A stretch of 46,195 nucleotides of DNA. Source: an uncultured Roseburia sp. Its GTDB lineage: Bacteria; Bacillota; Clostridia; Lachnospirales; Lachnospiraceae. This document shows, one piece after another, positions 1 to 46,195 of the stretch (position 1 is the stretch's first letter; each line of letters opens with the position of its first letter). Position numbers and translations under genes: made by a program. The stretch is from assembly GCA_947649645.1 (NCBI GenBank), contig CANSSP010000024.1, positions 1 through 46,195 of the forward strand, written 5' to 3'. The notes under the pieces are model-generated. The model saw nothing but the letters and a program-made list of their open reading frames with translations. It made no database searches and was not told the origin of the DNA.

Positions 1-28
1 TTTTATCACATCTCTGTCTCTCTGTCAA
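1..28 (-). promoter_or_regulatory. Leftward promoter cut by window edge (P1)
   Basis: TTGACA on the minus strand (23-28). With a 17-nt spacer the -10 would start as TAAAA at 5-1, its last base lying outside the window. It completes a tandem series with the promoters at 89-117 and 236-264. Confidence 0.45.
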
Positions 29-88
29 CAACTTTTTTTATTTCTTTTTGCTTGTTTTTACTGCTTCATTTAGCGAAACAGCTTATTC

Positions 89-117
89 ATATTATCACAA
101 GCAGTGCTGTCTGTCAA
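89..117 (-). promoter_or_regulatory. Leftward sigma-A promoter (P2 of a tandem set)
   Basis: On the minus strand, TTGACA (112-117), a 17-nt spacer ending in TGTGA, and TAATAT (89-94). A perfect -35 with a near-consensus -10 makes this one of the strongest promoters in the window. Confidence 0.75.
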
Positions 118-235
118 CATCTTTTTTTACTTTTTTGTTGACACCGGCTTTATCTGTTTCCCAGATAAAGATATACCGGACGCTGAAATACGGCGGCTCA
201 GATTCCTTTTTGCCACTCACGCGGTCAGCTTGTAT

Positions 236-264
236 ATACTATCATCTATATTCTGGAATGTCAA
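236..264 (-). promoter_or_regulatory. Leftward sigma-A promoter (P3 of a tandem set)
   Basis: On the minus strand, TTGACA (259-264) and TAGTAT (236-241) are separated by exactly 17 nt. The -35 is a perfect consensus and the -10 matches 5 of 6. It reads toward the left edge. Confidence 0.7.
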
Positions 265-387
265 CCTGTTTTTAACACATTCGAAAAAGAAAGTTTTCTG
301 TCGAAAATTGTACCAATTGCAAATACAATTTCATCCTGCCGCAAAATACCGGCAGTCTCCGGAAACAACGATTCTTCCACGGGAATC

Positions 388-1794
388 TTAACTGTGCATC
401 ATATAATTCATGGCATCTTTCACCGTTCTGACCCCAACCAGTTTTATTCCTTTTATCCCCGTCAGTGCATCCCGTGTGGACGAAAGGCATACCTCGGGCA
501 GCAGACATGTCTCAAAACCCAGTTTTCCGGCCTCCAGCACCCGCTGCTGCGCCATACTTACGGCTCGCACTTCACCGCTCAGTCCCACTTCGCCAAAACA
601 GATTGTCTTTTCATCGACGGGACGATCTTTATAGCTTGAAATGACTGCCAGAACAATCCCCAGATCAACGGCGGGCTCATTCATCCGGATACCTCCCGCT
701 ATATTGACATACGCATCACAGCTTCCAAGCGACAGCCCGAGACGTTTTTCCAGCACTGCCATCAGAAGGTTTACCCTGTTAAAATCGGTTCCTGCCGCAG
801 TACGTCTGGGTATTCCGAAATTGCTGTGGCAGACCAGTGCCTGTACCTCAACAAGAATCGGACGGCTTCCCTCCATAGAACAGGCGACGACAGAACCGGA
901 CGCTCCCTCCGGTTTTCCGCTCAGCATATACTCAGACGGGTTTTCCACCTCGGCAAGCCCCTCCTGCCGCATCTCAAACACACCGATCTCATTCGTTGAG
1001 CCAAAACGGTTTTTTACGGCGCGCAGAATACGATAGGCGGCATGCCGGTCGCCCTCAAAGTACAAAACCGTATCTACCATATGTTCCAGCACTCTCGGAC
1101 CAGCCACAACTCCTTCTTTCGTCACATGACCGACGATAAAGACAGAAATTCCCATTCCTTTTGCTATCTGCATCAGAACTCCCGTGGACTCTCTTACCTG
1201 CGACACACTCCCCGGTGCGGAGGATATTTCCTCACTGTGCATCGTCTGTATGGAATCGATAATTACAACCTCGGGCTTTTCACGCTCTATCACATTTTTT
1301 ATCACATGCAGATTCGTCTCGCAGAGGAGATGTAACGTATCTTGAAACGTCCCGATCCGCTGCGCTCTTATCCTGATCTGCTGCAGAGATTCTTCCCCCG
1401 ATATATAAAGCACATGTACCGCCTGCTCCGACAGACTGCGGCAGACCTGAAGCAGGATCGTCGATTTTCCGATTCCCGGATCTCCTCCCACCAGAACCAG
1501 CGAACCTTTTACAATTCCTCCGCCAAGCACACGGTCCAGTTCCTTCATCTGTGTGGACAGCCGTTTCTCTTTTGTCATCGTTACTTCAGAGAGCGGAACA
1601 GCCCGCACCGCCTCTTTATCCACACGCCCTGTCTTACTCACACTTTTTTTATCTGCCAGTTCCTCTGCAAATGAATTCCATTCATGACAGCCTGGGCACT
1701 GCCCCATCCATTTTGACGTCTCGTATCCGCAATTCTGGCAGAAAAATACCAATGTCTTTCCTTTTGCCATTTTAAGCTGACTCATCCTCTCCAT
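388..1794 (-). CDS. radA: DNA repair protein RadA (Sms)
   Basis: RadA is a RecA-like ATPase and DnaB-type helicase that processes branched recombination intermediates in the cytoplasm. The 468 residues show the family layout in order: an N-terminal C4 zinc finger (CQNC near 19-22, CPGC near 33-36), a Walker A motif GDPGIGKST at about 104-112, the RadA signature KNRFGST about 150 residues later, and a C-terminal Lon-protease-like domain. The start is uncertain. ATG at 1794 is the longest option but has no clear Shine-Dalgarno; most family members begin at the MAKGKT methionine (1770), and GGAGAGG sits directly in front of the ATG at 1785. It lies downstream of clpC and a small gene, the usual Firmicute clpC-radA neighbourhood, although a hairpin at 1822-1857 suggests its own transcription. 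Confidence 0.96.
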   Translation of the reverse strand: MERMSQLKMAKGKTLVFFCQNCGYETSKWMGQCPGCHEWNSFAEELADKKSVSKTGRVDKEAVRAVPLSEVTMTKEKRLSTQMKELDRVLGGGIVKGSLVLVGGDPGIGKSTILLQVCRSLSEQAVHVLYISGEESLQQIRIRAQRIGTFQDTLHLLCETNLHVIKNVIEREKPEVVIIDSIQTMHSEEISSAPGSVSQVRESTGVLMQIAKGMGISVFIVGHVTKEGVVAGPRVLEHMVDTVLYFEGDRHAAYRILRAVKNRFGSTNEIGVFEMRQEGLAEVENPSEYMLSGKPEGASGSVVACSMEGSRPILVEVQALVCHSNFGIPRRTAAGTDFNRVNLLMAVLEKRLGLSLGSCDAYVNIAGGIRMNEPAVDLGIVLAVISSYKDRPVDEKTICFGEVGLSGEVRAVSMAQQRVLEAGKLGFETCLLPEVCLSSTRDALTGIKGIKLVGVRTVKDAMNYMMHS

Positions 1795-1821
1795 ATCATT
1801 TTGGGATAATAACCCCGATTC

Positions 1822-1857
1822 AGAAGAAGACCCGTCCGGCCGGACGGGTCTTCTTTT
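1822..1857. terminator. Perfect palindromic hairpin, probable bidirectional terminator
   Basis: A 28-nt perfect inverted repeat (1826-1853) extends outward through A/T pairs. The plus strand continues into a T run and the minus strand into TCTTCTTCTG. It lies between the stop of the small gene at 1869 and the start of radA, so it most likely ends the small transcript. Confidence 0.7.
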
Positions 1858-1868
1858 TTATACTCTGC

Positions 1869-2279
1869 TCAGCACTTCTGTATACTGACTTCCACCGGAT
1901 CTCCTCCCAGCTCCACGCTGATGGAAAGCTTTCCTCCCAGACGGGTCTTCATCTTTCCGACTGTCGCCCTGTCAATTGAGATCTCATATTCCGCCGCGTC
2001 TTCAAGTCCCACGGTCAGCTGGGCATCCTCCGGCCCTTCCACCATAAACGTGACGCCGCCTTCCCCGGCAGCAAGTCCGGTCACCGAAGTTCCCGGAACG
2101 GATTCGTACACAAACATTCCGTTTCGCTCCAGCTTGGTAATCTCCTGGCAGGTCTTTACCTTATACATCGCTCCCCGATGTTCAAAATTGTCAAGTTTTG
2201 CCTTGGTGTCTCGCGTATAATCCCCAAAACTGATTGTCCCGTCTGCCTCTGAACGAATTAACTCACTAATAACACCCAT
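1869..2279 (-). CDS. Small conserved Lachnospiraceae protein (endosialidase-like by annotation habit)
   Basis: A 136-residue acidic protein with no signal peptide and no membrane helix. Its body (LIRSEADG, FGDYTRDTKAK, KLERNGMFVYESVPG) resembles short proteins I recall being labelled endosialidase in Lachnospiraceae genomes. That label seems poorly founded, because the protein is far too small for a sialidase and shows no catalytic motif. The C-terminal half alternates short beta-like segments. I chose ATG at 2279 because AGGAGG sits 7 nt upstream; the longer frame to 2333 has no ribosome binding site. It lies between clpC and radA with its own promoter candidate at 2350-2378. Its function is unknown; a small beta-rich binding protein is only a guess. 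Confidence 0.85.
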   Translation of the reverse strand: MGVISELIRSEADGTISFGDYTRDTKAKLDNFEHRGAMYKVKTCQEITKLERNGMFVYESVPGTSVTGLAAGEGGVTFMVEGPEDAQLTVGLEDAAEYEISIDRATVGKMKTRLGGKLSISVELGGDPVEVSIQKC

Positions 2280-2349
2280 TTTATCCTCCTGTGATACTAC
2301 CGGCATCGTCTTGTCTATCCCTTTGCCTGTCATAAATTTTGATGCTTAT

Positions 2350-2378
2350 ATTATATAATAAGTGCCTTTTTATTTCCA
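2350..2378 (-). promoter_or_regulatory. Promoter of the small gene between clpC and radA
   Basis: On the minus strand, TGGAAA (2373-2378), a 17-nt spacer, and a perfect TATAAT (2350-2355). It lies about 70 bp ahead of the start at 2279. Confidence 0.55.
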
Positions 2379-2451
2379 GTGCTTTCCCTCACATTTCATT
2401 CTTTTTTTATAACAGTCCGGCCATCCGGCTCCGGCACAGTTCGTGCGTTTT

Positions 2452-4941
2452 TCACGCTTCATCTGTTCCGCCCTCCTGGACATCGGGCGCCTTTCTGGCC
2501 TCAAATACCACCGTGTTTTTTCTTATCGTCACAGTGACATTCATCCCCTTTTTGACGTTGCCGCTTATTATTTCCTCAGCCAGACGATCCTCGATTTCAT
2601 TCTGAATCTTACGGCGGAGCGGACGTGCACCATATCTGGGTTCATATGCATTTTCGACAATATAAGCTTTTACGCTCTCGCGGACTTTCACCGTAAGTCC
2701 GAGCTGCTGCCTGCACCGCTGCGACAATTCGGCTGTCATCAGTCCCACAATCTGCTTCATATCCGTTTTGTTCAGAGCGCGGAACACAATCGTCTCATCA
2801 ATACGGTTTAAAAATTCCGGCTTAAAGATGCGGCGTACCTCCTCCATAACGCTGGCTTTCATGCGCTCATAATCCTGTTTCTCGTCGCTTCCCGACGCAA
2901 ACCCCAGTCTTTTCGGCTCAACAATCGCCTGCGCGCCGGCATTGGAAGTCATAATAATAATCGTATTTTTAAAATCCACCTTACGTCCCTGCGAATCCGT
3001 AATATGACCGTCGTCGAGCACCTGGAGCAAAATATTAAAAACGTCGGGATGTGCTTTTTCTATTTCATCAAACAAAACGACAGAATATGGATTTCTGCGC
3101 ACTTTCTCGGAGAGCTGGCCACCCTCCTCATGCCCGACATATCCGGGCGGAGAACCAATCATTCTGGAAACGCTGTGCTTTTCCATGTATTCGGACATAT
3201 CGACACGTATCATCGCCTGTTCGTTCCCGAAGACAGCTTCCGCAAGTGCTTTTGAAATCTCTGTCTTTCCGACGCCGGTCGGCCCCAAAAACAGAAAAGA
3301 ACCGGTCGGACGCCTTGGATCTTTTAACCCGACGCGCCCTCTCCTGACGGCCTTCGCCACCGCCGTCACCGCGTCTTCCTGCCCGACTACACGCCGATGC
3401 AGCGTTGACTCCAATTTTTTCAGGCGAAGGGATTCTCCCTCTGTCAGCTTTTTGACGGGAATTTTTGTCCAGCCGGAGACGACATCTGCAATTTCATCTT
3501 CGCCCACAGTCAGATTCTTTCTGCGAAGCTCCTTCTGTGTCTTCGCCGTCAGTCTGCCAAGTGTCTCCTCAAGCTCTTCTTTTTCCGTCTTTGCCGTTCT
3601 GGCCGCCTCAAGATCAGACTCCATAAGCGCCGCCTCAAGTTCTTCTTCCTTTTGCAGAATCTTCTGCCGCATCGCGGATATCTCCCTGGGGCGTACTCCG
3701 GCACCCAGCCGCACCCTTGCGGCTGCCTCGTCCATCAGGTCAATCGCTTTGTCCGGCAGAAACCGGTCGTTGATATAGCGGGCTGAAAGGTGTACGGCCG
3801 CTGCAAGCGCCTCGTCCGTAATCTTTACCTTGTGATGCTGCTCATACTGGCTGCGCAGCCCTGCAAGAATCTGCTCCGCCTCTTCCTCGGTCGGCTCCTC
3901 CACCATCACTGGCTGAAAACGCCGTTCCAGCGCCGCATCTTTCTCAATATGTCTGCGATATTCCTCAATCGTAGTCGCACCGATAACCTGAACTTCTCCT
4001 CTTGCGAGCGCCGGCTTTAAAATATTGGATGCGTCGATCGCTCCCTCCGCTCCACCGGCGCCGATCAATGTGTGAAGCTCATCGACAAACAGAAGGATGT
4101 TTCCGGCTTTCTTCACCTCAGCGATCACCTTTTTGATTCGTTCCTCAAATTCTCCCCGGTATTTTGATCCCGCGACAATACCCGATAAATCCAGTGATAC
4201 CACACGTTTTCCGAGAACGGTATCCGGCACCATGCCGGATATGATGTGTTCTGCTATCCCCTCTACGATCGCAGTCTTTCCAACTCCCGGCTCCCCGATC
4301 AGGCAGGGGTTATTTTTACTTCTGCGGCTCAGAATCTGGATGACACGGCTTATTTCTTCTTCCCTGCCCACAACCGGATCCAGATTTCCCTCGCGGGCAA
4401 GCTGCGTCAGATCACGCGAATACTGATTCAGCACCGGCGTCCCGTCTCCGCTCTTCTTCCTCCCAGGCTTTCCGTTCGCAAAATCCTCTTTGTACAGATT
4501 GGCATCCTCCCCCATCGCTATCAATGTATCGACATACATTTTCTGGACATTGACGGATAAGGTATTCAGCAGCCTGGACGCCACACACTCCGTTTCTTTT
4601 ATCATGGCGAGCAGAAGATGCTCCGTCCCGATCTTCTCGGAACGGAAACGGGAAGCTTCCTTTGCCGCGCCTTCGAGGACGCGGAACGCCCTCGGAGAAT
4701 ACCCCTCCTCTTCCAGAGTGCCGACAAGCGCGGCCGGCGCGATCAGTTCCTGGATCAGCTCCAATACTTTCTCATAGGCCACGCCGCTGTCCCCTAAAAC
4801 CTGGGCCGCCACCCCTGTCTCTTCTTTCAGAAGGCCCAGCAGAAGATGCTCCGTTCCGATATAATTATGATGCAGTGACCGGGACATCCTTCCTGCAATC
4901 TCAATCGCCCTCTTTGCCTTTGCCGTATATGGTGTCTGCAT
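2452..4941 (-). CDS. clpC: ATP-dependent Clp protease ATPase subunit ClpC
   Basis: ClpC is the AAA+ unfoldase that feeds substrates to the ClpP peptidase in Gram-positive cells. The 829 residues carry the expected order: two N-terminal Clp repeats (beginning YTAKAKRAIEIA, with GTEHLLLGLL and GTEHLLLAMI), a first AAA+ module with GEPGVGKTA and a DELHTLIGAG segment, a middle coiled coil with a UVR-like stretch (KEEELEAALMESDLEAA), and a second module with GPTGVGKTE, VLFDEIEKAH and the IIIMTSNAG sensor. The start at 4941 has AGGAGG 5 nt upstream. It follows the cohesin-like gene by 26 bp, so it is probably in the same transcript. The usual ctsR-mcsA-mcsB genes are not adjacent. No CIRCE or CtsR-type heptad operator was recognised in the short gap. 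Confidence 0.97.
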   Translation of the reverse strand: MQTPYTAKAKRAIEIAGRMSRSLHHNYIGTEHLLLGLLKEETGVAAQVLGDSGVAYEKVLELIQELIAPAALVGTLEEEGYSPRAFRVLEGAAKEASRFRSEKIGTEHLLLAMIKETECVASRLLNTLSVNVQKMYVDTLIAMGEDANLYKEDFANGKPGRKKSGDGTPVLNQYSRDLTQLAREGNLDPVVGREEEISRVIQILSRRSKNNPCLIGEPGVGKTAIVEGIAEHIISGMVPDTVLGKRVVSLDLSGIVAGSKYRGEFEERIKKVIAEVKKAGNILLFVDELHTLIGAGGAEGAIDASNILKPALARGEVQVIGATTIEEYRRHIEKDAALERRFQPVMVEEPTEEEAEQILAGLRSQYEQHHKVKITDEALAAAVHLSARYINDRFLPDKAIDLMDEAAARVRLGAGVRPREISAMRQKILQKEEELEAALMESDLEAARTAKTEKEELEETLGRLTAKTQKELRRKNLTVGEDEIADVVSGWTKIPVKKLTEGESLRLKKLESTLHRRVVGQEDAVTAVAKAVRRGRVGLKDPRRPTGSFLFLGPTGVGKTEISKALAEAVFGNEQAMIRVDMSEYMEKHSVSRMIGSPPGYVGHEEGGQLSEKVRRNPYSVVLFDEIEKAHPDVFNILLQVLDDGHITDSQGRKVDFKNTIIIMTSNAGAQAIVEPKRLGFASGSDEKQDYERMKASVMEEVRRIFKPEFLNRIDETIVFRALNKTDMKQIVGLMTAELSQRCRQQLGLTVKVRESVKAYIVENAYEPRYGARPLRRKIQNEIEDRLAEEIISGNVKKGMNVTVTIRKNTVVFEARKAPDVQEGGTDEA

Positions 4942-4967
4942 AGTTTCCTCCTACATCAGCGGATTTA

Positions 4968-7262
4968 TTACAAGTCATTCAGATCCACTATTTCCACTTC
5001 ACTCTGCATTTGAGGCTGCTTCTCCGTCAGCGTTCCCGACGGCTTTCTCACCACCGCCTGTCTCCTTGCCGGACGCTGTTCCACAGCCATTTTCTCTTCC
5101 GCCGCATATCTTCCCGATGCCGTCCTCTCTTGCGCAACCGGATTTCTTTTCACTGGCTGCCTGTCCTCCGCCTGCGGACGCCGCTCTGTCACGGGACGCC
5201 TTGCGGCAGCTCTTTGCGCATCTGCCGTCAGGCTCCCTGCCGGTACGGTTCTCTCCTGCATGGACGGATTTCTTCTCACTGGCTGCCTGTCCTCCGCCTG
5301 CGGGCGTCGTTCCTCCACAGGACGTCTTACGGAAGTCTTCTGTGTCTCTGCCGCCACGTGCATTTCCGATGCCGGCCTTTCTTTCTTAACCGGATTTCTC
5401 CTCACTGGCTGAAGTTCGTCTTCCTCCGGGCGTCGTTTCGCCGGAGACGCTTTCCCTGCAGATGGTCTTTCCACCGGAACAGGCCGCTCTTCTTCCAGTT
5501 CGTCCTCTTCTTCCAGTTCGTCTTCCCTGTCTTCCAAAAAGAAGCTTCGCATTCCCCGCTTCTCCTGCTTTGACCGGGAAACGCTCCCGCGGTCATGGTA
5601 CACTTCCTCTTCCTCTGCGTCTTCTGCAAAATCATCTTCGTATTCCGGCTCCTCGTCATCTCCGTATCTTCTCCGATGGATCAGCAGATTGATAATGACA
5701 ATCAGAAGCACCGCCGCCACAAAGACCAGTATGGCGATCACATTGCGCGTGGAAGCTTTTTCTTTTTTATACTGATCAGACAATTCGTTGTATTTCTGCT
5801 GCAGATACTCCATCTCTTCATTTTCCCCGGAAGCCTCTTCTTCTTTTACTTCTTCCTGCGCAGACAGGCCGGTAAACCGCTGATACGTTCCGTCCACGGA
5901 ATCATATCGATAATAGCTGCCAAAACCGTCCTGATTGAGTGCAAGGAAAATATAAAATTCTGCATTTTCCTGATAAGCCTGTATCGTCCCCTCTCCGGGC
6001 ACCGCCACCGTCGCCGCCTGATATGCAGCCTGCATCGCCTCATCCGCCGTCAGAGGAATGGAAAAGACAAACTTTTCCACGCCTCCGAATTTAACATAAG
6101 GATAAAAAGTGTCGTTTGTCCCGTCATAAAGAAAAAATTTTCCTTTCGCCTCCTCACCGGTGTCCGGTACTAAAAAAAGCATTGAGAGAGCAGTGCCCTT
6201 GCCGTAACTCACACCTTTGTACCCGGCTCCGTGGTACGTTACCTCCGCTTCCGCAAAATCAGCCGGAATCTCTTCCGTTCCAAAATCCTGTGAAATATGG
6301 TATGTCACTCCGTCGATAACCACCGCCCCGTCTGTCTGCGCTCCCTCGTCTGCAGGCTTTTCTTCCTCAATCGGCACCTCCGGTTCCGGGTCGGGCAGCT
6401 CATTTTCCGCCGGGGTCTCCGCAGCCCCCGCCGCCTGTCTCGTCACACGGATCGTATATGTTGCCGTCACCCCGTTTTCAGCCCGCACAACTACGCTGAC
6501 CGTATTCTCCCCCACAGCCAGATTCTTGTTTCCCGTCACCGATTCCACAACTGCCTTTTCATTGACCGGCGTCGCCGTTACGGCCAGATCCGTGACATTG
6601 TTGGGAACACTTGCCGTATATTTTACCGTACTTCCGGTAAACGCAGGTGAAAGCGTCCCGGAGGAGAGGGCCAGCACCTTCAGGGAATTGTCAGCAGACA
6701 GATTTTCAGAAGGCTTCTGTGCGTCGCCTGCCGCGCCGGCTGTGTTCCCGTCCGCCGTCCCTGTGTTTCCCCCGGCAGGCGTCTGATTGCCGTCGGCGGC
6801 ATTGTTATTTCCGCCGGTCGTCCCTGCGGCATTTTTCACGCTAATCGTGGTGCTGCTTCCCGACATGGACTCAAGTTCCTCATTTGTATCAAAAATCACG
6901 CCGTCCGCCGCCGCAAGAGTCACCTTGGAATCTCCTGCCGCCACAGCCTTAAGCGTTACCGTAAAACTGTCCCCGGTTGCCGTAACGCTGCTGCCTCCTC
7001 CTCCATACGTCGCAGAACAGCTCACAAACTTAAAAACCGCCGTGTCATAAGATACTGTCATCACGGCCACCGCCTTCTCCCCGGACGCCCCGGCGGCTCT
7101 CGCCGTCACCGTCACTGTATCCCCGATGTTGACACTGCCGCTCGATACGGCAAGCGACGTCTTCCCTGCCTGGGCCCATACCGTCATTCCTGGCCGCATA
7201 AGCCAGAGGCACAACCCTAAAATGAATGTGATCAGACACTTTTTACTGATTTTTCTCTTCAT
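4968..7262 (-). CDS. Membrane-anchored cohesin-like surface protein with long cytoplasmic tail
   Basis: 764 residues. A signal peptide covers about 1-32 (positively charged MKRKISKK, hydrophobic core, VWAQA). Residues about 34-142 form a cohesin-like beta sandwich (VNIGDTVTVT, MTVSYDTAVFKF). A Gly/Asn/Thr-rich linker follows, then a cadherin-like beta-sandwich domain (about 192-276, LSPAFTGSTVKYTASV to TYTIRVTR), an uncharacterised extracellular domain (about 312-465), a short coiled coil, and one transmembrane helix at about 507-528. The remaining 230 residues are cytoplasmic, very acidic at first, then basic and proline-rich with tandem repeats. The next upstream gene, 11 bp away, ends in a dockerin, so this protein is a plausible wall-side receptor for it. 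It has its own SD (GAGAGG). Cohesin identity is by pattern, not alignment. Confidence 0.85.
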   Translation of the reverse strand: MKRKISKKCLITFILGLCLWLMRPGMTVWAQAGKTSLAVSSGSVNIGDTVTVTARAAGASGEKAVAVMTVSYDTAVFKFVSCSATYGGGGSSVTATGDSFTVTLKAVAAGDSKVTLAAADGVIFDTNEELESMSGSSTTISVKNAAGTTGGNNNAADGNQTPAGGNTGTADGNTAGAAGDAQKPSENLSADNSLKVLALSSGTLSPAFTGSTVKYTASVPNNVTDLAVTATPVNEKAVVESVTGNKNLAVGENTVSVVVRAENGVTATYTIRVTRQAAGAAETPAENELPDPEPEVPIEEEKPADEGAQTDGAVVIDGVTYHISQDFGTEEIPADFAEAEVTYHGAGYKGVSYGKGTALSMLFLVPDTGEEAKGKFFLYDGTNDTFYPYVKFGGVEKFVFSIPLTADEAMQAAYQAATVAVPGEGTIQAYQENAEFYIFLALNQDGFGSYYRYDSVDGTYQRFTGLSAQEEVKEEEASGENEEMEYLQQKYNELSDQYKKEKASTRNVIAILVFVAAVLLIVIINLLIHRRRYGDDEEPEYEDDFAEDAEEEEVYHDRGSVSRSKQEKRGMRSFFLEDREDELEEEDELEEERPVPVERPSAGKASPAKRRPEEDELQPVRRNPVKKERPASEMHVAAETQKTSVRRPVEERRPQAEDRQPVRRNPSMQERTVPAGSLTADAQRAAARRPVTERRPQAEDRQPVKRNPVAQERTASGRYAAEEKMAVEQRPARRQAVVRKPSGTLTEKQPQMQSEVEIVDLNDL
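5079..5438 (-). repeat. Tandem repeats in the cytoplasmic tail
   Basis: Three consecutive repeat units encode residues about 609-728 of the cohesin-like protein. The last two are 42 residues (126 bp) each and nearly identical at DNA level around 5141 and 5267; the first is 36 residues and more diverged. Each unit carries RRP, then QPV(R/K)RNP, then ER. The units are strongly basic and proline-rich, which suggests a disordered binding tail. Confidence 0.8.
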
Positions 7263-7273
7263 GTTTTACCTCT

Positions 7274-9061
7274 CTATTTTATCTTTTCAATCCCAAGAAT
7301 ATGTTTCTGCAGAATAACCAGATCCTTATTTGAAATTTTTCCGTCTCTGCCCGTATCGGCTGCCTCCAGCGAAGCACCGCTTAACGCTTCGATCCCAAGA
7401 ATATGTTTCTGGAGTAAGACGAGATCCACATTGGAGATTTTTCCGTCTCCATTAATATCCCCATAAACAACCGCTTCATCCGATGCCGCCGGCGGCTGTG
7501 TCTCTCCTCCCGCCGTCTGCTGTCTCGACACATGAATGGTATAGGTTCGCGTCTGGCCACTCTGTGACACACAATTTACCTGTACTGTATTATCACCAGA
7601 ATTCAGCGGATATTTCCCCGCTCCCGACACCGTTGATGTCGATGCCACCGGTTTTGCGCCCACATTCACGGCGTCTGTATCCGCCCCTACGATCATGGAA
7701 TATTCTGTGTTCGCCCCGTCAAACGCCGGTGTCAGAGTACCGCCGTCCACCGTAAGAGCCGCAAGATAATTATTCGGATTTCCGGTATCCTGAAATCCCA
7801 CCGGCGACTCCGGCATATTCTGGTAGACCGGTATCCGGAATACAAATGCCTGGCTCTTATCGGTATAAGCCTTTGCCATACTGCTGCCCTCGCTGATTGC
7901 AGCCATAAGATTCGTCATATACTGATGCGAATACAGGCTGTTTTTGTAGACAACGTTAAATTTCTGAAAATAGATTGTGTTCTGACCCTTCTTCACATAA
8001 CTGTCCGCTACAATCTTACCGCCGCCCGTAATGGACTTATAAATAGAATTCCACCCCTGCGTTTTCGCATACGCAAGTCCGTTTGAGGCCGCAGACGCCG
8101 TCACTGTGGTAAACGCCCTCACATTAAAATAATTATAGTATCCCGCATAACCGGTATTTTTTCCGCTGATCAGAGGACTTGTCCCTCTTGCCCCCTGCTC
8201 CTGTCTGCACCGCGCGGCAAGGTGATAAGGACTTACGGAAAGACTCCTGCCAAGTTCCAGAAATGTCTGTGCATAACTTCTTACGGCTCCGTCCGTATCG
8301 GTATAATTTCCCGCCATAAAACTGTTTGCCAGAATGCCTTCTACCCCTGCAAGATTCTGATACGGCTCCGCCTCCAGTGTCTCAAACTGAAAAATATTCG
8401 TTTCATCCAGAAAATTGCGCGGATCCATACAGTATGCGATAAATTCCGTGGAAGCGCAGACCCAGCCCGCCCCGTCATATCCATACCACTTATTCGTCGC
8501 CCAGTTATAGGCTGCCCCGTCCGTCGCCTTCCTCGCATCGTTTACCGAAGACTGCACCAGATTTTTTCCGGCCACACTCTCTTTTTCCACCGAAGTCTTC
8601 CAGTCCAGCCCGGTCACCACCGGAACAAACTGCCAGTCCGGATATTTGCGGTGCAGTGCCAGAAGCGGCTGTGCATAGCTCGCCGGAAATCCCGCCGCCT
8701 CAAGCGCCGCGAGATATTCCGCATCCGCCGCACTGACCTCGGCAAAGGCCACAAGATCCGACCGGATATACCCCGTCTGCTGTCCCGAAAACCGAATCTG
8801 ATACCAGATATACCCGTCGGCTCCCGCCGCCTCATCCGTGACCGTGACCGCCGTCCCCGCGCCAAGCGACGTGATCACCTCGCCATCGACCGGCGCCTTT
8901 CGGACCCGCGCTCCCTGACTGACCGATGCCGGGCGCTCCGTGTATGCATAAGCAATACCCGAAAAATAACAAAAGGAGATACAAACAACTGCCAGGGATA
9001 TACCGATGGCAGTCGTCGTGTTTCCATTCTTTCTATTCTTCTTATCTATTGTGCATTTCAT
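7274..9061 (-). CDS. Secreted N-acetylglucosaminidase with SH3, cadherin-like and dockerin domains
   Basis: 595 residues from the chosen start. A signal peptide or anchor lies at about 14-40. A bacterial SH3 domain (about 43-108, ARVRKAPVDG to TGYIRSDLV) precedes a glucosaminidase-type catalytic domain (about 135-400) with the likely catalytic glutamate E288 in RCRQEQG and the conserved YYNYFNVRAF. A cadherin-like domain follows (about 432-512). The C-terminus is a type I-like dockerin (about 533-590) with two calcium loops, DINGDGKISNVD and DTGRDGKISNKD, each followed by LQKHILGIE. The predicted role is cleavage of peptidoglycan glycan strands at the cell surface. I chose 9061 because a GAGAGG-type SD precedes it and a strong promoter lies at 9104-9132; the longer frame to 9286 runs back through that promoter. 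It is co-transcribed with the cohesin-like gene. Confidence 0.9.
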   Translation of the reverse strand: MKCTIDKKNRKNGNTTTAIGISLAVVCISFCYFSGIAYAYTERPASVSQGARVRKAPVDGEVITSLGAGTAVTVTDEAAGADGYIWYQIRFSGQQTGYIRSDLVAFAEVSAADAEYLAALEAAGFPASYAQPLLALHRKYPDWQFVPVVTGLDWKTSVEKESVAGKNLVQSSVNDARKATDGAAYNWATNKWYGYDGAGWVCASTEFIAYCMDPRNFLDETNIFQFETLEAEPYQNLAGVEGILANSFMAGNYTDTDGAVRSYAQTFLELGRSLSVSPYHLAARCRQEQGARGTSPLISGKNTGYAGYYNYFNVRAFTTVTASAASNGLAYAKTQGWNSIYKSITGGGKIVADSYVKKGQNTIYFQKFNVVYKNSLYSHQYMTNLMAAISEGSSMAKAYTDKSQAFVFRIPVYQNMPESPVGFQDTGNPNNYLAALTVDGGTLTPAFDGANTEYSMIVGADTDAVNVGAKPVASTSTVSGAGKYPLNSGDNTVQVNCVSQSGQTRTYTIHVSRQQTAGGETQPPAASDEAVVYGDINGDGKISNVDLVLLQKHILGIEALSGASLEAADTGRDGKISNKDLVILQKHILGIEKIK

Positions 9062-9103
9062 CCTTTTCCTCTCAAAGAAACCAAAACATGGCAATTCCGT
9101 TTC

Positions 9104-9132
9104 ATTATATGAGATAATCCGGCATGCGTCAA
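9104..9132 (-). promoter_or_regulatory. Promoter of the glucosaminidase / cohesin / clpC cluster
   Basis: On the minus strand, TTGACG (9127-9132), a 17-nt spacer, and a perfect TATAAT (9104-9109), about 45 bp ahead of the chosen start at 9061. It also rules out the longer N-terminal extension. Confidence 0.8.
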
Positions 9133-9140
9133 CTATAAAG

Positions 9141-9359
9141 TCAATTACTTTCCATCCGGCCGTAATCACAATTCGTGAGAAGAAGAAGCGCCAGAAACAG
9201 CCCCCACAGAATACAGATGCCTCCGATAAACAGATGTACATTATTCCCTGTGAGAGGAATCCCGATAAACGCGAGCCCTCCTGCAATCATTCCAAACGAC
9301 TCGATCAGCGCAATGACGGCGCAGACCACAATTTTTCCTGGGCAGATAGTCTCTTTCAT
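9141..9359 (-). CDS. Small two-helix membrane protein
   Basis: 72 residues. Two hydrophobic helices (about 8-30 and 37-57) are separated by a short turn (PLTGNN), with a short polar tail. I do not recognise the family. The start at 9359 has GGAGGA 6 nt upstream. Its ATG overlaps the stop of the preceding HAD gene in an ATGA arrangement, so translation is probably coupled and the pair is one operon. Confidence 0.75.
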   Translation of the reverse strand: MKETICPGKIVVCAVIALIESFGMIAGGLAFIGIPLTGNNVHLFIGGICILWGLFLALLLLTNCDYGRMESN

Positions 9360-9706
9360 AAATTCCTCCTCCCGTCTGGCGCCACACACCACGGAGCGCA
9401 TGCCTTATCGTCAATATAAAGATCCGCTGATATCTTGCGCGACTCCGTCCCGTACCACTCCATAATCTCCGGCACATTTTCATTGACCGCGTCAAATTCC
9501 AGCCCATATCCCCTGCACCATGCCAGAGCCTCCCCAAGAGCCCCGCCGCAGCGGCAGGTCCACAAAATCACCCGGTTTCCCTGCTCCCGCGCCCGTCTCA
9601 GAAAACGGATTAGCGGCATATTTGGCATTCCGATCTGTGGATAGCTGTCTGTGCACAAAGTTCCGTCAAAGTCCACTGCAATAATCCTGATTTCCCTTTC
9701 ATCCAT
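9356..9706 (-). CDS. Short HAD-like hydrolase
   Basis: 116 residues. The N-terminus carries the HAD nucleophile motif DFDGT, then a motif II candidate (VILWTC) and a late acidic pair (YIDDKA). It is short and lacks a cap domain, resembling small phage-type or housekeeping HAD proteins of unknown substrate. The start at 9706 has GAGGAGG 9-10 nt upstream; the frame extends upstream to 9724 without support. It overlaps the small membrane protein gene by 4 nt. Confidence 0.8.
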   Translation of the reverse strand: MDEREIRIIAVDFDGTLCTDSYPQIGMPNMPLIRFLRRAREQGNRVILWTCRCGGALGEALAWCRGYGLEFDAVNENVPEIMEWYGTESRKISADLYIDDKACAPWCVAPDGRRNL

Positions 9707-9830
9707 GATATCTTCCCTCCTCATGCAGCAAAATGTACCCGGGCCGCATACACCGGAACGGTGATTTCCCTATGCGCCCTGCTCTTTCATTCAAATTGCA
9801 ATCGTTACCAGTCCATTATCGCATATCACG

Positions 9831-9848
9831 TGTCCAATAATATGGACA
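9831..9848. repeat. Small inverted repeat TGTCCA-N6-TGGACA
   Basis: A 6-bp perfect inverted repeat directly beside the radical SAM terminator and upstream of the HAD operon. It could be an operator or simply part of the terminator region. Confidence 0.4.
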
Positions 9849-9882
9849 TAAAAAAATCGCCACCATTCAAAAGTGACGATTT
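9849..9882 (-). terminator. Rho-independent terminator of the purine operon
   Basis: On the minus strand, a 10-bp stem (9873-9882 with 9854-9863, one G-U pair) and a 9-nt loop are followed by a run of seven T. It lies 25 bp beyond the radical SAM stop codon. Confidence 0.88.
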
Positions 9883-9907
9883 CTTTACATTTATAGTCGA
9901 TGAATAT

Positions 9908-10822
9908 TCATTTATCTGACTTTCTCAGAACGCCCTCCCCGTCAAACTGTGGGATAAAGCTCTCTTTTGCCGTCTCTCCCTCCTGGATAAAACCGCACTC
10001 GACACCGATTCCGATTGCATAGCGGACGACCGATTCATACTCACGCCGTGTGACCCTGCGGTTGATCTCGGGGTATTCCACAAGCCCCGGCATGGGTGTA
10101 AACTGATTCAGAATACTCAAATAAATGGTGTTTTTGTACGTCTCAAAGAGATAACGGATCACATTTTTTGCATCTGCGACACACCCAGGCAGAACGAGAA
10201 CCCGCACGATCGTCCCACTCTCCATCAGCCCATCCTCATTCCCGCCGGAAAATATGGCCGGACCGGTCTGGCGCACCATTTCTGCCAGCGCAGCCTTCGC
10301 AATCTCACTGTAATCTTCTGCATGGGAGTAGGCCGCACTAAGGGCGGGATCCATATATTTAAAGTCGGGCAGATAAATGTCGATCAGCCCTTCAAGCCGA
10401 CGAAGCGTATCTGCTTTTTCATAACCTCCGGTGTTGTAGACAACCGGCAGGGAAAGTCCCTGGTCCTTTGCCCTTATAAGCGCCCTGGCCACCCCTGGTA
10501 CGAAATGCCCCGCCGTAACCAGATTAATATTGCAGGCGCCTTTTTCCTGCAGTTCCAGAAAAATCGCGGCCAGACGCTCCTCCGATATCACCGTTCCTGC
10601 CGCACCGGCCGCAATCTCTTTGTTCTGGCAGAACACACAGCGCAGGGCGCAGCCGGAAAAGAAAACCGTCCCCGAACCGTTTTCTCCGGAAATACACGGC
10701 TCTTCCCAGTAATGAAGGGCGGCCCGCGCGACCTTTACTTCCCACGTCTGGCCACAGACGCCCGTCTGCCCCGATCCGCGCCGGACACCGCAGTTTCTCG
10801 GGCACAGTGTACATTGCTTCAT
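9908..10822 (-). CDS. Radical SAM protein, PflA/PflX-like (COG1313 type)
   Basis: 304 residues from ATG at 10822 (GTG at 10825 is also possible). The N-terminus has an extra cysteine cluster (CTLCPRNC, then GVCGQ). The radical SAM 4Fe-4S motif CALRCVFC (CxxxCxxC) follows in FFSGCALRC. The rest is a TIM-barrel-like body with NTGGY and LPDFKYMD, typical of the PflX-type branch of pyruvate formate-lyase activase homologues, whose substrate is generally unknown. It starts 12 nt after the AICAR transformylase stop and ends at a strong terminator, so it is the third gene of the purine operon. No glycyl-radical enzyme is encoded nearby, so a true activase role is unsupported here. Confidence 0.88.
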   Translation of the reverse strand: MKQCTLCPRNCGVRRGSGQTGVCGQTWEVKVARAALHYWEEPCISGENGSGTVFFSGCALRCVFCQNKEIAAGAAGTVISEERLAAIFLELQEKGACNINLVTAGHFVPGVARALIRAKDQGLSLPVVYNTGGYEKADTLRRLEGLIDIYLPDFKYMDPALSAAYSHAEDYSEIAKAALAEMVRQTGPAIFSGGNEDGLMESGTIVRVLVLPGCVADAKNVIRYLFETYKNTIYLSILNQFTPMPGLVEYPEINRRVTRREYESVVRYAIGIGVECGFIQEGETAKESFIPQFDGEGVLRKSDK

Positions 10823-10834
10823 CACTGCCTGCGC

Positions 10835-12013
10835 CTAGTGATGAAACAGGCGGATTCCGGTAAACGCCATTACCATCCCATATTTGTCACAGGTTCCGAT
10901 CACATGATCGTCACGAATGGAACCGCCGGGCTGTGCCACATATTCCACACCGCTCCTGTGTGCACGCTCAATATTGTCCCCAAACGGGAAAAATGCGTCT
11001 GACCCAAGGGAAACCCCCGCATTTTTATCCAGCCATGCACGCTTTTCGTCCGCGGTAAACACCGGCGGCTTTTTGGTGAAAATTTCCTCCCACGCCCCAT
11101 CGGCGAGCACGTCCATATAATCCTCCCCGATATACAGGTCAATTGCATTGTCCCGGTCCGCGCGTCTGATGCTGTCTTTAAACGGCAGAGAAAGCACCTG
11201 CGGGGACTGACGCAGCCACCAGTTGTCCGCCTTCTGGCCTGCAAGCCTCGTACAGTGGATGCGCGACTGCTGGCCCGCTCCGATGCCGACGGCCTGTCCG
11301 CCTTTTACATAGCAGACAGAATTGGACTGCGTATATTTTAATGTAATCATCGCAATTGCCAGATCAATCCGCGCCTCCTCCGGAAGCTCCTTATTTTTCG
11401 TCACGATCTTGTCAAAGAAATGTCCGTCGATGGAAAGCTCGTTTCTTCCCTGCTCAAAGGTAATGCCAAATACTTCTTTGCGCTCAGTCTCACGCGGAAC
11501 ATAGGCCGGGTCGATCTCAATCACATTGTAACTGCCGTTCTTTTTTTCCTTAAGGATGGCAAGCGCTTCCTCGGTGTATCCCGGCGCAATCACGCCGTCG
11601 GAGACCTCTCTTTTGATGACAAGCGCCGTCTCCCTGTCGCAGACATCGGAAAGAGAGATAAAATCGCCAAAAGAGGACATGCGATCGGCTCCCCGCGCGC
11701 GGATATAAGCATTGGCAAGCGGCGTAAATTCAACGTCCATATCATCTACCCAGTAAATCCTGCGCTCCACCTCCGTGAGCGGAAGACCTACAGCCGCGCC
11801 TGCCGGGGAAACATGCTTAAATGAAGCGGCGGCCGGAAGGCCGGTCGCTCTTTTTAACTCGCTGACAAGCTGCCAGCCATTGAACGCGTCCAGAAAATTG
11901 ATGTATCCCGGTTTTCCACACAGCACCCTGATCGGAAGCTCCCCGTCCTCCATATAAATCCGGGACGGCTTCTGATTCGGGTTGCACCCATATTTTAACT
12001 CCAGTTCTCTCAT
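10835..12013 (-). CDS. Stand-alone AICAR transformylase (PurH-type, lacks IMP cyclohydrolase domain)
   Basis: 392 residues. The enzyme transfers a formyl group from 10-formyl-tetrahydrofolate to AICAR, the penultimate step of de novo purine synthesis. It begins directly at the transformylase half (LKYGCNPNQKPSRIY) and contains the conserved FKHVSPAGAAVG, KYTQSNSVCYVKGGQAVGIGAGQQSR and GSIRDD segments in order. The N-terminal MGS-like cyclohydrolase domain of normal PurH (about 200 residues) is absent. The missing last step is supplied by the PurO-like gene immediately upstream, 28 bp away. An AAGGA SD precedes the start. Confidence 0.93.
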   Translation of the reverse strand: MRELELKYGCNPNQKPSRIYMEDGELPIRVLCGKPGYINFLDAFNGWQLVSELKRATGLPAAASFKHVSPAGAAVGLPLTEVERRIYWVDDMDVEFTPLANAYIRARGADRMSSFGDFISLSDVCDRETALVIKREVSDGVIAPGYTEEALAILKEKKNGSYNVIEIDPAYVPRETERKEVFGITFEQGRNELSIDGHFFDKIVTKNKELPEEARIDLAIAMITLKYTQSNSVCYVKGGQAVGIGAGQQSRIHCTRLAGQKADNWWLRQSPQVLSLPFKDSIRRADRDNAIDLYIGEDYMDVLADGAWEEIFTKKPPVFTADEKRAWLDKNAGVSLGSDAFFPFGDNIERAHRSGVEYVAQPGGSIRDDHVIGTCDKYGMVMAFTGIRLFHH

Positions 12014-12041
12014 TGATCTGATTCCTTTCCGGCCAGGCCGC

Positions 12042-12755
12042 CTATTTATTTTTATTTACAATGCGTGTCTCATATTTTCCGGTCTCAATCTCAATATAGC
12101 GGACAAACAGCGACACCTTATTTTCCGCATTCAGATTCTCCCAGACAAGCTTCGTAAAATCGTCGATATCACCGTCGACTGCGACACGCGCAGGCTCCCC
12201 CTCAAAGCTCGGCAGGGGATCGCCGTCCCCCATATAGGTGTGAATAAAATGTGCCTCCCCCGCCAGCGGATTCTCATATGCAAAGGTAAAACGGCTGCAC
12301 GAATCCGGATTGCCGTCGCTGCTCTTTAAAATCGACATGGCATAATTGTATGTCCCGTTTTCGATGTGCAGAATACCGGAAATGCGCGGCGTATAATTCG
12401 GCGCATCCGGCTCAAATTCTCTGGTGCGCAGCGCCTGCTCAAAGGTCTGCTGCCGGTCCATCATCGCATAAATGGTATCGGTCTGGTCTCCGTTTGTCAC
12501 AATCGTCTTATTTCCAAGAACACGCACCGGAGCGTAGATCACCAGGCTCGGGTCTGTCAGCTTCGCAGGATCAAATGCCTGCGTGCGGATCCCCTCACCG
12601 TCTTCCACAAAGATCCGGTTGCGGCTGTTTACGCTCCGCCCCATAATAAAATATGCGGCCACGGCATATTTTCCGTCGGCTGATTTTCCGATGACAATTC
12701 CTCTCCCCGGATACGCATTGCCGGAAAGCTCTTTTTTCAATGACATCATCTGCAT
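12042..12755 (-). CDS. purO: IMP cyclohydrolase, archaeal PurO type
   Basis: 237 residues matching the PurO fold family (PF07826), which closes FAICAR to IMP, the last step of purine synthesis. Recognisable segments are YPGRGIVIGKS near the N-terminus, AAYFIMGRSVNSRNR, and the C-terminal RYIEIETGKYETRIV. PurO was first described in archaea and is unrelated to the cyclohydrolase half of PurH. The start at 12755 has AAGGAG 8-9 nt upstream. It is the first gene of an operon with AICAR transformylase, so the pair replaces bifunctional PurH. A strong promoter lies at 12813-12841; no purine riboswitch or PurBox was seen in the roughly 50-nt leader. Confidence 0.9.
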   Translation of the reverse strand: MQMMSLKKELSGNAYPGRGIVIGKSADGKYAVAAYFIMGRSVNSRNRIFVEDGEGIRTQAFDPAKLTDPSLVIYAPVRVLGNKTIVTNGDQTDTIYAMMDRQQTFEQALRTREFEPDAPNYTPRISGILHIENGTYNYAMSILKSSDGNPDSCSRFTFAYENPLAGEAHFIHTYMGDGDPLPSFEGEPARVAVDGDIDDFTKLVWENLNAENKVSLFVRYIEIETGKYETRIVNKNK

Positions 12756-12812
12756 CGATTCTTCTCCTTTACCTGTGTGGCACTGCTGCCCTTATTCCAT
12801 TTTGTCACAAAC

Positions 12813-12841
12813 ATACTACCATAAGCTCCGGTGATTTTCAA
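12813..12841 (-). promoter_or_regulatory. Promoter of the purO operon
   Basis: On the minus strand, TTGAAA (12836-12841), a 17-nt spacer, and TAGTAT (12813-12818). It sits between the diguanylate cyclase stop and purO. Confidence 0.72.
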
Positions 12842-12852
12842 CCGGATTGAAC

Positions 12853-14235
12853 TCACGCCCTCTCGGGAGCACACGCATTTATCACGTAACAGGCACGACC
12901 GTTTTCTTTTGCTTTGTACAAAAGCCTGTCTGTCTCTGTCAGCAAGTGCTCCACCTTCTGTGGAAAAACAAACTGATACGCACCGATGCTGCAGCTTATT
13001 TTTCTTTCGGACAGCACGGCGGAAATTACTTCAAGAAACTGGTCCAGCCGCTCTTTCATCTCCCGCTGCGTGATCTGCCCCTCAACAATCACGGCAAATT
13101 CATCTCCCCCGATCCTGCCCACTTTTCCGTCCGGCCCGAAAATACCGTGCAGATTCGCCGCAATCTCTCTTAAAACCTTATCTCCGACCGCATGTCCGAA
13201 CGTATCATTGACCGCCTTAAAATAATCCACATCCACAAACAAAAACCACCCTGTTCTTTTCTGGCCGGCACCGTTTTCTTTCTCTGCTTTTTCGCAGTAA
13301 TAAAAAAACATTCTTCTTCCCATCACGCCGGTCAGCTCGTCCAGCTCCACCCTGTACTCTTTGTAGGTCATATACTTATAGACATACAACAGCAGAATGA
13401 CTGAGATACCGTTCAGCGACAGCGAAGCCACCAGAAACTGCATCTGCAGATGCAGAAGATCCCCGGAAATCAGATCGGATACCACCACACCGTGCCGCCC
13501 CAGCATATAAGATTCCCTTTCGGAAAAATAGACTGCCGCCAGAACCGCCATACCCAGCACAAAAAATTCAAACACAGTCAGAAGCAGATTCATATTGCGG
13601 GACGCATAAGGATTATTGACAGACTGGTCGATACACATCTTAATGTTTTGTATGGTATTACTGTGATAGACTGCCCAGGACAATTCAACGGTGATGACAC
13701 AGATTATTGCAAAAACCACGTCATCCCAGTCCAGGTGAAACGCAGAATAGTAGTGATACCCAAGTTCCGGAAATAATGTTCCCATCGCAGTATAGACAAT
13801 CAGCGAATGTACTTTGGGCGCAATCACGGAAATCGCACCGATCAAAAGACACCGATGCTCTCTTTTTCCGGCAGCCCGGAACGCAAATCCGATAATAAGC
13901 CCGAACAGCATCCGCGTCCCCACACTCAGCAAAACACTGTTGACCGGAGCGCCGCTGAAAAAAGGAGAAAATACTGCGTCCCCCTGCATGACATAAGAAG
14001 CAGACGCTTTGTACATACTGGAAACACCAAAAGCGAGACCGACGGATACGGACTGCACCGGGCCAAAAAGACAGCCTGCAACCAGCATCGGCAGATACGC
14101 TATGGTAACAGATATCGGCGGTATATGTAAAAATCCCAGAAAAGTAAACGACATTAAAAATTCAACCGCAATCAGCAGCAAGAAAAAATAGCGGTCAAAA
14201 CAGGAATCTCCCCACAGCTTTTTTATTGTTTTCAT
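12853..14235 (-). CDS. Membrane diguanylate cyclase with ECF S-component-like sensor
   Basis: 460 residues. About 15-190 form several hydrophobic helices with the pattern of ECF vitamin-transporter S components (FLHIPPISVTIAYLPM, LVAGCLFGPVQSVSVGLAFG). A second membrane part (about 215-290) follows, then a GGDEF domain with DELTGVMGRR, FVDVDYFKAVNDTFGH and intact GGDEF at 376-380, which predicts c-di-GMP synthesis. The inhibitory RxxD I-site five residues before GGDEF is absent, so product inhibition is not expected. The start at 14235 has GGGAGG upstream; the frame to 14280 adds an unsupported N-terminus. It has its own promoter at 14300-14328. The sensed ligand is unknown. Confidence 0.88.
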   Translation of the reverse strand: MKTIKKLWGDSCFDRYFFLLLIAVEFLMSFTFLGFLHIPPISVTIAYLPMLVAGCLFGPVQSVSVGLAFGVSSMYKASASYVMQGDAVFSPFFSGAPVNSVLLSVGTRMLFGLIIGFAFRAAGKREHRCLLIGAISVIAPKVHSLIVYTAMGTLFPELGYHYYSAFHLDWDDVVFAIICVITVELSWAVYHSNTIQNIKMCIDQSVNNPYASRNMNLLLTVFEFFVLGMAVLAAVYFSERESYMLGRHGVVVSDLISGDLLHLQMQFLVASLSLNGISVILLLYVYKYMTYKEYRVELDELTGVMGRRMFFYYCEKAEKENGAGQKRTGWFLFVDVDYFKAVNDTFGHAVGDKVLREIAANLHGIFGPDGKVGRIGGDEFAVIVEGQITQREMKERLDQFLEVISAVLSERKISCSIGAYQFVFPQKVEHLLTETDRLLYKAKENGRACYVINACAPERA

Positions 14236-14299
14236 TTTCAGCCTCCCCCTCTGATCATCCCGGCCCCCGTACGTTCCCATCGCGAAAGATAGTTGACTG

Positions 14300-14328
14300 A
14301 TTGTATCCTATTTTCGCGTAAAAGTCAA
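14300..14328 (-). promoter_or_regulatory. Promoter of the ECF-GGDEF gene within an inverted repeat
   Basis: On the minus strand, TTGACT (14323-14328), a 17-nt spacer, and TACAAT (14300-14305). Copies of CGCGAAA and TTTCGCG at 14281-14287 and 14312-14318 flank the -10 as an inverted repeat, a possible operator overlapping the promoter. Confidence 0.72.
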
Positions 14329-14410
14329 TAAAAGCTCCCTTTGCCCCAGGCAGCCGCATGATTTTCGCTTAATTTTATTTGCAAGCCGTTTCAAAAAGGA
14401 GTAAACTGAA

Positions 14411-15400
14411 ATGAAAATATATCGGAAAGGAAGCATTCTCATGAAAGATCAGCTGCTCTGCTACAGCGTCGGCCCCCTGCTCTACTGCCCCGCAAACAGC
14501 AGAAATATCGTTTCATCTATTGTAAATGAAAACTTCGGGAAACAATTTTCTCTGGCGCTTTGTCTGGAAGATACCATAAGGGACGACCGTGTGGAAGAAG
14601 CGGAGGAAATACTCCTCGCATCCGTCCGGGATATCGCCAGGACGCGCGAAACCGTCTCCTTTTTTCTCCCCAGGATTTTTATCCGCGTAAGGCGCCACGG
14701 GCAGATCCCCTCGCTTCTGTCACGTCTTGGCGCCGCCGGAAAGCTGATTACCGGGTTTATCCTCCCGAAGTTTTCCCTGGAAAATGCCGACGCCTACATC
14801 GATGCGGCTCTTGCGGCAAATGAATCGTCCGAATCCCCGGTTTACATCATGCCAATCTTTGAGAGCCCTTCTATTATCCACCTTGGGGAAAGAGAACAGA
14901 TTCTGTACGCGCTGAAAGAGAAACTTGACCGCATCAGTGAACTGGTGTTAAATATCCGCGTCGGCGGAAACGACCTCTGTCATCGTTTCGGCTTCCGCAG
15001 ACACAGCAACGAATCCATTCACAGCATCCGCCCGGTCGCAAATATTCTTTCCGATATCGTCACTGTCTTTGGCATGGACTATGTGGTTTCCGGCCCGGTG
15101 TGGGAATACTACAATGGGGAAAACTGGGAGATCGGACTGAAAAACGAACTGGAAGAAGACAGGCTCTGCGGCTTTATCGGAAAAACAGTCATCCACCCAA
15201 AACAGATCGATCTCGTCAACGCCGCTTATAAAGTATCGCGGCGTGATCTGGAAGACGCAAAGTCCATCTTAGACTGGGACAGCAGTTATCACTCGCTCGT
15301 CTCCGGCAGCACCGCAGGAGAACGGATGAATGAATTTAAGACCCACAGCAACTGGGCGAAAAAGACACTTCTGCTCTCCAGGGCATACGGCGTCCGGTGA
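14411..15400 (+). CDS. HpcH/HpaI aldolase / citrate lyase beta-like C-C lyase of the Ter biosynthetic module
   Basis: 329 residues. The opening (CYSVGPLLYCPANSRNI) and LALCLEDTI resemble the CitE-like C-C bond lyase family, TIM-barrel enzymes acting on CoA- or carboxylate-type substrates. Later conserved features are FIRVR, a long central barrel, IRVGGNDL and the late KTVIHPKQI, the segment that helps form the CitE-type active site. This branch occurs with TerD, PRTase-TRSP and StiP genes in bacterial Ter loci, and those partners are on the opposite strand here beyond 20307. ATG at 14411 has AAGGAG 9 nt upstream; ATG at 14441 also has an AAGGAA SD and fits family length equally well. One of only two genes on the plus strand. 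Confidence 0.85.
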   Translation: MKIYRKGSILMKDQLLCYSVGPLLYCPANSRNIVSSIVNENFGKQFSLALCLEDTIRDDRVEEAEEILLASVRDIARTRETVSFFLPRIFIRVRRHGQIPSLLSRLGAAGKLITGFILPKFSLENADAYIDAALAANESSESPVYIMPIFESPSIIHLGEREQILYALKEKLDRISELVLNIRVGGNDLCHRFGFRRHSNESIHSIRPVANILSDIVTVFGMDYVVSGPVWEYYNGENWEIGLKNELEEDRLCGFIGKTVIHPKQIDLVNAAYKVSRRDLEDAKSILDWDSSYHSLVSGSTAGERMNEFKTHSNWAKKTLLLSRAYGVR

Positions 15401-15468
15401 AACCGGCAGCGGCAGATGCTCCGGCACCTTATGAAAACAGAGTATCCGCCGGATCTTTCAAAAGCTGT

Positions 15469-17679
15469 TTACGGGCGGACGGAGCGCATGAAAAGCATCC
15501 ACGTACTTAAAAAATAGCAGATGAATAATACCGCCAGAATCCCCATCGTCGTCCCGATTTGTGGCAGCAATGTGGAAAATCCGATATACGCTGAGATTTC
15601 CGCCGATATCATCTGTATAAAGCAGGCAGTCACAACGGCAGATACAGCCACCGCCACAATGACCGGAAGTCCGAACCAGACGCCCAGCTGATACAGGATA
15701 AGTTTTCCGATCCGCGTCTCCTCTACGCCCAGCTGCCGCAGCACACAGAAGCGGTATTTATATTGTCCTGCGTCCAGAAGCTGCTGCAGAGAAAGCACGG
15801 TAAGACAGATAACCATCAATACGATGGCCCCATAAAGCATTGCAGCCTCCAGGATAAAATTATCTGCGATTGCACGATTGACCTGCAGCGTGCGAAAACG
15901 CACACCATACGCAGCCCCGTTTTCTGTTTCTTCCGGATATTCTGCCGCAAAGAGTTTTTCCAGTCTGTATGCATCTTCGTAAGTGATTTTTTCCGCAGTA
16001 ATGATATAGCGGTTCCGCATAACCGGCAGCAATTTCTCACAGACATTGTCCGGAAATACATAAATGAGTTTTGTGTACGTATTGTAAACCGTTTCTCCTA
16101 TTGCTTCCTGATAATATGGCTTTTGAGAAATGGTCAGTATCCCTGCATCTGTGGCGACACTCGTATGCATCTTTAGGAAACGGTTTCGTTCCTCCTCTGT
16201 CGCAATCGCTTTCCAGTGCGTTGTAAACTCATTTTCCGCCAGAGAAATCTGCGCATATCCCAGCATTTCCCGTATAAAGTTGTAATCGCTCAAAGAAACT
16301 GCGACAACAGGAAAATCATATTTCTGCCGGTTATGAAAATCGTCTTTGTCGGGCAGATACCGATTAAAAGTGCAGTCATTCGCAATCGCTATCCTGTGTC
16401 CGGCCAGAAAGCTGGTTACGATCTCATAATTGTCCTGCGGCAGATTTTCTTCTTCGTACACATCGTTGTATATCGCGTACACCTGTACATCATACATAGA
16501 GCGTATATCCAGATAACCGGAAGACCAGCCCGTCAGGACAGGAGCAGCAATGAACAGAAAAATTGCCATTACCAGGGTTGCACAGATGATTGTCATGGTC
16601 CTGCTGGTCGTATCCAGTTTTGACGCAATCTGTCCAAAAAAGAAAAGCGCCTCCTTATGATATCTGTGTTCCGGCGATTTTTCTTTCCATGTAACGATAA
16701 AACTGCTGGCAAGATAAATCAGATCACAGATAAAGAACATCAGATCAATCAGAACAAACAGCAGGTATTGATTTATCGTCCCGTCCCCTAAAGACAGCTC
16801 ATATTTATTTATCAGTGCCGGTACACCGGCCGCCATAAATGCATTCAGAACCGCGCACATTAACAGGCCCGAAAGCGGCGCAGAACCGCCTTTTTTCTTT
16901 CTGACCAGACAGAATACAGACCAGAGCAGAGTAAGTGCCGGAAAAAGAATATTTCCCCAGAACAGGATCCGCACAGGAAGCGCAAAACGCGAGTCATAAA
17001 AAAAATATCGTTTTTCTATTCCCGTAATCAGCATCCACACTGTAAATAGTGCAAAGAGTATTACTGCAGCAAAAATCCAGCGGCTCTTTTTCAGTTCCGG
17101 CTCATTCTCTTTGTCTGCAGAAAGCATGGTAATAATTCTTGTTTTCTGAATGGTACGCGTATTCCACATCCCCACAATAAAAAAACTCAGCATGAAAAAG
17201 CTGACCGTCAGCACAACGGTGTCCGGGAACAATGTCCATGACAATCGATAAGTTCTCCCGTAAGCAGTCAGAAGCATCGCTGTGATAAACTGAGAACCGA
17301 ATACACCGAAAAAAATCCCGGCCCCGATCGAAAGCATTCCCATAAGTAATGTTTCCGCGAAGAAAATCCGGCCAATGTTTTTCTGTTCCATCCCCATCAC
17401 GGACTGGACTGCAAACTCCTTTTGTCTGCGCCGCAGCATGTAATTGTTGACAAACCGTATTATAAACAACAACAGCAACGTTATCATGCAGATGGCCGCT
17501 TTTAATCCGTCGCCCAATAGCGTAAGGTCATACTCGCTCCCTATGTCCGGATGATAATAGCTGCTGGTAATGGAAAGGAATGCGTAAAACAAGGTAACGC
17601 AGATTGTCATGGTGACAAGATAAACGATGTAGTCTTTTACAGACCGCTTTGCGTTCCTGAAAACAAGTTTAGCATACAT
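15469..17679 (-). CDS. BceB-type ABC transporter permease
   Basis: 736 residues of the FtsX/MacB-like permease group that protects against cell-wall-active peptides such as bacitracin. The N-terminus (KLVFRNAKRSVKDYIVYLVTM) is typical of BceB/VraG/YxdM. About ten transmembrane helices are visible, with a large extracytoplasmic domain of roughly 200 residues between about 400 and 600, the lipid II-complex or peptide recognition part in known members. RRRQKEFAVQSVMGMEQKNIG and VLRQLGVEETRIGKL are the two FtsX-like coupling segments. It starts 11 nt inside the ATPase gene, so the two are translationally coupled. No terminator is obvious in the 68-bp gap to the convergent lyase gene. Confidence 0.9.
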   Translation of the reverse strand: MYAKLVFRNAKRSVKDYIVYLVTMTICVTLFYAFLSITSSYYHPDIGSEYDLTLLGDGLKAAICMITLLLLFIIRFVNNYMLRRRQKEFAVQSVMGMEQKNIGRIFFAETLLMGMLSIGAGIFFGVFGSQFITAMLLTAYGRTYRLSWTLFPDTVVLTVSFFMLSFFIVGMWNTRTIQKTRIITMLSADKENEPELKKSRWIFAAVILFALFTVWMLITGIEKRYFFYDSRFALPVRILFWGNILFPALTLLWSVFCLVRKKKGGSAPLSGLLMCAVLNAFMAAGVPALINKYELSLGDGTINQYLLFVLIDLMFFICDLIYLASSFIVTWKEKSPEHRYHKEALFFFGQIASKLDTTSRTMTIICATLVMAIFLFIAAPVLTGWSSGYLDIRSMYDVQVYAIYNDVYEEENLPQDNYEIVTSFLAGHRIAIANDCTFNRYLPDKDDFHNRQKYDFPVVAVSLSDYNFIREMLGYAQISLAENEFTTHWKAIATEEERNRFLKMHTSVATDAGILTISQKPYYQEAIGETVYNTYTKLIYVFPDNVCEKLLPVMRNRYIITAEKITYEDAYRLEKLFAAEYPEETENGAAYGVRFRTLQVNRAIADNFILEAAMLYGAIVLMVICLTVLSLQQLLDAGQYKYRFCVLRQLGVEETRIGKLILYQLGVWFGLPVIVAVAVSAVVTACFIQMISAEISAYIGFSTLLPQIGTTMGILAVLFICYFLSTWMLFMRSVRP

Positions 17680-18436
17680 GGCTTTGCCCCCCTCCCATCA
17701 TGGTAAGCACATTCAGTATTTTTTTAAAAAAGGTGCTTCTTTCATCGCTGCCCCTGCACAGTTCCGTAAATATTTCTCCATCTCTCAAAAAGAGAATGCG
17801 ACCGGCATAGCTGGCGGTAAAAGCGTCATGCGTTACCATAAGAATGGTTGCCCCAAGCTGCGTATTGATACTTTGCATCGTAGATAACAGCATTTGTGAA
17901 GAATGACTGTCCAGCGCCCCCGTCGGCTCGTCCGCCAGCAGCAATTTCGGGTTGTTGATAAGTGCTCTCGCACAGGCGCAGCGCTGTTTCTGACCGCCCG
18001 ATACCTGATAAGGATATTTATTGAGAATCTCACTGATATTTAACTTCCGGGCCATATCCAGTATGCAGGTTTCCACACTGTCAGCAGGCGCCTGACTTAT
18101 CGCCAGCGCCAGCGCAATGTTTTCTGAAATCGTCAGTGTATCTAATAAATTAAAATCCTGAAACACAAAACCTAAATTTTCCCTGCGGAACCGGGCAAGG
18201 GCCTTCTGTTTTATTTCCGTCACATCCGTTCCTTCTAAATAAATGTGACCCGCGCTTACCGTATCAATCGTGGAAATACAGTTGAGCAGCGTTGTTTTCC
18301 CAGAGCCGGAAGAACCCATAATGCCCAGAAATTCCCCGGCCTCAACGGAAAAACTAATGTCTCTGATGGCCTTCGTGATATTTCCCTCATTGCCATAGTA
18401 TTTCTGGATATGTTCCAGTCTCAAAATCGTGTTCAT
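17669..18436 (-). CDS. BceA-type ABC transporter ATP-binding protein
   Basis: 255 residues with Walker A GSSGSGKTT, Q-loop in FVFQDFNLLDTL, signature SGGQKQR, Walker B LLLADEPTGALD and the switch histidine in VTHD. It is the ATPase partner of the overlapping permease (11-nt overlap). A BceR-type operator lies about 80 bp upstream, so expression is probably induced by the adjacent two-component system. Confidence 0.93.
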   Translation of the reverse strand: MNTILRLEHIQKYYGNEGNITKAIRDISFSVEAGEFLGIMGSSGSGKTTLLNCISTIDTVSAGHIYLEGTDVTEIKQKALARFRRENLGFVFQDFNLLDTLTISENIALALAISQAPADSVETCILDMARKLNISEILNKYPYQVSGGQKQRCACARALINNPKLLLADEPTGALDSHSSQMLLSTMQSINTQLGATILMVTHDAFTASYAGRILFLRDGEIFTELCRGSDERSTFFKKILNVLTMMGGGQSHVC

Positions 18437-18517
18437 CTTTTAACCCCCTTCACTCTATCATGCTTTTATTGTAAGCGAAGAGTTTTGCTTTTTGTATCAC
18501 GTTTCCTTACATAGTTC

Positions 18518-18531
18518 TTACAGAAATGTAA
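18518..18531 (-). promoter_or_regulatory. BceR-type operator TTACA-N4-TGTAA
   Basis: A perfect TTACA-GAAA-TGTAA inverted repeat, extended to 8 bp arms at 18515-18534. It matches the described BceR-class binding site and sits between the kinase gene and the ABC transporter genes, about 80 bp before the ATPase start. A weak TACAAT -10 candidate follows downstream without a good -35, as expected for an activator-dependent promoter. Confidence 0.78.
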
Positions 18532-18546
18532 GAAGTGCAGAGCGTT

Positions 18547-19560
18547 TCAGCCCTGCACTCCGACAACAAAATCGTTCATCTGAAACGAAAGCGCAATCGT
18601 TGTCCCTTTGCCTTCCGAATAAGCAGCCAGTCCGATTCCCAGCTTATCGCAAAGACGCCTGCACAGATACAGGCCGATTCCGGTAGAACTTTTCCTGATC
18701 CGCCCGTTCTGGCCAGTAAAGCCTTTTTCAAAAATACGGGGCAGATCGCTTCCAGATATGCCTATCCCATTATCACAGACAGACAAAATAACCCTGTCGC
18801 CTGTCTTTTTCGCAGAAAAGTGTAAAGCGGGCTGATCTGTGCGATACTGGACAGCGTTTCGGATAATCTGGTTTAAAATAAACCGCACCCATTTGTCATC
18901 CGTATAAACGCTGTTTCCCATATCGTCTGTTGTAATCTTCATATTGCTCTGGCGCAAAAGATATTTGTTATCTGCGATCGCGCCATGCACAACGTCACTT
19001 ATTTTTATCTCACGGACAGAATAATCTTTTTCTGTATGCTCACTTCGGGCATAAAAGAGTGCCTGTTCCGTATACTGACTGATATTCTCCAGTTCTGCCA
19101 GTATGTCTCTGGTAAAAGGAGAACGGTTATTTTCACAAAGCAGTTTCATTGCGGTAATCGGTGTTTTCACTTCATGTATCCACTGCTCAATATATTCTTT
19201 ATATTCTTTTCGCTCATTTTGTATTTTCCCGATTTTTTCAAGCATCGACTTTTCTGCCATTTTCAAAATCTGATAAAAAACCTGTTCGTCTGCCTTATCC
19301 GGCATCTTCATAATTTCCGCTATTAAATATCGTTCTTCTAACTGTTCCGTCATATCCAGCAGCTTATTCAGATGCCTCTTTCGTACACCGTATGTGACGT
19401 ACAAGGATACAGACAGCACAATCAGCCAGACAAAGAAAATAAACAGGATTGCCTGAACGGAAATGCCGTTTGCAAGCAAAAACAGCGCAAGCGCCGATAA
19501 ACCCATAAGATTGAAAAAAATAACCGGTATCTGGTTTTTGAAATATTGTTTTCCACTCAT
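18547..19560 (-). CDS. BceS-type intramembrane-sensing histidine kinase
   Basis: 337 residues. Two N-terminal helices (about 10-29 and 35-56) have almost no extracellular loop, the hallmark of intramembrane-sensing kinases that read the conformation of their partner BceAB transporter. The H box is WIHEVKTPITAMKLL. The ATP-binding part includes NQIIRNAVQYR (N box), DNGIGIS and STGIGLYL. Its start overlaps the response regulator stop in an ATGA junction. Confidence 0.93.
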   Translation of the reverse strand: MSGKQYFKNQIPVIFFNLMGLSALALFLLANGISVQAILFIFFVWLIVLSVSLYVTYGVRKRHLNKLLDMTEQLEERYLIAEIMKMPDKADEQVFYQILKMAEKSMLEKIGKIQNERKEYKEYIEQWIHEVKTPITAMKLLCENNRSPFTRDILAELENISQYTEQALFYARSEHTEKDYSVREIKISDVVHGAIADNKYLLRQSNMKITTDDMGNSVYTDDKWVRFILNQIIRNAVQYRTDQPALHFSAKKTGDRVILSVCDNGIGISGSDLPRIFEKGFTGQNGRIRKSSTGIGLYLCRRLCDKLGIGLAAYSEGKGTTIALSFQMNDFVVGVQG

Positions 19561-20225
19561 AATGTATATCCTTGTCTGTGCTTCGTCCGGATGAAACCCG
19601 TCAGCCCGATTGCCGCCAGTTTCTCACGAATCCGGGTCATATTTACGCTCAGGGCATTATCATCGACATATAACTGGTTATCCCAGAGGAAATCCACGAT
19701 ATCACTCCGGGAACAGATCTTTGTGGGATTTTTGAAAAGATAGTAGAGAATTTTCAATTCGTTTCTCGTTAAATCCGCTTTTTGTCCATTGTATTCTATA
19801 AGGCTGCTCTCCAGGTGTAAGGATGCTCCGTTCCATGTGAAAACCTCTGTCTGCTGGGAAGGATACGCCCGTTTTAGCAGCGCGGCGATTCTGGCAAGTA
19901 AAATAGCAGTGTTGTAAGGCTTTGTGATAAACGCATCTCCGCCAAGCATAATACTGTTCAGCTCGTCCATATCCGTATCGCTGCTCGTCACGAATACGAC
20001 AGGTATATCGGAAAAAATACGGATCTGCGAACATATTTCAAAGCCGCTGCTTCCTGGCAGCTTTATGTCCAGAAGGACTAAATGAGGTGCAAAATCCTTT
20101 ATCTGCCGGATGGTATCGGAAAAATCCTCTATCGCCAGAACCTCATATCCATTTCCGGACAAAAGGGTCTTTAACTGTGTCTGTACGGTAAAATCATCTT
20201 CAACAATGACTATTTTTTTCTTCAT
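19557..20225 (-). CDS. BceR-type response regulator (OmpR family)
   Basis: 222 residues. A receiver domain with acidic pocket VEDD, phospho-acceptor aspartate in LVLLDIKLPGSSG, and KPYN lysine is followed by an OmpR-type winged helix (LTRNELKILYYLFKNP, VNMTRIREKL). The start at 20225 has GGAGGT about 6 nt upstream. It lies only 81 bp downstream of the StiP stop, and no good promoter was seen in that gap, so read-through from the Ter operon is possible. Confidence 0.93.
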   Translation of the reverse strand: MKKKIVIVEDDFTVQTQLKTLLSGNGYEVLAIEDFSDTIRQIKDFAPHLVLLDIKLPGSSGFEICSQIRIFSDIPVVFVTSSDTDMDELNSIMLGGDAFITKPYNTAILLARIAALLKRAYPSQQTEVFTWNGASLHLESSLIEYNGQKADLTRNELKILYYLFKNPTKICSRSDIVDFLWDNQLYVDDNALSVNMTRIREKLAAIGLTGFIRTKHRQGYTL

Positions 20226-20306
20226 AAAAATACCTCCCCGATATGTCGCCGCATCCTCTTTTGCCCGCACTCCTGCCTCTCGCCTGTCCCTGTTTCAAAA
20301 ACCAGT

Positions 20307-21356
20307 TCAGGCGTCCGCCAGTTTCTGAATGATCCCGCACGCCTTATAGTGTACCAGAGGATACGACGCCACCGGGACCTCTTTTTCCTCCGCAAGCCTT
20401 ATTACATGGGCCAGCGAAGCATCGTCCCTGTATTTTTCGTTCAGCAGGATCTTCCAGGGAACACGGCGCAGAAGGACCCGCGTTGTCTCCCCGATTCCCG
20501 GCTTGATCAGATTGATATCCTCTATTTCATACCGGGCCGCAATCTCTCTGACCTCATCGATTCCCGTTCCGGAAACCGGGTCTGCTTCCTCCGGCAGTCC
20601 GCGGCCAAACTCCGCCTCGATCGCGTCGATAAATTCATAAGACAGATCGGCATCCTTAAGGCCTCCATAATAAACGGCGCCGTGGTAATCCGCCTCTCCA
20701 ATGATATCTCCCCGCAGAAAAGTCCGGCTGATCAGCCCGGATACCGTACAATTTAAGCACGAGCTCGGAATCAGAATATCCTCGTGCGTGCCGCAGAGCT
20801 CCGTCACGTTTGCCGGGTCGGCCACGACCGCAATGTCTGCGCCAACGCCGTCGTAGAACGCAATCTCTTTTTCAAGCTCCTTTAAAATCGCCCCTTTTCC
20901 AATCCAGCCGTCCACAAAGAGCAGTTCCTCTGGCCTGTGATGCGCCAGCAGATACCGCATCGCGTTTCTGTCAATTCCTCTGCCCCGGATAATCGAAATC
21001 GCATAATGTCCCACATCAACGCCGTATTTTTTTCGGATACAGCGTTTTAAAAGTACCCCGATCGGGATACCGGCCCGGGCCAGAGAAACCAGGACAACCG
21101 CTTTCCCCTTTGCGGCAATGATTTTTTCCGCAAGCCGCTCGATGGCCTGCGCCGTCGGCGCCGCATAATGAATCAGAGCCTCCCGGTAAATTTCCATATA
21201 ACGCGCCGTCGGCACATATTCCACAGGCAGCATCTCACAGTAATGCCGCCCCGCCTGGATGAGCCGCTCCCGTTCCTTTGTCGGCTGCGGCTCTACCAGA
21301 CCCGTGATATCTTTCAGCAGCAGAATCACATCTTCTTTTCTATAAGAACTTCTCAT
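20307..21356 (-). CDS. StiP-family protein: PRTase-like domain plus PELOTA RNA-binding domain
   Basis: 349 residues. The family is often named cysteine protease StiP, but the N-terminal region is a phosphoribosyltransferase-like domain (PF11202 type): ERLIQAGRHYCEMLP near the start, LVSLARAGIPIGVLLKR, and a PRPP-binding-like loop LFVDGWIGKGAI at about 146-157. The C-terminal 85 residues match the PELOTA-like RNA-binding module (INLIKPGIGETTRVLLRR, HVIRLAEEKEVPV). It is a component of the Ter-associated biosynthetic module predicted to make a nucleoside-like product. The start at 21356 has GGAGG 5 nt upstream and overlaps the preceding gene by 17 nt. No protease activity is shown by the sequence. 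Confidence 0.88.
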   Translation of the reverse strand: MRSSYRKEDVILLLKDITGLVEPQPTKERERLIQAGRHYCEMLPVEYVPTARYMEIYREALIHYAAPTAQAIERLAEKIIAAKGKAVVLVSLARAGIPIGVLLKRCIRKKYGVDVGHYAISIIRGRGIDRNAMRYLLAHHRPEELLFVDGWIGKGAILKELEKEIAFYDGVGADIAVVADPANVTELCGTHEDILIPSSCLNCTVSGLISRTFLRGDIIGEADYHGAVYYGGLKDADLSYEFIDAIEAEFGRGLPEEADPVSGTGIDEVREIAARYEIEDINLIKPGIGETTRVLLRRVPWKILLNEKYRDDASLAHVIRLAEEKEVPVASYPLVHYKACGIIQKLADA

Positions 21357-22500
21357 ATTTACCTCCATGCCGGAGCTGTCCCTGCCCACGCCACACGTAC
21401 AGAAAAATCTTCTGGTTTCCGCAGGATGAAACGGCATTGACCAGCGAATGGATCCCCGCCGGATTGGGTTCTGCCGCATCCGTGAGAATCAGGACACAAT
21501 CATATTTTTTCAGATTATACAAAAACGTCCGCCTGCCTTCCTCGTACAGGCTTTCCAGCTCATACCGGGCCGAAAGCGGATACCCCTCCCGGCGGCTGAC
21601 GGCAATCGGGCTCCTCGTCGTCGCATGGAAACGGACGCACCGGCCGCCCTCCTCTATCTTTGCCGCGACATACAGCGCCGGAAACATAAACTCTTCCGTT
21701 CCGATCACAAGCACGCTCCCGGCGCCATCAAACGCATTCCGCAGGCTTACCTGTTCCCACAGAAGCTGACAGGCCGCCAGATACTCCGCTCCGTCCACAC
21801 ATCGCCGCGCGTCAAGACAGCCGGTGAGCAAAGAGCTGTGCACCGGCATATCCGGCTCCCTCACATTTTTTGCAGAATATTGCCCGTCCTCCGGTATCCC
21901 TGCGGCCAGCTCTGCATAATCCCTATGGTCCGTTTTCACCAGATAATGAAGGCCAATCCCGCGCTTCCGGTAGCGCAGAAGCGCCGCGTCATCCATGCCG
22001 TTCAGCAAAGACGCGACTGAAAAGGGGATACTGCCCGGATACCTTTTTTTCAACACATCGACAATCCCCAGAATCGTATTGCCAGTCGTCACCTCGTCCT
22101 CCACAAACACAATCCGGTCGATCCCTCTGATCACCGCGTCCATATCCTCCCGCACCAGTTTCTGCTCGGTCGCATGGCTGTGCGATTCGGTAAAATACAG
22201 ATACCCGACGTCGCCTGGCGTCTCCCGCGTCGTCTGGATATAACAGGAAGAAAGCTTCGTCGCCACAGACGCGCCGATTGCCGTCGCCGTCTCCGCAAAT
22301 CCGACCAGAAGCAGACGCTCCTCAGGATACGCGTCCCCGACAATTTTCGCCAGCTGCCCAAAAAGAGCAGACGCAGCGCCCGGGCTGACCGGAACATGCT
22401 TTCCCTGCAGCGGGTTTACGACAAGGAAGCTTCGCTTACTGTTATTTTCCCTTTTTGCAATCCGCACCAGCTCTTTCTCCGTATAATTATGCACACACAT
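21340..22500 (-). CDS. PRTase-TRSP domain protein of the Ter biosynthetic module
   Basis: 386 residues. The N-terminal half is a phosphoribosyltransferase with PRPP loop VFVEDEVTTGNT at about 131-142. The C-terminal half is the TRSP domain, which is named after a motif seen here as ATTRSPIAV (about 293-301). These two domains are typically fused and sit next to StiP and HAD genes in Ter loci. It starts 2 nt after the HAD stop codon (SD GGGAG) and its end overlaps StiP by 17 nt, which implies tight coupling of the three genes. I infer a role in assembling a ribosylated metabolite; the reaction is not established. Confidence 0.88.
   Translation of the reverse strand: MCVHNYTEKELVRIAKRENNSKRSFLVVNPLQGKHVPVSPGAASALFGQLAKIVGDAYPEERLLLVGFAETATAIGASVATKLSSCYIQTTRETPGDVGYLYFTESHSHATEQKLVREDMDAVIRGIDRIVFVEDEVTTGNTILGIVDVLKKRYPGSIPFSVASLLNGMDDAALLRYRKRGIGLHYLVKTDHRDYAELAAGIPEDGQYSAKNVREPDMPVHSSLLTGCLDARRCVDGAEYLAACQLLWEQVSLRNAFDGAGSVLVIGTEEFMFPALYVAAKIEEGGRCVRFHATTRSPIAVSRREGYPLSARYELESLYEEGRRTFLYNLKKYDCVLILTDAAEPNPAGIHSLVNAVSSCGNQKIFLYVWRGQGQLRHGGKYEKFL
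21362..21378 (-). repeat. Shared leader element before StiP
   Basis: CAGCTCCGGCATGGAGG on the minus strand, containing the StiP ribosome binding site. The same 17 nt precede the third TerD gene (26756-26772). CTCC pairs with GGAG of the SD across GGCAT, so it could form a small anti-SD hairpin. Confidence 0.6.
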
Positions 22501-22502
22501 TC

Positions 22503-23294
22503 TTATTCTCCCTTTCCATCCTGCCACTCTGCCCTCTTAAGCACAAATTCCAGCAGATCTTCCGAAAAAACATGCGTCCCGTCCATGACGACGGCGTCCT
22601 CCCGCAGCCCCGGCATCCCTGCCATCTCCCGCGGCGCAAACGCCATATCCGCTTCACGCAGCATAGAGAGGTCAAATATGCTGTCCCCTGCGGCAAACAC
22701 CCTCTCACCTCTGCGAAAATCCCGGGCGGCAATCCACCTGCGGAACCGCCTCACCGCCGTTCCCTTATCCAGGTTTACCGGAACGACATAAACCTTTGCA
22801 CCGTTTGTGGCCACATCCACAAGTCCGGAATCCAGTTTTTCTCTGAGAACACACGCCGTTTTTTCAGGATTCGCGCTCTTTGTAAACAGAAACAATCCCC
22901 CGACGTCCCGGATCTCAAATGTCCGGTCCGCATCCTCTGAAAGTATCCTGCGGGCCAGCCCTCGCTCTTCTGCAGAAACAGCGGCAAGGCGCAGCGATTC
23001 CTCATACCAATCCACATCCTTTGCACCATCTGCCAGCAGCACGCCGCCATTACAGACCAGAGCGTACCGCAGCGGCCCGATGCCCAGATCGATTCTTCCG
23101 TACTGCTCCGTCGTCCGCGTCGTCGTCGGAACAGGCAGGACCGATTCCGGGAGCTTTTTTAACAGCTCCGCCGTCCGTTCCGTCATATACGAAACGCAGC
23201 GGCCCTGATAGTACTCCACACATTTTTTTCTCTCCCCGATCTCCCGGCGCACCGAATAAATCAGCGTATTATCAAGATCCAGATGCAAAATCAT
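22503..23294 (-). CDS. HAD phosphatase of the Ter biosynthetic module
   Basis: 263 residues. The nucleophile motif DLDNT sits at the extreme N-terminus; the late acidic motif is FAAGDSIFDLSMLREAD. It resembles Cof/sucrose-phosphatase-like HADs and is the usual phosphatase partner of the PRTase-TRSP and StiP genes. I chose ATG at 23294 because GGAGG lies 9 nt upstream; ATG at 23300 is too close to that SD, and the frame to 23489 runs through a terminator-like hairpin. Confidence 0.85.
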   Translation of the reverse strand: MILHLDLDNTLIYSVRREIGERKKCVEYYQGRCVSYMTERTAELLKKLPESVLPVPTTTRTTEQYGRIDLGIGPLRYALVCNGGVLLADGAKDVDWYEESLRLAAVSAEERGLARRILSEDADRTFEIRDVGGLFLFTKSANPEKTACVLREKLDSGLVDVATNGAKVYVVPVNLDKGTAVRRFRRWIAARDFRRGERVFAAGDSIFDLSMLREADMAFAPREMAGMPGLREDAVVMDGTHVFSEDLLEFVLKRAEWQDGKGE

Positions 23295-23351
23295 TTCCAT
23301 TCTCCTCCCTGTCCGACGCGCGGTCCACCTTCCGCCTGCGTGCCTTGCACA

Positions 23352-23391
23352 TAAAAAACGAAGACGGACCATGCCAGGCGCACAGTCCGTC
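23352..23391 (-). terminator. Terminator-like hairpin between calcium ATPase and HAD genes
   Basis: On the minus strand, GACGGAC (23385-23391) pairs with GTCCGTC (23363-23369) and is followed by TTCGTTTTTT. It lies 20 bp after the ATPase stop. No promoter is visible between it and the HAD gene, so it may attenuate rather than end transcription. Confidence 0.65.
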
Positions 23392-23410
23392 CGTAACCGG
23401 TCAGAATGTA

Positions 23411-26062
23411 TTATTTTCGGTTCACAATCGTTTTTCTCACCAGATCCACCGGAATCATGGTCGCCGCCAGAAGGAGGACGACCGCCCATCCCTTCAGTCC
23501 AAAAGGAACACAGCTGAACATATTTCCGATAAATGCCGCAAACGGCACCAGCGCTGCATTTACGATCACTGCCTGTACAATGAGAATGATAAAAAACACT
23601 TTTAAAAATCCTGTATTTTCGTCAAGTCCTCTGAAAATGGCAAATCCGTCATCCCTGACGTTAAAGCCGTTGAACAGGGCGCTTGCAATAAACAGGACGA
23701 AATATCCGGTCAGATGCTGCCCCTCGTTTTCAAACAGATTCACAAAGAACGCATTTTTCAGATACACAAAACTGATCATAACAAGCCACGCCCCCATCAC
23801 CAGAATCTGCGCCATCATCTTTTTGCTCACGATGCTCTCGTCCCTGCGCCTGGGTTTCTCTGTCATATATTCCTTAAGCGCCGGTTCGTTGCCGAGCATG
23901 ATCGCCCCCAGTCCGTCCATGACCAGGTTTACAAACAGAAGATGCGTCACCTTAAGCGGCTCTTCGACACCAAAAAACGGAGCGATCGCGCTTACAACCA
24001 CAGCCGCCACGTTGATGACAAGCTGGAATTTACAGAACTTTAAAATATTGTGATAAATCGTCCGCCCGTACCAGATCGCATCCTTGATGGATTTGAAATT
24101 GTCGTCCAGGATGACAATCTTTCCCGCTTCTTTTGCCGCCTCTGTCCCGCTTCCCATCGCAAACCCGACATCTGCCCGCTTCAGGGCCGGGGAATCGTTG
24201 ACGCCGTCGCCCGTCATGCCGACCACCAGATTCATCTCCTGGCACAGACGCACCATACGGGATTTGTCTGTCGGCAGGGCCCGCGCGATCACGCGGATCT
24301 GAGGAATCATTTTCTTCACCTCATCGTCCGACATCTCGTTGAGCTGTGCGGAAGAAATCGCGCGGTCCGAGCTGCTTTTGAGCAGTCCTGCATCTTTCGC
24401 GATCGCAACTGCCGTTTCGAGACGGTCTCCGGTGATCATCACGACCTGAATACCGGCATTCTGCACTTCCTCGATCGCTTCCTTCGCCTCCGCCCTGACA
24501 TCGTCGCGGATGCCAACCAGACCAATGATGACGATGTCGTCATGAATCGTATTTTCCACCAGAGGCTTCTCGGAATAACCGAATGAAAGGACACGCATCG
24601 CCTTGGACGCCAGCTCATCGATTTTTTTATTGAGCGCGTCTTTATCGATGTCTCTGATATTTCCGTCAGCGTCAACATATTTCACCGCAGACGCCAGAAG
24701 ACGCTCCGGCGCTCCTTTGTAAAACGTTTTTCCCAGGCTGTCAATTCTGGCCTGACTGAACTTATTCGCGGAGTTAAATCCCTGCACCGCCGTCACGACG
24801 CAGTCCTTGTCTGCCGCCAGGGCGGTAAACGTCGTCTCGCCCAGAAACTTCATCAGCGCCTGATCTGTCGCGTTTCCGCCGACGACCCGGTGGGAAGCGT
24901 CGAACAGAGACTGTGAATTCTTACCGATCGCCAGATCCAGAAGTCCTTTGACCGCCCCGTGACCGGCGAGTTCTCCGATCGGAATCGAAGTTCCGTCCGC
25001 CGTAAAGAAATCAACGACTTCCAGCATTCCCTTTGTGATTGTCCCGGTCTTATCGCTGAAAAGAATATTTAAAGAGCCCGCGGTCTCGATTCCCTCCGCC
25101 TTGCGGACAAGCACATTGTGATCGAGCATCCTGCTCGTGTTCTGCATCAGCACGAGAGAAATCATCAGCGGCAGTCCCTCCGGCACTGCGCAGACGATAA
25201 TCACGACGGCGAGCGATACCGCTTCCACGATGTCCTTGATGATCTCCTGGATCCCGATTGAAAAATATGCAGAAAAACCGCCCGCATGAATCACAAAATA
25301 GACAAAGTAAAGTACTGCGATCACGACGGCGCCGATATAACCGAACGTTGAAATCTGATTCGCCAGTCTGGCAAGCTTTACTTTCAGCGGGGAATCCGGC
25401 TCATCCTCCTGCATTTCCTCCGCCATCTTTCCCATCATCGTCTTAAGGCCAACCTTGCGGACATCCAGGATGCCTTCTCCGTCAAACACAACCGCGCCGC
25501 GGAACAGCGAATGCCTGTCCACAAACGTATCGCCGGTGATATCGTCCGGCAGCTCAAATTCCGCCGTAGCCGCCGTTTTTTTGCACTCCTCCGTCTCTCC
25601 GTTTAACGCGGAATTGTCCACGCGCAAAGACCCGGATACCAGGATGCCGTCCGCCGGAATCTTGTCGCCCGACTGCAGCAGAACCTTATCTCCGACCACC
25701 ACGTCGTCGACGTCGATGACTGCCACAAGACTGTTGCGGTGCACCTTACACTGGTCTTTCTTTGTGCTGTCTTTCAGCTCCCGGTACTTCGTGTCGCTCG
25801 CAACGCCCGTCTTTGCCGACACAACCGCAACGATCAGCACAGCCACAATCGTGCCCAGCGGTTCATAAATCTCCGCGTAGCCAAAGAAAAACATCACAAT
25901 CATCAGCGCCGCGATTGCAAGCAATATCCTGATCATCGGATCGCCAAACGTCTCTTTAAACTCCTCCCAGAATGTGGCAGGCTCCGAATCCGGTATGGTA
26001 TTCGGGCCATGTTTCGCCCGGGAAGCTTCGACTTCCTGATCGGTAAGTCCATTCCATTTCAT
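23411..26062 (-). CDS. P-type calcium-transporting ATPase (P2 type)
   Basis: 883 residues. The N-terminus (LTDQEVEASRAKHGPNTIP) is a cation ATPase N-domain. Later motifs are the PEGLP segment of the ion pathway, the phosphorylation site DKTGTITKG (near 25040), MITGDRLETA, and the hinge TGDGVNDSPALKRADVGFAMG. About ten transmembrane helices and a long C-terminal membrane bundle fit SERCA/PMCA-like P2 calcium pumps; other cations cannot be excluded. The start at 26062 has GGAGG about 7 nt upstream. It lies between TerD and the PRTase genes, which links calcium transport to calcium-binding TerD proteins. Confidence 0.94.
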   Translation of the reverse strand: MKWNGLTDQEVEASRAKHGPNTIPDSEPATFWEEFKETFGDPMIRILLAIAALMIVMFFFGYAEIYEPLGTIVAVLIVAVVSAKTGVASDTKYRELKDSTKKDQCKVHRNSLVAVIDVDDVVVGDKVLLQSGDKIPADGILVSGSLRVDNSALNGETEECKKTAATAEFELPDDITGDTFVDRHSLFRGAVVFDGEGILDVRKVGLKTMMGKMAEEMQEDEPDSPLKVKLARLANQISTFGYIGAVVIAVLYFVYFVIHAGGFSAYFSIGIQEIIKDIVEAVSLAVVIIVCAVPEGLPLMISLVLMQNTSRMLDHNVLVRKAEGIETAGSLNILFSDKTGTITKGMLEVVDFFTADGTSIPIGELAGHGAVKGLLDLAIGKNSQSLFDASHRVVGGNATDQALMKFLGETTFTALAADKDCVVTAVQGFNSANKFSQARIDSLGKTFYKGAPERLLASAVKYVDADGNIRDIDKDALNKKIDELASKAMRVLSFGYSEKPLVENTIHDDIVIIGLVGIRDDVRAEAKEAIEEVQNAGIQVVMITGDRLETAVAIAKDAGLLKSSSDRAISSAQLNEMSDDEVKKMIPQIRVIARALPTDKSRMVRLCQEMNLVVGMTGDGVNDSPALKRADVGFAMGSGTEAAKEAGKIVILDDNFKSIKDAIWYGRTIYHNILKFCKFQLVINVAAVVVSAIAPFFGVEEPLKVTHLLFVNLVMDGLGAIMLGNEPALKEYMTEKPRRRDESIVSKKMMAQILVMGAWLVMISFVYLKNAFFVNLFENEGQHLTGYFVLFIASALFNGFNVRDDGFAIFRGLDENTGFLKVFFIILIVQAVIVNAALVPFAAFIGNMFSCVPFGLKGWAVVLLLAATMIPVDLVRKTIVNRK

Positions 26063-26157
26063 AATACATCCTCCATGCCGCTTCTTGTGCGGCTGCGTGA
26101 TGAGATCTGCACACACCTTTTCTCATCTGCAATTTAAAATTTTTTTCCAAACCTTTT

Positions 26158-26748
26158 TCACGAAATATACCGGTTTGCGAGTTCGCCCAGCCCGGGGTCG
26201 TTTGTTCCCTGTCCCACCGCGCTGAACTTCCATTCCCCGTTGTGGCGGTATACTTCCCCGAAAATCATGGCCGTCATGCCGGAGTAGTCATCCGACAGGT
26301 TATACCGGCACATTTCATTGTTGTTTCTCGCGTCCACCAGCCGGATAAACGCGTTTCTGATCATGCCGAAATGCTGTCCTCTCTCCATTGCCTTATAGAT
26401 ATTTACGACAATTACAATCCGGTCGTACTCCGCCGGAACCTGCGGCAGATTGACAATAATCTGCTCGTCATCGCCCTCCCCGGCGCCCGTAAGGTTGTCC
26501 CCCAGATGCATTACAGCATCGGATTTGTGCCGCAGATTGCCGAAATAAACAAGATCCGCCTTATCTTTAAGCTTTCCTCCGATCAGAAGGAGAGCAGACG
26601 CGTCACAGTCGATCGGCTGTGGTTTCGGCGCAAACAGACCGCGCCCGCCTTTTACCTCGTCCCATCCCAGGCCGATCACAACCTGGGAAAGTCCTGCATG
26701 CTCCTTTGATAAACTGACTTTTTGTCCCTTCTGTAAACTGACTGACAT
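26158..26748 (-). CDS. TerD-family stress protein, divergent copy
   Basis: 196 residues beginning [17 protein letters not shown]. The TerD beta sandwich and the second acidic loop [14 protein letters not shown] are intact, but the first calcium-binding segment, DFDLDA in the other copies, reads PIDCDAS, so one acidic ligand is lost. A six-residue insertion (GGRGLF) precedes it. It may bind calcium differently or act as a partner subunit. GGAGG lies 7 nt before ATG at 26748; the frame to 27045 overlaps the preceding gene and is not used. A 142-bp gap with two hairpins separates it from the previous TerD. Confidence 0.9.
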   Translation of the reverse strand: MSVSLQKGQKVSLSKEHAGLSQVVIGLGWDEVKGGRGLFAPKPQPIDCDASALLLIGGKLKDKADLVYFGNLRHKSDAVMHLGDNLTGAGEGDDEQIIVNLPQVPAEYDRIVIVVNIYKAMERGQHFGMIRNAFIRLVDARNNNEMCRYNLSDDYSGMTAMIFGEVYRHNGEWKFSAVGQGTNDPGLGELANRYIS

Positions 26749-26755
26749 TTTATTT

Positions 26756-26772
26756 CCTCCATGCCGGAGCTG
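26756..26772 (-). repeat. Shared leader element before third TerD
   Basis: The same CAGCTCCGGCATGGAGG as before StiP (21362-21378). It holds the SD of the divergent TerD. The calcium ATPase leader carries a shorter version, GCGGCATGGAGG. Confidence 0.6.
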
Positions 26773-26817
26773 ATTCTGCGAAGCCGCTGCGCCCAAAAGA
26801 TCCGATTCCGGGCCGCG

Positions 26818-26850
26818 ATCCGGATTTGTGGCTCCGTCACAAATCCGGAT
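26818..26850. repeat. 13-bp perfect hairpin in TerD2-TerD3 gap
   Basis: ATCCGGATTTGTG at 26818-26830 and its exact complement at 26838-26850 with a 7-nt loop. No T run follows on either strand, so it is not a standard terminator. It may stabilise the upstream TerD message or act in processing. Confidence 0.75.
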
Positions 26851-26852
26851 GA

Positions 26853-26877
26853 GAAATGCCGTATCTTCCGGCATTTC
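26853..26877. repeat. 8-bp hairpin beside the 13-bp hairpin
   Basis: GAAATGCC (26853-26860) and GGCATTTC (26870-26877) with a 9-nt loop, 2 nt from the larger hairpin and 14 nt from the TerD2 stop. Confidence 0.6.
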
Positions 26878-26890
26878 CGGTACAGAAAGC

Positions 26891-27475
26891 TTATCCGTCC
26901 ACCTGAACGCCGAAATTTCCGCACAGGGCCGCAAGGCCGCCCTGATACCCGCTGCCGATCGCGTTAAACTTCCACTCGCTGCCGTTTTTATAAAGCTCGC
27001 CGAAAACGACCGCCGTCTCGATGGAAAAGTCCTCGCCCAGGTCATAGCGCAGAAGCTCTTCCCCTGTCACCTCATTAAAAATACGGATAAAAGCATTGCT
27101 CACCTGGCCGAAATTCTGTCTGCGCGCCTCCGCCTCGTAAATCGTGGCCGTAAACGCGATTTTCGTGATATTATCCGGCACCTGCGACAGATCAATCTTT
27201 ATCTGCTCATCGTCCCCGTCCCCGGCGCCCGTCAGATTGTCGCCCATATGGCTGACACTTCCGGACGGATGGTTCAGATTCCCATAAAATACGAAATCTT
27301 CCTGTTTTGACACTCTGCCGGTATCCGCGAGCAGAAACGCCGCCGCGTCCAGATCAAAATCACCGCCGGTGTCAAATGCATTCACATCCCATCCCAGACC
27401 GACAACCACTCTGGTAAGACCCGGATTGCCTTTTGTGAGACTTACCTTTTGTCCTTTTTGCAAATTTACTGGCAT
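26891..27475 (-). CDS. terD: TerD-family calcium-binding stress protein (second copy)
   Basis: 194 residues. The classic TerD layout is [27 protein letters not shown], first calcium segment [11 protein letters not shown], second loop [14 protein letters not shown], the [14 protein letters not shown] helix region, and the ending [17 protein letters not shown]. TerD proteins are cytoplasmic calcium-binding beta-sandwich proteins tied to tellurite, phage and membrane stress. SD AAGGAGG precedes the start, and it follows the first TerD by 11 bp. Confidence 0.96.
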
Positions 27476-27486
27476 ATTGCTCCTCC

Positions 27487-28068
27487 TTACGCTACTTCAA
27501 TCCCATAATGGCCGCACAGCGCCGCAAGGCCCCCCTGGAACCCGCTGCCGATCGCATTGAACTTCCACTCTCCGTTGTGCCGGTACAGTTCGCCGACGAC
27601 GACCGCCGTCTCGATCGAAAAATCCTCACCCAGATCGTACCGGATGAGCTCCCTGCCGGATGTCACATCCACAATGCGGATATATGCGTTCGAAACCTGG
27701 CCGAAATTCTGCCGTCTTGTATCCGCCTCATAGATGGTAACCGTAAACGCAACCTTTGAGACATTTGCCGGGATTCTGGTCAGATCGATCTCAATCTGCT
27801 CATCGTCGCCCTCGCCCTCGCCGGTAAGGTTGTCGCCCATATGCTTGACGGCGCCGCTCGTATGCTCAAGGTTGCCGTAGAAAATAAACTCTTTCTCCGT
27901 CGGGCATCTTCCGTTGTCGCCCACCATAAACACAGCCGCATCCAGGTCAAAATCAGCTCCGGAATCAAACGCATTCACGTCCCATCCCAGGCCGACCATA
28001 ATATTTTTAAGCCCCGGATTCCCCTTTGTCAGATCCACTTTCTGTCCTTTTGATAAATTGATTGGCAT
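27487..28068 (-). CDS. terD: TerD-family calcium-binding stress protein (first copy)
   Basis: 193 residues, closely similar to the next copy downstream and probably a tandem duplicate. It keeps both acidic calcium loops, [11 protein letters not shown] and [14 protein letters not shown], and the conserved ending [17 protein letters not shown]. An AAGGAGG SD lies before 28068. It is the first TerD of the operon, 29 bp after TelA. Confidence 0.96.
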
Positions 28069-28097
28069 AACGATTTCCTCCTTGTCTTCGCTTTTCT

Positions 28098-29243
28098 TTA
28101 GTACTTTTTGTCTGGCATATGATACATCCTGTTAAACTCTGCCTTGATATTTTCAAGTCTCGCCTGATCGTCCACCCGCTGCTTTCTCGCGTTGTCCTGA
28201 ATCTGCTTCGTCTCTTCGATACCGTTTACAATTGTCCTCCAGGTTGTTTCCAATGTTTCAATTTTTATGGAGCTGCCCGAAGCCATCTTTGCCGTCATCT
28301 TTGACTGCTCCACCGTGTTTTTCGCATTCTTGATCAGCATCTCATTCGTCTTCTCGTCAAGCGCGGACATCGCCTCCGCCTGAATGCGCTGTCTTTTCAG
28401 CATAATGGCCTGCGCCAGCGCCTGTTTAAAAACAGGGAGCGTAATGATAAACGCAGAATTGATCTTTCTCACAAGGTTCATATTGGAAAATTCCATCGTC
28501 TTAATCATCGGAATCGACTGCATCGCCACGCTCTCCGCCGTCCTTAAATCCTGCGTTCTCTGCTCGAGCATCGTAAGCGCCTGCTGTAAACTCGAAATTT
28601 CAAACTGAATCGACGTATCGCCGCTCGCCTCCATATCGCCCTGTCTCTGGGCAATATAGGCCTCGATCTCCCGGCATCCCTGTTCCCCTGCTAAAATATA
28701 TTTTACCAAATCGTGATAATAATTCACGTTTGCCTCAAACATCTGGTTTAATTTGCGGTTCGACTGTCTGATTTCCGCCTCGTACTGCTTGAGCTGCACG
28801 TAGATCTTGTCGACCTCATCTCCCATCGTGTGATATTTCTGAAGAATTTTGTCGAGCTGTCTGCGCAGATTTCCAAACAGCTTCCCAAACAGTCCCGGAT
28901 TATCCCGGATCTCATCGATATCAAACTTTGACATAATCTTCGCAAGCGTGTTCAGCATCTCGCCCGATTCGTCGATCTGTGACATATTCATACTGTTTAA
29001 AACCACATCGGAGGCCTTTGAAATCTCCTCCGCCGCCTCTGAGCCGAAAGAGACGATCGTCTCCATATTGTGCACCTCGATCGTACTGACAAGCGCGTCC
29101 ACCTCGGCGGAATTGACCAGCGTCTCGTTCATCTGCTGACGGTCAGCGACGATGTCGTACTTTTCTACAACTTCGATCTCATTTTTCACATCCGGCATCG
29201 AAACCGTCTGCTGCGTCATCGTTTTGCCAAAATCCAGTCCCAT
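28098..29243 (-). CDS. telA: Toxic anion resistance protein TelA/KlaA family
   Basis: 381 residues, mostly long helices and coiled coil, matching the TelA family (PF05816): [21 protein letters not shown] near the N-terminus, [19 protein letters not shown], and the C-terminal [16 protein letters not shown]. It is a soluble cytoplasmic protein whose biochemical action is unknown, and it regularly accompanies TerD. It lies 11 bp after the YceG-like gene, so it is co-transcribed. Confidence 0.94.
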
Positions 29244-29254
29244 ACTATTCCCCT

Positions 29255-31561
29255 CTATCCTCTCTTAAAAATAATATCCCGCCAGCTCCGGCGTGTCTGT
29301 TTTGATGAGACAGACTTAAGCTCCGGCACGCGCAGATCATACATATAGGTTCCGATCTGATGCTCTTCTATAATATTCTGTCCGAAATACCGCTCCACAC
29401 TCTGATACCCTGTCGGGACAAAAAATACCACGTCAAATCCTGCCAGATTTAAAAATGCCGTAAGTATCGTATCCTCCAGTGACAGCATGGTTTCCGTTGT
29501 GCTCAGATAGATCAGCTTCGGATTTTTTCCGGTGAAGTCATAATTCTGGAGAAGCCTTAAAATCTCTCTGTCCATATTTAAAACGGTCGCCACAATCGTA
29601 TACTCCGTGCCGTTCTCAAAGGTCCCTTTCACTCTCTTTAAATCAATCAGAAGCTGAAGCTTGTCCAGAATATATTCCTGTATCTCCTCACGCAGATATC
29701 CGTAAGGATACCCCTTGTGCGCCCTGATCTTCGTTCTCATCAGTTTTCCGTTTTTTAAAAAGCCGGCCACATGTTCCTTCATCGGATTGAATCCTGCCGG
29801 GTCGATATAAGGCGCCTGTCGGATGAGATATGTCTCCGCAGTCAGAAGTCCCCTGATACCGGCCCAGTAGGCGGACAACTCCCCGTCTTTTACGCCGGAT
29901 ACCTTTGCAAAGATCACAGGGAGACTCACAACGTCGTCCACCGTGCCAAAGCCGGGCCGGTATTTCAGTTCCTGATCCCACAGAATCGCAATCTCCTCGT
30001 ACATCGTCTTTAACGTGATAACGTTCGCCTTCGCATATTGTCGGTTCCGGTAAATACCGGAGTCCTGATACAGCACGGAATCCAGCTCCCGTTCCGCATG
30101 GTAAGCCGCCGTTCCGACCGACACGCCCGCCCTGTCCGTCGGAAACTGCCGGACAGCAAGACTTTCCGCGTGGCGCATCTCATAGAGAAACGGATCTTTA
30201 AGTTCACACTGCCCGCCGCCGTCCGGAGCCAGAATCAGCACGTCGACCGGAAGTCTTGCAAGAAAACGCAGAAACAGCGCCTCGTTTTCATTGTGGCAGC
30301 CGCCAAAACAGATAAAACAACTGATCTCCGGCAGCTTCCAGCCGGAAAAAAGCCCTGGCTGATACCGCTTCAGCCAGCAGATCAGATGCACCGCTTTATT
30401 TTTCAGCCTGTTCAGACCAGCGCTCTCTGCCCCGTCCTCCGCAAGCATCAGATCAAGAAATGCTTTCCTCATGATCTTCTGCAGCCTTATATCGGCCGTG
30501 CAGCAGATGTTCCCAGACAGATCCATCAGAAGATCATCGCGCCTTGTATAATTTTTCCGGCTGACAGCGCCAATCTCCTCCATCGTCGGCTGCGGTATGT
30601 CTCCATCCACAACGACAATGTTCCTCCCGCTCTTTTTTAGTTCCAGATAAAACTGATACAGGTCGCTCATGTAAGCAAGCTTGTCCCAGACTCCTCTGAT
30701 CAGACAAAAACAGTTGTAAAACAATTTCGGGTCGCTGCCGCGGTCTTTCGCCTCCGTCTTTATATCATTAAGCCCTTCTCCCTTTGTCCACGCACTGGTA
30801 CAGTTTAACAGCACCGGTTCACCGCCGCCCTGCACCCGGCTGTACAGCCGCTCTTTTTCGAGCTCCTTTGCCTGCTCCTCGCGGAGCTGTTTCAAAGAAA
30901 ATCCTTCCGGGAACGGCGAAAGTCCCGGAACGTCAAAGAGCTCCGAATACGCCAGGCCAGGATCCGCCTTACGGTACCCGTCGTCCCCCTTATACTGCAG
31001 CAGAACCACGTCGGCGCCCGCACGGGACAGCACCACAAGAAGCAGCAGTTCGTAGTAACTGACCGTCCCCTCATACAGAATCTTCGGGAGATCGTCCTCC
31101 CCCAGCCGGTTTACAATCCGCTCAAATTTATAGTACAGCCAGCACATAAACTTGATGTATGCATTTTTGAGCATATTGTCATTTTTTCCTGCCCTGCGCA
31201 GACCATCCAGGCAGTCGTAAATGGACGTGGCGACACTCTCCCTCTGACGGCCGTCCATCCGCGGCAGCCACTTTTTCAAGCCTGCCGCAAAAAAACCTGC
31301 GCTCATCTGAAAGTCCATCCCCATAATCTCGCTGTAGTAAGCCAGATTTTTCTCATCCGGATTCGGAATCCTGCCTTCAATCACCACGCCGGAGAGCCGC
31401 GCTTTCTCATAATACCGCCTCAGGAAAGCCGCGACCTGCTCATTGTATCCATTTATTCGGTAAAAACAGACGCCTTCCGCGCTCCGGTTTTTCCGTTCCA
31501 GAAAAAAATCGTCCAGCGTCTTTATTTTTCTGCGTTCAAATACCAATTCTGTCACCCTCAA
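29255..31561 (-). CDS. YceG-like protein of the Ter biosynthetic module (PF14266 type)
   Basis: 768 residues, no signal peptide or membrane helix. The sequence (LDDFFLERKNRSAEGVCFYRING, RAGADVVLLQYKGDD, CFICFGGCHNENEALFLRFL) fits the large YceG family that accompanies TelA and TerD in Firmicutes and is described only as a putative component of the Ter biosynthetic module. Two similar halves suggest an internally repeated Rossmann-like architecture, but this is inference. The start codon is TTG at 31561; it overlaps the rhomboid stop (TTGA) and lacks a good SD, which suggests re-initiation from the rhomboid gene. GTG at 31555 is an alternative. Confidence 0.85.
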   Translation of the reverse strand: MRVTELVFERRKIKTLDDFFLERKNRSAEGVCFYRINGYNEQVAAFLRRYYEKARLSGVVIEGRIPNPDEKNLAYYSEIMGMDFQMSAGFFAAGLKKWLPRMDGRQRESVATSIYDCLDGLRRAGKNDNMLKNAYIKFMCWLYYKFERIVNRLGEDDLPKILYEGTVSYYELLLLVVLSRAGADVVLLQYKGDDGYRKADPGLAYSELFDVPGLSPFPEGFSLKQLREEQAKELEKERLYSRVQGGGEPVLLNCTSAWTKGEGLNDIKTEAKDRGSDPKLFYNCFCLIRGVWDKLAYMSDLYQFYLELKKSGRNIVVVDGDIPQPTMEEIGAVSRKNYTRRDDLLMDLSGNICCTADIRLQKIMRKAFLDLMLAEDGAESAGLNRLKNKAVHLICWLKRYQPGLFSGWKLPEISCFICFGGCHNENEALFLRFLARLPVDVLILAPDGGGQCELKDPFLYEMRHAESLAVRQFPTDRAGVSVGTAAYHAERELDSVLYQDSGIYRNRQYAKANVITLKTMYEEIAILWDQELKYRPGFGTVDDVVSLPVIFAKVSGVKDGELSAYWAGIRGLLTAETYLIRQAPYIDPAGFNPMKEHVAGFLKNGKLMRTKIRAHKGYPYGYLREEIQEYILDKLQLLIDLKRVKGTFENGTEYTIVATVLNMDREILRLLQNYDFTGKNPKLIYLSTTETMLSLEDTILTAFLNLAGFDVVFFVPTGYQSVERYFGQNIIEEHQIGTYMYDLRVPELKSVSSKQTRRSWRDIIFKRG

Positions 31562-32148
31562 TACCGGTTCATTTTATGCTTATTCATAATATACCCAAGA
31601 CCAGAGCCCACAAATCCGCCCACGACATGAGTCAGATTCGAAACATTATCCTGCACAAACACCCCTCTGTAAACTTCCTGGCTGATATAAATCAGCGCCA
31701 CCAGAAGAAACGTCATCGGTATGCAGCCCTCCCGTATGCTCGTAAAAGACGACAGCAGAATCAGCGCAAAGACAACGCCGCTCGCTCCGAGAAGCTGCAC
31801 ATGCGGAAAAAAGATATAATTGACGACGCCCGTCACCAGCGCAGTCGCCATCACCACAAACAACATGTTCAGCGAACCGTATTTTTCTTCCAGCAAGGGG
31901 CCTGTCACCAGAAGCAGCATAATGTTTCCGATAAAATGCTCCCATCCCGCATGACCGAGCACGTGGCCGAAAAAACGGACATATGTAAGAGGACTGAGCA
32001 GAGACGAGTGATAGACAGAAAACAAAAGATTGTTCGTCATGCCGCCTGTTGCCTTATCCAGCAGCAGCGCCGCGAAACTAAGAAGTGTAAAACCCAGAAT
32101 AACAGGGGAATTAAACGATATTCTGATGCGTGAAGATGAATTTGCCAT
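31558..32148 (-). CDS. Rhomboid-family intramembrane serine protease
   Basis: 196 residues with about six transmembrane helices. The catalytic serine motif GASG lies in QLLGASGVVFAL. The catalytic histidine is in LTHVVGGFVGSGLGY, and HFIGNIMLL is the usual HxxxN-type segment of the second helix. All parts of the active site are present, so it is probably active. I chose ATG at 32148 because GGAGG lies 9 nt upstream; the frame to 32211 lacks an SD and runs through the promoter at 32183-32211. It is the first gene of the Ter operon and overlaps the YceG-like gene. Confidence 0.9.
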   Translation of the reverse strand: MANSSSRIRISFNSPVILGFTLLSFAALLLDKATGGMTNNLLFSVYHSSLLSPLTYVRFFGHVLGHAGWEHFIGNIMLLLVTGPLLEEKYGSLNMLFVVMATALVTGVVNYIFFPHVQLLGASGVVFALILLSSFTSIREGCIPMTFLLVALIYISQEVYRGVFVQDNVSNLTHVVGGFVGSGLGYIMNKHKMNRY

Positions 32149-32182
32149 TCTTTTGTACCTCCGGTTCCTGCTTGCTCTTTCT

Positions 32183-32211
32183 ACTATATCACATATTCCG
32201 GACAGAAACAA
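32183..32211 (-). promoter_or_regulatory. Promoter of the rhomboid-Ter operon
   Basis: On the minus strand, TTGTTT (32206-32211), a 17-nt spacer ending in TGTGA, and TATAGT (32183-32188). The -10 is good and the -35 weak. It lies about 35 bp before the rhomboid start. Confidence 0.55.
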
Positions 32212-32236
32212 CAGAATATCCTCTGGAAAGACTTCT

Positions 32237-32286
32237 GCCGGATACAGAAATCCTTTTCATATGACATCAGGGGTCCTGTATCCGGC
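32237..32286. repeat. 11-bp inverted repeat downstream of fucO
   Basis: GCCGGATACAG (32237-32247) and its exact complement (32276-32286) flank a 28-nt loop. It lies between the fucO stop and the Ter promoter. It may end the rhamnose transcript, but no T run follows the stem. Confidence 0.6.
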
Positions 32287-32346
32287 CAGATTCTCCGGCA
32301 GATTTTTGAACATTTCTTTTTCCGCCGTACACTTTATTTCCAGAAA

Positions 32347-33495
32347 CTATAGAAGACGTCTGTAGAGTTCCGTAATTTCTTCCACGCTTGTTTCCTTCGG
32401 ATTTCCGGGTCTGCACGCGTCGTCGTATGCAGACTGCGCAAGAAACGCAAGATCTTTTTCTTTGACGATTTCCGAGAGGTCTTTTGGGATTCCGACGTCC
32501 TCCGAGAGCTTCTTCACCGCATCCACAGCCGCCTTCCGATACGCTTCCTGCGACATCGCCTCCGTTCCCATGACTCCCATGGCCTTTGCGATGTCACGAT
32601 ATTTCTCCCCGGTCGCCGGCGCATTGTACTCCATGACGGTCGGCAGGATAATCGCATTTGCCACGCCGTGCGGCGTATCGTAGAGTGCCCCGAGCGGATG
32701 CGCCATCGCGTGCACCAGGCCGAGTCCGACATTGGAAAATCCCATTCCGGCCACATACTGCCCGAGAGCCATTCCCTCCCGCCCCTCTTTCGTGTTTTTA
32801 ACCGCCGCCCGCAGGGAACGTGAAATAATCTCAATCGCTTTCAGATGGAGCAGATCGGACAACTCCCAGGCTCCGGCCGTGATATAACCCTCGATCGCAT
32901 GCGTCAGCGCATCCATTCCGGTTGCCGCCGTCAGTCCCTCCGGCATCGTCTCCATCATCTCCGGATCCACAAATGCTGCCACAGGGATATCCTTCGGATC
33001 CACACAGACCATCTTTCTGTTTTTCTCCGCGTCGGTAATGACATAGTTGATCGTTACCTCAGCCGCCGTGCCCGCCGTGGTGGGAACGGCAAAAATCGGA
33101 ACGGATTTGTTCTTTGTCGGGGCTGCCCCCTCAAGGCTTCTGACGTCAGCAAACTCCGGATTACGGATAATGATCCCGATCGCCTTTGCAGTGTCCATCG
33201 AAGAGCCGCCTCCGATGGCAATGAGGTAATCGGCCCCGGACCTCTGAAATGCCTCCACGCCGGTCTGCACATTTTCAATCGTCGGATTTGGCCTGATATC
33301 GGAATACAGCTCATAGGGCAGACTGGCTTTCTCCAGCACATCCAGCACCTTCTTTGTCACGCCAAAGCGGACCAGATCGGGATCAGAGCAGACCAGCGCC
33401 TTCCTGAACCCCCTGTTTTTCGCCTCCGCCGCAATATTTTCCACACATCCGGCGCCATGATATGACGTCTCATTCAATACAAATCTGTAAGCCAT
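32347..33495 (-). CDS. fucO: Lactaldehyde reductase / iron-containing alcohol dehydrogenase
   Basis: 382 residues of the group III iron-dependent alcohol dehydrogenases. It reduces L-lactaldehyde, released by rhamnulose-1-phosphate aldolase, to L-1,2-propanediol with NADH. Motifs are the nucleotide-binding IGGGSSMDTAKA, PTTAGTAAEVT, and the metal-binding histidines in DALTHAIEGY and AMAHPLGALYDTPHG. AGGAGG lies before the start. It is the last gene of the rhamnose operon, 12 bp after rhaD. Confidence 0.94.
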   Translation of the reverse strand: MAYRFVLNETSYHGAGCVENIAAEAKNRGFRKALVCSDPDLVRFGVTKKVLDVLEKASLPYELYSDIRPNPTIENVQTGVEAFQRSGADYLIAIGGGSSMDTAKAIGIIIRNPEFADVRSLEGAAPTKNKSVPIFAVPTTAGTAAEVTINYVITDAEKNRKMVCVDPKDIPVAAFVDPEMMETMPEGLTAATGMDALTHAIEGYITAGAWELSDLLHLKAIEIISRSLRAAVKNTKEGREGMALGQYVAGMGFSNVGLGLVHAMAHPLGALYDTPHGVANAIILPTVMEYNAPATGEKYRDIAKAMGVMGTEAMSQEAYRKAAVDAVKKLSEDVGIPKDLSEIVKEKDLAFLAQSAYDDACRPGNPKETSVEEITELYRRLL

Positions 33496-33507
33496 CCTTT
33501 TCTCCTC

Positions 33508-34335
33508 CTATTTTTCATATAAAAATTTTTCCGGCAGTGTCACATGAAAATCGGCTGCCAGGCTGCGGAACTCATCCGTTGTGACTGTCTGCCGCTTATC
33601 CGGGCGCATGGAAAGCACTTTTACCAGAATCTCCGCCGCCTTCTCAACCGTGTGCATCAGCCCGAAAGTCAGGTCGAAGTCCTCCCCGGAACAGAACATG
33701 CCGTGGTGTGCCCAGATCGCCACATCGTACTCCTTCATCAGCCCGCTCGTCACGACGGCGATCTTTCTTCCCCCCGGAACCATCCATCCCGCCACGCCGA
33801 TACCGGCCGGAAAGACCACCGGACATTCCGTCACCATCTCCCAGAGCTCCCTGGTAAACACTGCGCTATCAAGCGGAAGGACGAAAGTCAGCGCAATCAC
33901 GTTCGCGGGATGCGCATGGTAAATCACCCGATGGCGGCCTTGCGACACATTTTTTTTCACCTCGTGATTCATCAGATGGCTCGGAAGCTCGCTCGTCGGC
34001 TGTCCGCCGTTTACAAGACCCCAGCGGATGCGGTACTGCTCCCCTTTTTCATCAACTTCAATGATACAGGTGGTATCCGCCGGATCAAGACTTACGTTCC
34101 GGAAATATTTTCCACTCCCCGTAACCATAAAATACTCTCCCGCAAGCTCTGGAACCGACGTGCCGATCGGATTCCACGCTTTGTCGGTGGAAAGCGCATC
34201 CCTTACTTCCTCCACGTCCTCCGGCTTCATGCGATAGGACAGATTGCCCCCGTTTCTCTCATGCCAGCCCTGGTTCCATCCATCCTCACACATACGGACA
34301 AATCCCTGTGCAAACTTTGTATCCAAAACATTCAT
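33508..34335 (-). CDS. rhaD: Rhamnulose-1-phosphate aldolase
   Basis: 275 residues of the class II aldolase family. It cleaves L-rhamnulose 1-phosphate to dihydroxyacetone phosphate and L-lactaldehyde. Recognisable parts are GWHERNGGNLSYR at the N-terminus, the zinc-binding YHAHPANVIALTF and WAHHGMFCSGED with their histidines, and the late MRPDKRQTVT. Length matches the family. It lies between rhaA and fucO on one transcript. Confidence 0.96.
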   Translation of the reverse strand: MNVLDTKFAQGFVRMCEDGWNQGWHERNGGNLSYRMKPEDVEEVRDALSTDKAWNPIGTSVPELAGEYFMVTGSGKYFRNVSLDPADTTCIIEVDEKGEQYRIRWGLVNGGQPTSELPSHLMNHEVKKNVSQGRHRVIYHAHPANVIALTFVLPLDSAVFTRELWEMVTECPVVFPAGIGVAGWMVPGGRKIAVVTSGLMKEYDVAIWAHHGMFCSGEDFDLTFGLMHTVEKAAEILVKVLSMRPDKRQTVTTDEFRSLAADFHVTLPEKFLYEK

Positions 34336-34364
34336 CTTCGCTCTGCTCCTTTTTCTTTTTCCGT

Positions 34365-35621
34365 CTACCTTCTTTTCAGCAGCGTTTCATCCTCATATTT
34401 TTTTACTTCTTCATACCAGCTCTCCCGCACCGGCACGCCGCTGCTCTCACAGAAATAATCCCAGACAGCGCCGAACGGATACGTCCTGACTTCCTCCGTC
34501 AGCATCAGCAGCTCCGTCAGCTTTCCGTCCTCCTGGAGCCTGCGCATCTTCTCATTCGGACTTAAGAGTGCGTACAGAAGCGCCTTCTGGAAACTGCGCA
34601 TGCCTAAAACCCATGCTGAGATCCGGTTGATGCCTGCGTCAAAATAATCAAGGCCGACCAGCACGCGGTCAAGCGCGTCGTTGCGCACAATCTCTTTTGC
34701 AATCTCCTTCGTCTCGTCGTCAAAAATAACAACATGGTCCGAATCCCACCGTACCCCTCTGGTGACGTGCAGCGCCACCTTCTCATGGAACAAAAGCAGC
34801 GACGGTATCTTATCTGAAACCACCTCCGTCGGATGATAATGCCCGTTATCCATCAAAGGCAGAATACCATTTTTCATGGCATAATTCAATGTAAATTCGG
34901 ACGAGCCGACTGTGTAGGATTCGACGCCGATGCCAAACACTTTGGACTCTAAACAGACGAGCACTTTTTCCCTGTCATATGGAATAGAAAGAATCTTATC
35001 CAGCGATTCTTTAAAACGGGCCCGGGGCGCCAGCCGGTCCGCCGGGACATCCTTATACCCGTCCGGAATCCAGATATTCATCAGACACGGCTGTCCCGTC
35101 TCCGTCGCAAAATATTCCGATATCCGGATGCATGCCTGGCAGTGGCGGATCCAGAAATTCCTCACGGCAGCGTCCGGATGGGATAAGGACAGGTTATCCT
35201 TTAACATCGGATGGGAAAAAATCGTCGGATTAAAATCCAGTCCCAGTCCTCTTTCTTTCGCAAAATCCACCCAGCGCTTAAAATGCTCCGGCTTAATCGC
35301 GTCCCGGTCCACCGCTCCTTTGTCCGCAAAAATCGCATAATTGGCGTGCAGGTTGATCTTGTGCGTTCCCGGAATCAGCGAAAGCGCCTTATCCATATCC
35401 GCCATCAGCTCCTCCGGCGTCCGCGCCCTGCCCGGATAATTTCCCGTCGTCTGAATCCCCCCGGTCAGAGGACCGTCCTGGTCAAAACCGCGCACATCGT
35501 CTCCCTGCCAGCAGTGCATGGAAATTTTTATCTTTTTCAACGTCTCAACCGCGCCCGCCGCGTCTACGCCGAGTCCCGCATAAAGTTCCCCCGCCGCTCT
35601 GAATCGTTCTTCCGTCGTCAT
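34365..35621 (-). CDS. rhaA: L-rhamnose isomerase
   Basis: 418 residues. It converts L-rhamnose to L-rhamnulose with a divalent metal. Family segments run full length: KISMHCWQGDDV, INLHANYAIF, LDFNPTIFSHP, the metal-site region CLESKVFGIGVESYTVGS, LMDNGHYHPTEVVSDK and WDSDHVVI. AAGGAGAG lies before the start. It comes second in the operon after rhaB. Confidence 0.97.
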   Translation of the reverse strand: MTTEERFRAAGELYAGLGVDAAGAVETLKKIKISMHCWQGDDVRGFDQDGPLTGGIQTTGNYPGRARTPEELMADMDKALSLIPGTHKINLHANYAIFADKGAVDRDAIKPEHFKRWVDFAKERGLGLDFNPTIFSHPMLKDNLSLSHPDAAVRNFWIRHCQACIRISEYFATETGQPCLMNIWIPDGYKDVPADRLAPRARFKESLDKILSIPYDREKVLVCLESKVFGIGVESYTVGSSEFTLNYAMKNGILPLMDNGHYHPTEVVSDKIPSLLLFHEKVALHVTRGVRWDSDHVVIFDDETKEIAKEIVRNDALDRVLVGLDYFDAGINRISAWVLGMRSFQKALLYALLSPNEKMRRLQEDGKLTELLMLTEEVRTYPFGAVWDYFCESSGVPVRESWYEEVKKYEDETLLKRR

Positions 35622-35663
35622 CTTACTCTCCTTTCCACACGCGCTCTCTGCGCGCTTCCCGTC

Positions 35664-37070
35664 TTATTCCGGTTTATAGGTGTCCGTCTCAAAGGAAGAA
35701 GCCACACATTTTCTCGCCTCGCCCAGACTGTCAAACGCCTTATTGCCGATCATCTGCGCCAGAAGATTCCCGATAGCCGAAGCCTCAGCCGGTCCTGCAT
35801 GCACCGTTTTTCCCGTTTCCTCCGCCGTAAAGCGGTTTAAGCAGGCAGCATTTGACCCGCCGCCGATAATATGAATGCTCTCGTAACACGTTCCCGTAAG
35901 CAGCTCCAGCTCCCTGACTGTCCTTCCGTAGCATTCGGCAAGACTTAAGTAGACGACTGCCGCGATTTCTCCTGCCGTCCGCGGGACTTTCTGTCCGCTC
36001 CTTCTGCAGTATCTGCAGACCGCCTCCGTCATGCTTTCCGGCGCTAAAAATGAATCGTCATTTACGTCGACCCGGGACGGAAACGACCGGTTCTCCTCCG
36101 CCATCTCACAGAGCTGCGCAAACGAATATTCGTCGCCATATTCATGGCGCACCGACTGAATCATCCAAAGCCCCATAATATTTTTCAGAAACCGGTACCG
36201 ATATGCATATCCGCCCTCGTTCGTAAAATTCCCCCCGCGGCTCTCCTCTGTGCAGATGGCCTTTTCTGTCTCGATTCCCATCAGAGACCAGGTGCCGGAG
36301 CTTAAATAGACCCCGTCGCCCTCCGCAAGCGGCGCCGCCATCACTGCCGACGCCGTATCGTGGCTTGCACAGAGAACAACCCTGCAGGAAAATCCGACTT
36401 CCCGCTGTATCTCCTCCTTTAAGTCTCCCACCTCTGTGCCCGGCATCTGAAGGGGCAGAAACATCTCCTCCGGAAACCCGCACATCCCGATCAGTTCCTT
36501 ATCCCACTGCCTGCTTTCAAGGCTCACAAGCTGCGTCGAGGTCGCGTTGGTGTACTCGCTCACCTTCTTTCCGGTCAGAAGAAACTGAAAATAATCCGGC
36601 AGCATCAGAAACGTCCGCGCCTTTTCCAGAATCCCGGGCGACTGCCGCTTTACGGCCATAAGCTGGAAGATCGTGTTAAAACTCTGCTTCTGAATGCCCG
36701 TCCGCACGTACAGCTCCCGCTCCGGAATCAGACGGTAAACCTCCCCGTCCATCCCCGCCGTCCGACCGTCCCGGTACCCGAAGGTATCGCCCAGCACGGC
36801 GTCATTTTCGTCCAGAAGCACATAATCCACCGCCCAGGTATCAATCGACATGCTGACCGGCGTCTTTCCCGCCTCCCTGCACTTTTTCATACCGTTTTTT
36901 ATCTCGGCAAAAAGGCGGCATGTATCCCACAAAAGCTTTCCGTCCCGTTTGTGCATTTCGTTCGCAAAGCGGTAGATTTCTTCCAGAATCAGCTTTCCGT
37001 TTTCAAGATGCCCCAGCATATGGCGGCCGCCCGATGCGCCGATGTCCACCGCCAGATAATATAGAGCCAT
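35664..37070 (-). CDS. rhaB: Rhamnulokinase
   Basis: 468 residues of the FGGY carbohydrate kinase family. It phosphorylates L-rhamnulose at C1. The N-terminus has the phosphate-binding DIGASGGR; later come SIDTWAVDYVLLD, CASHDTASAVMA, SSGTWSLMGIE, and the ATP-site IIGGGSNAACLNRFTA near the C-terminus. I chose ATG at 37070 with AAGGAGG upstream rather than 37091. It is the first structural gene, with a weak promoter and an inverted repeat just upstream. Confidence 0.96.
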   Translation of the reverse strand: MALYYLAVDIGASGGRHMLGHLENGKLILEEIYRFANEMHKRDGKLLWDTCRLFAEIKNGMKKCREAGKTPVSMSIDTWAVDYVLLDENDAVLGDTFGYRDGRTAGMDGEVYRLIPERELYVRTGIQKQSFNTIFQLMAVKRQSPGILEKARTFLMLPDYFQFLLTGKKVSEYTNATSTQLVSLESRQWDKELIGMCGFPEEMFLPLQMPGTEVGDLKEEIQREVGFSCRVVLCASHDTASAVMAAPLAEGDGVYLSSGTWSLMGIETEKAICTEESRGGNFTNEGGYAYRYRFLKNIMGLWMIQSVRHEYGDEYSFAQLCEMAEENRSFPSRVDVNDDSFLAPESMTEAVCRYCRRSGQKVPRTAGEIAAVVYLSLAECYGRTVRELELLTGTCYESIHIIGGGSNAACLNRFTAEETGKTVHAGPAEASAIGNLLAQMIGNKAFDSLGEARKCVASSFETDTYKPE

Positions 37071-37111
37071 ATCCTTCCTCCTTTGGACCACTGTCTTTGA
37101 CTTTCATAAAA

Positions 37112-37140
37112 ACCATACAACAGATACGCCGTAAGGGTAA
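37112..37140 (-). promoter_or_regulatory. Candidate rhamnose operon promoter
   Basis: On the minus strand, TTACCC (37135-37140), a 17-nt spacer, and TATGGT (37112-37117). The -35 is poor, as expected for an AraC-activated promoter. It lies about 45 bp ahead of rhaB. Confidence 0.45.
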
Positions 37141-37151
37141 TGTTCTGTGTT

Positions 37152-37166
37152 GACAGGCTGACTGTC
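37152..37166. promoter_or_regulatory. Inverted repeat upstream of the rha promoter, possible regulator site
   Basis: GACAG-N5-CTGTC, 12 nt upstream of the candidate -35 and just after the stop codon of the AraC-type gene. Its position suits an activator site, but the repeat is short. Confidence 0.35.
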
Positions 37167-37173
37167 CTCATTT

Positions 37174-38157
37174 TCAGATCCGGATGGACGTATCTCCCCT
37201 GTGGGCAATGCGGTACCGGTTCGGCGTCATGCCGTAGCGCTGTTTAAACTGCCGGTAAAAATAGCTCAGATTTTCGTATCCGATATTGACGGCAATATCC
37301 TCCACCGGAAGATCGGTTTCCACCAGAAACATAACCGCCTTCTGAAACCGTTTGCGCATCAGAAGCTCCTGGAATGTAACCCCTGTGCTCTTTTTGATCA
37401 TTTTGCTTAAGACGGGGAGCGACTGGTGAAAATCTGCCGCAATCCGCCCCAGATTTGCATCTTTATACTGTGTGTCGATATATTTTAACGTCGCCTGAAT
37501 CACCACATCCTGATAAGTCTGGGAGGAATTGTGCGTCAGCCTGTCCATATGATTGATCAGATATAAAAAAACCAGTCCCATGGAATACTGATTGATAATA
37601 TCCTCTTTTTCCACGCCTCCCAGAATAGAGCGGATCATGTTTTCCATCAGGTTTAAGATCGGCTTCTCATCTTTGAGCCCGAAAAGCAGATACTGTGGGA
37701 CGGGATTGCTCTGGCGCAGCGTTCCCGCAAGAAAATCCACTATGACGTTGCGCTCCTTAAGCATCTGAAACGGAATGTCAAAGAACTCCGGAAGAGCGAT
37801 AAAATTAATCCCGATATCACCTGCCCCTGCCCGTCTGACGCCATGTTCGACATACTGGTTTAAAAGCAGCATGTCCCCTGTCTTCATCTTAAGCTCTTTC
37901 CCGTCAATCTGGTGTGTGATCGTCCCCGCACAGACATACATGATCTCGATATAATTATGTCTGTGTGCCGGAAAATCCACAAAGCGGGCATGATGCCGCA
38001 CCGTAATCAGCTTTCCCGCGCGCAGGAAGAGTCCCGAATCGATCTCAAACCTGTTTTTTCTCGTATATATCTCTTTCGCTACGCCGTCATCCCCGCTCAG
38101 ATACGCCTGCTCTTCCGGCGTGACCGCGGCAAGCCGCTCTAACAGATCCGGATCCAT
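37174..38157 (-). CDS. AraC-family transcriptional regulator of rhamnose genes
   Basis: 327 residues. The N-terminal cupin sensing domain is recognised by HHARFVDFPAHRHNYIEIMYVCAG. The C-terminal AraC DNA-binding domain has two helix-turn-helices (LGRIAADFHQSLPVLSKMIKK; VEDIAVNIGYENLSYFYRQFKQRYGMTPNRYR). It lies directly upstream of rhaB on the same strand, so it is probably the rhamnose activator, comparable in role to RhaR/RhaS. GGAGGAAGG lies before its start. Confidence 0.92.
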   Translation of the reverse strand: MDPDLLERLAAVTPEEQAYLSGDDGVAKEIYTRKNRFEIDSGLFLRAGKLITVRHHARFVDFPAHRHNYIEIMYVCAGTITHQIDGKELKMKTGDMLLLNQYVEHGVRRAGAGDIGINFIALPEFFDIPFQMLKERNVIVDFLAGTLRQSNPVPQYLLFGLKDEKPILNLMENMIRSILGGVEKEDIINQYSMGLVFLYLINHMDRLTHNSSQTYQDVVIQATLKYIDTQYKDANLGRIAADFHQSLPVLSKMIKKSTGVTFQELLMRKRFQKAVMFLVETDLPVEDIAVNIGYENLSYFYRQFKQRYGMTPNRYRIAHRGDTSIRI

Positions 38158-38183
38158 ACCCTTCCTCCATACAAGAACTTTTT

Positions 38184-38221
38184 CAAAAACGCCGCGCCCG
38201 AAATACCAGATTCCGGGCGCG
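38184..38221 (-). terminator. Terminator of the polysaccharide deacetylase gene
   Basis: On the minus strand, an 8-bp GC stem (38214-38221 with 38193-38200) and 13-nt loop are followed by GCGTTTTTG. It starts 20 bp after the stop at 38241. Confidence 0.78.
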
Positions 38222-38240
38222 CTTTTCCTCCAATGCAGTT

Positions 38241-39683
38241 TTATCTCAGCGGCGGGACCGGAGGCCGTTCCGGATCGATGATCTCAGCGGCGTCAAACAG
38301 ATCCGACACACTGTCCTGTAAGCCGACGGCATTGTTGTAAATCCGGTATCCGTCCAGATTTCTCCGCCCCTGCCGCAGATAATCCGTCCCGTACCAGGTG
38401 CGGTACTGATTGGAATCCACATTGCAGAAAATCGAGTAGCCCTGTTCCCTCAGATACCGATATTTTGGATTGGATTCGTCATAAGCGCCCCAGTCCCCAA
38501 GATCCTGCCCGTGCGCAAAGATAATCGTATCGACTCCGCCCACCAGCGGTTCCACATTTTCACGCCACTTCTGTGTGTCCGTCATCAGCCGGTTCAGGCT
38601 GGCATCCCCGACCTTCATATGTCCCCAGGTGTGGCTGGCAAACTCCCAGCCGTCCGCTTTCATTGCGTCTGCCACTTTTTTCGCCTCCGCGCGCTCCTTT
38701 TCAATGTCAAAATCCGGATGTCGGGCAAGCCATTGTTTCTTGTCGTAATTGAGATCGCCGTCCACATTCCGATAACTTTCGTCCGTGCGATATCCCAGAA
38801 TCCCATTGTAGCCGGTGAGCGCGATAATCCCTTTTGCGCCGCGGTAGGAAGCGTCCGGGTGTTCCTCAAGAAACGCGTCCAGCAGCGGCACGACATCGTA
38901 GGCTCCTGTCAGCACCGTTCCATCTTCCTGTATGTACTCACAGACCGGCTTTCCGTTTTCGTCCAGAACCATTCTGGCCGCATATCCGTAATTGTCATAG
39001 CTGTGATAGTAACAGAGATCATCCTGAGAGAGCACGTACGGTTTTTTACCCGGCGGAAGCAGAATCTCTCCCTGCTCGTAAACCGGCTTTCCGTTTTCAT
39101 CCTTCGTGGCGCGAACAAGATCGTGAATACTGACAATCACATATCCCCTGTCATACATCTCCTGCGTGATCTTTTCAAATTCACTCACTGTAGTCATCCA
39201 CTGATTATTCCCGACTGCCTGCGGATTTGTGTCCTGACTGGCAAAAGCACGCTCCGGGTCCACCACCAGCGTGTGATAAAAGACATGCGTGATTTCTTCC
39301 ATGTTTACCGGCTGGCAGGCCGCCTTTGTCTCTTCATATTCCTTCACTTTTTCTTTTAATCGTGTATCCGTTTCATATCCTTCCATCGCCTGAAGCAGGG
39401 CGACGGCGGCGTCATAGTCATACGATGCGGCCAGGCGGTCCGCCTCCCTGACCGTCTCTTCATACCTTCCGTCGTTCTCCTCCTGTTGTGTATCCTCCTC
39501 CCGAGAGGCCAAAGGCTTTTGTGTGTCCTCTGTCTCCCCGGGCTCTTTTTCCATCGTTTCCTTTTTCCCAGACTGATTTATCCCAAAAAAAATCAGCATG
39601 GCCGCCGCCAGAAGAATGGAGAGGACCATTACCAGCCGTCCCTGCCCTCCGCCGTTCTTCTGATTCTTCCCATAATCTCCCAT
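38241..39683 (-). CDS. Membrane-anchored NodB-like polysaccharide deacetylase
   Basis: 480 residues. One N-terminal helix (about 17-34, MVLSILLAAAMLIFFGI) anchors it, followed by an acidic Glu/Gln-rich linker and a helical TPR-like segment (DRLAASYDYDAAVALLQAM). The catalytic part has the NodB-type metal motifs: an aspartate pair in LSQDDLCYY and the paired histidines in SHTWGH, with IFAHGQDLG and GYSIFCNVDS later. Motif 1 differs from the usual TFDD, so the activity is predicted but not certain. I chose ATG at 39683 with GAGGAG 9 nt upstream; the frame from 39704 has none. A strong promoter lies at 39787-39815. Confidence 0.87.
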   Translation of the reverse strand: MGDYGKNQKNGGGQGRLVMVLSILLAAAMLIFFGINQSGKKETMEKEPGETEDTQKPLASREEDTQQEENDGRYEETVREADRLAASYDYDAAVALLQAMEGYETDTRLKEKVKEYEETKAACQPVNMEEITHVFYHTLVVDPERAFASQDTNPQAVGNNQWMTTVSEFEKITQEMYDRGYVIVSIHDLVRATKDENGKPVYEQGEILLPPGKKPYVLSQDDLCYYHSYDNYGYAARMVLDENGKPVCEYIQEDGTVLTGAYDVVPLLDAFLEEHPDASYRGAKGIIALTGYNGILGYRTDESYRNVDGDLNYDKKQWLARHPDFDIEKERAEAKKVADAMKADGWEFASHTWGHMKVGDASLNRLMTDTQKWRENVEPLVGGVDTIIFAHGQDLGDWGAYDESNPKYRYLREQGYSIFCNVDSNQYRTWYGTDYLRQGRRNLDGYRIYNNAVGLQDSVSDLFDAAEIIDPERPPVPPLR

Positions 39684-39786
39684 GATCGATTGCTCCTCAC
39701 TCATCTATGCTGTCCAGGATATTTTGTCCCAGTGTTTTCCCCCACTGCCATTATAGCAGATTTCTTCCCCGATATTCCCTTTTTTC

Positions 39787-39815
39787 ATTCTATTGCAAAA
39801 AAAGAGCTATGTCAA
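39787..39815 (-). promoter_or_regulatory. Promoter of the polysaccharide deacetylase gene
   Basis: On the minus strand, a perfect TTGACA (39810-39815), a 17-nt spacer, and TAGAAT (39787-39792). The leader is about 100 nt. Confidence 0.8.
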
Positions 39816-39825
39816 AAAAAATGTC

Positions 39826-39861
39826 GAATGAAATAAAAATTTAATGATTTCCGATTATAAT
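39826..39861 (+). promoter_or_regulatory. Candidate activator-dependent promoter of the reductase gene
   Basis: A perfect TATAAT lies at 39856-39861 on the plus strand without a recognisable -35. Upstream, TTCATTC (39784-39790) and GAATGAA (39826-39832) form a 7-bp inverted repeat that spans the divergent promoter. This suggests a regulator controlling one or both genes. Confidence 0.4.
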
Positions 39862-39960
39862 ACACTCTGCCGGAGCAGACTATGGAATATCCCCGCCAGA
39901 TTGCGGCATCTCCCACAGTATGTTATAATATCCCGGAAAAATCAAAAAGGAGGAATGACT

Positions 39961-41502
39961 TTGCCAAAAGATTATCTGACCGAATTTCTCCCCGACCTGG
40001 AGGAATTCAGAGAAAAAACAATGAAATTTCATCGCAAAGAAATGACGGTTCCCGAATACAAAGGGTTTTCGGGCGGATTTGGAAGCTATGCGGAACGCGG
40101 CGGCGCCACGCACATGTTAAGACTGCGCATGGCCGGAGGGCGCCTCACAAAAGACCGCCTTAAATTTATCGTGGATATCTGTGAGAAGTATCAGGTAAAA
40201 AAACTGAAACTGACCACCTGCCAGTCCGTCCAGCTCCACCATCTTCAGGCGGAAGACCTGTGTGAAATGATCGAGGCCGCCTGGAAAGCGGGCATGATCT
40301 CCCGCGGCGGCGGCGGCGATTTTCCACGCAATGTCATGGCCTCCCCTCTCTCCGGCGTACAGTCCGGGGAATATTTCGACGTCCTCCCCTATGCGGAAGC
40401 CGCAGGTGAATATATGATGGGCTTTATCAAAGCCGTTAAATTTCCCAGGAAGCTAAAAGTCTGCTTCTTAAACTCTCCCGAAAACGACGTGCACGCAACC
40501 TTCCGCGATCTGGGTTTTGCCGCCAATCCGGACGGGACATTTGACGTCTATGCAGCCGGAGGGCTCGGAAACAGACCGTGCCTGGGCGTGCGCGTGGCAG
40601 AGCACATCGCTCCCGCAAAAATTCTCTATTATATCAAGGCCATGGTCAATACGTTTGTCACATACGGCAACTACGAAAACCGCGGAAGGGCCCGGACCCG
40701 TTTTATGCAGGAGACGCTGGGAAAGGAAGGGTTTGTGAACGCATACCGGGACAAACTCGCCCAGGTTCTCGCCGAAGAGCAGCTTGATATCAGTCCGGTC
40801 AGCTCTCCTGTCACAAAATCCGGCAAAGGGACAGCGGAGGCTGACCGCCGCCTTATCCCGCAGAAGCAGGACGGACTCTATGCCGTCCATTACCAGCCCC
40901 TCGGCGGCGACCTGTCTCCGGCAAAGGCAAAGGAGCTGTACGGGCAGATCAAAGATATGGAAGCGGCAGAAATCCGTCTGACCGCAGAGGAAGGGCTTTA
41001 TGTCATCAACTGCAACGCCGCAGAAGCCGCACGGATTCTCGCCGCCACAGCCGACGGAGCCGGCACTCTCTTTGAGACCTCGGTGGCCTGCGTCGGCAAT
41101 TCCGTCTGCCAGGTCGGCGTCGGTGATTCCCAGGCACTACTGCATTCCTGCGTTGAAGCGGTGCGAAAAGAAAATTTTGCCGACGGCGTCCTGCCAAAGA
41201 TTCATATCTCCGGCTGCCCCTCTTCCTGCGCCGCCCACCAGACCGCAGGCATCGGCTTCCGCGGAGCCGTGAAACAGACGCCGGACGGCCCGAAACCTGC
41301 ATTCGCGATCTTTGTGGGCGGCTGCGCAAAAGCAGGCAGCGAGATTCTGGCCGACACCGGAAAAGCGATCGCTGCAGACAAAATCCCGCGCTTTCTCGTT
41401 GACCTTGGAAAAATGGTCGCCTCAGCAGACACGACTTATGAGAACTGGGTTTTCAAAAACCGGGACAGGCTGGACGACCTGATTGAAACCTATACTGCAT
41501 AG
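39961..41502 (+). CDS. Sirohaem nitrite/sulfite reductase
   Basis: 513 residues from TTG at 39961. It is a ferredoxin-type nitrite/sulfite reductase with two ferredoxin-like half domains (GAYAERGG-type FGSYAERGGATHMLRLRM and KLKLTTCQSVQLHHL near the N-terminus; GGGGDFPRNVMASP) and the sirohaem/4Fe-4S cysteines as C-x5-C (codons at 41089 and 41107) and C-x3-C (41215 and 41227). It reduces sulfite to sulfide or nitrite to ammonia with six electrons; the sequence does not decide which. AAGGAGG sits 7 nt before the TTG but only 1 nt before the in-frame ATG at 39955, so TTG is preferred. No sulfate or nitrate genes are adjacent. Confidence 0.92.
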   Translation: MPKDYLTEFLPDLEEFREKTMKFHRKEMTVPEYKGFSGGFGSYAERGGATHMLRLRMAGGRLTKDRLKFIVDICEKYQVKKLKLTTCQSVQLHHLQAEDLCEMIEAAWKAGMISRGGGGDFPRNVMASPLSGVQSGEYFDVLPYAEAAGEYMMGFIKAVKFPRKLKVCFLNSPENDVHATFRDLGFAANPDGTFDVYAAGGLGNRPCLGVRVAEHIAPAKILYYIKAMVNTFVTYGNYENRGRARTRFMQETLGKEGFVNAYRDKLAQVLAEEQLDISPVSSPVTKSGKGTAEADRRLIPQKQDGLYAVHYQPLGGDLSPAKAKELYGQIKDMEAAEIRLTAEEGLYVINCNAAEAARILAATADGAGTLFETSVACVGNSVCQVGVGDSQALLHSCVEAVRKENFADGVLPKIHISGCPSSCAAHQTAGIGFRGAVKQTPDGPKPAFAIFVGGCAKAGSEILADTGKAIAADKIPRFLVDLGKMVASADTTYENWVFKNRDRLDDLIETYTA

Positions 41503-41516
41503 CGCGGAAATGAAAA

Positions 41517-41549
41517 TCCACCAGAGAGCGCCGGATACTCTCTGGTGGA
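41517..41549. terminator. Convergent terminator, 12-bp perfect stem
   Basis: TCCACCAGAGAG (41517-41528) and its exact complement (41538-41549) with a 9-nt loop. The minus strand continues into TTTTCATTTCC. It sits between the convergent reductase and SIR2 genes and serves at least the SIR2 gene. Confidence 0.8.
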
Positions 41550-41595
41550 CATACAATGCTTACAAAAGATCAGAATCCGTCTCTTATCGCAGACC

Positions 41596-44160
41596 CTAAT
41601 AACTATCCACGAGAATATCGTCCTGCTCTTCCTGGATTCCGAGCATTTTTTGCCCATTTAAAGCATTCCAGTATGGATCCTTTGGTTTAAAGCTGATCGC
41701 ATCCACCTTATTATTCATTTTAAGCAGCAGTACAAATTCATTTAAAAGCCCCTGAATATAATTATCCCTGCTGGATAGCGTGGAATCAATCAACATTTTC
41801 ATTTGTCTGATTTCACCATTACTAATTACTTTTTTATACCTCTTCAGATATCTGATTTTTTCCAACACATAACAATGTATAGAAAAATTCCTGGCTTTAT
41901 TCTTATAATGTTCATGACTGTGAATCAGTTCAAACATTTTCTCTTCACCGATTTTAAACAAAGTTTCCGCTTCCACAATATCTTTTGTATAATTTGCCTG
42001 TTTTAAATAATTTCGTGCGATTGCATGCTGAATCTGATATGCATGAGGACGTATACTCCTCGCCATCTTTAAATGGTTCAGCGCTTTGGCGTAATCTTTT
42101 TTCTTTTGTTCCACAATCCCCATCTGCAGCCAGTAATAACTTATTTCTCCATACTCTGTTTTTAACTGATAAAACAGTGATAAAATATCGGTCAGGCCAA
42201 AATGCAGCCTGTTTTCTAAAATATCCACCCTCAGAAAACTTTCAAAAATAACTCTCCAGTAATTGTTATCGTTTTCTGAAAAATATGGAGCAATATACTT
42301 TAAAATGCCTAATATAATTTCCTGTTTTTCTCCCGCTTTCGTCTCATTCCAGACCTGATCTAAAATAATTCTGTTTTTTAAAGTAACCCCTTCGGCATCC
42401 ACCCTGACAAAATCTACCACAGCCGCCTCCCCGGCAGATTTTATTTCTTTTACTTTATGAAAACAATTAAAATCAATGGAATAGCGGGCCGTAAGCATTT
42501 CGTTCGGATAATAAGGCAGATCCATCTGCTCAAAAACTGTCAGCTCCTTAAATAATTTCATATATTGTTCGCTGTCATCCGTAAGCAGATCCTTTAAAGA
42601 ATCACTTACGCGTTTCTGAAAATTACCTCCATATGTAATCGCCATAAACAGATTCGACAGTATTTTGTATCTGGTGATCTCCGCGCATCCCTGCGGCTCA
42701 TTTCTCGACAATTCCCCCAGGTACCCCTTTTGAGATAATTTGGGATATATTATCTGCGCATACGTATAATCCAGTTTGTCTTTCACTTCAAATTCGTCAT
42801 ATGGATTTCCTTCTAAATAATACCTTTTCTTAAAATGATAATAATTCCGGGACGTTGTAAGTACCAGCAGCTTTTTATTCGTATTATTTTCTTCAAACAT
42901 CCTTTCAATAATTTTGTAATTAAAACTGGCGTCTTCTATCAGCAGGGCATAGCGTTCTCCTGTGTCTTTCTGCATAAATTCAAACAGCTCTTTATAAGAA
43001 AGACTCTTTCCCTTAAATTCAAGAACCGTATAACCTTGTGTGTCCAGCCATGCCCCCGTCTGTTTTAATAAACATCCTTTTCCCACAAGCCGCTTTCCGT
43101 ATAACGCAATGCAAAATGTATTGCCCTGTGTATACACAATCTGACTGATACGTTTTTTTAAGTTCTGAAAATTAGTACTTTCAAAAAGCCAGTCCTCCAG
43201 AACATCACGCCATTCACAATTATACCCCTCATACAGTTTGCTTTCATATACCTGCCTTGATTCGATACTGTTCACAATATCTTTGTACAGATATATTCCA
43301 GCATAATTCAGACGCCTGATACATTTCTCCAGATCATTGGGATTATAATTCATTGTAGTCAGAAATTCCAGAAATTGTTCTGCAGTCCATTCCAGCAGAA
43401 TCCCGGAAAAAGCTTTGACCCGATTTCGAAATTTAATGGTCGGTCTGGGATCGACAAAAATCATTTTCCCTTTACGAAAATATCCCGCCTGTTCATATTT
43501 TATGATATATGAATCGATATCCGCCTCATCCATACTGGCACCAATAAATATAAAATTCTCACGCTGAATATCATGTCCCAGATCATTCAGTTTAAAATTC
43601 ATCCTTCCACTGATCAGATTACTATACTCTTTACGGCTGAATACCAGTTCTTCTACAGAACCATTCACACATCCGTGCAGTTTTATATATTCCAGCCCCT
43701 CCTGCCCTCTCTTTTGTTTTGACTGATTCTGAACCAGCAGATCACATTGTGTTTTCCTGTATATGACCTCTACCAGATTATCAATATTTACCGTATAAAT
43801 CTTTTTCCACGGATACATCGATAAATGATAATGAAAATCTGCAGGTTTCACATTCCCTAATCTTTTCACCAGGAAACTGCGCAATTCGTCATATTGATTT
43901 AAAGAATCATCTATAAACTCACATACGTCCTGCAGTTCATATCGACCAATTTCGTTTTCCACTTCTTCATCCACATTACCCTTAACAAATGCTTCAATAA
44001 TCTCCTGCTTTAAGGCATCTCCCAATGGAATATTGCCGTAATCGTTCGTAGCCCCCAGCGAAAAGCCTGCGCCCAGAAACAGCATTGGCGGCTCCGCTTC
44101 CATAATCCTTCTTACCTCTTCTACATCTGCCTTATCTATCTGTTTTTCCTCACCCATCAT
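41596..44160 (-). CDS. SIR2 / P-loop NTPase / TPR protein, candidate phage-defence STAND-like protein
   Basis: 854 residues. The N-terminal SIR2-like domain (about 20-270) has GAGFS at 30-34, the TxNxD-type TVNIDN at 123-128, and LHG at 161-163 with a candidate catalytic histidine, all consistent with NAD binding or hydrolysis. A P-loop NTPase follows: GKRLVGKG at 355-362 (third position of GK(S/T) replaced by glycine), Walker B-like YALLIED at 404-410, and LLVLTTSR at 431-438. The C-terminal third is helical with TPR-like repeats (MGIVEQKKKDYAKALNHLKMA). The order resembles SIR2-STAND (Avs5-like) and other defence sirtuins that deplete NAD on phage sensing. The gene is clearly more AT-rich than its neighbours, with its own promoter and terminator, which suggests transfer. 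GGAG lies 7 nt before the ATG. Function is inferred. Confidence 0.85.
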   Translation of the reverse strand: MMGEEKQIDKADVEEVRRIMEAEPPMLFLGAGFSLGATNDYGNIPLGDALKQEIIEAFVKGNVDEEVENEIGRYELQDVCEFIDDSLNQYDELRSFLVKRLGNVKPADFHYHLSMYPWKKIYTVNIDNLVEVIYRKTQCDLLVQNQSKQKRGQEGLEYIKLHGCVNGSVEELVFSRKEYSNLISGRMNFKLNDLGHDIQRENFIFIGASMDEADIDSYIIKYEQAGYFRKGKMIFVDPRPTIKFRNRVKAFSGILLEWTAEQFLEFLTTMNYNPNDLEKCIRRLNYAGIYLYKDIVNSIESRQVYESKLYEGYNCEWRDVLEDWLFESTNFQNLKKRISQIVYTQGNTFCIALYGKRLVGKGCLLKQTGAWLDTQGYTVLEFKGKSLSYKELFEFMQKDTGERYALLIEDASFNYKIIERMFEENNTNKKLLVLTTSRNYYHFKKRYYLEGNPYDEFEVKDKLDYTYAQIIYPKLSQKGYLGELSRNEPQGCAEITRYKILSNLFMAITYGGNFQKRVSDSLKDLLTDDSEQYMKLFKELTVFEQMDLPYYPNEMLTARYSIDFNCFHKVKEIKSAGEAAVVDFVRVDAEGVTLKNRIILDQVWNETKAGEKQEIILGILKYIAPYFSENDNNYWRVIFESFLRVDILENRLHFGLTDILSLFYQLKTEYGEISYYWLQMGIVEQKKKDYAKALNHLKMARSIRPHAYQIQHAIARNYLKQANYTKDIVEAETLFKIGEEKMFELIHSHEHYKNKARNFSIHCYVLEKIRYLKRYKKVISNGEIRQMKMLIDSTLSSRDNYIQGLLNEFVLLLKMNNKVDAISFKPKDPYWNALNGQKMLGIQEEQDDILVDSY

Positions 44161-44210
44161 TTTTCATCTCCATGAACATCAGGTCTATTACTATTGTAGT
44201 ATATTTTCGT

Positions 44211-44239
44211 ATAATAAAAAAGCTGATCAGATCGATCAA
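44211..44239 (-). promoter_or_regulatory. Promoter of the SIR2 gene
   Basis: On the minus strand, TTGATC (44234-44239), a 17-nt spacer, and TATTAT (44211-44216), about 50 bp ahead of the start. The remaining gap to 44388 shows no gene and no clear terminator for the GH32 gene. Confidence 0.6.
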
Positions 44240-44388
44240 CATTCCACGTCCGGACAAATGCCAGACTCACGCTCAATATATGACCGCGCTGTAACCCATC
44301 AGCTCTAAAAAATCCCTTCCCCGCATTAAATCCCCGGAGGAATCAGCCAGATCAATAACTCTGCCAGTCCCCCCGCAGGATTACAGCC

Positions 44389-45873
44389 TCAGATCAGGTC
44401 ATATTTCACAATGTCCAGCTCGGCCTCCCCGTCTGCAAAAAACGAAATCCCGTCCGCCTCGTGCCCGGTATACATAGTCGCCGTCATAACCTGCTCACCG
44501 TCGTTGATAAATACTTCCACGCTGAAGCGGTCAAGAATCATGCGCAGTTTCAGCGCATCGTCTCTGTAATTGACCGCGTTCCTGCGCTGGTGTATGATCG
44601 CCCTTCTGGAACCGGAGAACTTCCGGTCAATCTTTAAGATCGACTCGGACGGACGGAAACTCATCGACGTATAAAATTCTTCGTCCTGCGCAAAACGGAC
44701 CGCAAATTTCCGATATGGATGCGCCGGGTCTTTCGGGCGGATAACAAGTTCCATATCCACCTTCCGGCCGTTCACTTTGTCCAGGCGGACCGTGCCCGAG
44801 ACAGGCACATTCGCATATGCGACCCGGCCGCTCCGCATCTCGTCCAGTTCCCTGACCGGTCTCTGAAACAATCTGCCGTTTCGGATGAACAGCTCGCGCG
44901 GAAGGCTCATCTGGCCGTACCACGGCTGATCCGGCATGCGCAGACTGCACGTATCCCAGTTCTGCATCCACCCGATCATCACACGTCTGCCGTCCGGCGT
45001 CAGAACTGTCTGCGGCGCATAAAAATCAATCCCGTAATCGATGGACTGATTGCTCTCCTCCGTAAAGGTGTCTGTGCTCTCGTCAAAACTGCCGATCAGA
45101 CACAGCGTCCCGTTCCCGTTGTGATATTCAAATCCCTGCGGCAGCATATCCTGCGGGCTGGTTAAAAGCACCCATTTTCCGTCCAGTTTAAAAAAGTCGG
45201 GACATTCCCACATCAGACCGAACCGGTTTTTATTTTCACAGAGTACCTTTTTATACTTCCAGTCAAATCCGTCCGTACTGGTAAACAGAAGAATCTGTCC
45301 GCTGCCGTCCGCAGGCCGGTTTCCGATGACACAACAGTAAGTGCCGTCCTCTTTGCGCCACATTTTCGGATCCCTGAAATCATATCTGCTAAACCCTTCC
45401 GGCAGATCTGTTTCGTCCAGCACCGGATTCTTCTCATATTTTTCAAAATCAGCCCCGTCGCCCACAGCCAGGCACTGGGTCTGTACCTCATACACGCCGC
45501 CGTTTCTCTGCCGTTCCTTCACAACCCCGGTATACATCAGAAGCTGTCTGCCGTCTACCAGCTCAATCGCGCTCCCCGAAAAACATCCGTCCCTGTCATA
45601 AAACTCATCCGGCGCCAGCGCAGCGGGAAGATACCGCCAGTGCAGCAGATCACTGCTGACCGCGTGTCCCCAGTGCATCGGCCCCCACTGGGAGTCATAC
45701 GGATAATACTGATAAAACATATGGTATTCCCCGTTATAATAAGAAAAACCATTGGGATCGTTCATCCAGCCGGTTCTCGCCGCCAGATGAAACAGAGGCC
45801 GGTCCTCTTTTTTGATCAGCTTTTCTGAAGCTTCCTCGTATTTGCGCGCTTCGCGCAGTGTCTGACTTGTCAT
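44389..45873 (-). CDS. GH32 beta-fructofuranosidase (sucrose or fructan hydrolase)
   Basis: 494 residues. Glycoside hydrolase family 32 motifs are complete: nucleophile aspartate in WMNDPNG (about 36-42), the transition-state aspartate in FRDPKMW, and the acid/base glutamate in WECPDFF. A C-terminal beta-sandwich follows (DRFSVEVFINDGE). No signal peptide is present, so it acts inside the cell on sucrose, sucrose 6-phosphate or imported short fructans. No PTS or sugar transporter gene is adjacent, so the substrate cannot be fixed. The start has GAGAGG and AAGGAT upstream. Confidence 0.95.
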   Translation of the reverse strand: MTSQTLREARKYEEASEKLIKKEDRPLFHLAARTGWMNDPNGFSYYNGEYHMFYQYYPYDSQWGPMHWGHAVSSDLLHWRYLPAALAPDEFYDRDGCFSGSAIELVDGRQLLMYTGVVKERQRNGGVYEVQTQCLAVGDGADFEKYEKNPVLDETDLPEGFSRYDFRDPKMWRKEDGTYCCVIGNRPADGSGQILLFTSTDGFDWKYKKVLCENKNRFGLMWECPDFFKLDGKWVLLTSPQDMLPQGFEYHNGNGTLCLIGSFDESTDTFTEESNQSIDYGIDFYAPQTVLTPDGRRVMIGWMQNWDTCSLRMPDQPWYGQMSLPRELFIRNGRLFQRPVRELDEMRSGRVAYANVPVSGTVRLDKVNGRKVDMELVIRPKDPAHPYRKFAVRFAQDEEFYTSMSFRPSESILKIDRKFSGSRRAIIHQRRNAVNYRDDALKLRMILDRFSVEVFINDGEQVMTATMYTGHEADGISFFADGEAELDIVKYDLI

Positions 45874-45911
45874 ATCCTTAATCCTCTCTTCTGCCGTTTT
45901 CCTGTCCTCCT

Positions 45912-45940
45912 ATTTTAGCCCAGGAAACAGAAAATAGCAA
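45912..45940 (-). promoter_or_regulatory. Promoter of the GH32 gene
   Basis: On the minus strand, TTGCTA (45935-45940), a 17-nt spacer, and TAAAAT (45912-45917), about 35 bp before the start. Confidence 0.6.
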
Positions 45941-46034
45941 GCGGCAATAAAAAGGTATTTTGCCGATACGCCGTCACCAGCCAGTGACTCTCCTCCATTT
46001 TAAAATCTGCTATCACAGAACACACGACAAATAT

Positions 46035-46058
46035 GGCGGTATCACTCACGATACCGCC
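46035..46058. terminator. Hairpin with plus-strand T-rich tail
   Basis: GGCGGTAT (46035-46042) and ATACCGCC (46051-46058) with an 8-nt loop, followed on the plus strand by GCTTTTGCTTTT. On the minus strand only ATATTTG follows. It may back up the tRNA terminator or block opposing transcription. Confidence 0.5.
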
Positions 46059-46085
46059 GCTTTTGCTTTTCGCACTAAAGATATA

Positions 46086-46123
46086 CTAAAAATCCGAAGC
46101 CGTCCCCGACCGGAACCGGCTTT
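46086..46123 (-). terminator. Terminator of the tRNA transcript
   Basis: On the minus strand, AAGCCG-type stem (46117-46122 with 46097-46102, GC-rich loop) followed by GGATTTTTAG. It starts about 18 bp beyond the tRNA 3' end. Confidence 0.7.
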
Positions 46124-46140
46124 CGATTATGATTATCCCA

Positions 46141-46195
46141 TGCAGGAGATGGGACTTGAACCCACACATAGTCACCTACGTCAGATTTTGAGTCT
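46141..46195 (-). tRNA. tRNA-Leu (anticodon CAA), 5' part outside the window
   Basis: The minus strand shows the 3' anticodon arm with loop CTCAAAA (anticodon CAA), a long class II variable arm (stem CGTAG/CTATG, loop GTGA), a T arm with loop TTCAAGT, and the acceptor strand CTCCTGC plus discriminator A at 46141. CCA is not encoded; TGGG follows. The D arm and the 5' acceptor strand lie beyond the right edge. Confidence 0.9.

Follow-up and report, generated by a model that had tools for sequence, protein, structure and literature searches.

A solitary Avs5-like SIR2-STAND protein of an uncultured Roseburia and the paired change in its Walker A and Walker B motifs

An uncultured Roseburia sp. 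(contig CANSSP010000024.1) encodes an 854-residue protein in a stretch of DNA of 46,195 nucleotides, which is referred to as the window. On sequence grounds this protein is classed as a member of an Avs5-like SIR2-STAND lineage and not as a strict member of Avs5, because most of the tested Avs5 features are present but the Ser/Thr of Walker A is absent. With a probability of roughly 0.6, we regard it as an Avs5-like sensor whose repeats are predicted to recognise a product of the phage and whose SIR2 domain likely hydrolyses NAD+. Of the 83 lineage members sampled, 81 have other residues in place of the two likely Mg2+ ligands of the switch. The initial annotation had remarked on an unusual GKG P-loop and had allowed for a new subtype. 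A subtype does exist, but what sets it apart is that Walker A and Walker B have changed as a pair across the family, and not the oddity of a single gene; what shows in the P-loop as GKG is one part of a coordinated change common to nearly all of its clade.

It is an open question which share of the switching in STAND and NLR immune proteins is due to nucleotide hydrolysis and which to nucleotide binding. The family described here represents a natural experiment on this point, with the same SIR2 effector and the same repeats combined with both likely Mg2+ ligands kept or with both absent. Furthermore, it adds a solitary and patchily distributed defence candidate in Clostridia that is not named by PADLOC models, and it offers, from bacteria, a counterpart to the aberrant P-loop known from the SAMD9 family.

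Gene, domains and transcription signals

The gene is a single intact open frame with an ATG start (Table 1). As the initial annotation had proposed, its product joins a SIR2-like domain (SIR2_2, E 1.3e-10, above the Pfam cut-off; motifs GAGFS, TVNID and HG), an NTPase core with the P-loop GKRLVGKG (nSTAND_NTPase5, E 3.9e-8, at 33.7 bits just under the Pfam cut-off of 34) and TPR-like repeats, the latter seen as weak Pfam matches under the cut-offs at about residues 675-724. A SIR2 fold, the absence of which had been named as a refutation of the defence assignment, was predicted by AlphaFold2 and by fold comparison.

Table 1. Positions of the gene, its product's domains and motifs, and the terminator in the window
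Feature	Position	Strand	Basis or remark
Gene of the 854-aa SIR2 - STAND NTPase - repeat protein	41596..44160	-	Open frame; dN/dS against relatives
SIR2-like domain (predicted NADase), residues 8-273	43342..44139	-	
N125, predicted catalytic Asn of SIR2, motif TVNID	43786..43788	-	123/123 listed family proteins; aligns with TTNYD of ThsA
H162, His of the KLHG motif, predicted to be catalytic in SIR2	43675..43677	-	123/123 listed family proteins; aligns with ThsA His
STAND NTPase domain, residues 310-480	42721..43233	-	Pfam nSTAND_NTPase5 310-439; EfAvs5 alignment
Walker A GKRLVGKG, residues 355-362	43075..43098	-	G362 (43075-43077) in the Ser/Thr position
Walker B ALLIED, residues 405-410	42931..42948	-	E409 (42934-42936) in the Asp position
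R438, counterpart of the protection-relevant Arg of PaAvs5	42847..42849	-	Invariant, 123/123 listed family proteins
C-terminal helical repeat region (predicted sensor), residues 500-835, with W677 and Q679	41656..42663	-	AlphaFold2 helices; weak TPR matches
Hairpin terminator, separating the gene from its convergent neighbour 39844-41502	41516..41550	-	14-pair stem, 7-base loop, T-rich tail

The strong terminator ascribed to the gene was recovered 3′ of its stop codon (41550-41516). In contrast, the claim that the gene has its own promoter could not be established: a promoter-like site is present upstream, but promoter-like sites were no more frequent than in shuffled sequence (12 found versus 10.0 ± 3.6). 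Just 5′ of the gene start, a terminator-like hairpin followed by a T run was observed (44240-44222 and 44239-44211 on the minus strand), which overlaps the promoter-like match closest to the start. This structure may mark the end of the upstream gene or act as an attenuator of the gene studied here.

With a GC content of 0.374 (37.4%) and a GC3 of 0.385, the gene shows the lowest values among the 30 script-picked window ORFs of at least 200 aa; the next-lowest are 0.422 and 0.456, respectively. The AT-richness relative to the neighbours that had been noted before is thus real, but it is a poor mark of recent arrival at this site, because the copies are also AT-richer than their flanks in all six other loci with a complete copy (GC3 between 0.22 and 0.52).

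Paired changes in Walker A and Walker B

The family set comprised 125 proteins, namely the best 120 of 192 matches and five new ones among the best 120 of 199. Two of them, P0087 (645 aa) and P0118 (590 aa), were dropped from the counts, leaving 123 listed family proteins including the window protein. In P-loop NTPases, Mg2+ is held by the Ser/Thr of Walker A together with the Asp of Walker B. The Walker A Ser/Thr, at residue 362, is present in 42 of the 123 and absent in 81, the window protein among them; Asp is found 46 times, Ser 34, Gly 26, Ala nine and Thr eight times. Residue 409 is Asp in all 42 Ser/Thr members and in none of the 81 others, of which 73 have Glu and eight have Asn, Ser, Gly, Gln or Lys. 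The pairing persists after thinning at 70% identity (56 sequences; Asp409 in 28/28 Ser/Thr members versus 0/28 others) and at 50% identity (14 sequences; 5/5 versus 0/9). In total, 49 residues are fixed in all 123 proteins, including G355, G360, K361, E419, R438 and H442 of the NTPase part. No description of the paired change was found in the literature searched, consisting mostly of papers free of subscription, and the same literature yielded nothing on nSTAND5 or PF25199 or on Avs5 in Lachnospiraceae.

Trees were computed without the two motifs by FastTree (129 rows) and IQ-TREE (69 rows). The distant rows L012, L013, L046, L048 and L049 were part of the alignment and left out of the tree, and FastTree gave a long-branch warning for EfAvs5, L011, L045, P0082 and P0086. 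All changed proteins lie on one side of a single branch with support values of 97 and 100. This side holds 83 of the 123 proteins, as P0072 and P0078, which carry Ser and Asp, are nested within it, and parsimony gives two changes of state. Among 92 columns separating the groups (criterion at least 112 of 121, with this pair left out), P0072 and P0078 resemble the clade in 74 and the Ser/Thr group in three (321, 362 and 409), the remaining 15 being mixed or undecided. When the pair is counted, only column 362, by which the groups are defined, and column 409 separate all 123 proteins. The two sites thus changed jointly, probably on two occasions. With only two changes of state in the tree, few independent events stand behind the coupling, and a sign test on it was without power. 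Recombination, i.e. a swapped NTPase domain, was considered as the origin of P0072 and P0078 and is unlikely, because both proteins group more closely with the changed clade than with the Ser/Thr members in every part compared (SIR2, NTPase, core of the NTPase, C-terminal part).

Outside the family the coupling is not universal. The protein L011 (30% identical) combines Thr with Glu, and so does PaAvs5 (PMC12931631); a Ser/Thr at the first site can therefore occur without the Asp at the second. For PaAvs5, protection is lost upon the Walker A changes G362A and K363A, and partly upon exchange of Arg 438 for Ala. In Walker B, E410A loses protection and E410Q keeps it, and the authors suggest a role in NTP binding and conformational change and not in catalysis, yet conclude that ‘binding or hydrolysis’ is necessary (PMC12931631).

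By analogy with Avs5, the C-terminal repeats would sense a phage product, presumably a phage protein, whereupon the STAND domain would change its state on binding a nucleotide. Activation would then bring the SIR2 domains together as in Avs5 filaments, and this assembly would hydrolyse NAD+, so that NAD+ is lost and the infection is arrested. The STAND domain itself may work by binding nucleotide, hydrolysing little or none of it in a Mg2+-dependent manner, and so act as a one-way latch. We propose such a binding-only latch with moderate confidence, because the clade keeps the Gly, Lys and Arg yet has replaced the likely Mg2+ ligands. The wider evolutionary proposal is put forward tentatively: a clade of bacterial NLR-like immune sensors could have lost the Mg2+ site in its STAND domain in one coordinated step and depend solely on nucleotide binding, so that a hydrolysis-free one-way latch fires the NADase, with sisters on both sides and one nested pair having both residues again.

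What speaks against a latch is that Asp or Glu at positions 362 and 409 might bind Mg2+ in another way, above all in the 46 members with GKD. The acid of Walker B matters in PaAvs5, since E410A loses protection (PMC12931631), and in the present family 73 of the 81 changed proteins retain E409. The same facts form the case for an ordinary Avs5-type ATPase switch, in which residues 362 and 409 have changed, Mg2+ is held by E409, D410 or, in GKD members, D362, and ATP is hydrolysed as in other STAND proteins: PaAvs5 also has Glu in Walker B and loses protection when it becomes Ala, and the frequency of E409 indicates that an acid is favoured there. We consider this rather unlikely, because 35 of the 123 listed family proteins have Gly or Ala at position 362, which offers no side-chain ligand, eight of the 81 changed members have neither Asp nor Glu at 409, and the two sites change jointly and not by drift. 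As an observation in its own right, GKD is the commonest Walker A form (46/123 listed proteins).

A further alternative to the latch is a decaying STAND protein, a pseudo-switch whose NTPase core is only structural and in which assembly driven by the repeats would alone trigger NAD cleavage. The loss of Ser/Thr from Walker A and of Asp from Walker B would agree with it, as would the SAMD9 family, which has the same domain order and likewise a deviant P-loop (PMC5445408). It is nevertheless improbable in view of the invariance of G355, G360, K361, E419, R438 and H442, and if the core were just a structural shell, retention of the phosphate-binding Lys would be unexpected. The dN/dS values of the window gene are low as well (0.056-0.080 against five of six complete relatives, the sixth not being computable) and argue against decay, although they are rough, because dS mostly exceeds 1 (10 of the 11 computable among 21 pairs, with dN/dS between 0.039 and 0.124).

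Distribution and genomic neighbourhood

Full-length relatives were found in four of 60 congeneric genomes including the source genome itself, which has one match at E 0.001; the other three are 30-36% identical, and two further matches are partial. None of the 38 genomes of other genera in the congener sample contains a full-length relative. Matches were obtained in 10 of the 397 genomes sampled from the family, three of them at full length, and in the phylum sample the search at E 1e-20 returned two of 398, the source genome and one partial match. Among the matches listed, copies with 67-78% identity occur in seven other records, and so the nearest relatives are not among the congeners searched, where the best reaches 36%. 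A second, more distant protein with SIR2 and P-loop was observed in the congener G042 (L012, 1483-3348, truncated where the locus ends), having NG in place of HG and a canonical GKS P-loop.

Homologues fixed at the same locus in all related genomes, with housekeeping conservation, had been named beforehand as a refutation of the defence assignment. The homologues were found not to be fixed in this way; their distribution is patchy and their neighbours differ across the seven other loci. The gene's neighbours in the window (from 30 kb on) have no match in these loci. Among the loci, L007 and L008 share a protein of 58% identity, at differing distances, and L003 and L009 are linked by a match of 27%; an ABC-type protein of L003 also matches, at 32%, a gene of the window that lies 23 kb off. 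In 700 bases of DNA on each side, the only stretches shared are upstream ones of 43, 33 and 16 bases, and these occur among L002-L004. Patchiness and differing neighbours fit horizontal spread of a single gene.

An empty site, with the flanking genes adjacent and the SIR2 gene missing, was sought in 16 regions of congeners and none was seen; of the window ORFs, these regions contained no more than the flanking gene that had served as query, plus one 37% match in L069. The region in G037 was rejected as the same site: the flanking genes lie about 10.9 kb apart on a single contig and on the same strand (on opposite strands in the window), with no other window gene between them. A search for bracketing repeats in 40900-45000 gave only short two-copy matches and one inverted pair of 80% identity with one arm inside the gene, none of them cleanly flanking it. 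Phage records contained no match, plasmid records three that cover 17-36% of the query, and viral contigs three weak ones at 22-30% identity. Close to homologues, a resolvase (L006, 6917-7498) and a YhgA-like transposase-family protein (L004, 10819-11889) were observed; both are possible vehicles, but neither is recurrent.

No clear defence system was detected around the copies when 10 hand-chosen flanking proteins from six loci were inspected for a defence island; nine were without a PADLOC match at E 1e-5, and the tenth is a subtilase. Directly upstream of the homologue in L005 lies a gene for a 1114-aa protein with an HD-CE domain (4552-7896). The scarcity of defence-like genes near the copies tested, the metabolic appearance of the window neighbours as judged from translations, and the lack of matches in phage records together with only partial ones in three plasmid records would suit a SIR2-STAND regulator that acts in housekeeping or under stress. 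Such a role is very improbable in our view, given full-length copies in only 4/60 congeners and 3/397 family genomes, nearest relatives (78%) outside the congeners searched (best 36%), the absence of a fixed neighbourhood, and an architecture close to that of the proven anti-phage Avs5.

Comparison with known systems

The assignment to SIR2-STAND proteins of the Avs5 kind, made initially from the sequence of one protein, gained support from two sides. The family profile matches Avs5 of E. fergusonii (EfAvs5) with E 1.6e-18 (profile positions 4-698, EfAvs5 residues 40-739 of 869), and the top Foldseek matches of the predicted model are two Avs5 filament entries, EfAvs5 ranking first. Avs5 (EfAvs5, 9jap; AVAST5 filament, 9nc9; PaAvs5) is likewise a solitary protein with the order SIR2, STAND NTPase and repeats at the same spacing, so that Walker A occupies residues 357-364 in PaAvs5 and 355-362 here, and the NTPase Arg is residue 438 in both. 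The features described for the Avs5 SIR2 domain (PF13289; GAGxS, T-x-N-x-D, HG or NG) are all present, with N125, D127 and H162 in 123 of 123 listed family proteins; HG in our protein corresponds to NG in PaAvs5 (PMC12931631) and to LHING in EfAvs5. The W-x-Q and the conserved aromatic residue described for the Avs5 repeat domain (PMC12931631) are present as well, W677 and Q679 being found in 123/123 and Y/F663 in 114/123 listed family proteins. In contrast, of the Avs5 Walker A consensus GxxxxGK[S/T], our protein has the Gly and Lys without the Ser/Thr. The few named hosts of the family, among the matches listed, are Lachnospiraceae and other Clostridia.

The Pfam label does not separate the protein from Avs5: it matches nSTAND5 at 33.7 bits with nSTAND3 unlisted at E 1, but EfAvs5 matches both equally (33.0 and 32.8 bits). 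PADLOC gave no match to the 854-aa protein at E 1, one weak match to its relative P0088 (mad8, E 0.0086) and none to P0089 and P0117. These results say little and are not counted against kinship with Avs5, because in the control EfAvs5 residues 40-739 also matched ThsA and SIR2 models only and no model named for Avs5.

DSR2 aligns closely only in the SIR2 domain, longer alignments having an rmsd of at least 15, and for ThsA of Thoeris and for KomBC of the Kongming system, the aligned residues of the model reach only to about 273 among the matches listed. The SAMD9 family of animals has the same SIR2-STAND-TPR order and a deviant P-loop with Gly in place of Lys, and differs by additional AlbA, OB-fold and SAM parts (PMC5445408). 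Set beside SAMD9, SAMD9L and their bacterial relatives, the Roseburia protein shows the opposite loss, since the SAMD9 family is without the Walker A Lys and has kept the Thr/Ser (GGT/S; PMC5445408).
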